From positions 372,001-436,000 of the forward strand of contig NZ_JARKMY010000018.1 of NCBI RefSeq assembly GCF_029360725.1: 64,000 nt of DNA, written 5' to 3'. Below are positions 1 through 64,000 of this stretch, piece by piece. Positions within the stretch are counted from its first letter, which is position 1. The number at the start of each line of letters is the position of its first letter. The translations under genes and the position numbers were made by a program. Source of the DNA: Chryseolinea sp. H1M3-3 (GTDB lineage Bacteria; Bacteroidota; Bacteroidia; Cytophagales; Cyclobacteriaceae). Under the pieces are notes generated by a model. That model had not been told where the DNA came from and ran no database searches. It saw only the letters and a program-made list of their open reading frames with translations.

Positions 1-1368
1 ATCGGTGAGCCTAACTGGATAGTTGAAGGCTCGTTTGACCGGGCTCTTACAATTCCTGCTGTCAGCAACGGAGGTGCATCGTTGAATGCCCAGTTCAGTG
101 TTGGTGAACTATTGAAGGGTCGATCAAGCACAACGCTTTCTTATGCAAACGGCTTGTTGGGCCCAACGATAAAGGCAAACGCAGGTGAAACTGTTAACGT
201 GTCTCTGCAAAATAGTCTCTCAGAAGAAACCAATATTCACTGGCACGGACTCATCCTTCCTGAAAATATGGACGGACATCCAAAAGATGTTGCATCAGCG
301 GGTGGGTCATTAAATTATTCGCTTCCAATCATTCAACGTGCAGGAACCTATTGGTATCACCCCCATCCCCACGGCTTGACAGCAAAGCAAGTCTTTATGG
401 GACTCGCAGGAATGTTCATCGTAAATGATCCTGAAGAAGCTGCTCTGAACCTTCCATCTGGTGAATTTGAAGTACCAATCATTCTTCAGGACAAACACTT
501 TGAAGGGAACAATCTTGAATACTCACCGAATGATGACGAGATCATGACGGGATACCTTGGTGAACAGATATTGGTAAACGGACAACACGCTCCATTTATC
601 AGTGTCGCATCAACATGGTATCGACTGCGCATACTTAATGGCTCTACCGCCAGAGTTTATAATCTCGGATTGACCGGAGGAAAGCAAATGATCATCATCG
701 GATCAGATGGAGGTCTGTTGGCATCACCCGAAACAGTTTCCAGTATTCTACTTGGCCCAGGTGAGCGCATAGACGTACTCATCGACTTCAATGGTCTTGA
801 AGTTGGTAAAGAAATCTACTTAGTAAGCAATAAGTTCAGTGAGTACAACGTGCAGGGAAGACAGAGTTTCAGCTTACTGAAATTTAAAGTTGACAGAACT
901 CAAAATTCCAATTTCACCTTGCCTTCAACACTGTCTAACCTTGATCCTTTAAATCCCAGTCTATCAGTGAAGACCCGGATAATCGACATCGCTCAGACGA
1001 TTGGTGGTGAGGGTGGCCATGGCGGAATGGGAAGACACTCGATCAATGGCAAGATATTCGAAATGGATCGTGTTGACGAAACTGTTTCGGCTGGAACAAC
1101 AGAGATATGGGAGTTCGACAATTCAGCAGGAGACGAAATTCATCCGATGCACATCCACGGAGTTCAGTTTCAGGTATTGGAAAGAATTGGTGGTCGAAAC
1201 AAAGTAATTGCCTCGGAGAAAGGTTGGAAGGATACGATCCTTCTGATGCCTGGCGAGAAAGTCAAATTGATTATGACATTCCCGGACTACACCGGTGTCT
1301 TCGTATTTCATTGCCACAATCTTGAACACGAAGACGATGGCATGATGCTTAATTATAAAATAATCTAA
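1..1368 (+). CDS. Multicopper oxidase, 5' end cut by window edge
   Basis: Periplasmic laccase/CueO-type multicopper oxidase that would oxidise Cu(I) or other substrates and pass electrons to O2. Copper ligand motifs are visible: HWHG (about residue 53 counting from the internal TTG at 82), WYHPHPHG, HPMHIHG near the C-terminus and the final HCHNLEHEDDGMM, which carries the type 1 and trinuclear ligands. The reading frame is open all the way to base 1, so the TTG at 82 is not the real start; the signal peptide and part of the first cupredoxin domain lie outside the window. It is followed 15 bp later by a DUF3347 gene on the same strand and opens the copper-resistance block. A second, unlike multicopper oxidase lies at 8585-11242. 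Function is confident; exact substrate is not. Confidence 0.93.
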   Translation: MGEPNWIVEGSFDRALTIPAVSNGGASLNAQFSVGELLKGRSSTTLSYANGLLGPTIKANAGETVNVSLQNSLSEETNIHWHGLILPENMDGHPKDVASAGGSLNYSLPIIQRAGTYWYHPHPHGLTAKQVFMGLAGMFIVNDPEEAALNLPSGEFEVPIILQDKHFEGNNLEYSPNDDEIMTGYLGEQILVNGQHAPFISVASTWYRLRILNGSTARVYNLGLTGGKQMIIIGSDGGLLASPETVSSILLGPGERIDVLIDFNGLEVGKEIYLVSNKFSEYNVQGRQSFSLLKFKVDRTQNSNFTLPSTLSNLDPLNPSLSVKTRIIDIAQTIGGEGGHGGMGRHSINGKIFEMDRVDETVSAGTTEIWEFDNSAGDEIHPMHIHGVQFQVLERIGGRNKVIASEKGWKDTILLMPGEKVKLIMTFPDYTGVFVFHCHNLEHEDDGMMLNYKII

Positions 1369-1383
1369 AACCGATAAAACAAA

Positions 1384-1902
1384 ATGGCTATGAAAAAAAC
1401 AATAATGATTGCTCTTGTTGCTCTGGTGAGCTTCGGAGCTTATGCGCAACACGATCACGCAGCACACGGTGACAGTAAAGACCAGGCACAAGCACATGTA
1501 ATGTTCAAAGACGAAAAAATCGGAACGGCATACTCCCACTATCTCCACTTGAAGGACGCGCTTGTAGCTTCTAAATCAGACGAAGCAAAGAAGGCCGCAT
1601 CAGAACTACAAAAGTCTTTGACTTCTTTGAATAACTCTAAAAAAGCAAAGGAATCTGCCTCTAAGATTGCAGCCACAACTGATCTCGAGGACCAACGGAA
1701 GGAATTCTCAACCCTTAGCAACGAAATGACATCACTGGTGAAAGCCTCGAAGCTGACGATGGGAGCTATCTATCTGGAGTATTGTCCCATGGCTAATAAT
1801 AACGACGGAGCATATTGGCTTTCAAATGAAAAGCAAATCAATAATCCATACTTCGGTGATGCCATGCTCAAGTGCGGATCAGTTAAAGAAACGATTCAAT
1901 GA
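1384..1902 (+). CDS. DUF3347 domain protein, exported
   Basis: Small exported protein of the DUF3347 family, common in Bacteroidota beside copper efflux genes and thought to bind copper. The N-terminus is a clear signal peptide ending near AYA-QH, followed by a His-rich stretch (HDHAAHGD). The family core shows YSHYLHLKDALVA, then the C-terminal signature EYCPMANNN...YWLS...NPYFGDAMLKCG, whose Met/Cys residues are plausible copper ligands. The start could be ATG 1384 or the in-frame ATG at 1390 (MKKTIMIAL), which looks more like a signal-peptide start. The stop overlaps the next start by 4 bp (ATGA), so the genes are translationally coupled. A paralogue sits at 8046-8531. Confidence 0.88.
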   Translation: MAMKKTIMIALVALVSFGAYAQHDHAAHGDSKDQAQAHVMFKDEKIGTAYSHYLHLKDALVASKSDEAKKAASELQKSLTSLNNSKKAKESASKIAATTDLEDQRKEFSTLSNEMTSLVKASKLTMGAIYLEYCPMANNNDGAYWLSNEKQINNPYFGDAMLKCGSVKETIQ

Positions 1903-2423
1903 TAAAATGGAGATCAATGAAGAAGAGTGGAGCCAACAAAACGGTTAAAAAAATTGCGAGGAAGAAAGGCAAGGTAGAGGAGTGGCTTATTAATATTCTT
2001 GCAATTGTCTTCCTGGGTGCTGGCTTTGCAGTCATTGCCTATATGTCAACGCGAACCGGGGGCGAACACGTCAAAGACGAAGACCAGTACCTTGCTTCAC
2101 TACCGCCTGAGAAGGACACCATCGCTCACAATAAGATTTGCATGGTTGATGATATTTACCAAGGCGACTACCCTACTCTTACAGTCGCTCTTTCTAACAA
2201 AACCTACTATGGTTGTGATGCAAAGGCAACCCAAGATCTCCTAAACAAGCAAGAACTCAGGTTTGCGATTGATCCTCTTACAAAACGAAAAATTGACAAA
2301 GCTTCTGCATTCATCGGGCTAAATCCAAAAAAGGATGGCAAGGTGCTTTACTTTGAATCGAAAGAAACCTTTACCCAATACTTACATAGTCCATCCGGCG
2401 AAACACTAACCAATAAACCATGA
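1899..2423 (+). CDS. Membrane-anchored protein with Cys-containing metal-site-like domain
   Basis: Unrecognised 174-aa protein. A basic N-terminus (KKIARKKGK) is followed by one membrane segment (about residues 28-48, INILAIVFLGAGFAVIAYM), so most of it would be outside the cytoplasmic membrane. The exported part has an ICMVDD stretch and later YYGCDAKATQDLL, then VLYFESKETFTQYL. This layout is like NosL/TRASH-type metal-sensing modules, where Cys and Met residues bind Cu(I), but I cannot assign the family firmly. The gene overlaps its upstream and downstream neighbours by 4 bp each, which places it inside the copper operon. An internal ATG at 1917 is an alternative start. Confidence 0.75.
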   Translation: MIKWRSMKKSGANKTVKKIARKKGKVEEWLINILAIVFLGAGFAVIAYMSTRTGGEHVKDEDQYLASLPPEKDTIAHNKICMVDDIYQGDYPTLTVALSNKTYYGCDAKATQDLLNKQELRFAIDPLTKRKIDKASAFIGLNPKKDGKVLYFESKETFTQYLHSPSGETLTNKP

Positions 2424-2998
2424 AGTACTTACTTTCAATTCCTATTGGATTGACCCTTTTAATATCAGCTTGTCAAAGTCAGAAGGAAAATACGGCACAT
2501 GAGCACAATGGGGAAGCTAAGACCGAGACTCCCGCTGACACAGTTACGAAGAGCATCCCGAAGGAAGAACATGCACAAATTGGCGGTGTCCATTTCATGA
2601 TGGCGTATCATGCCCCGGCAGTCCGCGGAAGAACTATTTGGGGCGGTCTTGTTCCTTATGACGAAGTGTGGGTAACCGGTGCGCATTCCGCAACCTCTCT
2701 TGAGTTTGACAAAGACATCAAGATCAACAACGTCAAAGTGCCCGCTGGCAAATATGCCTTCTTTACCATTCCCGGTAAAGAACGATGGACGTTGATTATC
2801 AATAAGAATTGGAAGCAGCACCTGACCGATGATTACGATGCGAAAGACGATGTGGTTCGAATAGAAGTAACACCGGAAGCATTGCAAGAAACACAGGAAA
2901 GGCTAAAATACAGCATTTCCGATGCAGCCGATTTCAACGCTGCGATCAGTATGAGCTGGGAGAAAGTGAAAGTGAAATTGGACATTCAACTCAATTAG
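2420..2998 (+). CDS. DUF2911 domain lipoprotein
   Basis: Exported lipoprotein of the DUF2911 family, whose biochemical role is not known. The N-terminus is a lipoprotein signal with a lipobox ending at LLISAC (Cys about residue 18), followed by a low-complexity His/Glu linker. The family body is recognisable from the YHAPAVRGR, IWGGLVPYDEVWVTGAHSAT and KVPAGKYAFFTIPG segments and the later W-T-LIINK strand. It starts inside the previous gene (4-bp overlap) and ends 5 bp before the copper ATPase, so it is part of the copper operon. In this setting a role in periplasmic copper handling is a guess from context only. Confidence 0.88.
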   Translation: MKYLLSIPIGLTLLISACQSQKENTAHEHNGEAKTETPADTVTKSIPKEEHAQIGGVHFMMAYHAPAVRGRTIWGGLVPYDEVWVTGAHSATSLEFDKDIKINNVKVPAGKYAFFTIPGKERWTLIINKNWKQHLTDDYDAKDDVVRIEVTPEALQETQERLKYSISDAADFNAAISMSWEKVKVKLDIQLN

Positions 2999-3003
2999 AA
3001 ATT

Positions 3004-5154
3004 ATGGCTCACGAACACCAACAACAATATACCTGCCCAATGCATCCCGAGGTAATCCAGGATGCTCCAGGAAAGTGCCCAAAGTGCGGAATGAATCTCG
3101 TTCCGGTAAAGCAGTCAGCAAAAGAGGAGACGAAGCACAGTCATGGTATGCATGATCAACCATCCCAAATGACCAAAGATGAAATGCATGGACATGAGCA
3201 TACAGACGCCGGTGGACATGCACATCATGCAGGTATGATTGATGATTTTAAAAAGCGGTTTTACATAGTGCTCGCGTTGACCCTGCCTATTATGGCGCTT
3301 TCTCCAATGATACAGCATTGGATAAACGTTGATTGGTCTTTTGCGGGTTCGAACTATTTACTGCTCATTTTGTCGTCAGTCGTTTTCTTCTACGGCGGAT
3401 GGCCATTCCTGACTGGATTTGTAAACGAAATAAGATCCAAATCTCTTGGAATGATGACGCTCGTGGCAGTAGCAATTACAGTAGCCTACGTATATAGCGT
3501 GGCGATCATAATTGGCCTTGAAGGAATGGATTTCTTTTGGGAACTGGCGACCCTTATTCTCATTATGCTCCTTGGCCATTGGATAGAGATGAAGTCCATT
3601 ATGGGCGCTTCACGCGAGTTGGAATTACTAGTACAGCTAATGCCAGCAGATGCCCACCTCGTTCATGGCGATCACATTATGGATGTTAAAACCGACACTC
3701 TAAGAGCGGGCGATGTTATACTAATAAAGCCGGGAGAAAAAATCGCCGCAGATGGCGAGATCGTTGAAGGAAAAAGTTATTTGAATGAATCAATGTTAAC
3801 CGGGGAATCGAAGCCGGTTGAAAAAGAAAAAAACGAAAAGGTCATTGCCGGTTCCATCAATGGAGAGGGTTCATTGAAAGTGAAGGTAACGCATGGCACC
3901 AAAGATTCATACCTCGCTCAAGTCATCAAGTTGGTTCAGGATGCGCAGAATGCAAAATCAAAAACACAGTTGTTAGCAGATCAGGCGGCGAAGTGGTTAA
4001 CGATTATCGCCTTGATTGCCGGTGTTGCAACCTTTGTTACATGGCTCGCAATTGGTAAAGATCTGGCATTTGCCATGGAACGCATGGTTACAGTAATAGT
4101 GATTTGCTGTCCCCATGCTTTAGGTCTGGCTGTGCCTCTGGTTGTTGCAAAGTCGACTGCGATATCAGCACAAAGTGGACTTTTAATTAAGGATAGAACT
4201 GCGTTCGAAAATTCTCGCAAGATTTCCACTTTGGTTTTCGACAAGACGGGTACACTGACGCGTGGTGAATTTAATGTGGTCAGGTTTGAATCGCTTGATC
4301 CGAAATATACGAAAGAAGAAATACTAATGCTCGCTGCCGCACTTGAAACCAACTCTGAACACCCGATCGCCACGGGCATCTTAAGGAAATCTAAAGAGTT
4401 GAACCAACAGATACCGCCTTTAACAGACTTTAAAGCCATTACTGGAAAGGGAATTCAAGCAGTCGTAAATGAAAAAGATGTAATGGTTGTAAGTCCTGGC
4501 TATCTGAAAGAAAACAAATTGGTCACAAAACAATTGGCTTCAAAAGCTGAAACAACGGTATATGTACTGGTTGATGGAGCCGTGTCTGGCTATATTGCTT
4601 TAGCGGATGAGATCCGCCCCGAATCTGCACAGGCAATTAAGATCCTTCAATCACAAAGTATCAGAACCCTTCTTCTAACAGGAGATAATAAAGAAGTCGC
4701 GAAGGCGGTAAGCGATACGCTTAACATGGATGGATTTATTGCTGAGGTGCTTCCGCATCAGAAATTGGAAAAGATCAAAGAGCTTCAGGCAAAAGGCGAG
4801 TACGTTGCTATGACAGGTGACGGTGTAAACGATGCTCCGGCACTTGCTCAAGCTGACGTCGGAATTGCTGTTGGTTCTGGATCTGATATAGCAGCAGAAA
4901 CAGCTGATATTGTCCTGGTGAATAGCAATCCAATAGATGTTGCCAATCTGATCTTGTTTGGTAAAGGTACCTATCGAAAAATGATGCAGAACCTCGCCTG
5001 GGCGACAGGATACAATATTATCGCACTCCCGTTAGCTGCAGGAATTCTATACAACGCCGGGGTTATGCTTACCCCTGCAATGGGTGCTGTACTCATGAGC
5101 GTAAGTACCATTGTCGTGGCGATAAATGCGCAAATGTTAAAATTCAAACAGTAG
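3004..5154 (+). CDS. copB: CopB-type heavy-metal P-type ATPase (CPH motif)
   Basis: Inner-membrane P1B-type ATPase exporting copper. Domains in order: an N-terminal metal-binding domain with YTCPMHPEV and CPKCGM (about residues 8-33), a His/Met-rich stretch to about residue 78, membrane helices, the actuator loop with LTGES, the transmembrane metal motif CCPHAL (about 369), the phosphorylation loop DKTGT (about 412), an SEHP segment, and the hinge GDGVNDAP. The CPH rather than CPC motif is characteristic of the CopB subgroup, often linked to Cu(II)/Cu(I) or Ag. No classic HMA (GMTCxxC) domain is present. The length of 716 aa is normal. It is followed 2 bp later by an AraC-type regulator. Confidence 0.95.
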   Translation: MAHEHQQQYTCPMHPEVIQDAPGKCPKCGMNLVPVKQSAKEETKHSHGMHDQPSQMTKDEMHGHEHTDAGGHAHHAGMIDDFKKRFYIVLALTLPIMALSPMIQHWINVDWSFAGSNYLLLILSSVVFFYGGWPFLTGFVNEIRSKSLGMMTLVAVAITVAYVYSVAIIIGLEGMDFFWELATLILIMLLGHWIEMKSIMGASRELELLVQLMPADAHLVHGDHIMDVKTDTLRAGDVILIKPGEKIAADGEIVEGKSYLNESMLTGESKPVEKEKNEKVIAGSINGEGSLKVKVTHGTKDSYLAQVIKLVQDAQNAKSKTQLLADQAAKWLTIIALIAGVATFVTWLAIGKDLAFAMERMVTVIVICCPHALGLAVPLVVAKSTAISAQSGLLIKDRTAFENSRKISTLVFDKTGTLTRGEFNVVRFESLDPKYTKEEILMLAAALETNSEHPIATGILRKSKELNQQIPPLTDFKAITGKGIQAVVNEKDVMVVSPGYLKENKLVTKQLASKAETTVYVLVDGAVSGYIALADEIRPESAQAIKILQSQSIRTLLLTGDNKEVAKAVSDTLNMDGFIAEVLPHQKLEKIKELQAKGEYVAMTGDGVNDAPALAQADVGIAVGSGSDIAAETADIVLVNSNPIDVANLILFGKGTYRKMMQNLAWATGYNIIALPLAAGILYNAGVMLTPAMGAVLMSVSTIVVAINAQMLKFKQ

Positions 5155-5156
5155 TT

Positions 5157-5897
5157 GTGAGCAATACTTCAAATTATCTAAAAGTATATAACGATCTATT
5201 TATGATTTATGGTTATGGTCTGTCTGCGAAGATCCATTCCAATCATGCCTTTAAAATTATTATTTCTACAGAACCCATTTCAGTTTTACAAGGTCATAAA
5301 ATAATAAAGTCCAAAGCACTAATAATAAAGCCAAATACAATTCATGAATTAAAAAGCTGTAATTGCCTATGCGCATGGATCTTTATAGATCCTGAAACAG
5401 ACATTGGGCAGCATATCCACGGACTTTTTAACAATGTTACCGTCTTGAAATTTGAAAACGTTATCACAAACAAGCTCATTAATTTTCTAATTTATTCTTT
5501 AGAGAACCATTTTACTGAAGGGGAAATAAAAAATGCTGTGGTGCAGACGCTGTTGCATAGGGATATGTCAAATAGCTATGACCTAATTATTGATCGACGA
5601 ATCGAAAAAGTACTCAATTATATCAAATGGTCTACAAATTTTGATGTCAAATTTGCGGAACTCTTAAACTTGTGTTCGTTATCCGAAAGTAGATTAATTC
5701 ATCTCTTCAAAAAAGAAATTGGAATCACAATCAGGCAGTATGTTCTTTGGTGTCGTATTAAAAAAGCACTACATGGTATGACTACAAACAAAAATATAAA
5801 GTCGTCAGCAAAAGAAGCGGGCTTTACGGACGCTGCTCATTTCAATAGAACATTCGTTTCGATGTTTGGTATTAATCCATCGATATTGCTTAAGTAG
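5157..5897 (+). CDS. AraC-family transcriptional regulator
   Basis: DNA-binding regulator of 246 aa. The C-terminal third is a typical AraC double helix-turn-helix: first helix pair around LNLCSLSESRLIHLFKKEIG, second around SAKEAGFTDAAHFNRTF, ending in FGINPS. The N-terminal part, about residues 1-140, resembles the cupin-like sensory domain of this family but shows no diagnostic motif. It uses a GTG start two bases after the copper ATPase stop, so it is read as the last gene of the copper operon and probably regulates it or the DUF305 genes downstream. The gene is AT-richer than the ATPase before it. Confidence 0.9.
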   Translation: MSNTSNYLKVYNDLFMIYGYGLSAKIHSNHAFKIIISTEPISVLQGHKIIKSKALIIKPNTIHELKSCNCLCAWIFIDPETDIGQHIHGLFNNVTVLKFENVITNKLINFLIYSLENHFTEGEIKNAVVQTLLHRDMSNSYDLIIDRRIEKVLNYIKWSTNFDVKFAELLNLCSLSESRLIHLFKKEIGITIRQYVLWCRIKKALHGMTTNKNIKSSAKEAGFTDAAHFNRTFVSMFGINPSILLK

Positions 5898-6091
5898 CTC
5901 ATGTTCCTACATTCCTAACTGTTGAATTAGAACCCCACCGTACGTCAGTATTTTTAGATACGCCACAGTGAATTGTACGCACTTGCTGGGATATTTGTAT
6001 GTAGTTGCTACTTATCGCAGGATCGCTTTAGGCATAAAGATTGACGAAATAGTTTCTGATAACATTTATCAACAACTTAATTTATAAGAAA

Positions 6092-6715
6092 ATGAAAGCA
6101 ACTATTATATATCTGCTTGCGCTCTTTTGTGCAATTACATTTGCCGGATGTGATGACGACGATAAAGGATTAGAAACCCAGCCTCACGACAAAAATGAAA
6201 TGATGTCAATAATGCATGATATGAGTGAAGAAATGAGCGCTATGCAAATGACCGGCGATGCGGATCATGACTTCTCCATGATGATGAAAATGCACCATCA
6301 AGGGGCCATCAATATGGGCAACAAAGAAATCGAAAAAGGTGATGATGCAACCATAAAAGCTATAGCGCAAACCATGATAGATATGCAGCAATCTGAAATT
6401 CAGGAATTGCAAAGTTTTCTTGATAATCACACAGTAGCTCCCTCCGAAGAAGGTGAAATGTGGGGAATGGAAGCAATGGAGACAACGGAGCGAATGGATA
6501 GAAATTCTGATCTGGAAGTTTTAACAGGCGATACAGATCATGATATGGCAATACTCATGATTAACCACCATCAAAGTGCCATGGACATGGCTCAGTCACT
6601 TCTACATCACGGTCATCATGACGAACTGAAGGAAATGGCAGCCAAAATGATTGACGACCAGTCAAAAGAAATTAAAGACCTTCAAAACTGGCTTTTACAA
6701 AATAAAAACTATTAA
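6092..6715 (+). CDS. Double DUF305 domain lipoprotein
   Basis: Exported lipoprotein with two DUF305 (ferritin-like helical) domains in tandem. The signal ends in a lipobox with Cys about residue 20 (TFAGC), followed by DDDDKG. Each repeat begins with a D-x-DHD segment and carries a histidine pair: MMMKMHHQGAINM in the first (about 65-80) and ILMINHHQSAMDM in the second (about 150-165), each followed by a long helix ending in EIQELQ or EIKDLQ. The Met/His richness suits copper binding in the periplasm or outer surface, which is inferred. A paralogue follows 24 bp downstream, so the pair probably arose by duplication. Confidence 0.9.
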   Translation: MKATIIYLLALFCAITFAGCDDDDKGLETQPHDKNEMMSIMHDMSEEMSAMQMTGDADHDFSMMMKMHHQGAINMGNKEIEKGDDATIKAIAQTMIDMQQSEIQELQSFLDNHTVAPSEEGEMWGMEAMETTERMDRNSDLEVLTGDTDHDMAILMINHHQSAMDMAQSLLHHGHHDELKEMAAKMIDDQSKEIKDLQNWLLQNKNY

Positions 6716-6738
6716 AAAGTAAAAAGTATTAATACGAC

Positions 6739-7371
6739 ATGATAATGAAACACATAAATATTGTATTCGCTTTTCTAGTCATATGTTTTTGTTCGGCTTT
6801 CGTAGCGATAAACGAAGACCTGCATGCGGCAATGAACAAGATGATGCAGAAAATGAAATCCATGAAGATGAGTGGAGATCCTGATCACGACTTTGCAATG
6901 ATGATGGCAGAACATCATCAGGGATCAATTGATATGTCAGAGATATTAGTGAAGTCAGGGAAAGATGAAAAAATAAAAATGCTGGCGCAAAATATTCTTG
7001 ACAAACAATCTAAAGAACAGCAACAACTGCGCTCACATGCAAAATCCGATAGTCACGATCAATCACATGCAGCCCATGATCAAGGATCGGGTTCATCCAC
7101 AAGCGAGGAAGGCAACGCCTTTTCTAGCGAGATGAAACAAGCAATGGAGGGAATGGAAACGGAGATGAAAAATATGAAGATGACTAACAATGTTGACCAT
7201 GACTTTGCAACGATGATGATTCCACATCACCAGTCCGCAATCGAAATGTCAAACGCTGTTATCACACATGGCAAGGATCAGAAAATTAAAAACATTGCAG
7301 AGAAAATAAAATCTCACTCCGAGAATGAAATCGGACAATTGAAAGAATGGCTTAGCAGTCACGGTAAATAA
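6739..7371 (+). CDS. Double DUF305 domain exported protein
   Basis: Paralogue of the preceding gene, again with two DUF305 units (DPDHDFAMMMAEHHQGSIDM and VDHDFATMMIPHHQSAIEM) separated by a His/Ser-rich linker (about residues 105-130). The N-terminus is a signal peptide without an obvious lipobox (ICFCSAFVAINE), unlike its neighbour, so the two copies may sit in different places: one lipid-anchored, one soluble. The better start may be the in-frame ATG at 6745 (MKHINIVF). A four-helix copper-storage gene follows 27 bp later, so the three genes are likely to form one copper-sequestration operon. Confidence 0.88.
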   Translation: MIMKHINIVFAFLVICFCSAFVAINEDLHAAMNKMMQKMKSMKMSGDPDHDFAMMMAEHHQGSIDMSEILVKSGKDEKIKMLAQNILDKQSKEQQQLRSHAKSDSHDQSHAAHDQGSGSSTSEEGNAFSSEMKQAMEGMETEMKNMKMTNNVDHDFATMMIPHHQSAIEMSNAVITHGKDQKIKNIAEKIKSHSENEIGQLKEWLSSHGK

Positions 7372-7397
7372 ATATTGCACCTAAACAATTAAATTAA

Positions 7398-7736
7398 ATG
7401 AGTCACGAAAAATTTCAAAGCTGTATTGATGCATGCGTAGCATGTGCAATAGAATGTGAACACTGTGCCACCGAATGTTTGCGCGAAGAAGATGTGAAAA
7501 TGATGGTCCGCTGTATCGAGCTTGACAGGCAATGCGCCTCTGTATGCAGATCAGCGGCTGAGTTAATGTCTATAGGAGGTGACTATGCCTCTTTACTTTG
7601 TAATGCCTGCGCGGAAATATGCGATGCTTGCGCTGAGGAATGCGAAAAGCACGAAGCGGAGCATTGCAAGCGCTGCGCCGAAGAGTGCCGTTCCTGCGCA
7701 GAGGAATGTAGAAAGATGGTGGCGGAACACGCTTAA
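7398..7736 (+). CDS. Cys-rich four-helix-bundle copper storage protein (Csp3-like)
   Basis: A 112-aa protein with 19 cysteines arranged mainly as C-x2-C and C-x3-C along predicted helices (for example IDACVACAIECEHCATEC), typical of the DUF326/Csp copper-storage family, whose four-helix bundles fill with Cu(I) through inward-facing cysteines. There is no signal peptide, which points to the cytosolic Csp3 type rather than the exported Csp1 type. It lies immediately downstream of two DUF305 genes and is followed by a strong hairpin that probably ends the transcript. Confidence 0.92.
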   Translation: MSHEKFQSCIDACVACAIECEHCATECLREEDVKMMVRCIELDRQCASVCRSAAELMSIGGDYASLLCNACAEICDACAEECEKHEAEHCKRCAEECRSCAEECRKMVAEHA

Positions 7737-7747
7737 TATTTAAAAGC

Positions 7748-7780
7748 ACCCTTGCGATAAAGTTCGCAAGGGTTACCTTT
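7748..7780 (+). terminator. Hairpin terminator after the Csp gene
   Basis: Perfect 9-bp inverted repeat: ACCCTTGCG at 7748-7756, 8-nt loop, CGCAAGGGT at 7765-7773, followed by a short T-rich tail (TACCTTTAT). It lies 12 bp after the copper-storage gene stop. The remaining 7774-8045 stretch, about 270 bp, holds no gene I can support; it precedes the next DUF3347 gene and presumably contains its promoter. Confidence 0.75.
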
Positions 7781-8045
7781 ATATGAAACAGTACTTTGAA
7801 AAGTAATGGTACACAAAAAGCAAGGCGTTAATCATTATAGTGTCGCTGCTACTAAGCTTATCTATCGGGACGATCCCGGTGAACCGGCCCTTTGTCCCAT
7901 GCGATTTCGAGCATCGAAGTTTTCATCCACCCATACCAGACATTCGCATAGCAATTCAGTCATTCGTAATTTGACTTGATGAAATAACCTGGCGATAGTA
8001 TTGCCATGTCTGTAGTTGTCATACATACATCAAAATCAAATTCAA

Positions 8046-8531
8046 ATGAGAAAGATAATTTTAATAGTTGCCATCCTCGCAACTGCGTTACAGCAAAACA
8101 GTATTGCTCAGCACAGTACAATAGAGGTAAAAACACAACTTCCGCAACTACTCAGTTCCTACTATGGAATTAAGGATGCGTTGGTAGCAGGCAATTCCGG
8201 GAAAGCTTCTGCAAGCGCCTTAGAATTTGTAAAAGCAGCCAACGGTATTGATTACAAAATAATATCGGAAGGCAACATCCATGCTTTACTAAAAGATGCA
8301 GGGGCGATATCAGAAACGACTGACCTCAAAAAGCAACGGGAGCAATTTGCCCGGCTTTCCACCAACATGATTACACTGGCAAAGGCAGTGAAGCTGGGTG
8401 CAAACCCTGCTTACGAAACCTATTGTCCCATGAATAAAACCTCCTGGCTCAGTGATAGCAAAACAATCCAGAACCCTTATTACGGCCATGCCATGCTTAC
8501 TTGCGGGAATGTGGTAGAAACCATCAATTAG
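8046..8531 (+). CDS. DUF3347 domain protein, exported (second copy)
   Basis: Second DUF3347-family protein of the window. The start is set at ATG 8046 (MRKIILIVAILATAL), because this gives a clean signal peptide ending near SIAQ; the ten residues upstream in the same frame (MSYIHQNQIQ) look like leader sequence. The core LLSSYYGIKDALVAG and the C-terminal signature TYCPMNKTSWLS...NPYYGHAMLTCG match the paralogue at 1384-1902. It is followed after about 53 bp by a multicopper oxidase. The window therefore holds two DUF3347 plus multicopper oxidase pairs in opposite order. Confidence 0.88.
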   Translation: MRKIILIVAILATALQQNSIAQHSTIEVKTQLPQLLSSYYGIKDALVAGNSGKASASALEFVKAANGIDYKIISEGNIHALLKDAGAISETTDLKKQREQFARLSTNMITLAKAVKLGANPAYETYCPMNKTSWLSDSKTIQNPYYGHAMLTCGNVVETIN

Positions 8532-8584
8532 TAGACCTTGTTTTTTTTTACAGACTGCCACCATCTCACACCAGAGTAAAATAC

Positions 8585-11242
8585 ATGAAAAAGATATTAC
8601 TCCTCGCAGTGCAATTCATTTTGCTTTTCGGATGTCCAATGGATATGCAAGCACAGAAAACACAAACACAAGTCTACACTTGCCCGATGCATCCCGAAGT
8701 GAAGATGGATAAACCAGGTAACTGTCCCAAATGCGGAATGACATTGGTCGAAACGACAACAGAAACGGGGCAGCAAAAATCCATACTTAAAACACAGGAG
8801 CAGCTTAAAGAGCCCCGAGATACCATGCCTTCTGATAAAGAAATGGATGGTATGCATAACATGCACGACAATACGGATATGGATCATTCCGCAGCGGATG
8901 CAGCTACCCAGATTGGCGGAGAAGTAATTGTAAATCCTGGCAAAACCGTTCGCTATGATTTATACGTCACCGATACGATGGTAAACTACACCGGCAAGCA
9001 CAGACATGGGCTTGCAGTGAATGGTTCTATTCCTGCACCGCCACTCATTTTTACTGAAGGCGATACGGCTGAAATTTACTTGCACAACAGGCTGAAAGTT
9101 GAGTCATCGATTCACTGGCATGGCGTCATTTTACCCAACGAACAGGATGGAGTTCCGTTCTTAACCACTTCGGTAATCCCCGGTGGCACTACGCATTTGT
9201 ACAAATTTAGAATTTCACAAAATGGCACATACTGGTATCATTCCCATTCGGGTTTGCAGCAACAGATAGGCACCTACGGAGCGTTGATATTTAAAAGCAG
9301 GGAAGACGCGGTGAATGGAAGCAGTAATGGGATGAAGACAGACAAACCGTATACGGCTGAAGTACCGTTGGTTTTAAGCGATTGGACGGACGAACACCCA
9401 CATCAGATTCAACGCAGGTTAAGGTCGGCTAACGACTGGTATGCCATTAAGAAAGGAACTGTGCAAAGTTATGGAGAAGCCATTGGCAAAGGACATTTCA
9501 CTACAAAATTAGCCAATGAATGGAAGCGCATGAATGCAATGGATGTGAGTGATGTTTACTACGAAAAATTTTTGAGCAATGGCAAGCCTGAAGCAGAAGC
9601 GCCCCAGTTTAAGGCTGGCGAAAAAGTAAGGTTGCGGGTGGTGAACGGGGGCTCTTCGTCTTATTTCTGGCTGCAATATGCAGGCGGAAAAATGACCGTA
9701 ATCGCTAATGACGGTAATGATGTAGAGCCGGTGGAAGTAGATCGTTTAATAATTGGGGTTGCTGAAACGTATGACGTAATCGTAACGATCCCTGATGATA
9801 TGAGTTATGAATTCCGGTCCACACCCGAAGACCGTACAGGCCATACATCGCTTTGGTTGGGTAGCGGCATGAAAATGCCGGCACCCACATTGCCAAAACT
9901 GAAGTATTTCGAGGGCATGAAAATGATGAATGGGATGATGAAGATGAATGGCGATATGAAGCCAATGCCAGGCATGCAAATGAGCTTGCAAAAAATGGAT
10001 ATGAACTCAGTAATGTATCCTGAAATTACGGGTAGTGGAAAGGAAAAAAGCAGTAATGGAATGCATGATATGCACGGCATGAACAATGACGGTAAGAAGG
10101 AAATGAAAGGGGATACCGCTACAGATGGAAAGATGCACGACATGAAGGCTATGGATGATGGCAAAACAGATACTACAAACAACATGACTATGCAGCATGA
10201 CATGCCGGGAATGGATATGAGCGGTAGCACAGACATTAAAACCCTTAATTATGCCATGCTTCGTTCGCCGGTGAAAACAACACTGCCGGATGTGCCAACC
10301 AAAGTTTTGCACTTTACGCTGGAAGGAAACATGAACCGCTATGTATGGTCCATCAACAACAAAACTTTAGGCGAATGGGATAAAATCCTGATTAAGCAGG
10401 GCGAAAAAGTACGCATTGTTCTTACCAATAATTCCATGATGCGCCATCCCATGCACCTACATGGACATGACTTCCGGGTGTTGGGCGCACAAGGTGAATA
10501 TGCGCCTTTTAAGAATACGATAGACATTATGCCGATGGAAACGGATACCCTGGAATTTGCGGCCAACAAAGACGGCGACTGGTTTTTCCATTGTCACATT
10601 TTATACCACATGATGGCAGGTATGGGCAATGTGTTAAGCTATCAGAACTCGCCACCCAATCCACAATTGCCCGACAAGAAAGAAGCTTTCAGGAAATTTA
10701 AGCGCAGCGAACAAATGATACATCCTTCGGCTGCTATAGGACTGGAAAGCAATGGCAGCGATGCGACCTTTATGGTATCGGGCAACCGGTACGAATTGCA
10801 GGGTTTATGGCACTTGGGGCTAACACCCGAAAACGGACGGGAAGTAGAAGTAAATTTTGGACGCTACCTGGGAAAGATGCAATGGTTGTTTCCCTATATA
10901 GGGTTCGACTATCACTACGCAAAAGTGGGCGATGAAATAGAAAAAAATGCATTCGGGCAGATAAGCAATAAAAACGACCGCAAAACTTTTGTTGTGGGTG
11001 TGCAATATACCTTACCCATGCTTGTAGTAGCCGATATCAGGGTAGATGGAGATGGGAAATTTCGCTTCCAGTTGGGACGGGAAGATATACCGCTTACCAG
11101 GCGTTTAAGAGGAAATTTCATGTGGAATACCGATAAAGAATATGCAATAGGTTTGAGATATGTAGTAAGCAAATGGCTTGCCCTATCCAGCCATTACGAC
11201 AGTGATATGGGCTTAGGTGGAGGTATTGCCATTATATATTAG
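8585..11242 (+). CDS. Multicopper oxidase fused to N-terminal metal-binding and C-terminal CopB-like barrel domains
   Basis: CopA-type multicopper oxidase for copper detoxification. The start is ATG 8585 (MKKILLLAVQ), giving 885 aa with a signal or lipobox (LLFGC, about residue 17). Order: heavy-metal-binding domain (YTCPMHPEV, CPKCGM, about 31-52); cupredoxin domains with HWHG and WYHSHSG; a long Met/His/Asp-rich insert (about 440-545, many MxGM and HDM repeats); copper motifs HPMHLHGHDF and HCHILYHMM; then about 190 residues after the last copper motif that alternate in beta-barrel fashion and end ...GGGIAIIY. That tail resembles the outer-membrane copper protein CopB of Proteobacteria, so CopA and CopB functions seem joined in one chain. 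A typical CopA is around 600 aa. Confidence 0.9.
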   Translation: MKKILLLAVQFILLFGCPMDMQAQKTQTQVYTCPMHPEVKMDKPGNCPKCGMTLVETTTETGQQKSILKTQEQLKEPRDTMPSDKEMDGMHNMHDNTDMDHSAADAATQIGGEVIVNPGKTVRYDLYVTDTMVNYTGKHRHGLAVNGSIPAPPLIFTEGDTAEIYLHNRLKVESSIHWHGVILPNEQDGVPFLTTSVIPGGTTHLYKFRISQNGTYWYHSHSGLQQQIGTYGALIFKSREDAVNGSSNGMKTDKPYTAEVPLVLSDWTDEHPHQIQRRLRSANDWYAIKKGTVQSYGEAIGKGHFTTKLANEWKRMNAMDVSDVYYEKFLSNGKPEAEAPQFKAGEKVRLRVVNGGSSSYFWLQYAGGKMTVIANDGNDVEPVEVDRLIIGVAETYDVIVTIPDDMSYEFRSTPEDRTGHTSLWLGSGMKMPAPTLPKLKYFEGMKMMNGMMKMNGDMKPMPGMQMSLQKMDMNSVMYPEITGSGKEKSSNGMHDMHGMNNDGKKEMKGDTATDGKMHDMKAMDDGKTDTTNNMTMQHDMPGMDMSGSTDIKTLNYAMLRSPVKTTLPDVPTKVLHFTLEGNMNRYVWSINNKTLGEWDKILIKQGEKVRIVLTNNSMMRHPMHLHGHDFRVLGAQGEYAPFKNTIDIMPMETDTLEFAANKDGDWFFHCHILYHMMAGMGNVLSYQNSPPNPQLPDKKEAFRKFKRSEQMIHPSAAIGLESNGSDATFMVSGNRYELQGLWHLGLTPENGREVEVNFGRYLGKMQWLFPYIGFDYHYAKVGDEIEKNAFGQISNKNDRKTFVVGVQYTLPMLVVADIRVDGDGKFRFQLGREDIPLTRRLRGNFMWNTDKEYAIGLRYVVSKWLALSSHYDSDMGLGGGIAIIY

Positions 11243-11300
11243 CCGCATAAAAACAAACTGAATAATCGGTTTATTGTGTTACCATAAAATATTCTTGGTT

Positions 11301-13304
11301 CTAAATCTTCATTCTTTGAATTCTAACTGCATTGAGTATCGCCAGCAATGCAACTCCGACGTCGGCAATTACAGCTTCCCATAAATTTGCAACACCTCCT
11401 GCACCGAGAACCAGTACAATTGCTTTTACAACCATAGCAAGAATGATATTTTGCCAAACGATACTACGTGTAATTTTACCAGCCCTGATGGCCGCAACGA
11501 TTTTTGAAGGCTGATCATTTTGAATTACAACATCTGCTGTTTCAATAGTTGCATCACTTCCAAGTCCACCCATGGCAATCCCTGCATCAGCAAGCGCCAC
11601 TACCGGCGCATCGTTAACGCCATCACCAACAAAAGCAATGTGTCTACCTTCTTCTTTCAAAAGTTTCACCTTTTCGACCTTTCCTTCGGGCAGGAGATCT
11701 CCATAAGCCTCGTCGATACCAAGTTCCTTTGCTACTTTGTCTACAACAGATTGCTTATCTCCTGAAAGCATTACCGTCTTGATATTGAGGCTATGCATAT
11801 TTCGGATCGCTGGTTCAGCGTCTTCTTTGATCTCGTCAGCGATTGTAATGTGGCCAGCGTAATTGTTATCAATAGCAACCACAACAATCGTATCAACTTC
11901 CTGCTCGATCTCCGACGGGTAAGTAATTTTAAAACGCTTTAAAAGTTTAAGATTTCCAGCTAATACTTCTTTACCGTCAACTACACCGCTTAATCCATGT
12001 CCTGCGATTTCCTCAACATCACTGGATACCGTATTTCCAATTTTATCGCCTGCAAATTCTACAACGGCTTTTCCTACAGGATGCGTTGAATTCTTTTCGA
12101 GCGCGGCGGTAATCCTTATAAGATCATTTTCATTTATTCCTTCTGCTCTTATTTTCTGAACTTTGAAAACACCTTTCGTCAGGGTGCCGGTTTTATCCAT
12201 AACGACGGTATCTATTTTCGTCATTACATCCAGGAAATTTCCTCCTTTAAATAGAATCCCGTTTCTTGATGCCAGACCAATTCCACCGAAATATCCCAAT
12301 GGAATAGACACAACTAAAGCACAAGGGCAACTGATTACCAGAAAGACCAGTCCTCTATATAACCACTCATTAAAAATATAATTCTCGACAAAGAAATAAG
12401 GACCAACAACCAGTGCCAATGCCAGAAAAAAAACAATCGGTGTATAAACTTTGGCGAAACGTGAAATAAAAAGCTGTGTTTGCGACTTCCGTGCAGTAGC
12501 ATCCTGCACCATCTCCAATATCTTACTAAGCTTGCTATCCGTAAAAAGTGCCGTAACTTTTATTTCTGATACGGTATTTAAATTTATCATACCTGCCAGC
12601 ACTTGTTCTCCTTTGTATTTTGTGTCTGGCCTGCTTTCTCCGGTTAGGGCTGCTGTATTAAAGGACGACTGCTTTGATATCAACTCACCGTCAAGTGCGA
12701 CCTTTTCTCCGGGCTTAACTTGGATGATTTCGCCCAACGAAACCTTCGAAGGATTGACCACCTCTGGCTTTGCATCACGCATCACAGTCACTTCATCGGG
12801 ACGAATATCAAGTAAGGCCTTGATACTTGCCTTCGCTCTTCTTACTGCGGAATCCTGGAACCATTCACCAATGGAATAAAATACCATTACGGCAACGCCT
12901 TCTGTATACTCTCCAATATAAAACGCCCCTAAGGTTGCGACACTCATGAGCACGAATTCGTTGAATACGTCTCCACGCTTAAGTCTCCTGAAAGCCATTC
13001 TTAAAACATTCCAACCTGCCAGCAGATAAGCGATGGCATTTACGGCAAGGGCTAACATGTTCGGAAGCTTGTAACCAAAGCCATATTCCAAAACGAGTAG
13101 CACGGCAAGAATCGCTAATGAAAGCAAGAGGTCCCAATGCTCCTGCCATGCGGGCCTTTCTTTCCGGGCGATGCCTCCATGATCGTGCCCATCTTCGCTG
13201 CCATGATCATGACCATCGTTCTCACTATGGCCCTTTGCTAATGCATTCTCCTGAAGCGTTTGCTTTGCTTTTGGGGCGGTAATGGTTTTATCTGTCTTTT
13301 CCAT
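11301..13304 (-). CDS. Zn/Cd/Pb-type P1B ATPase (CPC motif)
   Basis: Inner-membrane metal-exporting ATPase of the CadA/ZntA group. The N-terminus lacks an HMA domain and instead has a His-rich stretch (HDHGSEDGHDHGG, about residues 31-44) that may bind zinc. Visible motifs: LTGESRPD in the actuator loop, SCPCAL (about 326) in the transmembrane metal site, DKTGTLT (about 368), STHP, GDGVNDAP, and a last-helix segment with ADVGVALLA typical of the Zn/Cd subgroup. At 667 aa it is a normal length. It is the last gene of the long minus-strand metal operon, 4 bp after the NicO-like membrane protein. Confidence 0.93.
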   Translation of the reverse strand: MEKTDKTITAPKAKQTLQENALAKGHSENDGHDHGSEDGHDHGGIARKERPAWQEHWDLLLSLAILAVLLVLEYGFGYKLPNMLALAVNAIAYLLAGWNVLRMAFRRLKRGDVFNEFVLMSVATLGAFYIGEYTEGVAVMVFYSIGEWFQDSAVRRAKASIKALLDIRPDEVTVMRDAKPEVVNPSKVSLGEIIQVKPGEKVALDGELISKQSSFNTAALTGESRPDTKYKGEQVLAGMINLNTVSEIKVTALFTDSKLSKILEMVQDATARKSQTQLFISRFAKVYTPIVFFLALALVVGPYFFVENYIFNEWLYRGLVFLVISCPCALVVSIPLGYFGGIGLASRNGILFKGGNFLDVMTKIDTVVMDKTGTLTKGVFKVQKIRAEGINENDLIRITAALEKNSTHPVGKAVVEFAGDKIGNTVSSDVEEIAGHGLSGVVDGKEVLAGNLKLLKRFKITYPSEIEQEVDTIVVVAIDNNYAGHITIADEIKEDAEPAIRNMHSLNIKTVMLSGDKQSVVDKVAKELGIDEAYGDLLPEGKVEKVKLLKEEGRHIAFVGDGVNDAPVVALADAGIAMGGLGSDATIETADVVIQNDQPSKIVAAIRAGKITRSIVWQNIILAMVVKAIVLVLGAGGVANLWEAVIADVGVALLAILNAVRIQRMKI

Positions 13305-13308
13305 GTTA

Positions 13309-13935
13309 TTAATGAAAGATGAATGATATCAATCCTGTTATGACAAGGGTAACCCCTGTGATAATTCCTGCATTGTGTTCCAGTGCATGCCAGTTGAGGC
13401 TGAGTAATCCTTTAAAAGCCAGCCTCACCCAGACTACCATTCCCGTGACAGTCACAACTGTATAGAACAGAGCAAGCAAAAACACTTGCGTCAAACCATG
13501 CGTGCCAGCCAAAAGAAAGTAAGCTTCAATTTCAAAACATGGCGAAAAGAACATTGCTATTGCCAACGTCACTATTATTTTTTGCTTTGAAACAGTTTTG
13601 ACTTCAAGGTGAACATGGAAGTGTTTATGACGGTAATGCTGGTAGATGTAAAAGATACCAAGGCTAATAAGAATGACCGGCGCAAGGATATGTGTAAAGT
13701 CTTCGATATTCCCGGCTAGCTTCACGCCAAGCAAACCGATGATCAACCCAATTATCACCGTACTCAACGCGTGCGACAACCCGGAAATAAATGTCACAGA
13801 AGTTGTTTGTTTTAATGTCCAATTTTCCTTTCTGCTAATTGCTAATACAGGCAACCAATGATTGGGGATCAAGGCGTGCAACACGCTTAATACCAGGCTG
13901 CCGGCTATAATGGATAACGTATCAGAGTTTAACAT
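13309..13935 (-). CDS. NicO/TauE-like polytopic membrane protein
   Basis: A 208-aa integral membrane protein with about six hydrophobic helices. A His-rich loop (YQHYRHKHFHVHLEV, about residues 97-112) lies between helices, and a FFSPCFEIEAYF segment follows. This layout is like NicO/NiCoT-type or related cation exporters, in which loop histidines bind divalent metals. It overlaps the broken DUF3703 gene by 14 bp and precedes the Zn/Cd ATPase by 4 bp, so a role in divalent-cation efflux is likely. The family assignment is by topology and loop only and is not certain. Confidence 0.78.
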   Translation of the reverse strand: MLNSDTLSIIAGSLVLSVLHALIPNHWLPVLAISRKENWTLKQTTSVTFISGLSHALSTVIIGLIIGLLGVKLAGNIEDFTHILAPVILISLGIFYIYQHYRHKHFHVHLEVKTVSKQKIIVTLAIAMFFSPCFEIEAYFLLAGTHGLTQVFLLALFYTVVTVTGMVVWVRLAFKGLLSLNWHALEHNAGIITGVTLVITGLISFIFH

Positions 13936-14292
13936 ACTGTTTCATCATCTCTTTGATATCCTCTGGTATTTCCATTGGCTGCAATGGAGGAACGTTAACG
14001 CCCCCCGTATTTCCAACAGGAATTTTTCCAACAAAAGATTTTACTCCGCCAACTAACAACCTTGGAATCTGCCCGACGATCTCACGCCAGTTTTTGATTT
14101 TAAAGCCAAACCTCAACATGAACCAATGAACTTCCGTATGCTGAACTGCCCAAGGTTGCGCCAAAATATGAGCCCGCTCCAATTGCCTCCACCCATAGAG
14201 AAATTATCGTTCTCTAAATATTTGTAATGCAACTGCAGCTCTTTCAAGTAGTTTACATATAACCCTCCTGGCATTGTCCAATTAGTTTTCAT
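13922..14292 (-). pseudogene. DUF3703 protein with a 1-base frameshift
   Basis: The family core is read from 14182 down (ERAHILAQPW, HTEVHWFMLRFGF, NWREIVGQIPRL, GKIPVGNTGG), matching DUF3703, which often lies beside czc genes. That frame lacks the family N-terminus. The missing part is found in another frame starting at ATG 14292 (MKTNWTMPGG...YLENDNFSM). The two frames join at the CCC/GGG run at 14192-14194: one extra G would give continuous ...NFSMGWRQLERAHIL and a protein of 123 aa, a normal length. So either a one-base deletion broke the gene or this is a homopolymer sequencing error. The neighbours on both sides are intact and overlap it. Confidence 0.8.
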
Positions 14293-14414
14293 ACAAATCC
14301 AATTTGATTCTTTAAACTTTGGCCGGAAAAATTACTATTACATAATTATTTGTCGAGTCAAAATTACTTCGCACGCCATTGCAAGTAAAAGCATCTTCAA
14401 TTGCTACTTCATCA

Positions 14415-15644
14415 TCAATGTGCATGACCTCCTTCGTCATCGCTGTTTTTCATCTTTGACAACAATGCATATGCACCTTTAATAACCACCTTTGCGTTTT
14501 TATTAATTACATCTGACGAAGTGATTTCAGTATATCCAAGCTCACTGTTTCCAATCTCCACTGGCACCATCTCGAAGTGTTTACCTTCTTCATCGTGTTT
14601 TTTTTCAGTGCTCACGTGACCCTTTTTTTCCCCCGGCCCCTGAGCGTGTTTGTCAGAAAGTAAAAACACGTACTTCTTTCCTTGATAGTCAATGATCGCC
14701 TCTACAGGCAAAGCAGGAACTAACGCGCCGCCGGCTTCAACTAATGCGTTCAAATACATACCGGGAAGTAACTCACTATCCTCCTTGTCAATGTGACAAT
14801 GAATCTGAACCGTACGGTCCTCATTAATTTCGCGACCAATCAAGTATACCGTTGCCATTCTTTCCTCAGTCTCGTTTGCAAGTGTAAAGCGAACTTTCTG
14901 TCCAATCTTAAGCTTCGGAACATCTTTTTCAAACACGATCAACTCAGCATGTAAGTGTTCAGTATCAACAATTTCAAACAAGACGTCCGTAGGATTAACA
15001 TACTTGCCAATATTTACATTTACCTCGGTAACATATCCATTAATTGGAGAATTAAGAACGATTGAACTGCTGATATTGCCTTGCTCGATTGATGCGACGT
15101 TCAGATTGAGGAATTTTAATTTCTCGTGTAGTCCATTAAACTTTGCTTGCCATGTTAAATAGTTGGACTTAGCCTGTTGCAATGTTTTTTGAGAGTTTAC
15201 ATTTTCCTTGTCCAATTCCTGTTGACGTTCATAGTCTGACTTTGCAAATTGAAAGCTACTTCTGGCCTCAAGGTAATCTTGTTGTATTTGAATAAAGTCG
15301 AGGTTTTCAATTTTAGCAATCGCTTGCCCTTTTTTCACCCGCGATCCTTCCAGCAATTCAGTACTACTAAGAAAACCTCCTAACGGCGCGGAGATGGAAA
15401 CAAGTTGCTGAGGAGGAACATCGAGTACTCCATTTACTTTAATTGTTCCGCTGATCTGCTTCTTTTCAACAGTGCCAAAAGAAAGTCCCGCATTTTCTAT
15501 TTGTGCGTCCGTTAGCTCTACTACGTTGACTTCCTCGTCGTCATGCAATTCTTCATTTTGGACTGGCTCAGTCTCATTGTTGCATGCTGCAACGATAAAT
15601 ATGAGTCCAAAAAACATATGTCTTATGTATCGAGATGGTTTCAT
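14415..15644 (-). CDS. czcB: RND efflux periplasmic adaptor (membrane fusion protein)
   Basis: HlyD/CzcB/CusB-like adaptor bridging the RND pump and the outer-membrane channel. It is a lipoprotein by its signal (FIVAAC, Cys about residue 21). Next comes an acidic patch, then the first half of the lipoyl domain (SISAPLGGFLSSTELLEGSRVKKGQAIAKI, about 82-112), a coiled-coil hairpin (about 113-185), the second lipoyl half (LNSPINGYVTEVNV) and beta-barrel domains. A His-containing insert (DKHAQGPGEKKGHVSTEKKHDEEGKH) lies near residue 345 and the C-terminus ends GGHAH, both possible metal sites. It starts 2 bp after the TolC-like gene ends. Confidence 0.93.
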   Translation of the reverse strand: MKPSRYIRHMFFGLIFIVAACNNETEPVQNEELHDDEEVNVVELTDAQIENAGLSFGTVEKKQISGTIKVNGVLDVPPQQLVSISAPLGGFLSSTELLEGSRVKKGQAIAKIENLDFIQIQQDYLEARSSFQFAKSDYERQQELDKENVNSQKTLQQAKSNYLTWQAKFNGLHEKLKFLNLNVASIEQGNISSSIVLNSPINGYVTEVNVNIGKYVNPTDVLFEIVDTEHLHAELIVFEKDVPKLKIGQKVRFTLANETEERMATVYLIGREINEDRTVQIHCHIDKEDSELLPGMYLNALVEAGGALVPALPVEAIIDYQGKKYVFLLSDKHAQGPGEKKGHVSTEKKHDEEGKHFEMVPVEIGNSELGYTEITSSDVINKNAKVVIKGAYALLSKMKNSDDEGGHAH

Positions 15645-15646
15645 AA

Positions 15647-16876
15647 TTATTTGTCTCCTGATAAAAATTCTATTTGTATGATGCTTTGGTTGTATTTTCG
15701 AAGTGTTTGTAAGAAGCGCTCTCTTATTTCGATAGCATTTCTTAATCCCAGTAAAAATTCGCTGTATTCAATTTCACCGCCTTTAAATGCAGCTTGCGAT
15801 TGTTTAAGAATAAGGTCAGCATTTGGAAGAGCTGATGATCGATAATAGTTCAAGCTTGCTTTATATGTTTGATATTCCTTAATAGCTTGATCCATCTGGA
15901 TTAAAAGCTTCTTCTTGTATGCCTCGTAATTACTTTCCGTAGCTTTCTTGTTATACACACTGGCCTTTATTCTTCCCATAGCCGGGCCGAACCACAAGGG
16001 AATCGAAACACCTAACTGGATGCCTGAAAATCGTTCGCCGCTTGTAGCAATTGCTCCTGTTTCCGGATTAGTAGTTCCAATCAGTGTTTGGTTAAAAAAA
16101 CCTATCAACAGATCTGGTGCTGCCTTCGCCGATTGAAGCTTCCTTTCGCGCTCCGCTACATCAATTTGATGTCTCACATATGCCAGGGACGGGCTCGAAG
16201 CAATAAGGAGTGTGTCAATACTTAGCGAAAGTGAATGTTCAGTCTGGCGTTTCTCAACAATATCTGGGAGCTCGGAAGTATTCAAAAGTCCCATTAAGTC
16301 GGATCTCAATGCATGTATTTGAGTTTCGTTTTCCGCCAAACCAATCTTCGCCTGATTTCGCTGCGCGTCAGCGCTCGTTTGCTCGAGCAGCCTGGTTTCT
16401 CCAGCCTGATATCGTAGTGAAGCAGCCTTGTAAAAACCTTCAAAAATGCTGTCCTGCTGGAGTAACAAATCTCGATTAGAATACGCCCAGGCCAGATCGT
16501 TGTAAATTTGCTTGACCTGATAAACAAGTTCGTTTTCCGAGGACGCCTTTCTCAATCCTGAAGAAACGAGCAGAGCCCTATTTAGCTTACCCTGACTACC
16601 AAAGGCTGAAAACGGAATAGACTGAGTCACGGAAATATTGTTATCATTTTTAGCATAGCTGTTATACTGTCCATACAAGAGCGTAACGTCAGTTTTTGGA
16701 AGATCAATTGAGGCTTTTCTTATTTGCCTTTGAGATTCCACTTCATACCCAAGTGCCTGGATGTTTGAATTATTTTTTAATGCATAATCAATTGCTTCGT
16801 CTAGAGAAAAAGAATGTTGCTGGGCAAGCAATGTTACTGACATGAGCATCATTATAGAAATCAATATTGTTCTCAT
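15647..16876 (-). CDS. czcC: TolC-family outer-membrane efflux channel
   Basis: Outer-membrane factor of the tripartite metal pump. A signal peptide (MSVTLLAQQ) precedes two long helical hairpin repeats, with the family-opening segment FSLDEAIDYALKNNSNIQALGYEVESQ near the N-terminus and the second half beginning near PSLAYVRHQIDVAERE. The 409-aa length is normal for CzcC/CusC. Its start overlaps the end of the CzcA-like gene by 4 bp and it is followed by the adaptor, so the order on the minus strand is pump, channel, adaptor. This is common in Bacteroidota and differs from the C-B-A order of Proteobacteria. Confidence 0.92.
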   Translation of the reverse strand: MRTILISIMMLMSVTLLAQQHSFSLDEAIDYALKNNSNIQALGYEVESQRQIRKASIDLPKTDVTLLYGQYNSYAKNDNNISVTQSIPFSAFGSQGKLNRALLVSSGLRKASSENELVYQVKQIYNDLAWAYSNRDLLLQQDSIFEGFYKAASLRYQAGETRLLEQTSADAQRNQAKIGLAENETQIHALRSDLMGLLNTSELPDIVEKRQTEHSLSLSIDTLLIASSPSLAYVRHQIDVAERERKLQSAKAAPDLLIGFFNQTLIGTTNPETGAIATSGERFSGIQLGVSIPLWFGPAMGRIKASVYNKKATESNYEAYKKKLLIQMDQAIKEYQTYKASLNYYRSSALPNADLILKQSQAAFKGGEIEYSEFLLGLRNAIEIRERFLQTLRKYNQSIIQIEFLSGDK

Positions 16877-19800
16877 AGATCCGATGTTTTGATTGGACTT
16901 TTACCAATTCGTTCAAAGTAGATGTAAAGGCAAGGCAATACAATCAGCGTTAGTATTGTTGAGCTAATCAAGCCGCCAATTACAACGGTGGCTAGTGGTT
17001 TTTGTACTTCGGCGCCAGCGCTTGTTGCAAGCGCCATAGGAAGAAATCCCAGAGAAGCAACTGCTGCTGTCATCAAGACAGGCCGCAATCGAATCTCGGT
17101 CCCCTTCAGAATGACTTCATTTAAATCTGTCATCCCGTCTCTTTTTAATCTGTTAAATTCTGCGATTAGCACGATTCCATTTAAGACAGCTACTCCAAAA
17201 AGCGCGATGAAGCCAACCCCGGCGGAGATGCTGAACGGCATTCCACGAAAAAGTAAAGCAAACACCCCACCGATCGCAGCCATCGGAATTGCAGTAAAAA
17301 TCAATAGTGAATGCTTGACCGAATGGAATGTGAAAAACAAAAGCATAAAGATTAAAAGCAATGCAGCGGGCACTGCAATTGATAATCTTCCCTTTGCTTG
17401 TTCAAGATTTTCAAACTGTCCACCAAAGGTTGTAAAATATCCAGGCGGGAAATCCAATTGATTGCTCACTTTTTCCTGGATCTCTTTAACGATGCTTGAG
17501 ACATCTCTACCTCTGACGTTAAAGGCCACTATGATTCTGCGCTTTGCATCCTCCCGTTGAATTTGATTAGGTCCTATTTTGAATTCCACGTCGGCCAATT
17601 GCTTAAGTGGAATTTGCTTTCCCGATGGGGCAGTTACAAATACGTTTCTAACGTCTTCAATGCTTTGACGGTTATCGGACCTCAGCCTTACAGTAAGATC
17701 GTATCTCCGCTCGCCTTCAAACACCAACCCGGCTGATTGTCCTGCGAAAGCCGTATTGATAGCCTGATTGATATCTTCTATGTTCATTCCATATTTTGCT
17801 ACTTCATCCCGGTTTATGTTTATAACAATCTGCGGGAGACCAGTAACTTCTTCAGTGTATATATCCCTCGCGCCTTCTACGTTGCGAACTATTGATCCTA
17901 CTTGCTGCGATAAGTCTGTTAATACATCCAGATCCTCGCCAAATATTTTAATTGCCACATCCTGTCTGACTCCACTTATTAACTCATTGAAACGCATTTG
18001 AATCGGTTGCTGAAACCCGAATGTAACACCGGGAATAACCTCGAGTTCCTCTGCCATCTTTTCAGCGAGTTCTTCACGCCCGCTGGCCTTTGTCCACTCA
18101 CTCTTAGGTTTTAAGATTACCATGAGATCACAAGCCTCAATAGGCATCGGGTCTGTCGGTATCTCAGAAGAGCCAATTTTTCCTACTACTTCCTTTACTT
18201 CGTCAGGAAATTCACGGAGTAACACTTCAGCCGCTTTCGTCGAAGCTTCTACGGTATACGACAAGCTGCTCCCTGTGAGCACACGCGTTTCTACTGCAAA
18301 GTCGCCTTCCTCCAACGTTGGAAGAAATTCACCGCCCATTCTCAGGAAGAGAATTATACTGACAGCAAGGATTAATACTGAAGAAACTACAACAAGAAGT
18401 TTATAGCGCAAAGCACCTTTAATGACAGGGGAGTATGCGCGATAAAAAAATGCCATCATCCGCTCTGAAAAAGTTCGTCTGTTATAGACTGGCTTCTTAC
18501 TAAGGAATAATGCGGACATCATCGGCACGTATGTGAGCGAAAGAATGAATGCTCCTAGAATTGCAAAACTGACGGTTTGGGCCATAGGCTTAAACATCCT
18601 CCCTTCAATTCCAACGAGTGCAAGTATTGGAAGATAAACTATTAGAATAATGATCTCACCGAACGCAGCCGATGTCCTTATTTTGGAAGCAGATTCGTAT
18701 ACTTCTAAATCCATTTCCGCCTGAGTAAGCCGTTTTGTGATCTTCCTTAATCCAAGATGATGCATTGTCGCTTCGACAATAATAACAGCACCGTCGACAA
18801 TGAGTCCAAAATCTATTGCTCCAAGGCTCATCAGATTCCCTGATACACCAAAGAGATGCATCAAGGAAACTGCAAACAACATTGAAAGTGGAATGACAGA
18901 GGCGACGATCAGACCTGCGCGAAGGTTACCTAGAAAAAGAACCAATACAACAACAACAATCAAAGCACCTTCCAAAAGATTTTTTTCAACTGTTCCAATT
19001 GCGCGGCTTACGAGATCACTGCGATCGAGGTAAACATCAATCGCCAGGCCCTCTGGCAAAGTGGACTTAATTTGTTCCATCTTTTCCTTTACCAGCTTAA
19101 CTACTTCATTTGAGTTTTCCCCTTTAAGCATCAGGACAATTGCGCCCACAACTTCTCCTTCGGCATTGTAGGTCATTGCACCATACCTTACCGCATGCCC
19201 GAATTGCACATCTGCAATGTTTCTAATCAGAATTGGAATTCCATGTTGCGTGTTCGACACCACGATCTTTCCAATGTCTTCTATTGAACCGATCAGGCCG
19301 ACACTTCGAATAAAATACGCGTTTGGCTTTTTATCAATATAAGCTCCTCCTGTATTTTGATTGTTTTTTTCAAGTGCCGAAAAAACGTCAGCTACGCCGA
19401 GATTGTAACTTCGCAGCTTGTCAGGATCAATGGAGATCTCGTATTGCTTCAAATAGCCCCCAAAGCTAGCCACATCAGCAACACCAGGCGTTCCAAGCAG
19501 CTGTCGCCTGACGATCCAATCCTGAATGCTGCGGAGTTCCATTGCGTCAAACTTTTCTTCAAAACCCTTCTCGGGCCTGATGATGTATTGATAAATCTCG
19601 CCTAGGCCGGACGTCAGCGGCGCCATCTCGGGCGTTCCTACGCCGAGTGGGATTTGGCTCGAGGCCGTTGTCAGTCGTTCATCTACCTGGTTCCGGGCCC
19701 AATAAATATCGACGTTATCATGAAAGACAATGGTGACTACGGATAATCCAAATCTTGAAAAACTACGTATCTCGGTAATGTCGGGAATAGTTGCCATTAC

Positions 19801-20013
19801 CTGTTCTACAGGAAAAGTGACCAGCCGCTCAATGTCTAAGGCTGATTGCGATGGTGCAGTCGTTATTATCTGCACCTGATTATTAGTGATGTCAGGCACA
19901 GCATCCACCGAAAGATGCATGACGGAATAAACGCCCCATGCAACAAGCATGAGCGTGAACAAGCCGACAGCAAGCTTATTCTTTATTGAAAAAGAAATGA
20001 TTTTGTCTAACAT
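16873..20013 (-). CDS. czcA: CzcA-type heavy-metal RND pump
   Basis: Proton-driven inner-membrane RND transporter (1046 aa, normal length) with two sets of six helices and two large periplasmic domains. Transmembrane helix 4 reads AIDFGLIVDGAVIIVE (about residues 398-413): the D...D...E pattern belongs to the HME1 subgroup pumping Zn, Co or Cd, and differs from the CusA pattern for monovalent Cu/Ag. I therefore favour a divalent substrate, in agreement with the CPC-type ATPase, DUF3703 and NicO-like neighbours. It lies downstream of a DUF6660 gene and is coupled to czcC by a 4-bp overlap. Confidence 0.95.
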   Translation of the reverse strand: MLDKIISFSIKNKLAVGLFTLMLVAWGVYSVMHLSVDAVPDITNNQVQIITTAPSQSALDIERLVTFPVEQVMATIPDITEIRSFSRFGLSVVTIVFHDNVDIYWARNQVDERLTTASSQIPLGVGTPEMAPLTSGLGEIYQYIIRPEKGFEEKFDAMELRSIQDWIVRRQLLGTPGVADVASFGGYLKQYEISIDPDKLRSYNLGVADVFSALEKNNQNTGGAYIDKKPNAYFIRSVGLIGSIEDIGKIVVSNTQHGIPILIRNIADVQFGHAVRYGAMTYNAEGEVVGAIVLMLKGENSNEVVKLVKEKMEQIKSTLPEGLAIDVYLDRSDLVSRAIGTVEKNLLEGALIVVVVLVLFLGNLRAGLIVASVIPLSMLFAVSLMHLFGVSGNLMSLGAIDFGLIVDGAVIIVEATMHHLGLRKITKRLTQAEMDLEVYESASKIRTSAAFGEIIILIVYLPILALVGIEGRMFKPMAQTVSFAILGAFILSLTYVPMMSALFLSKKPVYNRRTFSERMMAFFYRAYSPVIKGALRYKLLVVVSSVLILAVSIILFLRMGGEFLPTLEEGDFAVETRVLTGSSLSYTVEASTKAAEVLLREFPDEVKEVVGKIGSSEIPTDPMPIEACDLMVILKPKSEWTKASGREELAEKMAEELEVIPGVTFGFQQPIQMRFNELISGVRQDVAIKIFGEDLDVLTDLSQQVGSIVRNVEGARDIYTEEVTGLPQIVININRDEVAKYGMNIEDINQAINTAFAGQSAGLVFEGERRYDLTVRLRSDNRQSIEDVRNVFVTAPSGKQIPLKQLADVEFKIGPNQIQREDAKRRIIVAFNVRGRDVSSIVKEIQEKVSNQLDFPPGYFTTFGGQFENLEQAKGRLSIAVPAALLLIFMLLFFTFHSVKHSLLIFTAIPMAAIGGVFALLFRGMPFSISAGVGFIALFGVAVLNGIVLIAEFNRLKRDGMTDLNEVILKGTEIRLRPVLMTAAVASLGFLPMALATSAGAEVQKPLATVVIGGLISSTILTLIVLPCLYIYFERIGKSPIKTSDL

Positions 20014-20148
20014 ATTTTACGTGACAATTGAGAATTATGGATTTGATCGGGTACACGGCAGGAACCTTCGCCCGATATTTTGGCAAGGCTCGGGACGCAT
20101 AAATATTCCGATCAATTAAGAAAAAGAATGTGTAGCAGTTACTGCTAA

Positions 20149-20466
20149 TTAGGAAAGCTTTGGCGGCTGCCAAATAGTGTAAGAGACAGACCTTGGATAA
20201 TCGAGCCTGATTTTGGAATTATTGTCCGCAATTTTTTTATTGTGTACGTCGAAATGAAAATCGCCTGGATGCGTAATTTGTGAAGTGCAGCAATTGCATA
20301 TACAGAAGGGCGAACAAAAGTCGATTTCTGTTGGCGAATGTTCATGATTAGAAAGCGATACTTCTGCACCCGACTTTACCTCATCAACGCAAATGGTGCT
20401 ATCGACGCATGGATAACATGCGCTGAAGGCGATATAAAGTGATAAAATGAGGCTGAAGACTCGCAC
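20149..20466 (-). CDS. DUF6660 family small Cys/His-rich exported protein
   Basis: 105-aa protein with a short signal-like N-terminus (LILSLYIAFSACYPC) and a core HCSPFC-type segment, here IDFCSPFCICNCCTS, preceded by NHEHSP. This is the hallmark of the DUF6660 proteins that open metal-efflux operons in Bacteroidota. Cys and His residues suggest metal binding in the periplasm, but the function is unknown. Translation starts at GTG 20466, only 5 bp from a perfect -7 box. It is the first gene of the minus-strand czc operon; 135 bp separate it from czcA. Confidence 0.82.
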   Translation of the reverse strand: MRVFSLILSLYIAFSACYPCVDSTICVDEVKSGAEVSLSNHEHSPTEIDFCSPFCICNCCTSQITHPGDFHFDVHNKKIADNNSKIRLDYPRSVSYTIWQPPKLS

Positions 20467-20470
20467 ACCG

Positions 20471-20478
20471 CAAAAGTA
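20471..20478 (-). promoter_or_regulatory. Candidate Bacteroidota -7 box of the czc operon
   Basis: On the minus strand the bases read TACTTTTG, a perfect match to the phylum's -7 consensus TAnnTTTG. The box ends only 4 bases before the GTG start of the DUF6660 gene, so transcription would begin at or next to the start codon and the mRNA would be leaderless. No good TTG is seen at the usual -33 spacing, so the call rests on the -7 box. Confidence 0.5.
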
Positions 20479-20576
20479 GCATTTTTATTGGAAAATACCG
20501 CTAAAATTAACATTGTGAAACCACTCGGTCCAGTATGCTTAAATGCCGCAAGTTAAAATTTGGATGCGCCCAATTC

Positions 20577-20789
20577 TTACCCGCAGCAGCGAATATCTTT
20601 CTGAATAGGCGGACATTTAACACTCCCATAAGAACAGAAAACACAGCAATCTCCCGTTTTAGGTTTTAGAATTGCATGGCATTTTTCACACTCATAAAAA
20701 TATTGGCACGCATCGCTCCGCATAATCTCTTCTTTTTTGTAGCCGCATTGCGGACACGTGAGCATTGAGTTAAGAATTACGGGGATCAT
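20577..20789 (-). CDS. GDCCVFCSYG-type small zinc-ribbon protein
   Basis: Small Cys-rich protein: CPQCGYKK, then YECEKCHAIL, then GDCCVFCSYG and CPPIQ, ending RCCG. It belongs to the short metal-associated proteins carrying the GDCCVFCSYG signature found next to mercury or heavy-metal genes. The probable start is the internal ATG at 20765 (MLTCPQCGY), as the first eight residues (MIPVILNS) add nothing conserved. It lies 9 bp after the MerTP-like gene and is the last gene of the ArsR operon. Metal or zinc binding is inferred from the cysteines; no function is established. Confidence 0.8.
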   Translation of the reverse strand: MIPVILNSMLTCPQCGYKKEEIMRSDACQYFYECEKCHAILKPKTGDCCVFCSYGSVKCPPIQKDIRCCG

Positions 20790-20798
20790 TTTTTACTT

Positions 20799-21986
20799 CT
20801 ATAAGGAACTGGTAATGTCAGCTAATCTCTTAGTAAGGTCGCTCCCGCAAAAGTATTTCGTTTGATCTGCCCATGGATGGAGTGATTCGCTTAATTGATG
20901 GGCATAGTCAAAGGGTCTCGGAATGGCATTGTTCCATTGAACATCTTTATCGTAAAACATATAGATATCCCAGGCTTTTTCTCCTTTAGGATTGAGTTTT
21001 CTAGCAACCATATCGCCAAATTTGTTTTCAGCATCATAGAACTGAACGATAGAAGGATCGTTGAACATGGACGCTGCATAATATGCTTTCTCTTTGCCAT
21101 CGCTTTTCAGCATGTTAGTCCAGACGATGATAGCCCTTAAATCCTTATCCGATATGTTTTCTATTACTGTTTTTTGCACTGCTTGTGCTCCCTGCAAACA
21201 CCATCCACACGTAGATGAAAGAATTGCAATGAACCGGACTTTTCCAGTCTCCTTGTTAAAAGCATTTCTTATCTCATCTAAATCTATAAGAACCTTCAGA
21301 TTTTCATTCTTTTCTTTGGGCACGTCAACTTTCGGCATCGTGCTGCAAGTCTCAGGAGTACACGTTCCTTTCGCGCAGCAATCAGAAATTGTCTTCTCTT
21401 GCATAAGCTTTACATTTTGATCAACGGTATATCCTGTCTTATTAATAGCTGCAATAATTTTTTCTTCGTCTACTTTGAGTGGATTATACTCGACAACAGC
21501 AGATTTGTTTTCATATGACGCTTTCACTGAGGAAACCCCGGAAAGTTTTTTCACTTCGCCTTCAATATGGTGTTCGCAGCTAGCACACGTCATACCATTA
21601 ACGCCTAACGAGATCTTTTCGGTTCTCTTCTGATCAGTGTTGGGTGTGGGCTCATTGTCTTGCGATAGGTATTTTGAGTAAGAAGGAAAGGATACAAGTA
21701 GCAATGATAGTATGGTTATTGCTCCGAGAAATTTTTTTGACTGAAAAAATGACTTGTTATGGGGTTCACATCCGCAATCATCCTTTCTGTTTGCCTTAAG
21801 AGAACTATACCAGACAACGCCCAATAATAAAACAGTTACACCAATGAAGAACGGCCTGAGTGCCTCGAGCCATGAAACAGTCGACACCAAGCCACTTGAG
21901 ACTCCGATCACACCGAGGATCGGTACAATACAGCAAAGTGATGCGCTTGCTGATGTAAGAACGGTTAACAACACTGAAGCTTTCAT
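20799..21986 (-). CDS. MerT-MerP fusion with C-terminal thioredoxin-like CGWC domain
   Basis: A 395-aa protein joining three parts. Residues 1-110 form a MerT-like membrane part: SASLCCIVPILG with the paired cysteines of MerT helix 1, then two further helices and a DDCGCEP loop. Residues about 125-195 are a MerP/HMA domain with GMTCASCEHH. After a Cys-rich linker (CCAKGTCTPETC, about 203-214) comes a thioredoxin-like region with an SSTCGWCLQGA site (about 255-265) and ...YMFYDKDVQW. Bacteroidota MerTP fusions of about 200 aa are known, but the third domain roughly doubles the length. It overlaps the ArsR gene by 4 bp. Mercuric ion import is the family role; no merA reductase is in this window. 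Confidence 0.85.
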   Translation of the reverse strand: MKASVLLTVLTSASASLCCIVPILGVIGVSSGLVSTVSWLEALRPFFIGVTVLLLGVVWYSSLKANRKDDCGCEPHNKSFFQSKKFLGAITILSLLLVSFPSYSKYLSQDNEPTPNTDQKRTEKISLGVNGMTCASCEHHIEGEVKKLSGVSSVKASYENKSAVVEYNPLKVDEEKIIAAINKTGYTVDQNVKLMQEKTISDCCAKGTCTPETCSTMPKVDVPKEKNENLKVLIDLDEIRNAFNKETGKVRFIAILSSTCGWCLQGAQAVQKTVIENISDKDLRAIIVWTNMLKSDGKEKAYYAASMFNDPSIVQFYDAENKFGDMVARKLNPKGEKAWDIYMFYDKDVQWNNAIPRPFDYAHQLSESLHPWADQTKYFCGSDLTKRLADITSSL

Positions 21987-22354
21987 AACATTTCCAATAC
22001 TTTATTATTATTGATCAACTTGAAAACAGGTTTTAATATTTCAGAATATTCCCGACTGATGGAGTAGAAAATTGTTTGCCCCGTTTTTTTCGCGGTTACA
22101 ATTTTCACGTCTTTCAATTTTCTCAAGTGTTGAGAAATCGGAGAAATATTCATTCCAAGAATATCGCTCAGGTCGCATGGGCAAAGTTGACCTTCCTCCT
22201 GCAGCAAGTAAAGGATCTTAATCCTTACATCATTTCCCACAAGACTAAAGGCATTGGCCAACAATACCAGCGAACCATTAACATTTTTAACTTTCGCTCT
22301 ACACTCTTTTATCTGGTTAATGTCTGCCAGAACGCGGATACAGGTCTCGCTCAT
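21983..22354 (-). CDS. ArsR-family metal-responsive repressor
   Basis: 123-aa winged-helix repressor. The metal motif LCPCDL (about residues 58-63) sits at the start of the DNA-reading region, like the LCVCDL of ArsR, followed by the recognition helix region MNISPISQHLRKLKD and the wing TAKKTGQTIFYSI. Additional cysteines near the N-terminus (MSETCIRV and KECRAK) could complete the metal site. It is the first gene of the operon with the MerTP-thioredoxin fusion, and a perfect palindrome lies 5 bp upstream of its start, so autoregulation is likely. Confidence 0.9.
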   Translation of the reverse strand: MSETCIRVLADINQIKECRAKVKNVNGSLVLLANAFSLVGNDVRIKILYLLQEEGQLCPCDLSDILGMNISPISQHLRKLKDVKIVTAKKTGQTIFYSISREYSEILKPVFKLINNNKVLEML

Positions 22355-22359
22355 ATCAT

Positions 22360-22379
22360 ATTTTAGTAAATGCTAAAAT
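22360..22379 (-). promoter_or_regulatory. Candidate ArsR operator palindrome
   Basis: Perfect 7-bp inverted repeat ATTTTAG, 6-bp spacer TAAATG, CTAAAAT, just upstream of the ArsR-family start codon. Size and placement suit an ArsR/SmtB-type operator, whose dimers bind AT-rich imperfect 12-2-12 or shorter palindromes over the promoter. Confidence 0.55.
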
Positions 22380-22443
22380 ACTCAAATACCAAGTCCCCTG
22401 CAAAAAAAAAATGTCTGGAAATCCGTCAAATATCAGGTAACAG

Positions 22444-22955
22444 CTAAATTCTTTTGTTCAGTGGATGGGTCACCAGTACTTTTAGAATTAGCGGAACACC
22501 CACGAATGATGGAAAAAAATAAAAAAACCATTCTGGAAACATTGACCAGAATGGAAGGTTCTTTCCATTATCGACATAAAAACCCGTTAACAGGAGGATG
22601 TAGGAAAATCCCATGCAAATGGTGTGTATTCGGGTCCAATCCTTTGTCTTAGATTTCGCTAGCTTCCGCCCCATGAAGGTGAGACAGAAAGTAAAAGTTC
22701 CTATTATCAATAGGTGAACAAGGTGCGCCATCGCATGAAAGAAAGAATCAATACGGTAACGAAAGAACAGGAAATCGACCAAAAATATATTTTACCATTC
22801 TTTTTATGTCGAGCTGACGTTTTATGAGCAAGCATTGCCAAAACGCCAGTAGCTACCGCAACAAGCGAGATTATGATATGAACAATTACAAATCCGACGA
22901 ATACTTTGTCAGTCGAAGGAATTGGAATACCAAATAAATCTGTATGTTCCTCCAT
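22444..22955 (-). pseudogene. Small four-helix membrane protein gene with a 1-base frameshift
   Basis: Two overlapping frames make one protein. The first (start 22955) gives MEEHTDLFGIPIPSTDK, one helix, then RHKKNGKIYFWS and a second helix up to SFMRW. The second frame continues with HLVHLLIIGTFTF, then RIHTICMGFSYILLLTGFYVDNGKNLPFW and a last helix, stopping at 22444. The total span is one base short of a whole number of codons; one added base near 22715-22735 would restore a protein of about 170 aa. The GKIYFW...YVDNGKNLP pattern recalls a widespread small membrane family (DUF2306-like), but this name is tentative. The break may be a true mutation or a sequencing error. Confidence 0.65.
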
Positions 22956-23059
22956 TCAAGCAAAGTTAATGAACTATTAGGCTCAATTTCTGCGCGAATA
23001 AATCATGTTGCAACAACTTGACATAATACGAAATTCCTTTGTAAGGAAAACCTGATTGC

Positions 23060-23281
23060 ATGGGGAAGTTTCTTCTTCTAGTTTTGCACTATATGCAATC
23101 AATAGTTATTTCCGAATTCGGACCTATGATATATATGGTTAAAGCACCCGGAGTTTCATCAACTGAGGAGTTAAAAAAAATTCCTCAGATTTCGGATTTG
23201 ATAGGTGATCAAGAGTTTGAGTTAAAACAGGACAATCATGGAATTTGGATAATCCGATTCAACTTTAAAAGTAAAAGATAA
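23060..23281 (+). CDS. Small hypothetical protein
   Basis: Short open frame of 73 aa, unrecognised. The reading that looks most protein-like starts at the in-frame ATG 23093 (MQSIVISEFGPMIYMVKAP), followed by an acidic/basic stretch ending IRFNFKSKR. It stands alone on the plus strand between the broken membrane gene and the RadC-like gene. A short palindrome (TTCCTT-TGT-AAGGAA, about 23034-23048) lies just upstream. Could be a real orphan gene or chance. Confidence 0.35.
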   Translation: MGKFLLLVLHYMQSIVISEFGPMIYMVKAPGVSSTEELKKIPQISDLIGDQEFELKQDNHGIWIIRFNFKSKR

Positions 23282-23371
23282 GCAGCCGTGACATCCGGAA
23301 GTAATCATAAACTAATGATAGCCGTAGGCGTCAAAGCAGTGGTTTTAGTGTGAGTGTCAATTGATGAAGGA

Positions 23372-23866
23372 CTACAAGAGCCCTTCATCAGCGAATGAAT
23401 AATATGCTTCGCTGGTAATGATGATGTGATCTAAAACTTGAATGTCGAGAAGTCTTCCTCCTTCCCTAAGTTTCTTAGTAAGATCCATATCAGCTTGACT
23501 AGCTTGCAACGAACCTGACGGATGATTATGTGCTAGTATAATCCCGCTTGCCGCAGCCTTAAGAGCACATCCGAAAATTAGCTTTGGATCAGCAACAGTG
23601 CCAGCAATTCCTCCTTGCGAAACTGTGAAAATTCCAATGACTTTATTGTATCGATTAAGGAGCATCATCTTGAATTCTTCCTGAAGTTCGATAAGATCAT
23701 CATTCCAATATTGTCTAAGAATTTTTTCTGCGTCGTTTGATGACGAAATCTTTGGACGTAGTGAAGCCTTAACTTTGGACTTGTACGAGAGCTGAATCTC
23801 TGATACTTCGAATAATGTTTTTTCATTTGTGCTTTCCATAATCATAAGAATTAAATTATGGTGCAC
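23372..23866 (-). CDS. radC: RadC-like JAB-domain protein
   Basis: Member of the RadC/JAB-MPN family: the segment GCALKAAASGIILAHNHPSGSLQASQAD carries the metalloprotease-like H-x-H...D motif, followed by LLDIQVLDHIIIT and the SFADEGLL tail. At about 155-164 aa it is the short, N-terminally reduced form typical of mobile elements, lacking the helix-hairpin-helix part of housekeeping RadC. The real role is unknown; such copies are common on ICEs and plasmids. The start may be ATG 23839 (MESTNEKTLF) rather than 23866. A large nested inverted repeat lies directly upstream. Confidence 0.85.
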   Translation of the reverse strand: MHHNLILMIMESTNEKTLFEVSEIQLSYKSKVKASLRPKISSSNDAEKILRQYWNDDLIELQEEFKMMLLNRYNKVIGIFTVSQGGIAGTVADPKLIFGCALKAAASGIILAHNHPSGSLQASQADMDLTKKLREGGRLLDIQVLDHIIITSEAYYSFADEGLL

Positions 23867-23877
23867 CTCAAACGAAG

Positions 23878-23988
23878 GGTGGCAGGCTTGTCAAAAGGAA
23901 ACGGAATAAATTTGAAAAAAACACAAGGCCAATGGCTCATTGAATTTTATGCCGTAGTCTTTTGACAAGCCAGTGTATTTGCCACCCG
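23878..23988. repeat. Nested inverted repeat upstream of radC-like gene
   Basis: Left arm GGGTGGCA (23878-23885) plus GGCTTGTCAAAAG (23886-23898). Right arm CTTTTGACAAGCC (23960-23972), an 8-base bulge AGTGTATT, then TGCCACCC (23981-23988). Both arm segments pair perfectly (8 bp and 13 bp). Inside the 61-base loop a small hairpin CAATG-GCT-CATTG lies at 23931-23943. The rest of the gap to 24167 shows no gene. This could be a structured RNA, a cruciform protein-binding site, or the ends of a lost small mobile element. Confidence 0.75.
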
Positions 23989-24167
23989 GAGTAGGTTAGC
24001 GCCAGAATTTAAATCTGATATGGAAAGAACTTGGTAAATAGGTGAAGTAGAAATTTGCTATCGCCACAAATAGAACTATAAGACAATCAACGAAGCTGAT
24101 CTGTAGCCGGCCCCTTTGCTGACTTCCGAAAAAGTCAATTTTCTTAGTAAAACTTAAAGTTCCCTCC

Positions 24168-25238
24168 TTATACTTTTACTCTCTTTGTCACTAGATTTAC
24201 CAGTTCAGAATTCATTCGAGCCCATTCATCCCATTGCTGCTTGTTACCAACAATGGTCTTCCGGTTCATAAGAGAATCTAAATTGGTCTCAGCTTTACAT
24301 TTGCAAAACTCTTTTTCAAATTCTTGGATTTCCTGGATGGCTGAAGTGATAGTTTCGTCGTATTTTTCAATGTTTTTATTTAACTCTCGAACAATGACCT
24401 TTCGTTGAACTATAGCTACGCTATCGTAAAGTGGTTGTGGCATCATCAAAACGAATTCGCCAATTCTTTCACCCGTTTTTTCAGTTACAAACACAACTGA
24501 ATTTTTATAGACGTTTACATTTGAATAGGCATATTCAGCAATCGGTTTCAACACCGGATCTCTCAAGACAATTGCGAGCCTAATTTGAAATGCTGCGTCT
24601 GATATGTTTGAGAAAAAAGATGAAGACAGGTTATAAGTAAGTAATTCCCGGGTTAAACTTGCAGAATCCTTAGCAACATATTTTACGAATTCCAATGCTT
24701 GAGAATTGAATTTAATATACTGCTTCGAAAAGTATGTTTTAAAGTGATAGTCGTATAGAATGGTAGTGTCTTGACGTTCCCCAAAACGTTCATAGAATAT
24801 TGTAACGGCTATAGGGTAGGAATCTTCCTCGTAGCATCCTCTGCAATCCAAATTTTCTAGGTTGTAATGCTTTTTATAGATAGATGAAAGGCGTGCTTTT
24901 AACGAACTGGTCGAGATATTAGTGCCTACACCTTCAAATTCATACGGTGTGATGCCATCCAAAATTTGGATGCGAAGTTTCTGAACGTTGTATGCATCAT
25001 TGACGGTGGTGATCGATAGCTCATCAATAAGTGCGTTGCTTTCATTTTTTGTGAAACCTATTTTCCAACCCGGTGCAAAGTCGTATGCTCTCCCTTGCTC
25101 ATTAAACTCGAATTCTTTTCGTGCAATAGAAATCTGAAGCCAAGTTAAAACGACAGTAATCAAGATAAGAACGATACCCACAGTTTGGATTAATGGCTGA
25201 TACTTCTTAACGAAAGTGTTGACTTTAGTTAACCTCAT
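24168..25238 (-). CDS. Unknown protein with one N-terminal membrane anchor
   Basis: Unrecognised 356-aa protein. One hydrophobic helix near the N-terminus (about residues 17-36, LIQTVGIVLILITVVLTWL) follows basic residues, so the rest is probably exported or membrane-tethered. The body is mixed alpha/beta with a CRGC motif (about 133-136) and a C-terminal coiled-coil-like part (about 285-330) holding FCKCKAE. I see no catalytic motif. It lies 14 bp downstream of the DNA ligase gene on the same strand and could be co-transcribed with it, but nothing links the two functionally. Confidence 0.75.
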   Translation of the reverse strand: MRLTKVNTFVKKYQPLIQTVGIVLILITVVLTWLQISIARKEFEFNEQGRAYDFAPGWKIGFTKNESNALIDELSITTVNDAYNVQKLRIQILDGITPYEFEGVGTNISTSSLKARLSSIYKKHYNLENLDCRGCYEEDSYPIAVTIFYERFGERQDTTILYDYHFKTYFSKQYIKFNSQALEFVKYVAKDSASLTRELLTYNLSSSFFSNISDAAFQIRLAIVLRDPVLKPIAEYAYSNVNVYKNSVVFVTEKTGERIGEFVLMMPQPLYDSVAIVQRKVIVRELNKNIEKYDETITSAIQEIQEFEKEFCKCKAETNLDSLMNRKTIVGNKQQWDEWARMNSELVNLVTKRVKV

Positions 25239-25252
25239 ATAATATTTTCCTT

Positions 25253-26176
25253 TTATTTATCCTTTCTCAATCCCAAAAACGATGGATGCCTCACATGCCC
25301 ATCATCCGTAATCTCAACATACTGCACCTGGGCCGTATACTTTGGCTGCGCCCAATGAAAACCCTTTTCCGTTTTCACCGGAGATTTAAGTGGACATTTA
25401 TCAACTTCAAAAGGCTGAATTTTTGAATACAAATCTTTTAATAACTCATTCTTGAATCCCGTTCCTACTTCACCTGAATAAACTAATTCTCCATCAACTT
25501 CCCTTGCAAGCAATAATGCACCAAAGTATTGACGACTTGCTTTTGGATCAGTCCATCCGATGATCTTAAAATCATCTACATTAACGTTCTTAATCTTTAA
25601 CCACTCTTTCGATCGCTTATCAGGGAAGTATTTACTGTCGATTCTCTTCGCGATAATACCTTCAAGATTGATCTTTCGCGCTTGCTCGAACAGCGCGATA
25701 CCTTCAGCTTCAACGTGATCACAATACTTGATGATATCACCTTCAGGAAGAATACGCTTCAGCAATTCTTTCCGCTCTATCAATTTCAACTTTGTAAGGT
25801 CTTTGCCCTTGAGTTGGAGGCAATCGAACACAATAAATTGAATTGGTAAATTCTGCGTGCTCTTGTAGTTTTGAATGGCCTGGAACGATGGCATTCCATC
25901 TCTGAAAACTACAACCTCGCCATCGAGAGTAGCATCTATTTCTAACTTCACCAGCTCGTTGTAAATCTTCGGGTATGCTTTGGCGTATGATAAACCATTA
26001 CGAGAATAGAACCGGGTATCCTTTCCATTTACCTCCGAGATTGCACGATAACCGTCCCACTTAATCTCAAACAGCCATTTCGGATCATCAAAGGCTGGAT
26101 CATCACTTAATGTGGCGCTCATTGGCGAGATAAAACTAGATAATTTTACGCCCCCCTCGATTTTAACATACTTCAT
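25253..26176 (-). CDS. ATP-dependent DNA ligase (LigD ligase-domain type)
   Basis: DNA ligase of 307 aa consisting of the adenylation domain and OB-fold only. The nucleotide-binding lysine is in EIKWDGYR (Lys about 39). Other ligase motifs are TRFYSRNG, LDGEVVVF, EGIIAKR and EWLKIKN, then the OB domain ending RHPSFLGLRKDK. It resembles the ligase part of bacterial LigD of the Ku/NHEJ pathway, but the polymerase and nuclease domains are absent and no ku gene is in the window. A role in nick sealing or repair during element transfer is possible but inferred. Confidence 0.9.
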   Translation of the reverse strand: MKYVKIEGGVKLSSFISPMSATLSDDPAFDDPKWLFEIKWDGYRAISEVNGKDTRFYSRNGLSYAKAYPKIYNELVKLEIDATLDGEVVVFRDGMPSFQAIQNYKSTQNLPIQFIVFDCLQLKGKDLTKLKLIERKELLKRILPEGDIIKYCDHVEAEGIALFEQARKINLEGIIAKRIDSKYFPDKRSKEWLKIKNVNVDDFKIIGWTDPKASRQYFGALLLAREVDGELVYSGEVGTGFKNELLKDLYSKIQPFEVDKCPLKSPVKTEKGFHWAQPKYTAQVQYVEITDDGHVRHPSFLGLRKDK

Positions 26177-26258
26177 TCAGCAATTTTGAACAGCGAAAAA
26201 TACGAACCTTTTGCCGTGCTAAACAGCGGCTTGCAATTTACTCAATTTAATAATAAAA

Positions 26259-26297
26259 ACTAATAATATTAGTATTTACCTTTGCCTAAAATACTAA
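26259..26297 (+). promoter_or_regulatory. Promoter with overlapping inverted repeats
   Basis: A perfect Bacteroidota -7 box TACCTTTG lies at 26277-26284, 25 bp before the start at 26310. It is framed by repeated ACTAA/TTAGT elements: ACTAAT-AAT-ATTAGT at 26259-26273, and TTAGTATTT (26269-26277) pairing with AAATACTAA (26289-26297). A repressor binding these arms would cover the promoter. Confidence 0.55.
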
Positions 26298-26309
26298 CGT
26301 ACTTAGGTT

Positions 26310-26678
26310 ATGAAATCAGTCAGAATAGCAAACACCGTAAAACATATTGAAGAGGGCGATGAGCGCATTACCCTTTTCAGGATTCAGGAAATCCTGTCTG
26401 AGCATAGATCCACATTGATTATGGGGATACTCAGTGATCTGCCAACTTACCTACAATTTAAGTTTTATACGAAAGTTGACAAGGAGTTGCAGGGGGTCTT
26501 GAAAGACAAATTGGTTGACCTTTCAAATTCAAAAGTCAACCTCGACCGCTACCTCGACATCGTGCATGATATTGAAAAGAACAGCAACTATCGCGTCCCA
26601 TGCCAGGAGTTCTTTAAAGAGATTGATACGCTGCTCGACTCCGCCTTGAATCCGATTCAATTAAAACTTGTAAAGTGA
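26310..26678 (+). CDS. Unknown 122-aa protein
   Basis: No family recognised. The sequence is soluble, mostly helical and charged (for example EEGDERITLFRIQEILSEHRS and LVDLSNSKVNLDRYLDIVHDIEKN), with no signal peptide or membrane segment. It follows a well-formed promoter/operator region and is 3 bp ahead of the next small gene, so the two probably form an operon divergent from the DNA ligase gene. Confidence 0.65.
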   Translation: MKSVRIANTVKHIEEGDERITLFRIQEILSEHRSTLIMGILSDLPTYLQFKFYTKVDKELQGVLKDKLVDLSNSKVNLDRYLDIVHDIEKNSNYRVPCQEFFKEIDTLLDSALNPIQLKLVK

Positions 26679-26681
26679 CGC

Positions 26682-26963
26682 ATGACGATTAAAGAATTAT
26701 CAGAATATATTGTACAGCATAAAAACGGAAGAGTACCCTATCCGTATGGAGATGACTTTATTGTTTCACATCATACAAGGACTGTTTTAAGCGAACATAT
26801 TCATATAACAGAAGCTCATATCCTGGAGAGCTGCGAAAAAGCTTCCAGCTATGATCAATACATTGAGCTATGCAGGCCGCTGGCTAAAACAGATACGGAA
26901 GCGTGGCTTCGTGAATGGAATAAGCCTCCTTCGAGAGGACGAACCCGGAGACGATTCAGATAA
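26682..26963 (+). CDS. Unknown 93-aa basic-tailed protein
   Basis: No family recognised. The N-terminal half has a VPYPYGDDFIVSHHT segment; the second half is helical (EAHILESCEKASSYDQYIEL) and the C-terminus is very basic and Arg-rich (SRGRTRRRFR), which could contact nucleic acid. It starts 3 bp after the preceding gene's stop and is likely co-expressed with it. Confidence 0.6.
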   Translation: MTIKELSEYIVQHKNGRVPYPYGDDFIVSHHTRTVLSEHIHITEAHILESCEKASSYDQYIELCRPLAKTDTEAWLREWNKPPSRGRTRRRFR

Positions 26964-27460
26964 ACAATGAAATTTTTAAATTGAGTTGTACGAGTATCCA
27001 TCCGAAAGTTCATTTCTTTCAAGTACTAGTGCTCTTAAATCAGCACCGCATTGTTAAAAATTACCGGCCCAAATGGCGCAAAGGAATTCCTTAAAGAAGA
27101 AGTTGATCTATGATCTGCCAATGCTTGAAAAAATATAGAAGTCTGTCTGTTCTAAAAATATTTTGCTATTTATTCTTGCTGATTTGTGTGAGATTGGCGG
27201 GGGTATTTTGGTGTGGCTGTCTTAAGAAGGTAAGTCATTCTGGTTTGCAATTGTCGGTAGTCTAATCCTAAGTCACAAATTTTTTGCCCTTCAAGGGTCT
27301 GTCGTCGAAAAGCCTGAACGTTATCAACCATCCTGAAAAGAAAAATCTGGCAATCCGGTTTTCCTGATTAAAATTTCCAAAGGTTGGCTAAGCTCGCCGG
27401 AAAAAATTTGAACGCTAAGGCAATACGTTTCACCGTGCAAGCTTACCAACATTTAGTTTC
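26964..27460. other. Gene-free gap before the tra module
   Basis: About 500 bp with no open frame I can support. It lies between the plus-strand pair of small genes and the end of the minus-strand conjugation operon, so it is a convergent boundary. A short in-frame stretch reading ITGPNGAKEFLKEE (about 27060-27100) ends at a stop and may be debris of a lost gene. A T-rich/G-rich stretch near 27170-27230 shows no clear hairpin. Confidence 0.4.
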
Positions 27461-28270
27461 TTACACTCCTAGTCCCTTTCTAGAAAAGGTTCGCTTTCCT
27501 TTATCAGGAGATTCGTCATCTGGTTTTTTATTCAGATCTTTTTTTTGGCCTTCCTTCTTATCCTCACTGACTACTGCTTTTTCCGCCTCAGGTTTAGTTT
27601 CCTTCTTTTGATGCTCTTGGAAAACTTTCTTCATCTCAGAGTCATAGATATTCAACGTTTTAAATTGAGGGTTTGCCTCAATGAACATTTTTTGAGTTTT
27701 ATCATCCTTTACAAAATTTACCTCATGAACATTTCCCCTTTCAAGTGACTGCATTAAGCGTTCCTTGGATTTCATATCGTTCAGGTCATTGATAGGAAGT
27801 TTCGCCAGTTCTCTTTCAAGATTATACCCATAGCCTGAATGAAACTGCCTGAACTTATGCCCGCCTTTATCATCTGGCTGATTGAAATCAAGCTGAAGCC
27901 AGGCATTAAATTTTTGGCCCTCGGAGTTAACCAGGTCTTTGTTGACGGATCTTCCATTTAATAAATTATATGCTTCCTTCGCAGTGACGCCAGCATTCTT
28001 ATTGATGTAGAATGATTGGGATTTTTCCGGACCGTTTTCACCAGCTTTGAAGCTAGCGGTATACCTGTTGAAAAAATACATGTCGGCCTTGTCAGATCTT
28101 TTAAAGTCCAGACTATACGATACCTTATCCTTTCCGTATGTGTTTACAGTGCCCAATTGAAATTCCGGTTTCTCTGATTTTACATTTTCAGTAAGCTTTT
28201 CATTGAGACCTTCACCAAACCCCAGATACTTCAATGCATCTTTAAGGAACTCTAAATTTTTCTCGCTCAT
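27461..28270 (-). CDS. ICE-associated protein, DUF3945/DUF4099-like C-terminal part
   Basis: 269-aa soluble protein transcribed downstream of traN. The N-terminal part (LEFLKDALKYLGFGEGL) and central region are not diagnostic; the segment VNFVKDDKTQKMFIEANPQFKTLNIYDSEMKKV (about 185-217) looks like the repeat found in DUF3945-type proteins of Bacteroidetes conjugative elements. The C-terminal 50 residues are low-complexity and highly charged (Lys/Glu/Asp). The role is unknown. The family name is tentative, based on the -NPQFKTLNIYD- pattern and the ICE setting. Confidence 0.7.
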   Translation of the reverse strand: MSEKNLEFLKDALKYLGFGEGLNEKLTENVKSEKPEFQLGTVNTYGKDKVSYSLDFKRSDKADMYFFNRYTASFKAGENGPEKSQSFYINKNAGVTAKEAYNLLNGRSVNKDLVNSEGQKFNAWLQLDFNQPDDKGGHKFRQFHSGYGYNLERELAKLPINDLNDMKSKERLMQSLERGNVHEVNFVKDDKTQKMFIEANPQFKTLNIYDSEMKKVFQEHQKKETKPEAEKAVVSEDKKEGQKKDLNKKPDDESPDKGKRTFSRKGLGV

Positions 28271-28298
28271 AATTGAAATTGTTTAAGTTGTTAATAGA

Positions 28299-29114
28299 TT
28301 ATTCTTCAGTGATTGTTTTTGCGTTTAGAATTACGGCGTTAGAGGTCTTCAACTTCAAATTTCGTCCGCCATTCTTTTCAAAAAGGTCTATTTCCAAAAC
28401 CTTAGCATCGGGTATTGTGAATTTTGGGAGGGCATAAACGACGTTAACCCTCGATTTCCCCTTGACCGTTTCTGCGTCGCCGGACAGGAAAATAGGATAA
28501 ACCTCAATTTCCTGAGTCGCCGTGCGCTTGACCTTCTGTTGGTCGCGGATATAAAATCGCAAAGCATCGATGTCATAATCGACGTTGCTCTTATTCGATA
28601 TCTGAACCTTATAGAGAATGATATTCTGATTGACATAAATATCTTTTAACGAGATTCTCAGCATGAATTTCTTATCCTTTCGAATACTGCCTCGGGTGTG
28701 TTTGTCTAATATTCTTTTTGAAATATTTGAAAGTTGTTCAGCATTGACTCCATCCGGAAAAAGCAACGGACGCTCGTTGGTTTCTCGTTGACTTTTAAGA
28801 ATGCAAAGTGTTCTTGGATTATCGGAATAGTTGACAGTAAAGTGATGGAGATTCCCATCCGCAGTAATAACCGTAACATTCGTTTCCGGAAAGCTCCGTC
28901 GTGCCGCTTTCAGCTGAAGGACATTCTCCACCCCTTTTGCCTTCTGAGCCAGCACTTCTTTGCTTCCGCGATCGACACCCTTGATCGGAAAAGGAAATAC
29001 AAGACTGGTGGTTTTGCTGTAAGTAATATCAAGTGAGTCATTGGTGACGATTTGACCAAAGCCATTGGTAGCAATAGCAAAACAAATCGCTAAGTATAGC
29101 AAACTGGATTTCAT
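28299..29114 (-). CDS. traN: Conjugative transposon protein TraN
   Basis: TraN/DUF4138-type protein of the Bacteroidetes type IV secretion system, equivalent in position to VirB9-like outer components. It has a cleavable signal (CFAIATNGFGQ), then the family-opening strand ITYSKTTSLVFPFPIKGVDRGSKEVLAQKAKGVENVLQLKAA in which the LVFPFPI...DRGS pattern is typical. The C-terminal half is beta-rich (RISLKDIYVNQNIILYKVQISNKSNVDYDI). It starts 11 bp after traM ends and belongs to the same minus-strand operon. Confidence 0.9.
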   Translation of the reverse strand: MKSSLLYLAICFAIATNGFGQIVTNDSLDITYSKTTSLVFPFPIKGVDRGSKEVLAQKAKGVENVLQLKAARRSFPETNVTVITADGNLHHFTVNYSDNPRTLCILKSQRETNERPLLFPDGVNAEQLSNISKRILDKHTRGSIRKDKKFMLRISLKDIYVNQNIILYKVQISNKSNVDYDIDALRFYIRDQQKVKRTATQEIEVYPIFLSGDAETVKGKSRVNVVYALPKFTIPDAKVLEIDLFEKNGGRNLKLKTSNAVILNAKTITEE

Positions 29115-29125
29115 GGGATGGTGCT

Positions 29126-30424
29126 TTAGTTTTTCTTTGTATTAGTGTCTTTCAAAAGAACTCTGTGCCCGGCTTTTACCGTGACGCGAATCATTTTTGA
29201 TTTCTTGCTTAGAAATCCCTTGGCTGCTTCAATACCAGCGGATGCGGCTTGAACGCCCAATGATGGATCAAGTGTGGTTAGTTCGAGCCCCTGTAGCGTC
29301 TGATCAGACGTTTGTTTTGCTGCGTCACGAGCGATTGCTCCGGGAACGTAAATGCCTTCAAGGCCGTCCATATCAAAAACGGAAAGTGACACAGGGTAAA
29401 TTGAATTACCATGCCTGATGGAGTTGACATTGATTGTTAGCCTCTCACCATTCAATGCGCACGTTCCAAATACAAATTGATTTGCTGGAATAATAACACC
29501 GTTGATCCTTACATCTTGCTGTAATACCAGCTTAGCGACTGAACCGGCTATCAAAGTTTGCGTATTATAAACAACGGCTTGTATCGCATTACCTTCGTTT
29601 TGTTCTTTTGAAAGTTCATCCAATCCATAAAATCCATTTACAGAATAATTCGGTGGAAGAATTTCGCGGGATATACTATCCAGTGGCAAAATGCCATGGC
29701 GATTGTTCAAAAAGCTTACAATATCTTCAGGCATAGCCGGTGAGGCGGATAAAATGTTTTCGTTCGCGGCCTTGCTTTCATCAAGTCTTGTTTTAACACG
29801 TTCGGGATGCTGGATATCGAGTATCTTGGTAAGGACATCGTTTATTTCCTTCATCTCTTCATCCTCCTGATCACCACTTTGCATCATCGTCATCATACTT
29901 TCCAATCGGTCCACATCACTTGTGAGTGGAGAGATTGCCGGAACGGAATCGTCATTTTCTTTTCCTCCTTCTACGCTAGCCGCCTCCGGAATCGCACTGA
30001 TATGTTTCTGTAGTTCACGGATCTGTCGGTTAATGCGCTCCTCGTTGTCATCAAGTGCGTGATTTTTCTTTCCGAGTGAAAAATTAATTGAGCCGGCTTC
30101 TGATTTTTTGCTTGTGTCCTGGTTGGCCTTCAATGGTGGCAATCGAAAGTAAGGATCGTTCCTTTTTGCTTCATTAAATTTCAACGAGTCTGTCTGCGCT
30201 TGCTGATAGAGGCTTAGTTTGTCCCAAGCCTTTGCGTCATCTTTAAATTGGGCATCGGGGAGTTCAAGGAGCAAGCCAGCCTGGTCATCTTTCGTTGTGT
30301 GTGCTGCTGTGCCTTTCCCTCCGCCAAGTGCCCAAAATAACAGTGTAAGAAATGGCATCACCATTACGGGTAAAGCCATGATAAATTTTCGTTGTTGAAA
30401 AAGCTTTTGTGTTATGCGTTTCAT
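29126..30424 (-). CDS. traM: Conjugative transposon protein TraM
   Basis: TraM of the Bacteroidetes transfer system, the likely VirB10-like component spanning inner membrane and periplasm. One membrane helix near the N-terminus (MALPVMVMPFLTLLFWALGGGKG) is followed by a long Asp/Glu/Gln-rich linker (about 45-220), then a C-terminal beta domain (about 250-430) with VVYNTQTLIAGSVAKLVLQQDVRINGVIIPANQFVFGTCALNGERL, the TrbI/VirB10-type core. The 432-aa length is normal. Confidence 0.92.
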   Translation of the reverse strand: MKRITQKLFQQRKFIMALPVMVMPFLTLLFWALGGGKGTAAHTTKDDQAGLLLELPDAQFKDDAKAWDKLSLYQQAQTDSLKFNEAKRNDPYFRLPPLKANQDTSKKSEAGSINFSLGKKNHALDDNEERINRQIRELQKHISAIPEAASVEGGKENDDSVPAISPLTSDVDRLESMMTMMQSGDQEDEEMKEINDVLTKILDIQHPERVKTRLDESKAANENILSASPAMPEDIVSFLNNRHGILPLDSISREILPPNYSVNGFYGLDELSKEQNEGNAIQAVVYNTQTLIAGSVAKLVLQQDVRINGVIIPANQFVFGTCALNGERLTINVNSIRHGNSIYPVSLSVFDMDGLEGIYVPGAIARDAAKQTSDQTLQGLELTTLDPSLGVQAASAGIEAAKGFLSKKSKMIRVTVKAGHRVLLKDTNTKKN

Positions 30425-30452
30425 ATTTCAATTCTTTAATCGTTACGTTCCA

Positions 30453-30953
30453 TTACAGTTTTAATCCTTTACCTCTTGCAGGAATGAAGTGAAGTTGTTT
30501 CTCATACATTTCAAGCTGTTGCCTGCTGATCTGTTCCCAGCCTTTCGACTTGCTATAAGCATCGTCCGAGTATTCGAGTGAACGATTTATATAGGTTTGC
30601 CCGTGCTTGTCTACAGCCAGGTAAAATGCCTCGAACTCTCCGTTGACTTCTCCTTTCAGTTTTCCAACCGGAATCAATTGGTCCTCCGGAAGGTCTTTTC
30701 CTTTATCACTCATATGGATGTCTTTTGGTGTTGTGATCTTGTCTATGGTTAGTGTGTTTGGTTCCTGATTGGTGCTTAGCGCCTGAATAATCACCGTTAA
30801 GCCGATTGAGCACACTGTGATGCCCATAGAAAGCAGGATCACTTTCTTCGTCCTTGTGTTTAAGTCGTTGAACCACCTATTGAATGGATTTATCAAAGTC
30901 TTAGTGATTCCGTTCACCTTTTCAGTACTCAAATAGTTCTTTCGTTTTTTCAT
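30453..30953 (-). CDS. TraL-position membrane protein of the transfer operon
   Basis: 166-aa protein between traK and traM. Basic N-terminus, one membrane helix (about residues 40-58, VILLSMGITVCSIGLTVII), then a periplasmic domain with PVGKLKGEVNGEFEAFYLAVDKHGQTYINRSLEYSDDAY. Its place corresponds to TraL in CTnDOT-like elements, but I recognise no motif that confirms the identity, so the symbol is left blank. It sits 23 bp after traK and 28 bp before traM. Confidence 0.75.
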   Translation of the reverse strand: MKKRKNYLSTEKVNGITKTLINPFNRWFNDLNTRTKKVILLSMGITVCSIGLTVIIQALSTNQEPNTLTIDKITTPKDIHMSDKGKDLPEDQLIPVGKLKGEVNGEFEAFYLAVDKHGQTYINRSLEYSDDAYSKSKGWEQISRQQLEMYEKQLHFIPARGKGLKL

Positions 30954-30976
30954 TGTGTTGGTTGCAGTTTACTGTC

Positions 30977-31594
30977 CTACCTGTTTTGACTCTTTATATC
31001 TTTATTCTCAAGGATATTCCAACGCTCGATCAGAAATCCATGAGGGTTATTATCTGAGCGGGACACGTTGCGCAGATAGCCTTCCGTTATGAGGTTCCTT
31101 GTTACGATCGAAGTTGTCCGGATGATCTTTTGCTTAGCAGTGCAGCGGAAATAAAATGGATACTCGTCGATGTCAATTCTAATACTGTCAATGGTTATTT
31201 CCTGGCTAACATTTCCGGAAATGATGTTGGCGTAGTAGCTATTCTCCCGGAGATTGTCATGTTGCTTTTGCGCCGAACCATCTGCCAGGTATAAAGCCTT
31301 TTGAATATTAGATTGAATGACTTTGTCGTCAGGATGAAGCGTGAAGAAATAATGATGGAACATCTTAACATGATCCCGTCCCTCAACCGGTATGTTATCT
31401 TTTCGCTCAGCAGAAAATGCTTCTAAGGCTTTCCCATTGGCAAGAATATAAATACGACCTTGCGTCTCGGTTACGATATCGTAACTCTTATAGATTGTAT
31501 AACCACATAAGGCAACGCAAGCAGCGATCAGGAAAAGCGAGAATAACCTGACGTGTTTGAAAGCGGTATCGATATTTTTGAATTGTTGAAACAT
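30977..31594 (-). CDS. traK: Conjugative transposon protein TraK
   Basis: TraK, the VirB8-like inner-membrane scaffold of the transfer channel. FQQFKNIDTAFKHVRLFSLFLIAACVALCGYTIYKSY is the diagnostic family N-terminus, holding one membrane helix (about 15-35). The periplasmic domain includes RDHVKMFHHYFFTLHPDDKVIQSNIQKALYLAD and a final GFLIERWNILENKDI. The 205-aa length is normal. It follows traJ by 13 bp. Confidence 0.93.
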   Translation of the reverse strand: MFQQFKNIDTAFKHVRLFSLFLIAACVALCGYTIYKSYDIVTETQGRIYILANGKALEAFSAERKDNIPVEGRDHVKMFHHYFFTLHPDDKVIQSNIQKALYLADGSAQKQHDNLRENSYYANIISGNVSQEITIDSIRIDIDEYPFYFRCTAKQKIIRTTSIVTRNLITEGYLRNVSRSDNNPHGFLIERWNILENKDIKSQNR

Positions 31595-31607
31595 AAGATT
31601 GATGCGA

Positions 31608-32783
31608 TTATTTTCCTGATAGCTTATTGTTCATGTAGTGTTCTGGATTAATGTTGCCACCAGTGGCCGTACCTGCTAACTTCGAACCGACGGTCGTTGC
31701 AGAACTTCCCAGTATAGACGTCGCACCGCCTACTGTTGTCGAGACCGTTGATTGTGCGCCACCAGAAAAAAGATTCGTCGTTTTGTATAGTAGCGCGTTG
31801 GCGCCGCTAGCATGAACGATGTAGTTTGCAATGCTCGGAACCGTAAAGTATCCGACTATTCCGATCACCATGAAGATCAGGTATGCAGTATCCGTAGAGT
31901 TGAAAAAGGTATCGCCGTATTGATTTACCTGACGGATATCCATCTTCAGCATGTTCTCCTGGATCTTCCCAATGACGCTTCCGAAGATGTTGGCGACTGG
32001 CAGCCAAAGAAAAATATTAATGTAGCGGGCTATCCAGGCGGTAAGCGTATGGTGCAATCCGTCAAACACGGACAATCCAAACACAATGGGGCCGAGTATA
32101 GCAAGTACGATCAAATAAAATGTTCTGATCGTATTGATGCAAAGTGCAGCAGCCTCATAAAGAATGTGCAGGATCTCAGACATCCATTGCTTAATGGAAT
32201 TCCGGAAATTGTACGACGCCTTCGCCATCGCGAACTTGATGTCATTACCAATTCCATCGAGTACTCCTTCTTCTGTTCCATCGGGATGTGTGTATCGATA
32301 CCATTTATCTCTGTCTCCACCTCCGTCAATTCCAACATACATTTGCCACGCAGGAGTCTTTCTTATTGCTTCTTCTTTTCTCTTCAACAGAAAAGCGATT
32401 GACTTATTGGAACCTTCTACCATCGCAGCAGTCCCTGTAACTGTTGGTCTAAGAATGGAATTGATCAACGTCAGCACGGAAGGAAACATGAGGATGGCGA
32501 GACCTAAGGCAAACGGCCTTAGCAATGGATAAAAATCAACGGACTCAGCATTGGCAATGTGCCGCCAAACCCTTGAAGCTATATACCAAATGGCGGCAAA
32601 TGCGGCGAGACCGCGACCGACGTCGATTAACCTGCTGCACAACGGAATCATCTCATCATAGAGTTGATCGAGAACACTTTGAAAGCTTGCTATCTCACCC
32701 GTCAGCCCTTGTGCGTGAGTAAAAATTGGCAACAGTTGTCCTACGACCGCCAATAAGGCGGCCTTACATCCTTTATATTTCAT
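31608..32783 (-). CDS. traJ: Conjugative transposon protein TraJ
   Basis: Polytopic inner-membrane protein of the transfer channel, comparable to VirB6/TrbL. Signal-like N-terminus, then GLAAFAAIWYIASRVWRHIANAESVDFYPLLRPFALGLAI as the conserved first helices, a soluble loop (about 120-190), and further helices from about 205 (FYLIVLAILGPIVFGLSVFDG) to 320. The C-terminus is Gly/Ala/Thr-rich. It follows the first TraI-like gene by about 10 bp. Confidence 0.93.
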   Translation of the reverse strand: MKYKGCKAALLAVVGQLLPIFTHAQGLTGEIASFQSVLDQLYDEMIPLCSRLIDVGRGLAAFAAIWYIASRVWRHIANAESVDFYPLLRPFALGLAILMFPSVLTLINSILRPTVTGTAAMVEGSNKSIAFLLKRKEEAIRKTPAWQMYVGIDGGGDRDKWYRYTHPDGTEEGVLDGIGNDIKFAMAKASYNFRNSIKQWMSEILHILYEAAALCINTIRTFYLIVLAILGPIVFGLSVFDGLHHTLTAWIARYINIFLWLPVANIFGSVIGKIQENMLKMDIRQVNQYGDTFFNSTDTAYLIFMVIGIVGYFTVPSIANYIVHASGANALLYKTTNLFSGGAQSTVSTTVGGATSILGSSATTVGSKLAGTATGGNINPEHYMNNKLSGK

Positions 32784-32792
32784 ATTGGAGAT

Positions 32793-33419
32793 TTAGTCTT
32801 CTACCTGATACAACTTTTGTAATACACTTACGTCATTGTTTTCCTTTGCCCGTTGAATGGCAAGCATCTGAGTACTGTTGTTAAAGTACCGGAGAAATGA
32901 AATCTTGTCCTCCATGTCTTCGTATATCCTGTCGATCCGTTGAATGCGTTCATCATCACTCATGCGCAGTTTAGCTGCTGTAACGATCATCGCTAATTCC
33001 TCGAGGTTTTTGAGACTTTGTTTTACTAGGTAATTGTAGACGTTCGCGATGTACCTGAGCTCATCCGCAGAAAAATTCGGATCGCGTTTGAACCTGTCAT
33101 ATGCTCTTCCATATTCTTTCAAGAGCAATTGCTGATAGCTGATTATATCTGCCACGCGTTTGTAATTCCTTACAGCCGGGTTTACAGCAAACAGGCCATC
33201 AAGAAAAACCTGATGAAGTTTATAGTTCCCTTCAGCAATATTCTTAACCCTGTTGTATCCAGCACTCAAGATCTTGTATCCCTTGTACATATTGTCAAGG
33301 ATCTGTTCGAGTTGTTTCAACTTTTCATAGTTGAGTGCAAGTTGTATAGCCTCCTGCGCCTGCGCATTGCCAATTCTTACTTGAAGGAATAAAAGGGTGA
33401 TCAATATGGCATATCGCAT
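32793..33419 (-). CDS. TraI-like conjugal transfer protein, copy 3 of 3
   Basis: 208-aa exported, helical protein. Signal peptide (LLFLQVRIGNAQAQ), then long helices with ALNYEKLKQLEQILDNMYKGYKILSAGYNRVKNIAEGNY, and the conserved C-terminal part RMSDDERIQRIDRIYEDMEDKISFLRYFNNSTQMLAIQRAKE. The same MxDDERLxxID...F.NST.ML..QR pattern occurs in the next gene upstream. It ends 10 bp before traJ. The exact role in the transfer channel is unknown; VirB5-like pilus tip or channel factors are a possible analogy. Confidence 0.82.
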   Translation of the reverse strand: MRYAILITLLFLQVRIGNAQAQEAIQLALNYEKLKQLEQILDNMYKGYKILSAGYNRVKNIAEGNYKLHQVFLDGLFAVNPAVRNYKRVADIISYQQLLLKEYGRAYDRFKRDPNFSADELRYIANVYNYLVKQSLKNLEELAMIVTAAKLRMSDDERIQRIDRIYEDMEDKISFLRYFNNSTQMLAIQRAKENNDVSVLQKLYQVED

Positions 33420-33422
33420 GGC

Positions 33423-34067
33423 TTATTTATTTGGGTTTAACTTGCTGGAAGCTTCGATTTCGAATTGTTCTTTTGATCTTTGCAGGATCAACATGCTCGT
33501 GGAGTTCGTAAACGACTTTGCAAAGGCATATTTGTCCTTCATGTCTTCATAAAGGGCATCAATAGCGGCCAGGCGCTCGTCGTCTTTCATTTCTAAGGTG
33601 CGGTCGGAAACAATTTGAGTAAGAACTGAAAGGGACGACTCGCACTCGTCTATTAGATTGGCACAAACCTCTTCAATGTATTTGATTTCGTCAGGTGTAA
33701 GTTGATTATCCGAATTCTGTCTTAGTTTTCGAAATTCGCTTACGATCTGATTCTGATAAGCGACAATCAAAGAAACCTTAGCAGAATTTCTTACGGAAGC
33801 GTTTACAAGTTTGAGCGATTCGAAATAAGTCGAGTGATCTTTAAAATTCCGGTCCTTAATATCACCGACAATATTTAATCCCTTTTTAGCGATATCATAA
33901 CCATCCTTCAGGTAGCCCAAATACACTTTCAAGGCAGCGATTTGCTGAATAAGATATTTCCGCTGCGTGCTCTTCTGCCTGAACCATTCCTGGAATGTCT
34001 GTGCTTCTACATGCTGACTCATGCACGCAAGTGTTAGTATTAAAGCAACTACTCTTCTCATATTCAT
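33423..34067 (-). CDS. TraI-like conjugal transfer protein, copy 2 of 3
   Basis: 214-aa exported helical protein and clear paralogue of the gene at 32793-33419: signal peptide (LTLACMSQHVEA), QTFQEWFRQKSTQRKYLIQQIAALKVYLGYLKDGYDIAKKGL near the N-terminus, and EMKDDERLAAIDALYEDMKDKYAFAKSFTNSTSMLILQRSKE near the C-terminus. It overlaps the upstream TraI-like gene by 4 bp and precedes copy 3 by 3 bp, so the three are tightly coupled. Confidence 0.82.
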   Translation of the reverse strand: MNMRRVVALILTLACMSQHVEAQTFQEWFRQKSTQRKYLIQQIAALKVYLGYLKDGYDIAKKGLNIVGDIKDRNFKDHSTYFESLKLVNASVRNSAKVSLIVAYQNQIVSEFRKLRQNSDNQLTPDEIKYIEEVCANLIDECESSLSVLTQIVSDRTLEMKDDERLAAIDALYEDMKDKYAFAKSFTNSTSMLILQRSKEQFEIEASSKLNPNK

Positions 34068-34756
34068 TCAATTGGAAGCCCGTACAACCTTTTTATACTT
34101 TCAATCTCATGCTCATCCTTCGCACGGCTAATACTTAACCGAATGTTCTCCGTATTGAATTGCTTGAGATCATGCAGATTTTTCTCAATCTCGTTACCCG
34201 CCTTTTCAATGATCTCCAACCGTTTTGCGTCCGTCATTTGCGTTTGAAAAGAATTGATCACAAGCAGCAGTTGATCCAGGTTTCGGGCGCTCTCATTTAG
34301 AATGCCCGTGTAGACGTCATACATATACTCGATCTCTGGCTTTGAAAAGTGTTTATCGTTTTTGATCACTTCCCAGGTTCGTGAGTATTCGTCCACCAGT
34401 TGTACCTGTCGTTCCATGATCTGCTTGATCCGCTGGATCGTCGCAATGGCATTTCGAACCTTCCATAGCTCTTCGTAATACTCCTGGTAGATCTTCCGGT
34501 GTTTTTCAGTCCACTCCGCGATTTCGGTAAGCTTTAGTTCATTGAGCTTATTCTCCAAAACTTTCTGCGCATTCTGCAGCCAAATCGTTTTGTTTTGAAG
34601 CCGTTGTATCATAAGATCAACCGCTTTGATTACTTTTTTAACCGCTGCTTTTATGATCTTGGCGATAGCAATGACTATCGCACCATCAGCTTGAGGCGCC
34701 GGAGTCACAAAAGTTAAAGCCAACACCATCAGCAGCATTTTGATTTTAATTTTCAT
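34064..34756 (-). CDS. traI: Conjugative transposon protein TraI (copy 1 of 3)
   Basis: 230-aa exported protein, closest of the three to canonical Bacteroidetes TraI. A signal peptide (LMVLALTFVTPAPQADGA) is followed by IQRLQNKTIWLQNAQKVLENKLNELKLTEIAEWTEKHRKIYQEYYEELWKVR, the helical family core, and ends SIKRLYGLPIE. It starts 10 bp after the TraG ATPase gene. Presumed periplasmic channel component. Confidence 0.88.
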   Translation of the reverse strand: MKIKIKMLLMVLALTFVTPAPQADGAIVIAIAKIIKAAVKKVIKAVDLMIQRLQNKTIWLQNAQKVLENKLNELKLTEIAEWTEKHRKIYQEYYEELWKVRNAIATIQRIKQIMERQVQLVDEYSRTWEVIKNDKHFSKPEIEYMYDVYTGILNESARNLDQLLLVINSFQTQMTDAKRLEIIEKAGNEIEKNLHDLKQFNTENIRLSISRAKDEHEIESIKRLYGLPIE

Positions 34757-34766
34757 TGGATCATGT

Positions 34767-37250
34767 TTAAGCTGCCTCTTTTCCGGATCTCATTTCATTT
34801 GCTAATTCGGCTATACCCTTACGAATATCTCCGCCCCATTTCTTTGCATACTCCTGCACCTTTACTTTCTCGGACTCCTCCGTTGTATAAGCCAGGTATT
34901 CTTCAAGCGACACTTCAGTTGCGTAGACCTTTGAATGAACGCCTCCAAGACTGATGAATACTTCTTTATATTTTCTGTTCGGATCGTTGCTCTTGTTCAT
35001 AGAAAGGACAAGTGCCTTTTCCTTTTCGGTCAAGCCGAGCAGTTCCTGGATCTGTTCGAACTTGTTTTGATATTTGCTTTGATCGAGAAGGATCTTACAA
35101 TCGGAATTATTGATGATCGCCTGTTTTACAATTGGAGAACTGATGATGTCTTCCACCTCCTGAGTCACGACGATGGCCTCACCAAAAAACTTCCTCACTG
35201 TTTTGAAAAGGTATTTGATGTATTCCGCCATCCCTTCCTTCGCAATTGCCTTCCATGCTTCTTCAATCAGAATCATTTTCCTGATTCCCTTCAGCTTTCT
35301 CATTTTCGAAATGAACACTTCCATGATAATGATCGTGACGACGGGAAAAAGAATGGGATGATCTTTAATGTTATCGAGTTCAAACACTATAAACCGTTCC
35401 TGCAGGAGTTCAAGATTCTCAGTTGCATTCAGGAGGTAATCGAACTCGCCACCTTTGTAGTAGGGACGGAGCACATATAAGAAGTTTTCAACATCAAAAT
35501 CTTTTTCCTTTACCTTGTCCTCTTTCAAAATGCGGACAAAGACATCGCGAAGAAATTCATAGAACGTATTGAAGCATGGAAATATCTGACGATGCGTTTC
35601 GAGGAATTTATAATACGTCTGCAATGCAATGGATAAGGCGACATACTCGGAACGGTGGAATGTTTCATCATCTTTTTTCCAAAGCGCAAGCAGTAGGGTC
35701 TTTATGCTTTCCTTTTTTTCTGTATCCAATGAATCACCTTGTGCTATGAAGAAGGGATTGAACTTTATCGGATTGGTCTCATCATAGGTGAAGTAATACC
35801 CATTGACAAGATCACAAAGTCCCTTGTAAGAGTGGCCGACATCCACTAAGACAATATGTGTTCCTTGTTCATAATAAGAACGAACCATGTGGTTAGTAAA
35901 AAATGATTTGCCACTACCGGATGGTCCAAGTATAAATTTGTTCCTATTGGTACAGATGCCCTTCTTTACTGGTTCATCTGATATGTCGACGTGCACTGGT
36001 TTCCCCGTTAATCGATCTCCAAGGCGAATACCCATGGGACTAACGGAAGACCTGTAGTTGGTTTCCAGATTCAGAAAGCAAGTTGCCTGCTCAGCGAACG
36101 TATCGAATGTATCGTTCATTGGGAAGTCAGCCTCGTTGCCTGGAAGACCGGCCCAAAAGACTTGTGGCGCTCCATCTGTTTCTTGTTTAGCGATGGCGTC
36201 CATTTGCGCCAAGGCAGAAGAGACTTGTGTCTTAAGTTCCTTTAATTCCTTTTTGTCATCGGTCCAGACAAGCACATTAAAGTGTGCCTTAACAGGAAAC
36301 CGTTGAAGCGCGACGATCTCATTCAAGTAATCTGCCGTGGCATCTTTACTGACAGCATTCTCCCTTGAATATGCCGCTAGGGACTGAAGCCTTAGCCGCT
36401 TGCTTTCCAGTCGCTTGATCGTCTTATGAGCGTCTTCGATAAAAATGTACTGGTTGTAAACATGGTTACAGCTCAAAAGTTGTCCGAGGCTGGAAGCGAA
36501 GCCGACACTGAATTTCGTCCGGTCAGTCGAGTATTTATCGAAGTTCATTCGTGAACCACACAAAGCTGGAAGATCTTCAACATCTGCCAATGAAAATAAT
36601 TTGCATTTATCTTCCCCAATGACAATTCCATCTTTGAATGAAATATCCTTGATCATCGGCACAGCGCCTTTCGGTTGCAGGAAACAATATTGCTCAAGCA
36701 AACCAACCTCATAACTAGAGCCAGTCAGTTCGTTGTCATTAAGTCTTCTTAACTTAACAAAGCCACTGTCTTGTAGTATCCGCTCGAATTGTCCAGCACT
36801 GTCCAGGAATTCCTGGAGTAATTGTGAGCTTACCGTTTCGTCCGGCACAACTTTACCGCTAGTCAGGCTGGCCGAAAGTGATGTTACGCTTTTACGATCA
36901 GCGGGCTTTCGCGTAAGCATGATAAAACAGCTATGATCCAAATATGGTCTTTCGTTGAAGAACCGTTCACTTGAATTTGAAAGAAATGACAAGAACTTAT
37001 CGTTAAACACACCTTCGAAATGTTTTGAAAGAAACCAATCTTGCTTATGGAAGATGGAATTAACCGAAAGCACCTTAATGGCCTTGACTAACGTTTGGTG
37101 ATAGGCTTCGTATTCCTGATCCGAAAGCGTAAATATTTCTGGCAATTGAACTTCAAAGGCAAGTGTGATATCGCCATGCTTTGACAATATGCAGTCGTAC
37201 TCGACTTTGTAAACTGGAAAAACATCCGTCAATGTTGTGAGCTTCGGCAT
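34767..37250 (-). CDS. traG: Conjugation ATPase TraG (VirB4 type)
   Basis: Cytoplasmic/inner-membrane ATPase powering the transfer channel, 827 aa as usual. The N-terminal VirB4 domain opens with VFPVYKVEYDCILSKHGDITLAFEV. Walker A is GPSGSGKSFF at about residues 441-450, Walker B is KMILIEEAWKAI at about 660, followed by TVRKFFGEAIVVTQEVEDI. The protein continues past the usual end with VHSKVYATEVSLEEYLAYTTEESEK. TraF ends 1 bp upstream of its start, so coupling is tight. Confidence 0.95.
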   Translation of the reverse strand: MPKLTTLTDVFPVYKVEYDCILSKHGDITLAFEVQLPEIFTLSDQEYEAYHQTLVKAIKVLSVNSIFHKQDWFLSKHFEGVFNDKFLSFLSNSSERFFNERPYLDHSCFIMLTRKPADRKSVTSLSASLTSGKVVPDETVSSQLLQEFLDSAGQFERILQDSGFVKLRRLNDNELTGSSYEVGLLEQYCFLQPKGAVPMIKDISFKDGIVIGEDKCKLFSLADVEDLPALCGSRMNFDKYSTDRTKFSVGFASSLGQLLSCNHVYNQYIFIEDAHKTIKRLESKRLRLQSLAAYSRENAVSKDATADYLNEIVALQRFPVKAHFNVLVWTDDKKELKELKTQVSSALAQMDAIAKQETDGAPQVFWAGLPGNEADFPMNDTFDTFAEQATCFLNLETNYRSSVSPMGIRLGDRLTGKPVHVDISDEPVKKGICTNRNKFILGPSGSGKSFFTNHMVRSYYEQGTHIVLVDVGHSYKGLCDLVNGYYFTYDETNPIKFNPFFIAQGDSLDTEKKESIKTLLLALWKKDDETFHRSEYVALSIALQTYYKFLETHRQIFPCFNTFYEFLRDVFVRILKEDKVKEKDFDVENFLYVLRPYYKGGEFDYLLNATENLELLQERFIVFELDNIKDHPILFPVVTIIIMEVFISKMRKLKGIRKMILIEEAWKAIAKEGMAEYIKYLFKTVRKFFGEAIVVTQEVEDIISSPIVKQAIINNSDCKILLDQSKYQNKFEQIQELLGLTEKEKALVLSMNKSNDPNRKYKEVFISLGGVHSKVYATEVSLEEYLAYTTEESEKVKVQEYAKKWGGDIRKGIAELANEMRSGKEAA

Positions 37251-37251
37251 A

Positions 37252-37575
37252 TCAAATTCGGTTGAGGTGAAGAAATGTCCTGCGGGAATTGCACGTAATG
37301 ACGAAAGGAATTTTTCGTTTGGCTGCGCGCTTCATGAGACCATATTGTCCGTAGCGACTGCTCAGCCGAAAGACGTGAAGAAATAACCACGTGCCAAGAG
37401 TGCCAATGAGTCCTAAACAGATGAACATGTCTATACCAATGATGTACAGGATTGCAAACATGACAAGCAACACAACCAGGCCTGCCGCCAGATATCCGAT
37501 GTATTGCGCCTTCAATCCTTTGAATTCAATCGGCTTATTAATGCCCTTGTTAATTTTATATACACTTGTCGCCAT
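37252..37575 (-). CDS. traF: Conjugative transposon protein TraF (DUF4133)
   Basis: Small inner-membrane protein (107 aa) like VirB3: YKINKGINKPIEFKGLKAQYIGYLA is the family-typical start, followed by two membrane helices (about 28-70) and a basic C-terminus. It lies between traE and traG with very short gaps, as in other Bacteroidetes elements. Confidence 0.92.
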   Translation of the reverse strand: MATSVYKINKGINKPIEFKGLKAQYIGYLAAGLVVLLVMFAILYIIGIDMFICLGLIGTLGTWLFLHVFRLSSRYGQYGLMKRAAKRKIPFVITCNSRRTFLHLNRI

Positions 37576-37589
37576 GATTGATAAAGTTT

Positions 37590-37919
37590 TTACATTCCAA
37601 AGAAAGACCGGAGTACGGTTGCCACAATCACCAGGAACACGCAGCTGCCAAACCAGGATGCAGCAACCTTTCCCGTATCCGGTTCACCTGCGTTCCATTT
37701 CTGATAGACCTTTACTGCTCCAACCAGTCCGAGAACAGCGCCGATAGCGTACATGAGCTGAGTGCCAGTGTCAAAATAACTTCGAACCCGTGTAGTTGCC
37801 TCGTTGATTCCAGCATTTCCATCTTGAGCGTAAGAGACAGCATATGTAAGCACATAAACTGTGAAAGCGATTCCAAAGGCTTTACCTTTTCGCATCATAC
37901 TTTTTGTTTTAATTTTCAT
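37590..37919 (-). CDS. traE: Conjugative transposon protein TraE (DUF4134, VirB2-like)
   Basis: 109-aa pilin-like protein: signal peptide ending AVSYAQDG, then GINEATTRVRSYFDTGTQLMYAIGAVLGLVGAVKVYQKWNAGEPDTGKVAASWFGSCVFLVIVA, containing the two hydrophobic helices and the VYQKWN.G.PDT loop that mark DUF4134. It is read just before traF. Confidence 0.94.
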   Translation of the reverse strand: MKIKTKSMMRKGKAFGIAFTVYVLTYAVSYAQDGNAGINEATTRVRSYFDTGTQLMYAIGAVLGLVGAVKVYQKWNAGEPDTGKVAASWFGSCVFLVIVATVLRSFFGM

Positions 37920-37957
37920 AGTTGTTTTTGTGTGTCGTTAGTTTATTATTTGTTAGT

Positions 37958-38512
37958 TCAAGATTCTTGCGGCCACCATGATTTGATTTCAGACATTTCA
38001 AGTTGCAGCGCAAGTTGATTTTTGCAATGGTCATAGATGACCAGGTCAATTGCTTCCTGATATTTCGTGGCTGATAGGTGGAGGTAATTTTTTAGTAGTG
38101 ATTGAAAAGCCGACGCCGCGTCTTCTCCGTTGCCTTTGCTCTCGGCAATCATGTCTGAGATAACTTTTATTTCCTGGAGCAGGTCGGAAACAGTTCCAAT
38201 TAATAAGGCGTCTTCTAGATATTTAGCAGCTGTATTACTTGCATTTTCTGAAATAGAAATTTCCGTTGAGCTGACTACTTTTTGATTCGATGAAATGGTT
38301 TCGCTGGGTTGTTCATTCTTAATTGCACCCATCAGATTATCGAGACCAGTGCCTGCTGATTGAGGATCCGTCTTTACAGAACGAGTTTTAAGAGCTTGGA
38401 TTTTTTGTGTGATGTCCTTTGAATAAAGGAGAAGGATTGAAATAGCATAATAGCTACCAACGGCTACGATGACGGTGTAAAAAAATTGTTGCCAGGAAAT
38501 TGAATTGAGCAT
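37958..38512 (-). CDS. TraD-position membrane-anchored protein
   Basis: 184-aa protein upstream of traE with one N-terminal helix (about residues 10-27, FYTVIVAVGSYYAISILLLY) and a charged, mostly helical soluble part. Its place equals that of TraD in CTnDOT-like tra operons, though I see no diagnostic motif. It is probably the first gene of the minus-strand tra operon in this window; traA, traB and traC-like genes are not visible upstream, where a plus-strand defence operon begins instead. Confidence 0.7.
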   Translation of the reverse strand: MLNSISWQQFFYTVIVAVGSYYAISILLLYSKDITQKIQALKTRSVKTDPQSAGTGLDNLMGAIKNEQPSETISSNQKVVSSTEISISENASNTAAKYLEDALLIGTVSDLLQEIKVISDMIAESKGNGEDAASAFQSLLKNYLHLSATKYQEAIDLVIYDHCKNQLALQLEMSEIKSWWPQES

Positions 38513-38732
38513 TGCTTCTGTGTTTGCTTACGGAAGCAAATATTTTAACTAACTATTGGTGCGATTCACAAGAGTATATAAAGATGGGAAACATATTTTG
38601 AGGCTGACATCAAAAATCTCCAGGGTGAAAGAACTGAAAAGTAATTAGAATCCTTTTTTTTAATATGTTGCATAAGTGCTCTTTCATAAGGGCCTTCACA
38701 AATTTGAGGTAGTAAAGGTATTACCTGGGCAA

Positions 38733-38762
38733 TTGATTTGTAGTTGAGTTTTTATTACTTTG
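38733..38762 (+). promoter_or_regulatory. Candidate promoter of the Qat-like operon
   Basis: TTG at 38733-38735, 19 bp spacer, then TTACTTTG at 38755-38762. The spacing equals the Bacteroidota TTG-N19-TAnnTTTG arrangement, with one mismatch in the -7 box. It is 77 bp upstream of the start at 38839. The 326-bp gap 38513-38838 holds this element and the hairpin at 38789-38810, and no further gene. Confidence 0.5.
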
Positions 38763-38788
38763 GCATTGTTGTGTGTAATTCCAATCCT

Positions 38789-38810
38789 GGCCATTTTTTT
38801 ATAAATGGCC
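38789..38810 (+). promoter_or_regulatory. Leader hairpin ahead of the Qat-like operon
   Basis: Perfect 8-bp inverted repeat GGCCATTT (38789-38796), 6-base loop TTTTAT, AAATGGCC (38803-38810), between the candidate promoter and the first start codon. It could be a repressor operator, an RNA hairpin controlling read-through, or a terminator for transcripts entering from the left; no long T-run follows, so I do not call it a simple terminator. Confidence 0.55.
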
Positions 38811-38838
38811 CAAGTCAAAGAGCGCAACGATTAGCTTA

Positions 38839-39753
38839 ATGCAAAAAGAAGAGCTATCAAATCTTATCTGTACTCTCACAATTAATGGCTTCCATTTGGG
38901 AAAAGTTGAGCGTTTAACGCCGGACAATGTGATAGTGAATTGTCATAAGTACGATAAACTTGGCGGACGCGTAAACTATAGTATTCTTTTGTCTGAGGAC
39001 AAAGCAGAATCAGCTTCTTGTGATTCACTATGGAGAATGGAATCGAACGGGGAAAACTCCAAAGCAATCTTAATTAACGATTACTTTGCCTCCGCAAGAT
39101 TTGATTCTTACACCAAAGCGAGGTTCTTCGACACCCTTGGCGGAATGGTAAATACAGGGTTAATCTTAATTCCCAACTTGTCAGAAATTTTAAACCAACT
39201 TGGTCATAATGTATTACCCTTGGGGCTGATAGGCAAACCAGATGACCTCCACGAGCTTTATGTTAAAGAATGTTTACAATTTATAATGGCGTCTCCGGTG
39301 AGGCGCTACGGTATCGATAGGGCGTTTCAAAAATTACCTGACGGAGTTGTGCTCGGTAAGGAAAGAATACTAATTCCTATTGACTCTAAAGCATATTCCA
39401 ATGGCTACAGCATATCCGCGGACGACATCAAAAGATTTGCCTTTTATTGCACGGATTTCAGACAAAGATATTCCCATGACTACGGTCCTGTTTATTCTTT
39501 TCTCGTTATAACGGGAACCCTTTCTGACTCAGGAGAATCAATTTCAAATAGGTCTAATGAGCTTTACAATGAGTGTAATGTCAAGTTGAATTGCATTGAA
39601 AGTAAAGTGTTGGGGTTAATGGTTGAAGCGCTTAAAAACGAGCCCCACCTTAAAAGCGCATTGAACTGGAAAAACATTTTTTTGAAGCCAACGATTGAAC
39701 TTAAACAATTCGAGATCGAATTAGATCGAATCCGAAAAGATAAAATTCTTTAA
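38839..39753 (+). CDS. PD-(D/E)XK nuclease-like protein, first gene of Qat-like operon
   Basis: 304-aa protein not matched to a named family. The region 150-200 reads ...FQKLPDGVVLGKERILIPIDSKAY..: Pro167-Asp168, then Asp182-Ser183-Lys184 at the end of a hydrophobic strand, 14 residues later. This is the PD-X(n)-(D/E)-X-K active-site layout of restriction-endonuclease-fold nucleases. A Glu-bearing helix precedes it (HELYVKECLQFIM) and a charged helix follows (ADDIKRFAFYC), as in that fold. No membrane segment. It stops 3 bp before the QatB-like gene. Best guess: the effector nuclease of a defence operon. The nuclease call is inference from motif spacing; a structure model would settle it. Confidence 0.72.
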   Translation: MQKEELSNLICTLTINGFHLGKVERLTPDNVIVNCHKYDKLGGRVNYSILLSEDKAESASCDSLWRMESNGENSKAILINDYFASARFDSYTKARFFDTLGGMVNTGLILIPNLSEILNQLGHNVLPLGLIGKPDDLHELYVKECLQFIMASPVRRYGIDRAFQKLPDGVVLGKERILIPIDSKAYSNGYSISADDIKRFAFYCTDFRQRYSHDYGPVYSFLVITGTLSDSGESISNRSNELYNECNVKLNCIESKVLGLMVEALKNEPHLKSALNWKNIFLKPTIELKQFEIELDRIRKDKIL

Positions 39754-39756
39754 AAC

Positions 39757-40311
39757 ATGGGAACATCAGTCAGTCAACCCTCACCACGCAATACAAATTG
39801 GCGACGAGTTTTTGTTTGTCACGAAGACGGAAGTATTCCGGAAAGTCGTGTAGTTAAGGAGGTCTGGCGTGCCACTGAAAAGGAATCCATATCAACTGAG
39901 ATAAAGTCCAGGGTTATTTTTGATTGCTACAAGGCCGTTCGTGAATCAAAGAATATACCCGACGCCATTCAAAAATTTCAGCGCTCAATAGTTGAAACAA
40001 AAAGTAATTCCATCGTTGCTGAATTTGCAAGAAGGGCAATTCCGTATGCATTTCAATCGAAAAGTAATCCGTCCGGACAATGGGCAAATTCTCTCTTTTC
40101 AGAAATAACAAGTTATATCGTTTCGCGAGATGCATCGGGATTTGTCGGAGAAAAATTCCGAAATACAACTGTTGGTTCATTGGTCGAATACAAAAAAAAT
40201 ATTTCAGCCACGATCATTAAAGCAATGGGCTCTCCACCAGGCGAGATAAAAACAATTAGGCAATGGGAGAAATTCGTCGACGCATCAATATCAAAATTAA
40301 AATCCTCCTAG
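39757..40311 (+). CDS. QatB-like protein with MGTS N-terminus
   Basis: 184-aa protein. The N-terminus MGTSVSQPSPRNTNW resembles QatB proteins of the Qat anti-phage system, which likewise begin MGTS plus a Ser/Pro/Gly-rich stretch, but this one is shorter than typical QatB. The rest is mostly helical with no catalytic motif. Methionine removal would expose Gly2. It sits directly before the QueC-like gene (2 bp gap), the same order as qatB-qatC. Recent work, as I recall it, shows QueC-like defence enzymes attaching a deazaguanine base to a partner protein N-terminus; this protein would be the natural acceptor here, which is an inference. Confidence 0.72.
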   Translation: MGTSVSQPSPRNTNWRRVFVCHEDGSIPESRVVKEVWRATEKESISTEIKSRVIFDCYKAVRESKNIPDAIQKFQRSIVETKSNSIVAEFARRAIPYAFQSKSNPSGQWANSLFSEITSYIVSRDASGFVGEKFRNTTVGSLVEYKKNISATIIKAMGSPPGEIKTIRQWEKFVDASISKLKSS

Positions 40312-40313
40312 TT

Positions 40314-41615
40314 ATGGCCACGAATACTTATAGAATTAAGGTTGGTGAGGACGGCAAGGGCTTTGATTTTCATTTAGTGCCCGGTAAAAACCTTTATACT
40401 GGATTCAAACCTTTTGAAAAGGAGTTTAGTACGCCCAATTCTTTAGAGGAGGATGTGCTAAATCTTGCGGCAGGCGTTTACGGCGCGGATCTTATAATTA
40501 AAAGGCAGGAACGCGAGCAAAACATTCGTTCAATAGAGTTAACAATTGACGTGGTTAATCTGCATGCGTTTGAAAGGGTTAAAAAAAATATTGAAAACGC
40601 CCTGTTCATAGTCAGTAGGGATAATTGGACGCTGAAGTTTATCCAGAAAGCTGGTGCAGCGGTTTCGACCTTTGATTGGACAGATAAAGCTGGGTCAGTT
40701 TTGTTATTCTCTGGAGGTCTTGACTCGCTGAGCGCTGCAATTAAATTTCTTTCGGAAAACAAAGATGTTGTTCTATTAAGCCACAACTCCAAGGGTAATG
40801 CCGTGGTTGACGAGAGCCAAAGAAACGTACACCAATCCCTCGAAGACTTTTTCGAAAGAAGTGTTAGACATATTCATATAACGGTTTACGGTCGAAAATC
40901 TGAAGGTCTAACGTTTACAGAAGATAGGGAGAACTCGCAACGAACCCGATCATTTCTGTTTTTAACATTAGCGACGTTGGTTACGAGGCGATGCGGTTTT
41001 AACAAGGTACTTTTTATGGCAGAGAATGGGCAATTTGCGATTCATCTACCGTTAAATCAATCTCGGGTGGGGCCGTTCTCCACTCACACCGCAGACCCAC
41101 ATTTTGTGGAGGAGGTTAAGGGCGCTTTTAGACAGCTCCTTAGTAATCCGAAATTTGAAATTGAAAACCCTTTTTTGTACATGACGAAAGCGGAGGTTGT
41201 TGAAATTATACCAAAATCATTTAGAGGCAACTTAAAATATTCAGCTAGCTGTTGGATGATTTCACGAACTCCAGAGCATAAGCATTGTGGTTATTGCGTA
41301 CCGTGCATTTCACGTCGTATTGCACTAGAATATCATGGCATAAATATTAGGGAGTACGACTATGACGTATTTGGAGCAGACTTAAATGCGCTATTGAGCG
41401 ATGATGACCGAAAGCGCAATATCACCGACTACTTAGAATTTATCTCAAAGTTTAAAAAAGTTACGGCTGCCAATAAAGATCAAATCTTAATGGAGTTCCC
41501 GGAATTGTACAATCCGCATATAAACGTCGATTCGGCCTTAGAACTTTACGGAAGGGTTTCTCAACAGTCTTATAAAGTACTCGACGGTTATCCAACTATT
41601 AAAAAAATCCTATGA
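40314..41615 (+). CDS. QueC-like (QatC-type) nucleobase enzyme
   Basis: 433-aa ATP-pyrophosphatase-fold protein related to 7-cyano-7-deazaguanine synthase. The PP-loop is FSGGLDS (about residues 132-138), followed by a LLSHNSKG segment, ENGQFAIHLPLN and STHTADPHF, and the zinc cluster with CW (about 311) and HCGYCVPC (about 324-331). It is about twice the length of housekeeping QueC (around 220 aa) and has an extra N-terminal domain of about 130 residues, as in QatC. The start is set at ATG 40314 (MATNTYRIK), 2 bp after the QatB-like stop; an upstream in-frame ATG at 40263 would overlap that gene by 49 bp. No queD, queE or queF is nearby, so queuosine synthesis is unlikely. Confidence 0.88.
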   Translation: MATNTYRIKVGEDGKGFDFHLVPGKNLYTGFKPFEKEFSTPNSLEEDVLNLAAGVYGADLIIKRQEREQNIRSIELTIDVVNLHAFERVKKNIENALFIVSRDNWTLKFIQKAGAAVSTFDWTDKAGSVLLFSGGLDSLSAAIKFLSENKDVVLLSHNSKGNAVVDESQRNVHQSLEDFFERSVRHIHITVYGRKSEGLTFTEDRENSQRTRSFLFLTLATLVTRRCGFNKVLFMAENGQFAIHLPLNQSRVGPFSTHTADPHFVEEVKGAFRQLLSNPKFEIENPFLYMTKAEVVEIIPKSFRGNLKYSASCWMISRTPEHKHCGYCVPCISRRIALEYHGINIREYDYDVFGADLNALLSDDDRKRNITDYLEFISKFKKVTAANKDQILMEFPELYNPHINVDSALELYGRVSQQSYKVLDGYPTIKKIL

Positions 41616-42235
41616 AAAGGTTTTCAATATCACGACTCGAAGAAGCCAGACGTAATCCCGCCGAATTTGGCAAGTTACTTAATTCAGAGACAAAAAATGG
41701 TGGGATGAGCTTTTCGAAGTATATGGCCTGGCAGCATACATTATTTCGCTTTCACAAAACCAAAGACCTGCCTGAAACTATAAATTATTTTGAGTCACTT
41801 TTTTGGGGCAAGTTCGTGGACAATCGAGCCAATAGAAATCAATACGAAAAATTTCTTGAATCACTGAATGCGTACATAAAGGACCATGACAAAAATAAAT
41901 ACAAGTATATTGATGGAAGAGTCAAGATGGACATTAAACTTTCAGAGAAAGTAAAAATAACTGGACAGATACCTATCGTTAATATGAGCCCGGTGGGTTA
42001 TTCAGTTTTTTTCTTAGTACGAGGTCGCGATGACTGGGAGGAAGAGCTAAAATTCCCTGTAGTTCAAAACTACCTTTCCGAAAGCTTCGGCGTTAAGTTG
42101 TCTGAGGTGGAGGTTGGAGTGTACGACCTGGAAAAAGAAAAGCACATTTGTAAAATTTACTCCGCGCGTGACGTAAGAGAAGCAAATGTCGAACTGATAA
42201 AAATTGGCCGAATTATTTCCTCAAACTTAATTTAG
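41612..42235 (+). CDS. Unknown 207-aa protein, last gene of Qat-like operon
   Basis: Starts inside the end of the QueC-like gene (ATGA overlap), so it is clearly part of the operon. The N-terminus FSISRLEEARRNPAEF and later segments (KITGQIPIVN, YSVFFLVRGRDDWEEELKFP, VQNYLSESFGVKLSEVEVGVYDLE) recall the RecB/Cas4-type PD-(D/E)XK fold. However, the positions expected to hold the Asp and the (D/E)XK triad are not conserved, so if it has that fold it is probably inactive. It might serve as a DNA-binding or structural partner. This fold reading is weak. A small hairpin (CTCATG-AAG-CATGAG, 42244-42258) follows the stop; the gap 42259-42534 holds nothing I can name. Confidence 0.7.
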   Translation: MKRFSISRLEEARRNPAEFGKLLNSETKNGGMSFSKYMAWQHTLFRFHKTKDLPETINYFESLFWGKFVDNRANRNQYEKFLESLNAYIKDHDKNKYKYIDGRVKMDIKLSEKVKITGQIPIVNMSPVGYSVFFLVRGRDDWEEELKFPVVQNYLSESFGVKLSEVEVGVYDLEKEKHICKIYSARDVREANVELIKIGRIISSNLI

Positions 42236-42534
42236 GCATCGAACTCATGAAGCATGAGATCAATCAATACCGTTTATCGCGTTAACCCTTATCCGCAGGT
42301 TCAACAATGCGAGCATATGTTCGTTACCACAGGTATTTCGTCGCATGGTTCACGACTTACTCTAACTATATAGATTCGGAATATTTGAAGCCGTTCAAAA
42401 GGCAAATTGAAAATCGCTAAGGTTTAATGGGCGTTTCAGTTTTCCTCACAAATTCACGAGGAGACATACAATACCGTATGACATCATCTCATCAAAAATC
42501 ATGTTGCAAAAAAGTTCAATACCTGTACACAACG

Positions 42535-43737
42535 CTAACGCCACCTAGTAACAGCGGGATGATTTCGCAAGCTTCTGGTAAATTCTCGAAGGGTGTTCCT
42601 GTTCACTTCAATTTCTCCTCTATCCAACTTCTCACAAAAGCCTATCGTCTGATCGGCATTGTATCCAAGTTTGTGATAATCTGAAACTAGGAATATCCAA
42701 TGGGCGTTCTCGCTCCTAAGTCGAGGCTCAACATCAAGCTCGCTCAAATCAATTGTCACGCCGCCTAGCCTTGCATAGCCACTCAACCTTTCGTTGTCAC
42801 TCACGATCGTGCCGTCGCGAGTAATACCGACCATGAAGCTGATTCCACCGACATCAGAAACCACTCTATACCCCTCCAGACCGTCACTCTTTATGAGGAT
42901 GAAGTCACTCGCCAACCCACTGTCCATACAAACCCACATATCTGAAATCTTTATTTCCCAATTCCAGCCGCTAATAAACCACGTTCCTGAAGGCGATCGT
43001 CTGATACGTTCAACATAAGAATCACCACCTTTGAACCTATACCAAAGTTTGTTGAGAAAATCTGAGTTGCTCAAGTCCGTCATTATCTGCGTTTGTAATC
43101 CTGCATCTTCAATCCGATGGATGCCGTCGCTCAAAGCAGGAATCGCCTTAACGATGATCTTGTGCAACGGATACAAGACATCATCCCAACACGAATCGTT
43201 AGGATCCTGTTTATCGAAAGTAATGCTGGACGATTTGGTGGACGCTTGGTGTCCTGAAATCTTTTCGAGAAAGGCATCCACGCCTGCATCGAGTCTTGAC
43301 AGATTGTAATTGGAATTTAACTTTTGTTTATTGTCTTCTACAAAATGGAGTATGTCTTTCTTTACAAAAATCTTCAAACCCAATTTGTTAACGTTGAGGA
43401 AGCCGACGTCACTGAATTCTATGTCGGGGAGTAGAAGAAATATTACCGACTCTGGTTCCAATGTCGCCCAGGCTGCGCCGACTTCGTTCAGACAGACTTC
43501 ACTGTCTTTGTAGTTGCGCGAGATAAACAATAAGGCAATCACGGAATCGTTGATCTCCTTTCGCAACCTTTCAGGTATATATTGACCGCTATGCACGCCA
43601 TGTCCCTCCATACTTGAACAGAAAATCCTATCTGCGGTAATATCAAGTCCAAGTCTCAAAATGTGGTCCACAAAGAATCTTATATAATCAATGTCTTTTT
43701 GCGAATGGCTGATGAATATTTTTGTTTTTTCGCTCAT
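42535..43737 (-). CDS. TIR-domain protein
   Basis: 400-aa protein with an N-terminal TIR domain (about 1-150): opening strand TKIFISHSQKDIDYIRFFVDHIL, then LLFISRNYKDSEVCLNEVGAAW with the catalytic-type glutamate (about residue 86), and VIFLLLPDIEF. Bacterial TIR domains usually cleave NAD+ or make cyclic ADP-ribose signals in anti-phage defence. The C-terminal 250 residues have no family I recognise; they contain a beta-rich part (SPSGTWFISGWNWEIKISDMW, GGISFMVGITRDGTIVS) that may sense a ligand or partner. It follows the PLD-like gene by 25 bp on the same strand, so the two probably form an operon. Confidence 0.88.
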   Translation of the reverse strand: MSEKTKIFISHSQKDIDYIRFFVDHILRLGLDITADRIFCSSMEGHGVHSGQYIPERLRKEINDSVIALLFISRNYKDSEVCLNEVGAAWATLEPESVIFLLLPDIEFSDVGFLNVNKLGLKIFVKKDILHFVEDNKQKLNSNYNLSRLDAGVDAFLEKISGHQASTKSSSITFDKQDPNDSCWDDVLYPLHKIIVKAIPALSDGIHRIEDAGLQTQIMTDLSNSDFLNKLWYRFKGGDSYVERIRRSPSGTWFISGWNWEIKISDMWVCMDSGLASDFILIKSDGLEGYRVVSDVGGISFMVGITRDGTIVSDNERLSGYARLGGVTIDLSELDVEPRLRSENAHWIFLVSDYHKLGYNADQTIGFCEKLDRGEIEVNRNTLREFTRSLRNHPAVTRWR

Positions 43738-43762
43738 ACGGATAACGATGTGTGAAAAGATC

Positions 43763-44509
43763 TCATAACCGATAAATCTCCTTTGCCTTCTTCCAATTCT
43801 TCTTCATAATGGGCGTAAGCATGCTAGTCTCGCCGTTAGACGGTTCGCCAGAAAAATGACAGAATTTTTCACGGTAGTCCGGATTTCCATACTCATTCCA
43901 TTTCTTGTAGCCTTCTGTACTGAATGGCTTTTCAATGTTGAAGGGGATCTCTACCCCGGTCCTGATGCAGTATCCTAGACCGACCTTAATATTAGTCTTC
44001 GATTGCTGAGCTGCAACAGCTTCAGATTTAGATGGTTTTGCAACTTTTTCATGTTGCGTTGAGGGCAGTTCAAATGGTTTGTCATCGCTGTTGTCTTCAA
44101 TGAACTTTATTTTCTCCAAGGCCTTGTTATAAATTTCTTCGTCGTTGGGGTTGTTCTTATCAAACAATACACCCATTTCCTTATTATTGATCATAGAGTA
44201 CTCGTAGAAATTCATTGAGCCAAGGATCAATTTGTTGTCATTTGCATAGGCCTTAGCGTGGAGATTTTCGTGGAATTTCAGATAGACAAATCTTAATCCA
44301 GTAAGAAACTGTAATTGCTGCGGAGTCAAATCCGATTTACCGTAAATAATGATAGTCTTCTTTTCGTTCTTGTTTCTGGAATTGACTAGTTCTTGAAAGT
44401 CCTTTGAGAGCTTTAGATAAGGGCTAACTAGATATAGCGTTTTATCTGCTTCTCGGATTAACTCCTCAAGTTCTGATGAAATTTGCTTGGTTGTAAGAAA
44501 TTTAGCCAT
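43763..44509 (-). CDS. Phospholipase D-like (HKD) nuclease domain protein
   Basis: 248-aa protein with one PLD-type active site: HAKAYANDN (H-x-K-x4-D, about residues 82-90) followed by LILGSMNF and the conserved NNKEMG segment. Single-HKD proteins of this kind usually act as dimeric nucleases. The C-terminal part after an acidic/Lys linker (about 135-175) has GYCIRTGVEIPFN and KFCHFSGEPSNG, whose Cys/His residues suggest a small zinc-binding module. It is the first gene of the minus-strand PLD-TIR pair and is divergent from the SEFIR gene, with 200 bp between the two starts. Confidence 0.87.
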   Translation of the reverse strand: MAKFLTTKQISSELEELIREADKTLYLVSPYLKLSKDFQELVNSRNKNEKKTIIIYGKSDLTPQQLQFLTGLRFVYLKFHENLHAKAYANDNKLILGSMNFYEYSMINNKEMGVLFDKNNPNDEEIYNKALEKIKFIEDNSDDKPFELPSTQHEKVAKPSKSEAVAAQQSKTNIKVGLGYCIRTGVEIPFNIEKPFSTEGYKKWNEYGNPDYREKFCHFSGEPSNGETSMLTPIMKKNWKKAKEIYRL

Positions 44510-44709
44510 TGGCGACGGAGATTATTTTACACAAAAAAAGCGAGGATGATTGATAGACACCTCACCCCGCTCCCAGCTAAATTTAAGGCTTTCTCAACTT
44601 TTCCCAAAAAATCCTTCATTATACTGTGCAGATACCACCCTGGTATTTCAACTGAAATACTGAAAAAAATGAAAAAAGTTAGACCTTGACAAAAAATATA
44701 GCGCTAGTT

Positions 44710-46137
44710 ATGGTCAAGCCTGATTCACCCAAGGTGTTTGTTTCGTATAGTTGGACTCCTGCTCAACACCAGCAGAAAGTTATAGAATTTGCTAAGCAAC
44801 TATCTGCTGATGGAGTTCATGTCATAATTGATGTTTGGGACCTAAACACTGGGCAGGACAAATATCATTTTATGGAAAGAATGGTCAATGACTCGTCGGT
44901 AAAGAAGGTTCTACTAATTTGTAACAAAGACTATGCAGCAAAGGCGAACAACCGAAAAGGTGGCGTCGGTGACGAAAGCCAAATCATTACAACAGAAATC
45001 TATTCTTCAGTAGAGCAGACAAAATTTATTCCGGTAATCTTCGAATTCGATGAAAGCGGACACGCATATATGCCAACGATGATTAGCAATAGAATTTACA
45101 TCGATTTGTTTCACGAAGAAAAATATTACGACGAGTATCAAAAGCTGTTGAGGGACATATATGGGAAACCATCTTCAACTCGACCACCAATAGGTGATAT
45201 GCCGGTATTTCTAAAGATCGACGAGCCAACATATTTGCCCACCTCCAATAAAGTCAACATTCTCAGGAACGCAATAGTAAACGAGAAACAAATTGTCCCC
45301 TATTTGATTCAAGATTATTTGGACACGTTTCTTCGATGTGCTACAGGTTTCGAAATTCCAATCAACATACTGAACGACAATAACTACATCGAAGAAATCG
45401 AAAAGAAGATAACCGAGAGTAAGTATTTAAGAGATGACTTTATCGAATTTTTGGATTTAGTTGTTTCCTATTCCAAGTTTGATAAAGATCAAATACATAT
45501 TTTTTTGGAAAAGTTCACAAGCTTTATCGTTAATTTGGAATGTTTGGAAGGCAGCCATTATACTTTTGGATACATGCGATGTGATGCAATTCTATTTTTC
45601 TATCATGAATTCTTTTTACTTCTGACATCTTACCTGAATGCGCGTGAACAATATATAGAGTTAGCACATATTTTGCACACACCTTTAATAATTGAAAATA
45701 AACGAAGGAACAAATTTGAAGAGACTAATTTCCTTGTATTTCGAAATTATGTTAGAAGCCTGAACGAAAAAAAGAAAAAGAAATTTAACCTTAATACGAA
45801 TAGCGTTGTTTCTGACATGTTTAAGGCAAGGGTAAATAACCGAATTACATGGGACAATATTTTGGAAGCTGATAAATTATTATACTGTATTTCGTTATTG
45901 TTTTATGGAGACGACAAGTTCTATTGGTATGCTGAAACAAGTGAATATTATGTGACTCCAATACTTACAAAAACTTGTTCCAAAAGGTTTTTCGACAAGG
46001 CAAAAGTTCTATTTAAAGTCGATACCAAGGAAGGACTTCTTAAATCCATTGATGCCATGGAGAAAAGAACTAACAACAACGTGGCTAATTCGATTCGGCA
46101 AATATTAAAAGTAAATGAAATGTGTACGATAAGCTGA
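44710..46137 (+). CDS. SEFIR-domain protein
   Basis: TIR-related SEFIR domain at the N-terminus: KVFVSYSWTPAQHQQKVIEFAKQL, GVHVIIDVWDLNTGQDKYHFMERM, and GDESQIITTEIYSS (the glutamate of EIY may be functional), spanning about residues 5-150. The remaining 320 residues are mainly helical and unrecognised. The start is taken as ATG 44710 (MVKPDSPKVFVSY); a TTG at 44686 would add eight residues. Bacterial SEFIR proteins appear in defence islands and some cause NAD+ loss. It is divergent from the PLD-TIR pair, so the three may form one locus with a shared control region at 44510-44709. Confidence 0.85.
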   Translation: MVKPDSPKVFVSYSWTPAQHQQKVIEFAKQLSADGVHVIIDVWDLNTGQDKYHFMERMVNDSSVKKVLLICNKDYAAKANNRKGGVGDESQIITTEIYSSVEQTKFIPVIFEFDESGHAYMPTMISNRIYIDLFHEEKYYDEYQKLLRDIYGKPSSTRPPIGDMPVFLKIDEPTYLPTSNKVNILRNAIVNEKQIVPYLIQDYLDTFLRCATGFEIPINILNDNNYIEEIEKKITESKYLRDDFIEFLDLVVSYSKFDKDQIHIFLEKFTSFIVNLECLEGSHYTFGYMRCDAILFFYHEFFLLLTSYLNAREQYIELAHILHTPLIIENKRRNKFEETNFLVFRNYVRSLNEKKKKKFNLNTNSVVSDMFKARVNNRITWDNILEADKLLYCISLLFYGDDKFYWYAETSEYYVTPILTKTCSKRFFDKAKVLFKVDTKEGLLKSIDAMEKRTNNNVANSIRQILKVNEMCTIS

Positions 46138-46330
46138 CATTGGTCGACAATCACCCAATAACAGAATTTCTAACCTTTGATCAATATTTTGAAATAGTCG
46201 AAATACTCTTACCCAACAGGATTGCTCTGTAGCTTGTGAAACTTATTTTCAACGGGCGACTCCTAGACGCATAACCTTAGCAACTTATATTAATCTCAGA
46301 TATCATACTTTTCATAATTATTTTAGTGAA

Positions 46331-46429
46331 ATGCGAATTTTAAATCTTGTCCTGGGAGCAGGCTTCTCTGCAACAGCTGAACAGCCACTTGCGCGAGACC
46401 TTACTAAAATGTTTAAGGACGACTATTGA
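46331..46429 (+). pseudogene. SIR2-like N-terminal remnant
   Basis: A 32-codon open frame starting at ATG 46331 encodes RILNLVLGAGFSATAEQPLARDLTKMF, the typical first strand and glycine-rich NAD-binding loop (LGAGFS) of SIR2-like defence proteins, then stops at 46427-46429. No continuation is seen in the other frames, so this is the stump of a deleted SIR2-like gene. It lies between the SEFIR gene and a terminator hairpin. Confidence 0.6.
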
Positions 46430-46452
46430 AGAAACCACTGAAAATGTATGCG

Positions 46453-46480
46453 AGCCCGGACGTGATCCGGGCTTTGTTTT
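46453..46480 (+). terminator. Strong hairpin terminator after SIR2 remnant
   Basis: Perfect 8-bp stem AGCCCGGA (46453-46460), loop CGTGA, TCCGGGCT (46466-46473), then a T-rich tail TTGTTTT. Typical intrinsic terminator. It stands right after the truncated SIR2-like frame. Confidence 0.8.
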
Positions 46481-46644
46481 GTTCAAGGTTAAGGTGCGAT
46501 TCGCCGACGGGTTACTAAAAAAGTGCCTGTATAGTATAGAAATGAAAAGATAATTAAATTGGTGTTGTAGTAGAGGTGCTAGTATATTATCCCGTTGCCG
46601 CGAGCATGATACGACGTTGGCCTAATTTTATTCGAAACCTATTC

Positions 46645-47226
46645 ATGGAAAATAAAGTAGATAAAGTTCAGCTTTCAAATGAGCAGGTTGTTGAGGTTTG
46701 CGATGAGATTGAACATCAATGGTTGTACTTGGTGATGACCAGAGCCGTGTTTAATAACAAGCATTTTCCTCATGATCTAGATTATATCAGTCCAGGTTTT
46801 TACGAGCGTTACGAAATTCTCTTTAAAATAGAGATTTTAACGCCAGGCTCTCGCAATTTTAAACTGGCCGCAAATGGGTTAAAGAGTTGGCACAACAAAA
46901 ATTATGTAATCCGTCTTAATGGCATTCTCGAAAAACATAGGATAATGTATTCTGGCCGCTTAGCATACAAAAGTGAGTTGATGGAATTAATTTATTGTTT
47001 GAGACCAGAGATGGGTGCCCATGGATCAGGACGAAAACCAAATGATAGTGAAGGAAGAAGGAAATTGAAAAAAGCCACGCGATTAATAAACAAACTATTT
47101 CCCCAGCCTGGCGGCAAAGAATATGATGTTAAAACCGTTGGGGATTATTGGCTTCCAATAGATGGAGTTTTGGAACCAATGACGAGGCAGGCAATTCAAT
47201 TCATAAGAAGCCTGATAATCAAATAA
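46645..47226 (+). CDS. Unknown protein of the defence island
   Basis: About 193 aa if begun at ATG 46645 (MENKVDKVQLSNEQ); GTG 46576 or ATG 46606 would add up to 23 basic residues. It is soluble and mainly helical, with no catalytic motif I can name. The segment YKSELMELIYCLRPEMGAHGSGRKPNDSEGRRKL is loosely like the KTDLIELIYGLHATG segment of RteC at 48385-49203, so a distant relation to RteC-type regulators is possible but weak. It is followed 29 bp later by another unknown gene on the same strand. Confidence 0.6.
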   Translation: MENKVDKVQLSNEQVVEVCDEIEHQWLYLVMTRAVFNNKHFPHDLDYISPGFYERYEILFKIEILTPGSRNFKLAANGLKSWHNKNYVIRLNGILEKHRIMYSGRLAYKSELMELIYCLRPEMGAHGSGRKPNDSEGRRKLKKATRLINKLFPQPGGKEYDVKTVGDYWLPIDGVLEPMTRQAIQFIRSLIIK

Positions 47227-47255
47227 GCCTTATTACAAAATAGTGAAATGACCAA

Positions 47256-48023
47256 ATGAGGACTATTCAACACTCTACAACGCCCCGACGGAATCCGGAA
47301 TACAATGGAAAGGAACATGAAGTGTTCTTTATGAAATCAGTGTCTGATAAGGAGTATTACTATCAAAAAAATACCTCTCCTGATGCCGTGGTTATTGCAA
47401 ATACATATTTTTCAATCGAGGAGATATTTGTTGAGTCGTTCCAATATGTGACTCCAATTCTGGCAAACAAGGACACCACGTCAGCTAGATATGGGACGAT
47501 TATACGAGAATCTTGCAACCTGTATGAATTGCTTTGTAGGAAGGCTTACAGGCAGCTATTCGAAATTCCCCCAAAAAAACTCCTGAAAATTAAAGACTTC
47601 TTGAGCCTTGAATCATTCTTCAACCTTAGCAAGGAAGAGCTTAGAAGTTCAACACTTCATACCTATTTGGGAGATAACAAGAGGGTAAATCCATTTGAAG
47701 CGCTCCTATCCTGGGACCAAACAACGAGACCCCTAGACACTCACATTCCACGTTGGTGGACATCTTATAACAAAATCAAACATGACCCTGAGAATCTTAC
47801 TAAACACGCCACGCTTGATACCGCAGTATTTTCCATGGCTGCAGCGTTTTTAGTTATTCGAAAGATTTACGGGGACGGGTTAATATCTGGCGACCTGGAA
47901 AAGCCTGTTATTGAGAAAAATTCAACAGGACACTTGTATCCAATTAGAACCTCTCGAGTTTTTATTAGAGCCATATATAAAAGAGGAAAATTACCATCCG
48001 CCTTATCAGGAAAACCTAATTAA
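47256..48023 (+). CDS. Unknown protein with YNKIKHD motif (HEPN-like?)
   Basis: 255-aa soluble protein, not recognised by name. It is helical in the second half and contains RWWTSYNKIKHDPENLTKHATLDTAVFSMAAAFLVI (about 166-200). YNK-x-KHD motifs of this sort occur in HEPN-like and abortive-infection-associated proteins, so a HEPN-type fold is a possibility. It lies at the end of the plus-strand defence block. The gap from 48024 to 48384 has weak frames on both strands that I do not call. Confidence 0.6.
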   Translation: MRTIQHSTTPRRNPEYNGKEHEVFFMKSVSDKEYYYQKNTSPDAVVIANTYFSIEEIFVESFQYVTPILANKDTTSARYGTIIRESCNLYELLCRKAYRQLFEIPPKKLLKIKDFLSLESFFNLSKEELRSSTLHTYLGDNKRVNPFEALLSWDQTTRPLDTHIPRWWTSYNKIKHDPENLTKHATLDTAVFSMAAAFLVIRKIYGDGLISGDLEKPVIEKNSTGHLYPIRTSRVFIRAIYKRGKLPSALSGKPN

Positions 48024-48384
48024 TTAAGCCAGGAGCTCGACTAAAATTTCCGGAATGTATAAACGATGGCTGTCACTTGAAATCACGTCTTTTGGTGGCG
48101 TGGAAAACCTTACTTGCCTGGGTGTTGACACTAATTGTCGGATCCCTAAAATCGCCAAAACGGGTAACATTTGGGTAACAAAAGGGCCAAGTAGATCAAG
48201 AAATGGCATTTCGCGGAGAGAGGTATCCGAATCGCCATCATAACGTGGTGTCGTTATACCCTTGATCAAATTTTTCGCGGTGCCCCTGGCCCAATTAAAA
48301 TGGTAGAACATCTTTGTAATTTACTGATTCAAGATCATCCGATCGGAATCGACCCAATGACTGCTGATTACAAAGCAGAACTAT

Positions 48385-49203
48385 TCATGCATCACTTTCA
48401 TTAATACGTTGAATAAGATTTTTTCGAACGGTATCCAAAAAGTTTACCTGACCGCTTTTTCTTAAGCGTATCTCTTGGAATGTCCGGTAATAATTCCCAA
48501 GGCTAACATTGAACACTGTTTCGAAATAACTTGCAATTTGTTTTAGATCGGACGCAGCCTTATTGAAAACACCTGTGGCATGTAACCCGTAAATCAATTC
48601 TATCAAATCGGTCTTTGATCCAGTCCAGGAAATTGGAGTCATTGACGAATCGCCGGGGGCACCTGCTTTTATTTTTTGGATCGCTCCAAATACATATTCT
48701 TTTACAAGCTCGTTTGTAAGAATTCGAGCAACCTTCTCATCGTAGTGCGCAGAAAATCTTTCATCATTTTCAATTCTTCCTTTAGAGGCATTCACCCTTG
48801 TAAAGTACTTTTCATCCATGTGATTCGAATGAGCAAGTGTATAATGGTAAAACTCCCGATGCTTCAACATAAAGTTTTCCAGGGATTTCAAGAGCCGTTG
48901 ATAGTACCTCATCCGGGTTTCCATATCATTAAAAGATTCAATCAATCGAATCTTAAAAAGCTTTTTATGATACCAAAGCTGACTAATGAATATTGGTTTA
49001 ATAGTTTTAAAGAATTCGATCTCCTCTTCGACGGTTTTGAATTTATACTTCAAAACATACCGTTTGAGTTCGAGCACGGTGCTTTCGATATAAGTAATCA
49101 GTTGGCTTGTTCTTATCACAACATCAGGCTGATCCAACGTGATTTGATCCATAGCGGTCTTCATCCTGGCCTGTAATTCTTCGGCAAATATTTTCAGTTC
49201 CAT
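48385..49203 (-). CDS. rteC: RteC-type regulator of conjugative element
   Basis: 272-aa RteC-family protein. In CTnDOT RteC controls excision and transfer genes. The C-terminal half has the recognisable region KTDLIELIYGLHATGVFNKAASDLKQIASYFETVFNVSLGNYYRTFQEIRLRKS, a winged-helix-like DNA-binding part. The N-terminal helical part shows the repeated long helices usual for the family (FFKTIKPIFISQLWYHKKLFKIRL). It is the last gene of the mob operon on the minus strand, 12 bp after the coupling protein. Confidence 0.9.
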   Translation of the reverse strand: MELKIFAEELQARMKTAMDQITLDQPDVVIRTSQLITYIESTVLELKRYVLKYKFKTVEEEIEFFKTIKPIFISQLWYHKKLFKIRLIESFNDMETRMRYYQRLLKSLENFMLKHREFYHYTLAHSNHMDEKYFTRVNASKGRIENDERFSAHYDEKVARILTNELVKEYVFGAIQKIKAGAPGDSSMTPISWTGSKTDLIELIYGLHATGVFNKAASDLKQIASYFETVFNVSLGNYYRTFQEIRLRKSGQVNFLDTVRKNLIQRINESDA

Positions 49204-49215
49204 AACGATGTAATT

Positions 49216-51153
49216 TTAAGCTGCTTTCAATTTTTCTTTGATGTCCTTGATATCTTGTTTGATCCTGTAATAATTATCCTGGATCTCCTGTGGTGTAATT
49301 TTTCTGACACCAGGAATTTTTCGATAGGCGTTTTCCTCAACTTTTATTGCTTCATGATCATTGATGATCTCAGCGTGAAATACCTTCAAATCAATTTTTT
49401 GATCAGGATCGTCTGAAACCGTTCCAACAAATTCACCGGAAGAAAGTGTTGCAATCTTGGATGGAGGGATTGCAGAATCCAACTGCGTAGATCTGCTTAG
49501 GGAAGTTTCTGAACCATCGATGGATAAAGTTTCGCGCTCCTGCACAATCTTTCCAAAACGTTCGGATAAAAGTTTCGCGGTTTCTCCAACTACCTGCCCG
49601 CTGATCACATTTCCAACAATATTCATGATCACCTCTGCCTGCTCCCTTCCATAATCTTTCTTAAGCTGGCTGTAGTCCTGTACTGCTAAAGTTGTCGCTA
49701 CTTTATTTGCCCGGGCGGTTGCCATAAGGTTATCTATTCCATTAAAGTATATCGTTGGAAATTCATCGAAGATCAAACTGCTCTTTTGCTGATGCTTTTT
49801 GTTAACCAGTTTAATGACCCGTGATATGTAAAGCGAAAGAACGGCGCCATAGATCTGCTGCTTCATTGGGTTATTGCCCATACAAACAATCTTCGGATCA
49901 TCCGGATTATTGATGTCTAGTGTAAAGTCATTTCCGGAAAGCACGTAATACAGTTGAGGTGACGACAAACGGGCCATACCAATCTTTGCGCTTGCTATCT
50001 GACCTTCGAGCTGCTCCATGGCTTCATTCCGGTAAGCGGATTCAAAAGGGTTGATCAATACTTCGATTTCGGATTCAGTACGGAGTAACTTAAACAGCGT
50101 CGGATAATCCAGCTGCATCAATTCAATGACATGAGGCAAAGTGCAATAACGACCGTCGTCGTATTTTTTCAGAAACCAGATTACGGCTGTCACAAAATTT
50201 ATTGGCGATTCGACAAAGAAGTCCCCTTGCTTTTTGATCCAATCCCGATTGAGTCCCAGCATAATCGTTCGTGAAGATTCTGTCGCATCTGTTATATCAA
50301 CCATTGTTGCGGGATCTAATGGATTGCACCGATGGTATATCTGATCAAAATTGATTACATAGAAGGAAGGATCTACATCATATTCACCTCGATATTTTAA
50401 TAGTGCATTGTATGCAATGCGTGATAAGTCATCATATTTAAAGTCGTAAATGAACATTGAAAAACCTTTCCTGATGTGCTGCGTGATAACGTGCCGGATC
50501 ACGAAGTAAGATTTACCTGCGCCTGGCGTTCCGATCACCAGTAGCGATCGAAAGGGATTGATAATATTTATCCAACTTTTTTTGGCCCTTCCTCGAAAAA
50601 CATACTTAGCAGGTAAATTGACACTGTACTGATTTTCCAACAGTCGCTCTTCCTGGGGGAATGATTCATTCATTTTATTAAAAATATCTTTCATCAACTT
50701 CACTTTTAAGATCCTCGAAATCCACGTTCCCCCGGTAAGAACTAGGATGTATCCTATTGATGTTCCGGTAATGTAAATTATCGTTTGGTCATCAAGCTTT
50801 AGTGATACCCAATAGATCAAGTGACAAAAGAATAACAATGCCGACCCAATCATTACAAATAGAGCCGCACTTGAGATACTTATCTTTTCATCGCGCTTGC
50901 CTTTCGCCCCGATCAACGAAATGACGAGCAGCATAAACACCATTACTTTGGATGTATAAATACCATCAAATAATCCTGTCTTGATTAATGAAATCAGTAT
51001 GTTGTCAACCAAGTTTAATGTATAGCCCCACGCCTTTAATGAAGCATGGCAGAAAAAATAAAAGTGAAAGATCAAGACAATGATGCTTGCCAATCTTATA
51101 AAATCTATGATCTTTCTTAGTGCCTGTTCGTTTTCTCCTGTTTGTAGTGACAT
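49216..51153 (-). CDS. mobC: Type IV coupling protein (MobC/TraD-VirD4 class)
   Basis: Membrane ATPase that delivers the relaxase-DNA complex to the transfer channel. The N-terminus has about four membrane helices (residues 18-150). Walker A is VIGTPGAGKSYF at about 206-217, the Walker B region is SSLIFDEFPTIYF, and the QDYSQLKKDYG segment of the TraM-recognition domain follows. The C-terminus is Ser/Lys-rich. The 645-aa length is typical of MobC in Bacteroidetes elements. It starts 12 bp after the relaxase gene. Confidence 0.93.
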   Translation of the reverse strand: MSLQTGENEQALRKIIDFIRLASIIVLIFHFYFFCHASLKAWGYTLNLVDNILISLIKTGLFDGIYTSKVMVFMLLVISLIGAKGKRDEKISISSAALFVMIGSALLFFCHLIYWVSLKLDDQTIIYITGTSIGYILVLTGGTWISRILKVKLMKDIFNKMNESFPQEERLLENQYSVNLPAKYVFRGRAKKSWINIINPFRSLLVIGTPGAGKSYFVIRHVITQHIRKGFSMFIYDFKYDDLSRIAYNALLKYRGEYDVDPSFYVINFDQIYHRCNPLDPATMVDITDATESSRTIMLGLNRDWIKKQGDFFVESPINFVTAVIWFLKKYDDGRYCTLPHVIELMQLDYPTLFKLLRTESEIEVLINPFESAYRNEAMEQLEGQIASAKIGMARLSSPQLYYVLSGNDFTLDINNPDDPKIVCMGNNPMKQQIYGAVLSLYISRVIKLVNKKHQQKSSLIFDEFPTIYFNGIDNLMATARANKVATTLAVQDYSQLKKDYGREQAEVIMNIVGNVISGQVVGETAKLLSERFGKIVQERETLSIDGSETSLSRSTQLDSAIPPSKIATLSSGEFVGTVSDDPDQKIDLKVFHAEIINDHEAIKVEENAYRKIPGVRKITPQEIQDNYYRIKQDIKDIKEKLKAA

Positions 51154-51165
51154 TTGTATATTGAT

Positions 51166-52425
51166 TTAAAGTGAACGACCTTTTTTCTTCTTTCTTCTTT
51201 TCGGTTTCCGCTCTGAAGAAAAATCAAATTGTTTAGCATGAAATAAAGTATGTAGCATTTGGCTTACTTCAACGGATTGATTCTTATCGGGCAAATAATC
51301 GCGCGTGTTTTGCACCGGGGCGGTTTTTGGTTTTAAAGTTTCACGAGAAATTTGCGCCTTCTGATCCTTCAAATCTGAAAGGCGATTGAGAATTGACTTG
51401 GCTGTATACAGTTTGCCGAGGTCGCTACCGTTGAATACAGTCCTATTATGAGTGTCGACAAAAGTTATCCCGTATATTCTGCCTTCATCATTTTGCCGGA
51501 GAACGACCTTAATATTTTGTTGGTCTAAGGCGTTTATAAAAGTCATCAGTTTTAAATTTGACGTTGCCGACAGCACATCGTCAACTTTCTCTTGCAACTT
51601 CTTTTTAAAGGGTGCGCGCAAGACCTCATTCAGTTTGAATTGCTTTTCAAGATTTGCCAATGTCGGCTTCCCGTAGATGAAACTGGCCTTTATTGGGACT
51701 CCCACTTTATTTCCCTTCTGGTCAATAATGCTATAGAGGAGTCCACCCTTTTGCCGCATCATTGTGCCCTCCTTTCCTCTGTCTGCCGCGACATTATATT
51801 GTTGTAAGACAGCATTTAATTCCGGGATGGATGTATACTTATAAGACCTGGTAATCGTCCCGACAATCTTTGAAATGGTCCTTTTAGTTTCGGATTTGCC
51901 ATAGGATGCTTTCTCCAACAGCCTTGGATCTAAGAGCACATCTTTAATAACTTGCTTCCCGCTTGCCGGAACTAATTTGAACATCTCTTCAATCTCCTTG
52001 CGGGCTTTTTCAGATAGGTTCCTCCCAATATTATGGAGAGGGATCCGCTTGCCATTGTCCTGAATACTCGTAGTAAGAATGTGAACGTGAGGGTGTGCGG
52101 CATCGAAGTGATGGTATACCAAGTAGGGTTGGTTCCCGAAGCCAATCTTTTCCATGTAGGTTGTAGCGATAGCATTCAGCTTCTCCTTATCTAACCTTTC
52201 CCCTATCCCAAAATTCAAGGAGATATGCACAACGTTGGTCTTCGACCTCTGATTCAGTTTGATCTGATTAGCAAATCTGTTTTTCTTTTCATGGAAATTT
52301 AGTTCTTCGGGCCGGCATGGAAACAGATTTGCGGCAATACATTCCGCCAATCCTTCTTTGACCTTATTCTCATTATAGTTAAGCGCTCCATTCATCGTTT
52401 TACCCGTTATCATTTTTGCAACCAT
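51166..52425 (-). CDS. mobB: Relaxase MobB (MobP-type, HUH)
   Basis: Relaxase that nicks the element at oriT. The three-histidine metal motif is HHFDAAHPHVHI (about residues 105-116). The N-terminus MVAKMITGKTMNGALNYNENKV is characteristic of Bacteroidetes MobB, where a Tyr in the ALNYNE segment is the likely nicking residue. The long C-terminal part (about 200-419) has no clear second enzyme domain and ends with a very basic tail (ERKPKRRKKKKGR). It overlaps the end of the accessory gene by 16 bp. Confidence 0.93.
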   Translation of the reverse strand: MVAKMITGKTMNGALNYNENKVKEGLAECIAANLFPCRPEELNFHEKKNRFANQIKLNQRSKTNVVHISLNFGIGERLDKEKLNAIATTYMEKIGFGNQPYLVYHHFDAAHPHVHILTTSIQDNGKRIPLHNIGRNLSEKARKEIEEMFKLVPASGKQVIKDVLLDPRLLEKASYGKSETKRTISKIVGTITRSYKYTSIPELNAVLQQYNVAADRGKEGTMMRQKGGLLYSIIDQKGNKVGVPIKASFIYGKPTLANLEKQFKLNEVLRAPFKKKLQEKVDDVLSATSNLKLMTFINALDQQNIKVVLRQNDEGRIYGITFVDTHNRTVFNGSDLGKLYTAKSILNRLSDLKDQKAQISRETLKPKTAPVQNTRDYLPDKNQSVEVSQMLHTLFHAKQFDFSSERKPKRRKKKKGRSL

Positions 52426-52808
52426 CTTTTCCCGATTTCAGAAATCATAATCAGTAACTGCTCAACTTTTGCTTCAACCCGTTTATAGTCTTCCGCAATT
52501 TTTAATGCATGAAACGCTTTTTGATTTACAGAATCTGTTTCATGAAAGAACCTGGTTACCTGGTTGATGTTGATACCGATCTGGTTTAGCTCCTTTCTAA
52601 TCCCAGCTAATTCCAGTGCTGTGGAATTGAGGGTCGCGTCGGTATAGTAGAACATAATCTTCTCCTTGTAAAGGATGGCTCTTACCATCTCGCTTACATT
52701 TTGGCAGTTCGTCTTCTTTCGTTTTTCTTCAAGCTGATTGAAGAAGCTTGCGGAAACGCGCAGTGTAATTACTTTATCGAGAGCATCGCTGGTCTTTCTA
52801 GGACTCAT
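52410..52808 (-). CDS. mobA: Mobilisation accessory protein MobA
   Basis: Relaxosome accessory protein, about 132 aa when begun at ATG 52808 (MSPRKTSDALDKVITLRVS). The N-terminus reads as a ribbon-helix-helix DNA-binding domain (ITLRVSASFFNQLEEKRKKTN...VSEMVRAILYKE), the rest as the MobC/BfmA-like helical part with AGIRKELNQIGININQVTRFF. It overlaps both neighbours: 4 bp with the small upstream gene and 16 bp with the relaxase, showing a tight operon. Its likely target is oriT just upstream. Confidence 0.9.
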   Translation of the reverse strand: MSPRKTSDALDKVITLRVSASFFNQLEEKRKKTNCQNVSEMVRAILYKEKIMFYYTDATLNSTALELAGIRKELNQIGININQVTRFFHETDSVNQKAFHALKIAEDYKRVEAKVEQLLIMISEIGKRWLQK

Positions 52809-53050
52809 GCTGCTAGAGTTTTGATATCTATGAAGCGCCGAGTTCCGAGGCGAAAGGGATGACAAGATCCATTTGTGTATACAAATGTACATCTTGCTGA
52901 TGCTCGAAGACCGGCATCTATCCCTTCAAGCTCCTCAACATTTAAAGACTTCTCTAAGGGATAAAAATCATAGTGACATTTTAAAAGATCATCCTCTATA
53001 ACCCTTGGGTTATCTGGCTTTTTGCAAAACCTGAACTTTAAATTGATCAT
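52805..53050 (-). CDS. Small unknown gene coupled to mobA
   Basis: 81-aa basic protein, not recognised. It is accepted as real because its stop overlaps the mobA start by 4 bases (ATGA), a strong sign of coupling, and it begins with ATG. It has four cysteines spread along the chain and no signal peptide. It is probably the first gene of the mob operon and may be part of the relaxosome. Confidence 0.55.
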   Translation of the reverse strand: MINLKFRFCKKPDNPRVIEDDLLKCHYDFYPLEKSLNVEELEGIDAGLRASARCTFVYTNGSCHPFRLGTRRFIDIKTLAA

Positions 53051-53189
53051 AATTGCTTGTGTTTAATTATGACTCAAAGGAATGACGAATAGTCAGTAGA
53101 GAACAGTTACAACGGTACTAGTACCCTCGCAAAGTCACTGATAATCAGCAACAAAAAATTATTAAAGTTGAAGTAAAATTTTGAAAGGA
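53051..53189. other. Candidate oriT / mob promoter region with palindromes
   Basis: 139 bp gap just upstream of the mob operon. It contains a perfect 12-bp palindrome GGTACTAGTACC (53114-53125) and, 12 bp further, CTGAT-A-ATCAG (53138-53148). On the minus strand a TTCCTTTG box lies about 25 bp before the 53050 start and may be the -7 element. Position next to mobA and paired symmetric sites suit a transfer origin; no nic site consensus can be named by eye. Confidence 0.45.
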
Positions 53190-53741
53190 CTATTTAGGAT
53201 CTAATCCTTTAATGGTTTCAGATTTCTTCGTCTTGTGCATCTTAGCAATGTGGCCTTCAAGGGACTTTTTATTTTGAAATGGTCCTGCGTCACATTCATA
53301 GCACCAAAATTCTATCTTCTTGCCTTTTTCATCCATCAACCTTTTGTAGAACAATTCGCTTAACTGCCAAACCGATAATGAATGTGTTAAGCAGATGAAC
53401 AGGCTAATCACCATGGTTTTTATGTTCTCAATTGTTGGATCTTGAAGCGAAATGAACCAATAATCGTAATAGAAGAAATTGAGAAAGAAGCTTACAACCG
53501 CATAAAACTTCCCGGTCATTCTATAACCATTGATAAGGAATACGAGGATCAGAAATTCAATAACAGCCGCTAAGGCCACTCCGTAAAACCAGTTAAAGAT
53601 TGTAAACCCGGAAAACGTCATATCGATGTGCTCCAGTTGCATGAATAGATTTCCGGCATGCGGAACGTACAACATCATTAAAATGAGAGCACCGTGAAAA
53701 ATTGCTTGTTTACTTTCAAGGTAGATCACTACTTTATTCAT
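53190..53741 (-). CDS. Four-helix membrane protein with C-terminal C2H2 zinc finger
   Basis: 183-aa protein with about four membrane helices (residues 15-130). The cytoplasmic tail contains a classical C2H2-finger pattern: FWCYECDAGPF followed by SLEGHIAKMH (about 148-170), i.e. C-x2-C-x12-H-x4-H spacing by eye. Prokaryotic single C2H2 fingers are uncommon outside the Ros/MucR type, and fusion to a polytopic membrane part is unusual. It begins 46 bp downstream (on its own strand) of the palindrome array at 53787-53932, so the array may be its operator region. Function unknown. Confidence 0.78.
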   Translation of the reverse strand: MNKVVIYLESKQAIFHGALILMMLYVPHAGNLFMQLEHIDMTFSGFTIFNWFYGVALAAVIEFLILVFLINGYRMTGKFYAVVSFFLNFFYYDYWFISLQDPTIENIKTMVISLFICLTHSLSVWQLSELFYKRLMDEKGKKIEFWCYECDAGPFQNKKSLEGHIAKMHKTKKSETIKGLDPK

Positions 53742-53786
53742 GGCTTTAGAATTAGTGGCTGAAAATGTACTCGTTTGGTTTGATTT

Positions 53787-53932
53787 AAGGTGCGCAGCTA
53801 CCTTATGAAGGTCAGCTCTTACCTTGGCTAAGGTGGGTCCGCACCTTGCTTAAGGTCGGCTGTTACCTTGAGTAAGGTCAAGCCTGACCTTGGCTAAGGT
53901 CACCGATGAATTCCACGTGACCTTGTTAAGGT
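53787..53932. repeat. Array of six ACCTT-N3/4-AAGGT palindromes
   Basis: Six inverted repeats ACCTT...AAGGT at 53800-53812, 53821-53834, 53843-53856, 53865-53878, 53887-53900 and 53920-53932, plus a half site AAGGT at 53787-53791. The first five are centred 22 bp apart (two DNA helical turns), the sixth about 33 bp further. Loops are ATG, GGCT, GCTT, GAGT, GGCT and GTT. The last palindrome lies inside the 3' end of the primase gene (encoding PTLTRS). This regularity indicates binding sites for a dimeric protein on one face of the helix: an operator array or iteron-like replication/partition site. Confidence 0.9.
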
Positions 53933-54799
53933 CGGGACGCTCATAGTCTTGCTCAGCAAGTATTCATTCATGTCCTTAAATGATGAATAGATTGTCGAAC
54001 CGTCTTGGAAAGTAATTCCTTTTAAGGTCAAAGCTTCCTTGGCTTTTTTTCCAGCGTCGTCATTATCGAGAAATAGAATTACATGCGTATGCTGCCCGAG
54101 AATAGGCAAGCTCTTATTAAGCATGCTCAGGGAATTGAGGACTAAAAAATTAGAATCTTTACTAAGTTCCTTTATCCGCCTATCATCGACTTGGATTACA
54201 GAAAGGAAATCGATGAACCCTTCCTGAACGCAAAGTTTATCGAAGTGATTGTCAATGAAGGAAATGTCCTTCGGGGATGACGACCCTTTAAACCAGCTAT
54301 TCCTAAGCTCATATCCTCCGGAGATGTTTCGAAACCCTACGGCGCTGTAGATTTTCGGACCGATCTTAAAGCCGACTTCTTTGCAATATTGCCTTGCCAA
54401 TGATATTTCGATCCCGCGGCGGTTGATATAGTCGATGAGTTCCGGCGCGGCAAATTCTTTTATCGACACCACCTCTAACTTATTTTCAGGCGGCTCAACG
54501 GGTTTCTGGTGAAGAGAAAAATCGTTAAGTAGATTCGAATTGGAAAGCTTTATCATGAATTCGTGAGTGGTGCATTGATGGAGCTTCATTCCCAAATCGA
54601 TGATATTGCCACCCTCTCCGATTCCATGGTCATACCAAACGTTTAACTTGCTATCTACTTTAAAGGAAGGATCTTTATCAAGTCTGAAGGGGGAATGATA
54701 CCAATAATCGTTGCCGCGGATTTTGGTTGGTTGACAGCCTAAGTTCGATAAGTAATCTACTATAGAGATGTTCCTTGCATCGGAAAACGTTAGAGCCAT
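53900..54799 (-). CDS. TOPRIM primase-like protein
   Basis: 299-aa DnaG-related protein of mobile elements. The N-terminal part has the zinc-finger-derived pattern of this group (YWYHSPFRLDKDPSFKVDSKLNVWYDHGIGEGGNIIDL, about 32-70) without the CHC2 cysteines. The TOPRIM domain shows KLCVQEGFIDFLSVIQ (catalytic Glu) and VILFLDNDDAGKKAKEAL (the DxD pair). No helicase domain. It probably primes replication of the element after transfer. The 3' end of the gene overlaps one of the array palindromes. Confidence 0.88.
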   Translation of the reverse strand: MALTFSDARNISIVDYLSNLGCQPTKIRGNDYWYHSPFRLDKDPSFKVDSKLNVWYDHGIGEGGNIIDLGMKLHQCTTHEFMIKLSNSNLLNDFSLHQKPVEPPENKLEVVSIKEFAAPELIDYINRRGIEISLARQYCKEVGFKIGPKIYSAVGFRNISGGYELRNSWFKGSSSPKDISFIDNHFDKLCVQEGFIDFLSVIQVDDRRIKELSKDSNFLVLNSLSMLNKSLPILGQHTHVILFLDNDDAGKKAKEALTLKGITFQDGSTIYSSFKDMNEYLLSKTMSVPTLTRSRGIHR

Positions 54800-54842
54800 G
54801 TTGAGTTTACTTTATTGGCCCTAAAAATGAAGGGAAATAAAT

Positions 54843-55127
54843 TTATCGTTTCACATCTACGTATTCACTAGGGGATTTTTGGCTTCTAACAAACCTGCCG
54901 AAAGCCGGAAGCTGGTTTAAGGATAAACGAAAGGAACGAATTAATCCATCAGGAAATTGCCGAGGGCTTGAATAAGTTGGTCCAAGATCAGTCTGACTCT
55001 TAAATTTTATCCGATAACGGTAAGGAACTTTCGAAAGGCTAATCAATTGGATTAAACCTTCCGTTGCCATTGCCAAAGAGAAATCACCTTCAGGTAATAT
55101 TTCGGTTTCCCATACACTCAAAGGCAT
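54843..55127 (-). CDS. Unknown small protein
   Basis: 94-aa open frame on the minus strand upstream of the primase, unrecognised. It starts MPLSVWETEILPEGDFS and ends with a basic tail; no signal or membrane segment. It is divergent from the SIR2-like gene. It may be a real small ICE gene, but there is no motif or coupling to support it. Confidence 0.35.
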   Translation of the reverse strand: MPLSVWETEILPEGDFSLAMATEGLIQLISLSKVPYRYRIKFKSQTDLGPTYSSPRQFPDGLIRSFRLSLNQLPAFGRFVRSQKSPSEYVDVKR

Positions 55128-55173
55128 TTCCCATTGAAGATAAAAAAATAATAGGTTATCTTAATCCGAAACT

Positions 55174-56202
55174 ATGAGTATTCCAAAAACCACAATTATT
55201 ATTGGAGCAGGCGCCAACAAAGAAATTAATGAAGGTAGCGGATTGGGGTTTGATTTAATTCAAGGAATTTCTGAAAGGGTAACTGATCGGACCTCAAAGG
55301 GAAAGGGATATTTATCAAAAGCGTTTCAAATACTTCCTCATTTAAATGATCATTCTGTACGAGAAAGCTTTTTACGGCATTTAGATTTATTTCGATTTGA
55401 TAACAACCATTCACTTGATGCATTTATTTATGAAGTTGAAAATTTTCCTGAATATCAGCCTTATCGGGAGAATTTTAAAGACATCGCAAGGATATTGACG
55501 TTTGCACACGTCCTTGGTTGGGAAGGGCATAGAATACCAGATAGTCACGGAAGGTATGGGGCGACTTTTAAAAATATTTTGAACGAGGTTTCTAAAAAAA
55601 GGCAAAAAACTTGGTTTTCAGAACTCGCATCCTTCATCAGCGATAAAAACCTGTTTAACAGCGACGACTTAATGATTATCACCTTTAACTATGACAGAAT
55701 TTTAGAGGTGTTTTTATTAACGTTTTTCAACTCAAATAATGAGATTAAAAATTTCATCAACAACAACATTATTCACGTATATGGAAGGATAGGTTGTCTT
55801 CCAGAGTTGAAACCGAAAAATTTAACACTAAATGGTACGCGACAACTGGAAAAGGAAATTGAATTCGGATATGACAATGGTGAGTTTAAAAAAATTTCAG
55901 AAGTAAGAGACAATATCTATTTTATCCACGATGATATATCGGACCGAGACGTAAAGAATGTAATGAGAAAAGCGGAAAAACTTTTAGTGTTTGGATATGG
56001 TTTCGATTCTCTAAACAACAAAAGGCTATTACTTGGCAACAGTTTTATTGCTGCGAAAAGTGCATTTAATATTTACGGTGGTACTATAACCCAACGCCGA
56101 AAAACAGTTCAATATGTTCGAGATTTTGCAAGAAAAGCAAACTTAAAATTCCTTCCGCCCGTAGAGTTTGTCAAATGGGGTTTACACGAAATGGCGATCT
56201 AA
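55174..56202 (+). CDS. SIR2-like domain protein
   Basis: 342-aa protein with a SIR2/sirtuin-like NAD-binding domain: first strand TTIIIGAGANKEINEG (about residues 6-21), FNYDRILE (about 170) and IHVYGRIG (about 205) with the catalytic-type His, then LLVFGYGFDSLNN near the end (about 270). Such proteins without a deacetylase zinc site usually act as NAD+ hydrolases in phage defence. The gene is strongly AT-rich compared with the tra genes, which suggests separate acquisition. It converges on a HEPN-like gene, with stops 1 bp apart. Confidence 0.87.
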   Translation: MSIPKTTIIIGAGANKEINEGSGLGFDLIQGISERVTDRTSKGKGYLSKAFQILPHLNDHSVRESFLRHLDLFRFDNNHSLDAFIYEVENFPEYQPYRENFKDIARILTFAHVLGWEGHRIPDSHGRYGATFKNILNEVSKKRQKTWFSELASFISDKNLFNSDDLMIITFNYDRILEVFLLTFFNSNNEIKNFINNNIIHVYGRIGCLPELKPKNLTLNGTRQLEKEIEFGYDNGEFKKISEVRDNIYFIHDDISDRDVKNVMRKAEKLLVFGYGFDSLNNKRLLLGNSFIAAKSAFNIYGGTITQRRKTVQYVRDFARKANLKFLPPVEFVKWGLHEMAI

Positions 56203-56203
56203 T

Positions 56204-56851
56204 TTAAATTTTTTTCTCGATGTCTCTAGCAATGGCATATACATTCCGAAAATATTGAAAGCCTAACAATTTAGAAACATGTTCTTGATAAAATTGAGCA
56301 ATCGCAGGTGAATAACTGGGAATTTCAATAGACTCTGGTTTGCCTAGGTTTTCATTTTTCCCAAGTCTTGATTTTATATCATCAAAACTGAATCTGAACA
56401 TCTTAACGGATTCTGGTGCACCTTGAGTAATTTTCGAAATATGAGCGTGAGAATACGGGTTGCGGATATGATTTTTTATCTTTTTTAAATACTCGTATTG
56501 TTCATTGCTTATCAATTCCTTTTCAAGCGCCAAAGCCAAGGATTGATTCAATGTTAAGTCATCAAATTTCTTACTCTCCTTTAGTTTTACTGTATAGGTC
56601 TCCATATCTGAATAATTATAACCTTTGGTATGATTTTTCATCAATGAAAGTTTCAGCATCCTTTCAACAAAATGGTTAGTTGTACAAATGCTTGCTTGAT
56701 AGAAGCCAAGCATCAAGCAGTTCAATATTTCAAATTTCAGAGTCGCTAATTCAGGTAAATAGCGTAAATCATGATCGTAAAACGGACGCAACGATTCAAA
56801 ATATTCATCGACGGATTTAATGAATCCCTTCGTAAATATTTCTCTTTCCAT
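56204..56851 (-). CDS. HEPN-like protein (Rx4H motif)
   Basis: 215-aa helical protein. Residues 126-136 read KNHIRNPYSHA: Arg130 and His135 give the R-x4-H signature of HEPN RNases, with a polar Asn following the Arg as is usual. The helix before it (FYQASICTTNHFVERMLKLSL) fits the HEPN fold. It is convergent with the SIR2-like gene, so it is not in the same transcript, but both are defence-type effectors. It may be the toxin-like half of an unrecognised module; no clear nucleotidyltransferase (MNT) partner is adjacent. Confidence 0.68.
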   Translation of the reverse strand: MEREIFTKGFIKSVDEYFESLRPFYDHDLRYLPELATLKFEILNCLMLGFYQASICTTNHFVERMLKLSLMKNHTKGYNYSDMETYTVKLKESKKFDDLTLNQSLALALEKELISNEQYEYLKKIKNHIRNPYSHAHISKITQGAPESVKMFRFSFDDIKSRLGKNENLGKPESIEIPSYSPAIAQFYQEHVSKLLGFQYFRNVYAIARDIEKKI

Positions 56852-56888
56852 ATCTTCAACTGCATTAATTTTTTCTATTGCACATCAC

Positions 56889-57377
56889 TTACCGATTTGG
56901 AACGCTTTTTTCCAATGGAATAGGCACACCATTATAATCAATGTTCGAGTACTTATATTGTTTTTCGATGTATTCATCAACCGCCCTCTTATCGTCTGGT
57001 TCTTTTAAGTACAGCCGGTTCCTCCACAAATTCTTTTCAAAATCTTTAGAGAATAACTTATTGGTGTCACCAAATTTTATCATTTTAAATCGCTCCTTAT
57101 AAAGTTGGTTTAACCTTAACAACTCCTTTTGAACTTCTTCAACTTTATAATATGATGATTGAGCTTTAATGAAGAGCAGAAAAAGTAAGCCAGTAACAAT
57201 GCCATAAACTAGCCTAGGTAATATTTGAATCACTAAGATCCAATCAATTTTTAAATTCATTTCCCTAATCAACTGAAGTTTTTCTAAATAAAAATCAATT
57301 GTTGGATACACTGTAACCAATATAAAAACCGCCCATCGGACAAATGGACGGTTTAAAAAAGCTGTTATCTGCTTCAT
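56889..57377 (-). CDS. Two-helix membrane protein with coiled coil, unknown
   Basis: 162-aa protein with two membrane helices (about 12-30 and 47-70), then a charged helical stretch KVEEVQKELLRLNQLYKERFKMIKFGD (about 76-104) that looks like a short coiled coil, and a tail with DKRAVDEYIEKQYKYSNIDYNGVPIPLE. It is 37 bp upstream of the HEPN-like gene on the same strand, so the two may be co-transcribed; a membrane partner for the HEPN protein is possible but speculative. Confidence 0.6.
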   Translation of the reverse strand: MKQITAFLNRPFVRWAVFILVTVYPTIDFYLEKLQLIREMNLKIDWILVIQILPRLVYGIVTGLLFLLFIKAQSSYYKVEEVQKELLRLNQLYKERFKMIKFGDTNKLFSKDFEKNLWRNRLYLKEPDDKRAVDEYIEKQYKYSNIDYNGVPIPLEKSVPNR

Positions 57378-57611
57378 TTTTTTTGAGTGTTGCTTTACTT
57401 AAATGTAACGATTTCTCACCAACGGTCGCAGATGAAGGAAAATTCGGCCAGTCCCTTTGTTTCAACACCTAGTGCACCGGAATAAACCATTGGTGTTTTA
57501 ACGCAGCATCTTTCAAAAACCGTTTTGTACCACCTAGTATTGGACAGGAGTCCTGCCAACATCTCTTGTACCCGCCGAACCGGATAAAAAGATTTGGGTC
57601 ATTGGCAGAAA

Positions 57612-58052
57612 TCATTCAACTTTCGAATACTCGATATCCTTCGATCTGTTTTTAAATAACTTCCCATTCTTCTGGTCAATGAAAATGGAATGAGAAACCT
57701 TTTGACCTTTAGCTCGTAGCTCCGATGATTGTTCATCATAAAAAGCAAGGAATGTAGGTAAGGGCCGGTCATCAGCATGGTCCATACCCACCCATCCGTC
57801 TTGATCATAGTCATTCATTCGCCATTTATGGTTGGTAACTTTGTACCCGTCCTCTTCTTTTTCAATAAAAATTGAATCTCGGACCTGTCGCATCCCAATC
57901 TTATCTCCAGTATTCGGATTTGTTACCTCAATTGCATATTCGCGAACGAAAACACCGGAAGCATCCGCACTGTCTGAATTAGAATTGCTTTTAGAATTAC
58001 AGGAAATTAACATCCAACTTCCTGCACAGATCAAAATGAATTTTAGTGTCAT
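57612..58052 (-). CDS. Unknown lipoprotein
   Basis: 146-aa protein with a lipoprotein signal: FILICAGSWMLISC, Cys about residue 19, followed by a Ser/Asn/Asp-rich spacer. The mature part is beta-rich (VFVREYAIEVTNPNTGDKIGMRQVRDSIFI) with a DYDQDGWVGMDHADDRP acidic loop that could bind calcium. No family recognised. It is 11 bp after the next unknown gene on the same strand. The gap 57378-57611 holds nothing I can support. Confidence 0.7.
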   Translation of the reverse strand: MTLKFILICAGSWMLISCNSKSNSNSDSADASGVFVREYAIEVTNPNTGDKIGMRQVRDSIFIEKEEDGYKVTNHKWRMNDYDQDGWVGMDHADDRPLPTFLAFYDEQSSELRAKGQKVSHSIFIDQKNGKLFKNRSKDIEYSKVE

Positions 58053-58063
58053 GGTGAAAGGGG

Positions 58064-59230
58064 TTAATGTTTATTAATGTAACTAAGCAACGACTGCAAT
58101 GTTTTTTTCACTGCATCTTTAGTGCCACTTTCTGCATCATAAAATTTAACTCGTAAACTTTCATAAGAAACGGATTCAGCTCTTTTAGTCTTTACGAATC
58201 TTGAAAGAAAGCGGATAATCTCGGAGGCATTTTTATTCTGAATAACTCCGGTATCTATAAATATTTTGAAAATGTATGCCAGCTGCGAGACTGATAAATC
58301 AAATATAATTTTAAAATCATTTTTGATTTGGCTATCGGTCTTTGCTGGGATTTGCAACCGTTCCTTTTGACGAAGATAATCCAACTCACTTGTCATCCAT
58401 TCAAGTAATTGATGCTTGATGTCTAAGGCGGAATTATTTAAACCAACGCCATTAATCACGGTCACTTGACTGATAATTTTATAAAAATAAGCGGCTTGGT
58501 CGATCCTGTCGGACAACGTTTCACAGCTCAGCAGTGCCCGCGTTATGTGGTTGCTATAAAACTGAAAGAACTGTTGATCATTAAAATTCAGCTTTATTAA
58601 GGTATTGCACAGATTCATTCTACGCCAATTTCCGTCGTCAATTGAAAAGTCGATCTTCACAACCTCATCATACAGCAATGTTAGATAGTCCACTTGTTTA
58701 AAAGTCATTTTACCATTGCGATCGCACAAACTGTCATGAAAGACTGATAGCAAAGGATCTATCAACTCGGATTCAACATATCGATTCGCCGTAATGATTC
58801 TTAAGACCTCCATTTTGGAAGATAAATTTTTATGCGCCTGTTCGACCGTCCATTTAGGTGCAGCAATGCCATCCAGAAAAAATCCGAAGAACTCATCCTT
58901 GATTAATGACAACAGATTATCGATTGATCGAAAGAGAAATTCAATTACAGAAGAATATGTGTTAGTGCGCACTGACATTTCGGCACGGGTATCAAAAATG
59001 TTGTCCATCAACTCAACGAGAGCGACTTGGTGGAGGCCAAAGTACTCCTTGAAATATGCTTTTCCCTGAGGACGCAAAACTGTTTTTCTGAAAACGGTCT
59101 TTATTCGTACATACTCAGAAGATAAGAATTTCTCAGCTTTTTGAAATTCATCATCCGTTAACTCACCGCAAAGAGTCAAACGCAAAACCTTTGCTACAAC
59201 GGACTCAATATGAACCAATTCATATTCCAC
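58064..59230 (-). CDS. Unknown 388-aa helical protein
   Basis: Soluble, almost entirely helical protein without signal peptide or membrane segment; no family recognised. The C-terminal region (KNDFKIIFDLSVSQLAYIFKIFIDTGVIQNKNASEIIRFLSRFVKTKRAESVSYESLRVKF) resembles the RteC-type C-terminal DNA-binding region in layout (a helical segment followed by a FDxS.SQLAYIFKIF stretch), so a regulatory role is possible but uncertain. It precedes the lipoprotein gene by 11 bp and lies 149 bp downstream of the histidine kinase gene. Confidence 0.68.
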   Translation of the reverse strand: MEYELVHIESVVAKVLRLTLCGELTDDEFQKAEKFLSSEYVRIKTVFRKTVLRPQGKAYFKEYFGLHQVALVELMDNIFDTRAEMSVRTNTYSSVIEFLFRSIDNLLSLIKDEFFGFFLDGIAAPKWTVEQAHKNLSSKMEVLRIITANRYVESELIDPLLSVFHDSLCDRNGKMTFKQVDYLTLLYDEVVKIDFSIDDGNWRRMNLCNTLIKLNFNDQQFFQFYSNHITRALLSCETLSDRIDQAAYFYKIISQVTVINGVGLNNSALDIKHQLLEWMTSELDYLRQKERLQIPAKTDSQIKNDFKIIFDLSVSQLAYIFKIFIDTGVIQNKNASEIIRFLSRFVKTKRAESVSYESLRVKFYDAESGTKDAVKKTLQSLLSYINKH

Positions 59231-59379
59231 GGCAAACTCCCCCTTCTTAAGCCATTTGCTTACGAAGGATGAATATCCAGCCGGAATTTGAAATATGGAA
59301 TACTATTTTAGTTGTATTAAAACGTATTTAAATGATACAGCACGTAGTAGAAATTAAGTACGTCAAATAACGTAGGTCT

Positions 59380-61557
59380 CTATATGGGACTAAAATCAAG
59401 CTTATTTATCAGTTCCAGCTTATTGCTCACTCCTACTTTTAAAAAAATATTTGAAATGTGTTTCGCCACCGTTTTGTCAGAAATATGCAAATTATCACCA
59501 ATCAGTTTGTACGGTTTACCTGTGACTAGAAGTTTGATAATATCAATTTCCCTTGAAGTAAGCTTATAACGATTTTCACTCTCAATACTAATTTTTGATT
59601 GTTCGGCGACATCTCCATCAGTCTTCGAAAGGATGGATCGATAAGCATGGTTTATCAAGGCTTCGCGTTGGCTTTTCTGATTGGCAAAAAGAGCGTCAAT
59701 TTTAAAAACCAGCTCTTGTATTTTGAACGGTTTTTCAATGTAGTCAATGGCGCCCAGGCTTAGACCCTTTATTCTATCCTCACTTGACGCTTTTGCCGTC
59801 AAAAAAATGAAGGGAATATGTGCAAAATTTTTCCTTAGATTAACCTGTTCACGAAACTGAAAGCCATCCATTTCCTTCATCATTACATCAGAGATTATTA
59901 AATCCAACGACGTAATCGTATCCAGTTTTTCCAGCGCCTGTTGGGCATTCGACGCAACAACCAAATTATAATGAGGTGCCAGCTTCATCGCTAAATATTG
60001 GGTCATTTCTCTATTATCCTCCACGAGGAGTACGGTAGCCTGTTCCGCTGCCAAGGGAATTTGAAAATCCAATACGTCATGCTCCTCTAAATGTATCGAA
60101 GGCTCAAGCGAAGCTAAAGGCAGTTTTACGTCCACTTCCGTCCCAGTTATAGGATGGCTGCTTAACGTTATGTGCCCATTCAGATCTTCAACAATCCGTC
60201 TCACTATTGATAGACCCAAACCCATTCCTTCAGTAGTTTTTTGCGAAAGAGAAAGCTTAAAATATGGTTCAAAAACTTTTCGTTGAAGATCCTCCGGGAT
60301 GCCAGGGCCGCTATTCGTAACCGAAAAGTTAAGATGGCGATCATTGGCTGTTAGCCTTACACATACATGCCCATTGTCCTCCGAGTATTTTATCGCATTT
60401 TCCACAAGATTATTGGTAATCCTGTCCAATGCGCCTGGGTGGCCCTTTACGTAAAGATTTGGCTGAAGATCGCATTGAAAATCGAGATCTTTTTTTCGTG
60501 CGACGGATTCGAACAAAGCTAATTTGAAAGATATTAGCTCCGTCACATTAGAAACTTCATCATGGTTGTAGATACCGAACCCCTTTTCATAAGATTCAAC
60601 ATCGAAAAAATTCACAATGTCAGTCGTTAACCTATCGATATTTTTTTTAATGATCTGAATTTCTTCTGTTTCTCCGTGCTTTTCGATGTAATCGGATAGA
60701 TAATTATTAATTAAGGTAAGAGGTGTCTTGGTCTCATGGGCAAGGTTGACAAAAGTCGTCTTGCGCTCCTTAATGACTTGCTCAAGCTTCTTGGTTCTCT
60801 TTCGAACCTTCCTTTTCAAATCCTTATTTAGTTGTTGCAGATTTTTTTCAGACTGCAGAAGCTTGTAATATTCCTTTCGGGATTGTTTGATAGAAGACCT
60901 GACATATATTATCGTCATCATCAGAAATCCTGCATTCGTGACCGAATGTTCCAAAACCTGAAAGTCTCCGAAAAAGACAATGACTGGAAGCAATGCCCAG
61001 CAAACAAGTGAAATATAAGCAGCAATCGCATGCTCATACAATGGATCATCTATCGCCTTACCCTCTTTTTTAGACGTTCGAAATTTAAGAATTAATGCTC
61101 TGGCAGTATAATAGATGAATCCCAATGCATACAAGAATGGAACAACCACGGTTAATTGTGCGCTTAGCCTCACGTTACCCGTAAGCAAGTAAGGCACCAC
61201 GAAAAGAAATACAAAAGGAAGGAATAAGAAGAACAACAAACCATAGGTCGCGAAAAACTTCAGATCAGAAAGTTCAAATACTTTATAGAAATAGTAAATC
61301 ACATACATCGACATAATAAAACCGACCAGGTAAGCAATGATGTTTTGTACAATAATTGGGATAGCAAATTGTGGGTCAGGAAATAACCCGCTACAAATAT
61401 TGTGGGCGATCAGGCACAAAAGTAAAATTAAATATTGCAGTCTGCTTTTATCACTGGGTCTCTGCAAGAAATAGATAATCTGAAAAACCAGCATTACTAC
61501 TTCAAACATGGTTATGGTAAACGTAACCATGTGCATATCTGTGTTCAGGAAATACAT
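59380..61557 (-). CDS. Hybrid sensor histidine kinase with REC and LuxR-type output
   Basis: 725-aa one-component-style two-component protein. Domains in order: about seven membrane helices (residues 8-215), a basic coiled coil (about 225-265), HisKA with FVNLAHETKTPLTLI (phospho-His about 276), HATPase_c with ENAIKYSED, SGPGIPE and GMGLGLSIV (about 380-475), a receiver domain with LIISDVMMKEMDG (phospho-Asp about 550) and Lys in IEKPF, and a C-terminal LuxR/GerE helix-turn-helix (YKLTSREIDIIKLLVTGKPYKLIGDNLHISDKTVAKH). Membrane anchoring of a DNA-binding domain is unusual but known in Bacteroidota hybrid systems. Signal unknown. Confidence 0.92.
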   Translation of the reverse strand: MYFLNTDMHMVTFTITMFEVVMLVFQIIYFLQRPSDKSRLQYLILLLCLIAHNICSGLFPDPQFAIPIIVQNIIAYLVGFIMSMYVIYYFYKVFELSDLKFFATYGLLFFLFLPFVFLFVVPYLLTGNVRLSAQLTVVVPFLYALGFIYYTARALILKFRTSKKEGKAIDDPLYEHAIAAYISLVCWALLPVIVFFGDFQVLEHSVTNAGFLMMTIIYVRSSIKQSRKEYYKLLQSEKNLQQLNKDLKRKVRKRTKKLEQVIKERKTTFVNLAHETKTPLTLINNYLSDYIEKHGETEEIQIIKKNIDRLTTDIVNFFDVESYEKGFGIYNHDEVSNVTELISFKLALFESVARKKDLDFQCDLQPNLYVKGHPGALDRITNNLVENAIKYSEDNGHVCVRLTANDRHLNFSVTNSGPGIPEDLQRKVFEPYFKLSLSQKTTEGMGLGLSIVRRIVEDLNGHITLSSHPITGTEVDVKLPLASLEPSIHLEEHDVLDFQIPLAAEQATVLLVEDNREMTQYLAMKLAPHYNLVVASNAQQALEKLDTITSLDLIISDVMMKEMDGFQFREQVNLRKNFAHIPFIFLTAKASSEDRIKGLSLGAIDYIEKPFKIQELVFKIDALFANQKSQREALINHAYRSILSKTDGDVAEQSKISIESENRYKLTSREIDIIKLLVTGKPYKLIGDNLHISDKTVAKHISNIFLKVGVSNKLELINKLDFSPI

Positions 61558-61632
61558 AACAAAAAATTTAACTCACCATGACGCTTAGTCAATAATGCAG
61601 AAAGCCAGCAAAACAATGGAGCAGGGCGATGC

Positions 61633-62202
61633 TTATACCCTGCGTAAATGATATAATTTGTAGCTCAGGTCGAGCGATTGAAAAATCTCAAAACCAAATT
61701 TTTGATAAAAAGGGAGGTTCCTCTCCATTGAAGTCTCAAGATAAATTGGCCGCCGCTCTGTTTCGCATTTGTCGATAACCTCCTGAATAAATGCGCTGCC
61801 GATTCCCCTGCCCTGCTTTGATGGATTAACGCCAATGAACCATAGATAGGCAAACGGTTCTTTCGGGTGTTGGGTCTTTATCATTGACTCACGTTTTAAA
61901 ACCGTACTCACTCTATCAAACCCTATTACTGACAAAGCAAGTTTAACGTCCCAAAGAATCGTTCTTAACGAAGTTTTCTTCTTGTCCGGGAAAAGTATTA
62001 AAGCACATGCTTGCAGATCCTCAGACATCCATACTTCTCCAAAGGCATTACAGAGATCAAAGGAGTACTCCATTAACCCCTTAATCCGATCTTCACGCTT
62101 TTGGTCCTGTTTTACAACGTAGTTGACACTCTTATTGTCGTCGAACGATTTTTTTAAAATGTCAATTACTAACTGTCTGTCATTAACAGTTGCACGCCTC
62201 AT
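61633..62202 (-). CDS. GNAT-family acetyltransferase
   Basis: About 189 aa from ATG 62202 (MRRATVNDRQLVIDILKK). The acetyl-CoA loop is visible as GVNPSKQGRGIGSAFIQEVI (Q-x-x-G-x-G/A type, about 130-150), followed by YLETSMERNLPFYQKFGFEIF, the usual last strand and helix. The substrate is unknown. An in-frame start at 62253 would overlap the XRE regulator gene by 35 bp. It follows that regulator closely and may be controlled by it. Confidence 0.87.
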   Translation of the reverse strand: MRRATVNDRQLVIDILKKSFDDNKSVNYVVKQDQKREDRIKGLMEYSFDLCNAFGEVWMSEDLQACALILFPDKKKTSLRTILWDVKLALSVIGFDRVSTVLKRESMIKTQHPKEPFAYLWFIGVNPSKQGRGIGSAFIQEVIDKCETERRPIYLETSMERNLPFYQKFGFEIFQSLDLSYKLYHLRRV

Positions 62203-62218
62203 ACACAATAAATTAGAA

Positions 62219-62479
62219 TTAGCTTTCTTTCTTCGCCTTAAACTTGAAATCAAGGAGAGTTTTCGGTTCTTCGCCTAACGCAGTCGCGATGACATAAATA
62301 GTGGGTAACGTTAATGTTCTTTCTCCTCGTTCAATCCTGCCTAGATGACTAAGCTGTAAACCAGACCTGTAACAAAGCTCTTCCTGGGTAAGATTTTTTG
62401 AAAGCCGCAGACGTTTAAGATTCTTCCCAAAAGCTTTGATGTAATCCTGGTGCCTATTGCGTCTCATTAACAGGCGCAA
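62219..62479 (-). CDS. XRE-family helix-turn-helix regulator
   Basis: 86-aa DNA-binding protein: FGKNLKRLRLSKNLTQEELCYRSGLQLSHLGRIERGERTLTLPTIYVIATALGEEPKTLLDF is a complete Cro/C1-type domain of five helices. The start may be the internal ATG at 62467 (MRRNRHQDYIKAF). It lies just upstream of the GNAT gene on the same strand and 215 bp from the end of the integrase; ICE regulators of this type often sit beside the integrase. Confidence 0.88.
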   Translation of the reverse strand: MRLLMRRNRHQDYIKAFGKNLKRLRLSKNLTQEELCYRSGLQLSHLGRIERGERTLTLPTIYVIATALGEEPKTLLDFKFKAKKES

Positions 62480-62693
62480 GGTGAGGAAAGCTAATTTTTC
62501 ATGTTAGCGTCAAAAGGTGCTATTAAAATGGTTTGTTGTCTGGTTTTCCTGACAAAAACCGGATTTTATGAAAGAATAACTATTTTTTTATTTATGTGCA
62601 CCTCCGTAAATTGGAGTTGTCGGGGTTTTAGAATTAGCTTTCAGCACTACTTCCTCCCATAGAGCTCTTCTGGTGAGCAAACTTTGGTTCTGA
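62480..62693. other. Intergenic region between integrase and XRE gene
   Basis: 214 bp without a gene. A GGTTTT-CCTGAC-AAAACC inverted repeat (about 62531-62550) could end the integrase transcript. A CTCC-GTAAATT-GGAG symmetry lies near 62601-62615. An attachment site could lie here or beyond the right edge of the window; no tRNA or direct repeat is visible. Confidence 0.35.
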
Positions 62694-63998
62694 TTAAGCA
62701 ACGTTTAATTCGAGCAATTCAAAGTCATTGAAGAATTTACTTTCAGCAGCAAGTTTTGCATAATCCATTCCGTTGAGTTTTAAGTATTTTAAGAAGCTTG
62801 CCTCAGATTTATGACCCGTGCAATTCATTATCTCATAAACCTGCATCGACCGGGAGAGATACGCATTTGTCGCAAAAGATCTGCGGGCCGTGTGAGTGGA
62901 AATTTGTTCGCTTTTTTCAACAATGTTGCCTTTTATTGTTATGCGACCAAGTTTGGCTTTTTCCCCTATGGTCTTTAAGAAAAGATTAAATTTTTGATTG
63001 GTGATTACCTTAGGGATATTATCTCCGTATTTATTTAAAATTGACTTGACAATTGGATGCATCGGCAGATGGACAATCTTTTTCCCTTTCTGCTGTGATA
63101 TTTTTAATATTTCTCTTCCATTTTCAATGATAATATTTTCCTTCCTGATCTGGTGCCAATCAGAATGACGTTGCCCAGTATAGCACGCCATAATAAATAT
63201 ATCACGGAGTTTACCTAACGCTGGACTTAGTCCAGCCTTAAGTAGTTTTTTAATATCAATTTCATTTAAATAAATAGAGTCAGATTCCCTTCTGATCACT
63301 TTAAAGGACTTCTTATGAAAGGCGGGGTTAACGTTAATGTCCCGATCTTCTGCTTCGCGTAGAATTGCTTTGATTTCTTTGAAGTGCTTACCGCGGTTAT
63401 TCGGGCTGAAATTTTTTTCGATCATGTAGTTATCAAAATCGTGATAATATACTTTATCAAGGTTCTCGAACGTCAGATTGATTTTATTTTTCGCGCAATG
63501 CTCTTTCACCAGGTTGAGGGTTTGACGTTTGGATCTTTTAGTTCCTTCAGAAATTGGCAACCCATCTTTGTTTTTAGTCGTATTAACAATTTTTTCCCAG
63601 GTACTGAAAAAATTGTTTTCCTTTTCAAGCCTCTGCTTTTCTATTTCAAGCTCCTGCTGCTGTTTGATTAACTTTTGCTTTTCCTCATCTACTTTCATGG
63701 CATTTAGATGCCGTCTCAAATCTTCTCTAAGGAGGGTGATGCTTTTATATTTGGCTGCTAGAAATTCATGAACAAACTGACTTAACTGATCAAGGTAATT
63801 ATTTAGTAAAACCAGTTCTTTCTCTTTTGAAGGAATGATCTTGACTCGTTCTTTCTTTTTTATCCACAATTCAGGGTCGATTATTTCTCCTGTGCTGTAC
63901 TTAAACTTTCGATTTTTAAAACGTGAATCGAATACCCAAAGCACAATTACAGGATCCGATTTACCTTGAGCCCGTAATTTGAAATGAACATTCTTCAT
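62694..63998 (-). CDS. Tyrosine recombinase (ICE integrase)
   Basis: 434-aa site-specific recombinase of the Bacteroidetes type. The N-terminal arm-binding part (FKLRAQGKSDPVIVLWVF), a coiled coil (about 105-140) and a SAM-like core-binding domain are followed by the catalytic domain: Arg in CYTGQRHSDW (about 272), H-x-x-R in HTARRSFAT (about 368-371), GHKSEA (about 394) and the nucleophile Tyr in FLKYLKL (about 404). Length and motifs indicate an active enzyme. It starts two bases from the window edge and marks the probable right end of the ICE. Confidence 0.94.
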   Translation of the reverse strand: MKNVHFKLRAQGKSDPVIVLWVFDSRFKNRKFKYSTGEIIDPELWIKKKERVKIIPSKEKELVLLNNYLDQLSQFVHEFLAAKYKSITLLREDLRRHLNAMKVDEEKQKLIKQQQELEIEKQRLEKENNFFSTWEKIVNTTKNKDGLPISEGTKRSKRQTLNLVKEHCAKNKINLTFENLDKVYYHDFDNYMIEKNFSPNNRGKHFKEIKAILREAEDRDINVNPAFHKKSFKVIRRESDSIYLNEIDIKKLLKAGLSPALGKLRDIFIMACYTGQRHSDWHQIRKENIIIENGREILKISQQKGKKIVHLPMHPIVKSILNKYGDNIPKVITNQKFNLFLKTIGEKAKLGRITIKGNIVEKSEQISTHTARRSFATNAYLSRSMQVYEIMNCTGHKSEASFLKYLKLNGMDYAKLAAESKFFNDFELLELNVA

Positions 63999-64000
63999 AG

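Follow-up and report, generated by a model that had tools for sequence, protein, structure and literature searches.

A four-gene operon pairing a divergent QatC with a FokI-type nuclease looks like a relative of the Qat anti-phage systems

How modified QatB stops phage is a question posed in PMC13279940. An operon of Chryseolinea sp. H1M3-3 encodes a QatC-like enzyme together with a nuclease of a different kind. The operon lies in the window (the whole 64-kb stretch of DNA that was analysed), and its four genes, designated A to D, look like an uncharacterised system akin to the anti-phage Qat operons. The genes and their principal motifs are as follows.

38839..39753, + strand: gene A, 304 aa; C-terminal half with a FokI-type cleavage domain, first ~130 aa of no known family
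39337..39390, + strand: PD...DSK active site of A, residues 167-184 (D168, D182, K184), in a region that aligns with FokI
39757..40311, + strand: gene B, 184 aa; predicted substrate or partner of C; helical, N-terminal tail disordered
39757..39801, + strand: N-terminal tail of B, MGTS...W15, with Gly2 as the proposed modified residue; compared with the tails of other types
40314..41615, + strand: gene C, 433 aa; divergent QatC, a QueC-like ATP enzyme extended at both termini
40710..40727, + strand: SGGLDS ATP/pyrophosphate loop of C, residues 133-138
41079..41090, + strand: S-T-H-T of C, residues 256-259, containing the QatC Thr-x-Thr pair
41250..41306, + strand: four Cys of C that probably bind zinc (C313, C325, C328, C331)
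41612..42235, + strand: gene D, 207 aa; fold predicted to be of the RecB/AddB/Cas4 nuclease type, active site probably not working

Operon layout and genomic setting

The four genes form a tight operon, with gaps of 3 bp and 2 bp followed by a 4-bp overlap, and the layout given in the original prediction proved exact when the coordinates were recomputed. That prediction had also remarked on the lack of a P-loop ATPase and of a TatD gene, in agreement with the absence of QatA, QatB or QatD family matches among A-D in searches with PADLOC, Pfam and NCBIfam profiles; among the controls, a QatA (L034) scored 552 bits, itself under the 600-bit cut-off, and a QatD scored 278 bits against a cut-off of 230. 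Six loci of this operon type were compared, namely the window and all five close relatives of C that were found, and the order A-B-C-D is kept in every one (window, L007-L010, L032). Because this order persists although identities to the window proteins fall as low as 29% for A, 30% for B, 42% for C and 20% for D, the arrangement is not a chance one.

The window is part of a Bacteroidetes-type conjugative transposon with TraG, TraM, RteC, a coupling protein and a relaxase, a setting which would suit a unit that serves the conjugative element, by exclusion of other elements or in DNA processing, instead of phage defence. Such a role is improbable, however, in that the cargo near the operon includes TIR/SpbK-like, DrmC-like PLD and bSEFIR defence genes (PADLOC), and three of the other five loci lie beside AbiE (L009), Avs4 (L010) or type IIG R-M (L032) genes. 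Known defence genes lie near 4/6 loci; none was found in the examined flanks of L007 and L008. TraG and the coupling protein, which belong to the conjugation machinery in the window, are P-loop proteins but not KAP ATPases.

The host genome data are consistent with the earlier remark that no queuosine genes are nearby. A profile search of the host genome returned no QueC over its cut-off, and the QueE-like and PTPS genes lie on contigs other than that of the operon, the QueE-like protein scoring under all NCBIfam cut-offs. Among QatC-bearing genomes, PTPS was found in 26/26, a QueE-like protein in 25/26 and a QueC over the cut-off in 11/26.

The QatC-like enzyme and its tailed partner

Gene C had been described as QueC/QatC-like with an N-terminal extension, and profile comparisons bear this out (7.9e-57 against PADLOC QatC; 3e-27 against the solved QatC chains 9zee/9vlk). 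Assignment to QatC itself gives a mixed picture: most QatC motifs are kept, yet C reaches only 215 bits (1.4e-63) against the QatC equivalog NF041925 of NCBIfam, which has a cut-off of 280, and 27.7 bits against canonical QueC TIGR00364, which has a cut-off of 150.3. In a 10-row alignment that sets the six C proteins beside four QatCs from operons of the KAP type, residues common to all rows include D59, R64, R72, D103/W105/F109, SGGxDS, R210/R212/F216, E237/G239, T257/T259, P286, T291/K292 and three cysteines (C325, C328, C331; the full set with C313 in 5/5). The Thr-x-Thr pair, whose role in QatC is addressed in PMC13279940, stands in C at the site that in QueC and Cap9 carries the Tyr/Asp by which CDG is recognised. 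In the QatC tree the six C proteins group as a single clade (100/99), distinct from those of QatABCD and of a two-gene type discussed below. C is a divergent QatC that, judged by its sequence, retains most QatC-specific residues.

One element of the original prediction fared less well, as the label 'deazaguanine-dependent' is unproven and was inherited only from type IV CBASS. The Cap9-CdnD deazaguanylation pathway of those systems, as outlined in PMC13279940, likewise pairs a QueC-family enzyme with a partner that starts Met-Gly, but A-D include neither a CD-NTase nor Cap10/TGT, and C has Thr-x-Thr in place of Cap9's CDG-binding Tyr/Asp.

The likeness of B to QatB, which had been drawn from its MGTS start, stands for the tail and not for the protein as a whole. 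The MGTS start, Q7, S9 and W15 are invariant in 6/6 loci (in L032 from a GTG start), such that every locus of this operon type encodes a partner with a Gly2 tail and a later Trp. QatB homology is undetectable, however: neither B nor its L032 homologue matches NF041924 (NCBIfam), against which control QatBs scored 127, 114 and a weak 28.6 bits (two of three passing the 100-bit cut-off), and profile-profile comparison of B with QatB by hhalign returned a probability of 2%. The AlphaFold2 model of B is of moderate confidence (mean pLDDT 74.8, residues 1-25 below 50) and retrieved nothing from the PDB at E<=0.001. On this evidence, B is not demonstrably a QatB, and what the two have in common is a substrate-like tail, MG... 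followed by Trp. The same tail recurs more widely, with MG(T/H) starting the protein directly before QatC in 26/29 loci and a Trp at residue 15-20 in 25/26; the exceptions are L033, L050 and L067, where no such partner directly precedes QatC, and L048, where the Trp is missing.

The flanking genes and their distribution

Gene A is a protein with a FokI-type cleavage domain and an intact predicted PD...DxK site, as read from sequence. The PD-x(n)-DSK layout first noticed in this gene was recovered as P167-D168 and D182-S-K184, with D168, D182 and K184 invariant in 6/6 homologues. Against Pfam FokI_cleav_dom, A scores 4.8e-5 and 23.3 bits, just below the 25-bit cut-off, and five of the six homologues match at E<=0.1; the A of L032 is not among the NCBIfam matches. 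The A profile also matches the FokI structures 2fok/1fok at E 3e-4 (2fok, E 3.2e-4). The proteins have in common the PD...DTK/DSK-AY site and the segment after it, whereas A has no match to the DNA-recognition part of FokI and is encoded in a QatC operon.

A FokI-type nuclease adjoining a QueC-family enzyme also brings to mind restriction-modification, in which C would help to make a modified DNA nucleobase and A would cut unmodified DNA, as in Dpd systems. We consider this highly improbable: A-D include no transglycosylase (TGT/DpdA) or other base-inserting enzyme, Thr-x-Thr replaces the CDG-recognising residues in C, and E. coli QatC fails to complement a queC mutant, according to PMC13329287.

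The fourth protein, left unassigned earlier, yielded an AlphaFold2 model with a pLDDT of 90.8 and a RecB/AddB-like predicted fold. The best Foldseek match is AdnA (6ppu_A, E 6e-5, prob 1.00), followed by weaker matches mostly to AddB, Cas4, Dna2, RecE and MGME1. The fold assignment rests on the model and Foldseek, since the D profile has no significant match to PDDEXK_1 (0.3%); D also has no TatD match in Pfam or NCBIfam. Unlike AdnA, AddB, Cas4 and RecE, D lacks an acid at the aligned catalytic position in 6/6 proteins (residue 121 being P, P, P, P, S and L, a position set by a short, non-significant alignment), and the strand 129-136 carries no D/E-x-K in any of the six. D is predicted to have a RecB/AddB/Cas4 nuclease fold in which catalysis has probably been lost; five of the six proteins, however, carry an E-x-K/R (E145-K147) in the loop that follows the expected strand, so inactivity is likely and no more than that.

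A and D accompany B-C in 6/6 loci and are absent from the flanks of 39 other QatC-type loci, 11 of which have only about 1.5 kb of flank. Among 390 sampled genomes, full-length A and D occur only in G000 and G231, both of which carry the operon, and partial A-profile matches number two elsewhere, one of them in G126, where a Qat operon of the KAP type lies about 9 kb away. Neither the sampled genomes nor the 39 loci hold full-length copies of the flanking genes apart from B-C. A tblastn search of 72,556 plasmids with the single window proteins retrieved nothing related to A, B or D, viral contigs yielded no relatives of A or C, and only two phage records gave a weak C match; beyond the window genome, no C above 155 bits was present in the class (395), family (325) or genus (6) samples.

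This distribution bears on two further explanations. The first, an ordinary QatABCD that has lost QatA and QatD and has two unrelated genes alongside, would accommodate a QatC-like C and a B that starts MGTS. It is very unlikely, and strongly disfavoured by the conserved operon, in which A and D are present in 6/6 loci; moreover, B fails the NCBIfam QatB model that control QatBs match, and C forms a clade of its own. The second takes B-C as the defence unit and sees in A and D a restriction-like or toxin pair of their own, travelling along but acting independently. It is unlikely but carries more weight: QatBC alone protects against some phages and is enough against phage lambda, as stated in PMC13279940, and stand-alone proteins with FokI-like domains exist (L061:3871-5232). 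It fits poorly, however, with the position of A and D on either side of B-C in one tight transcription unit and with the lack of any full-length A or D without B-C in the sampled genomes. The earlier proposal of a branch of its own, marked by a restriction-type nuclease and a different fourth partner, is supported by the presence of both flanking genes in all six loci and by the lack of full-length copies apart from B-C in the samples searched.

Proposed mechanism and relation to other QatC units

The reading that we favour, at a little over even chances, is that A-B-C-D is an anti-phage module of the QatBC type in which a FokI-type nuclease is under control. C would bind B, the N-terminus of which (Gly2, Met having been removed) would enter the ATP site of C, and C would join a small carboxylic acid to the Gly2 amine. 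The modified B-C pair might then license or recruit nuclease A to cut DNA, and D, its catalysis probably lost, may contact DNA or its ends, or serve as a scaffold for the complex. Sequences and models support the conservation of the four genes as a unit, the ATP and QatC motifs in C, B's MG...W tail, the nuclease site in A and the predicted fold of D; we infer the chemistry, B as substrate, A as effector, what D does and that it is inactive, the trigger and the anti-phage activity.

For qatABCD, PMC13279940 describes the chemical reaction of QatC as not settled, and reports that defence is abolished by QatB G2D, QatC ATP-loop and QatC Thr-Thr mutants. The QatD nuclease of that system is dispensable against some phages, and A may accordingly be accessory. 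According to PMC13329287, qatA and qatD are neighbours of QatC in 34.3% and 33.6% of cases, about two thirds of QatC proteins being without them. A-B-C-D shares with the QatABCD of Pseudomonas and E. coli a four-gene operon, often in defence islands, and a QatC-like enzyme with most signature residues, encoded directly after a protein whose MGTS...W tail is predicted to be disordered. The two differ in that A-B-C-D has no KAP ATPase or TatD nuclease and instead places a FokI-type nuclease first and a RecB-like fold last, B has no detectable QatB homology, and C falls below the NCBI QatC cut-off in its own QatC clade. Since the QatC-like core comes here with a single nuclease whose predicted active site is intact, cleavage of DNA would offer a direct readout of the modification's effect.

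A broader and more tentative reading, to which we give somewhat less than even chances, is that the QatC family comprises general N-terminal-glycine ligases serving at least three partner families that have no detectable similarity beyond the MG...W tail. The modified partner would switch on interchangeable restriction-type nucleases, FokI-like in trans in A-B-C-D and DpnII/MboI-like fused in cis in a Leptospira plasmid unit; A-B-C-D would then count as a nuclease-coupled type of which the literature searched has no description, with the inactive RecB-like D as a DNA-end sensor. That the QatC tree divides according to operon type suggests that the enzyme derived from QueC has been joined to different effectors on more than one occasion. 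Two-gene units of an MGHxR protein and a long QatC (L036, L037, L039, L041, L049 and L069; the start also occurs in L098) resemble A-B-C-D in combining QatC with a Gly2 partner that has Trp15, and no QatA or QatD was seen in the operon; in L069 a DpnII/MboI-type REase domain is fused. They differ in their unrelated partner sequence, a C-terminal extension fused to QatC and a separate clade (100/100).

Gene content of the operon

All four genes lie on the + strand in the tight arrangement originally predicted, separated first by 3 bp, then by 2 bp, with C and D overlapping by 4 bp:

38839-39753, + strand: gene A, predicted FokI-like nuclease
39757-40311, + strand: gene B, putative substrate or partner of C
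40314-41615, + strand: gene C, divergent QatC
41612-42235, + strand: gene D, predicted RecB/AddB-like fold

The listed ORF of C opens at 40263, within B, and the start at 40314 matches the spacing of the original prediction. The QatC-like nature of C was upheld by matches to PADLOC QatC (7.9e-57), NCBIfam QatC (1.4e-63; 215 bits, below the 280-bit cut-off) and solved QatC chains (3e-27). Among ten aligned proteins, comprising the window C, five relatives and four QatCs from operons of the KAP type (KAP ATPase QatA, QatB, QatC and TatD nuclease QatD), the invariant positions are the SGGxDS loop, D59, R64, R72, D103/W105/F109, R210/R212/F216, E237/G239, T257/T259, P286, T291/K292 and H324-C325-G326-C328-C331. 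These match most, but not all, of the QatC motifs that PMC13329287 describes. According to PMC13279940, the QatC Thr pair stands where QueC and Cap9 have the Tyr/Asp that recognises the deazaguanine compound CDG, mutation of this pair abolishes defence, and the QatC reaction is still to be settled.

The PD...DSK nuclease site claimed for A is borne out by D168, D182 and K184, which are invariant in all six homologues, and Pfam and profile matches place it as FokI-type. Window A matches Pfam FokI_cleav_dom at 4.8e-5 (23.3 bits; cut-off 25), five of the six homologues do so at E<=0.1 (best 1.8e-5), and a profile of the first five A proteins found FokI structure 2fok (E 3.2e-4) across the PDG...DTKAY region. 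The catalytic residues of FokI are D450, D467 and K469, and the aligned region is consistent with them. Family and profile comparison assigned no family to A residues 1-130.

B retains an invariant MGTS, Q7, S9 and W15 (6/6); in L032, one of the other A-B-C-D loci, it begins with a GTG start codon. NCBIfam QatB, which scored three control QatBs from KAP operons at 127, 114 and 28.6 bits (cut-off 100), gave no match for B, and profile comparison with QatB reached 2%. B is modelled as entirely helical, its tail disordered (residues 1-25 at pLDDT <50; mean for the model 74.8), and gave no PDB match at E<=0.001. The likeness to QatB thus stands for position, MGTS tail and helical make-up, but not for detectable sequence.

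HMM searches assigned D to no significant family. Its AlphaFold2 model (pLDDT 90.8) has AdnA (6ppu_A; E 6.0e-5, TM 0.68 by query length) as top Foldseek match, followed largely by AddB, Cas4, Dna2, RecE and MGME1, with two matches at E<=0.001. Profile comparison of D with PDDEXK_1 domains from relatives was not significant; in the 14 columns that it aligned, G-x-I-P in D lies opposite the nucleases' G-x-I-D, and the six D proteins carry P, P, P, P, S and L at the Asp position so placed. The D strand at 129-136 lacks D/E-x-K, yet an E-x-K/R (E145-K147) occurs in the loop after it in five of six D proteins, so that D is probably, though not certainly, a pseudonuclease.

Distribution and relation to other QatC loci

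Searching genome contigs with C yielded four relatives, all within A-B-C-D loci. Among 395 sampled genomes of the phylum, 19 had a QatC-like match, exceeding 400 bits only in G000 and G231, and since G231 also carries A-B-C-D, the original expectation that A and D accompany B-C holds in 6/6 loci of this type. Full-length A and D profile matches occurred only in G000 and G231 (390 genomes; both are profile members); G126 and G227 each gave a partial A match, in the range 19-23 bits. Six-frame searches found no A, B or D in 39 other QatC-type loci (some fragments; L093-L103 with ~1.5 kb flank), and samples from the class (395), family (325) and genus (6) gave no further cases. With so few loci over all samples searched, the A-B-C-D unit is rare and scattered across Chitinophagaceae, Dysgonomonadaceae and one distant family of the phylum.

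In a tree of 29 QatC proteins (L061 left out), the A-B-C-D type (n=6; 100/99), the KAP type (n=15; 95/96) and an MGHxR type (n=6; 100/100) are each recovered as a single group; the placement of two rows on long branches is uncertain. By eye, 13 of the 15 KAP-type loci have the full gene set, counting L047, whose KAP gene is broken into two ORFs; KAP and TatD were called by sequence start and HMM-checked for L034 alone. The two incomplete loci are L033, with neither a KAP gene nor an intact MGTS start, and L035, which has no TatD. The third type consists of two genes, a ~260-aa MGHxR...W15 partner paired with a long QatC (575-656 aa):

MGHxR two-gene units (locus:coordinates)
L036:6465-9007
L037:1797-4315
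L039:6765-9283
L041:6914-9420
L049:6212-8937
L069:3114-5758

L098 also has an MGHxR-type start. The L069 QatC, from a Leptospira noguchii plasmid, carries a C-terminal DpnII-MboI REase domain (1.2e-9) and is a second link of QatC to a restriction-type nuclease. The remaining five QatCs differ from it C-terminally, and whole-protein scans of the L036 and L041 QatCs found no nuclease match.

An MG(T/H) protein directly precedes QatC in 26 of 29 loci (exceptions L033, L050 and L067), with Trp at residue 15-20 in 25 of those 26 (L048 lacks it). Nine of ten further loci, L093-L102, have an MG(T/H) ORF anywhere in the locus; L096 has none.

At L067:2982-5251, on a Halolamina plasmid, an archaeal QatC-like gene on a long tree branch follows a pair of small genes, of which the first has an MGTA start. 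L050:6560-8361 holds a very divergent QatC-like gene between an upstream 152-aa gene without a Met-Gly start and a gene labelled by eye as helix-turn-helix-like. L061:3871-5232 encodes 453 aa with a C-terminal FokI-type domain, ~9 kb from a KAP-type Qat operon on the same contig.

Proposed mechanism, deazaguanine supply and genomic context

Our best reading is that C would modify Gly2 of B, that the B-C pair would license nuclease A, and that D may serve as a DNA-binding scaffold; of this scheme the data back only the anatomy, and the chemistry, the trigger and any protective effect are inferred. Titles and abstracts of the matches listed in literature searches (QatB/QatC, QueC with FokI, deazaguanylation; subscription journals and bioRxiv mostly outside scope) contained no description of a FokI-type nuclease with QatC.

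Deazaguanine-dependent defence had also been proposed. Of 26 QatC-bearing genomes, 11 have QueC over cut-off and 15 have none, the latter state applying to four of six A-B-C-D hosts (window, L007, L008 and L009). PTPS is present in 26/26 and a QueE-like gene in 25/26, the QueE-like protein of the window host falling below NCBIfam cut-offs. CDG may be available to QatC hosts; its use by C finds no support here.

The window lies within a conjugative transposon that encodes TraG, TraM, DUF4133/4134, RteC, a coupling protein and a relaxase, and whose cargo adjoining the operon at 42535-46137 comprises an SpbK-like TIR protein, a DrmC-like PLD protein and bSEFIR. The conjugation genes, together with the nearest relatives, suggest a host among the Bacteroidota. 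Among nine chosen neighbours of L008, L009, L010 and L032, the single L008 neighbour gave no match, and the scan identified AbiE at L009, a type IIG R-M gene at L032 and Avs4 at L010. The Avs4 gene, in Proteiniphilum acetatigenes, is full-length and lies downstream of the operon (L010:10250-14980).
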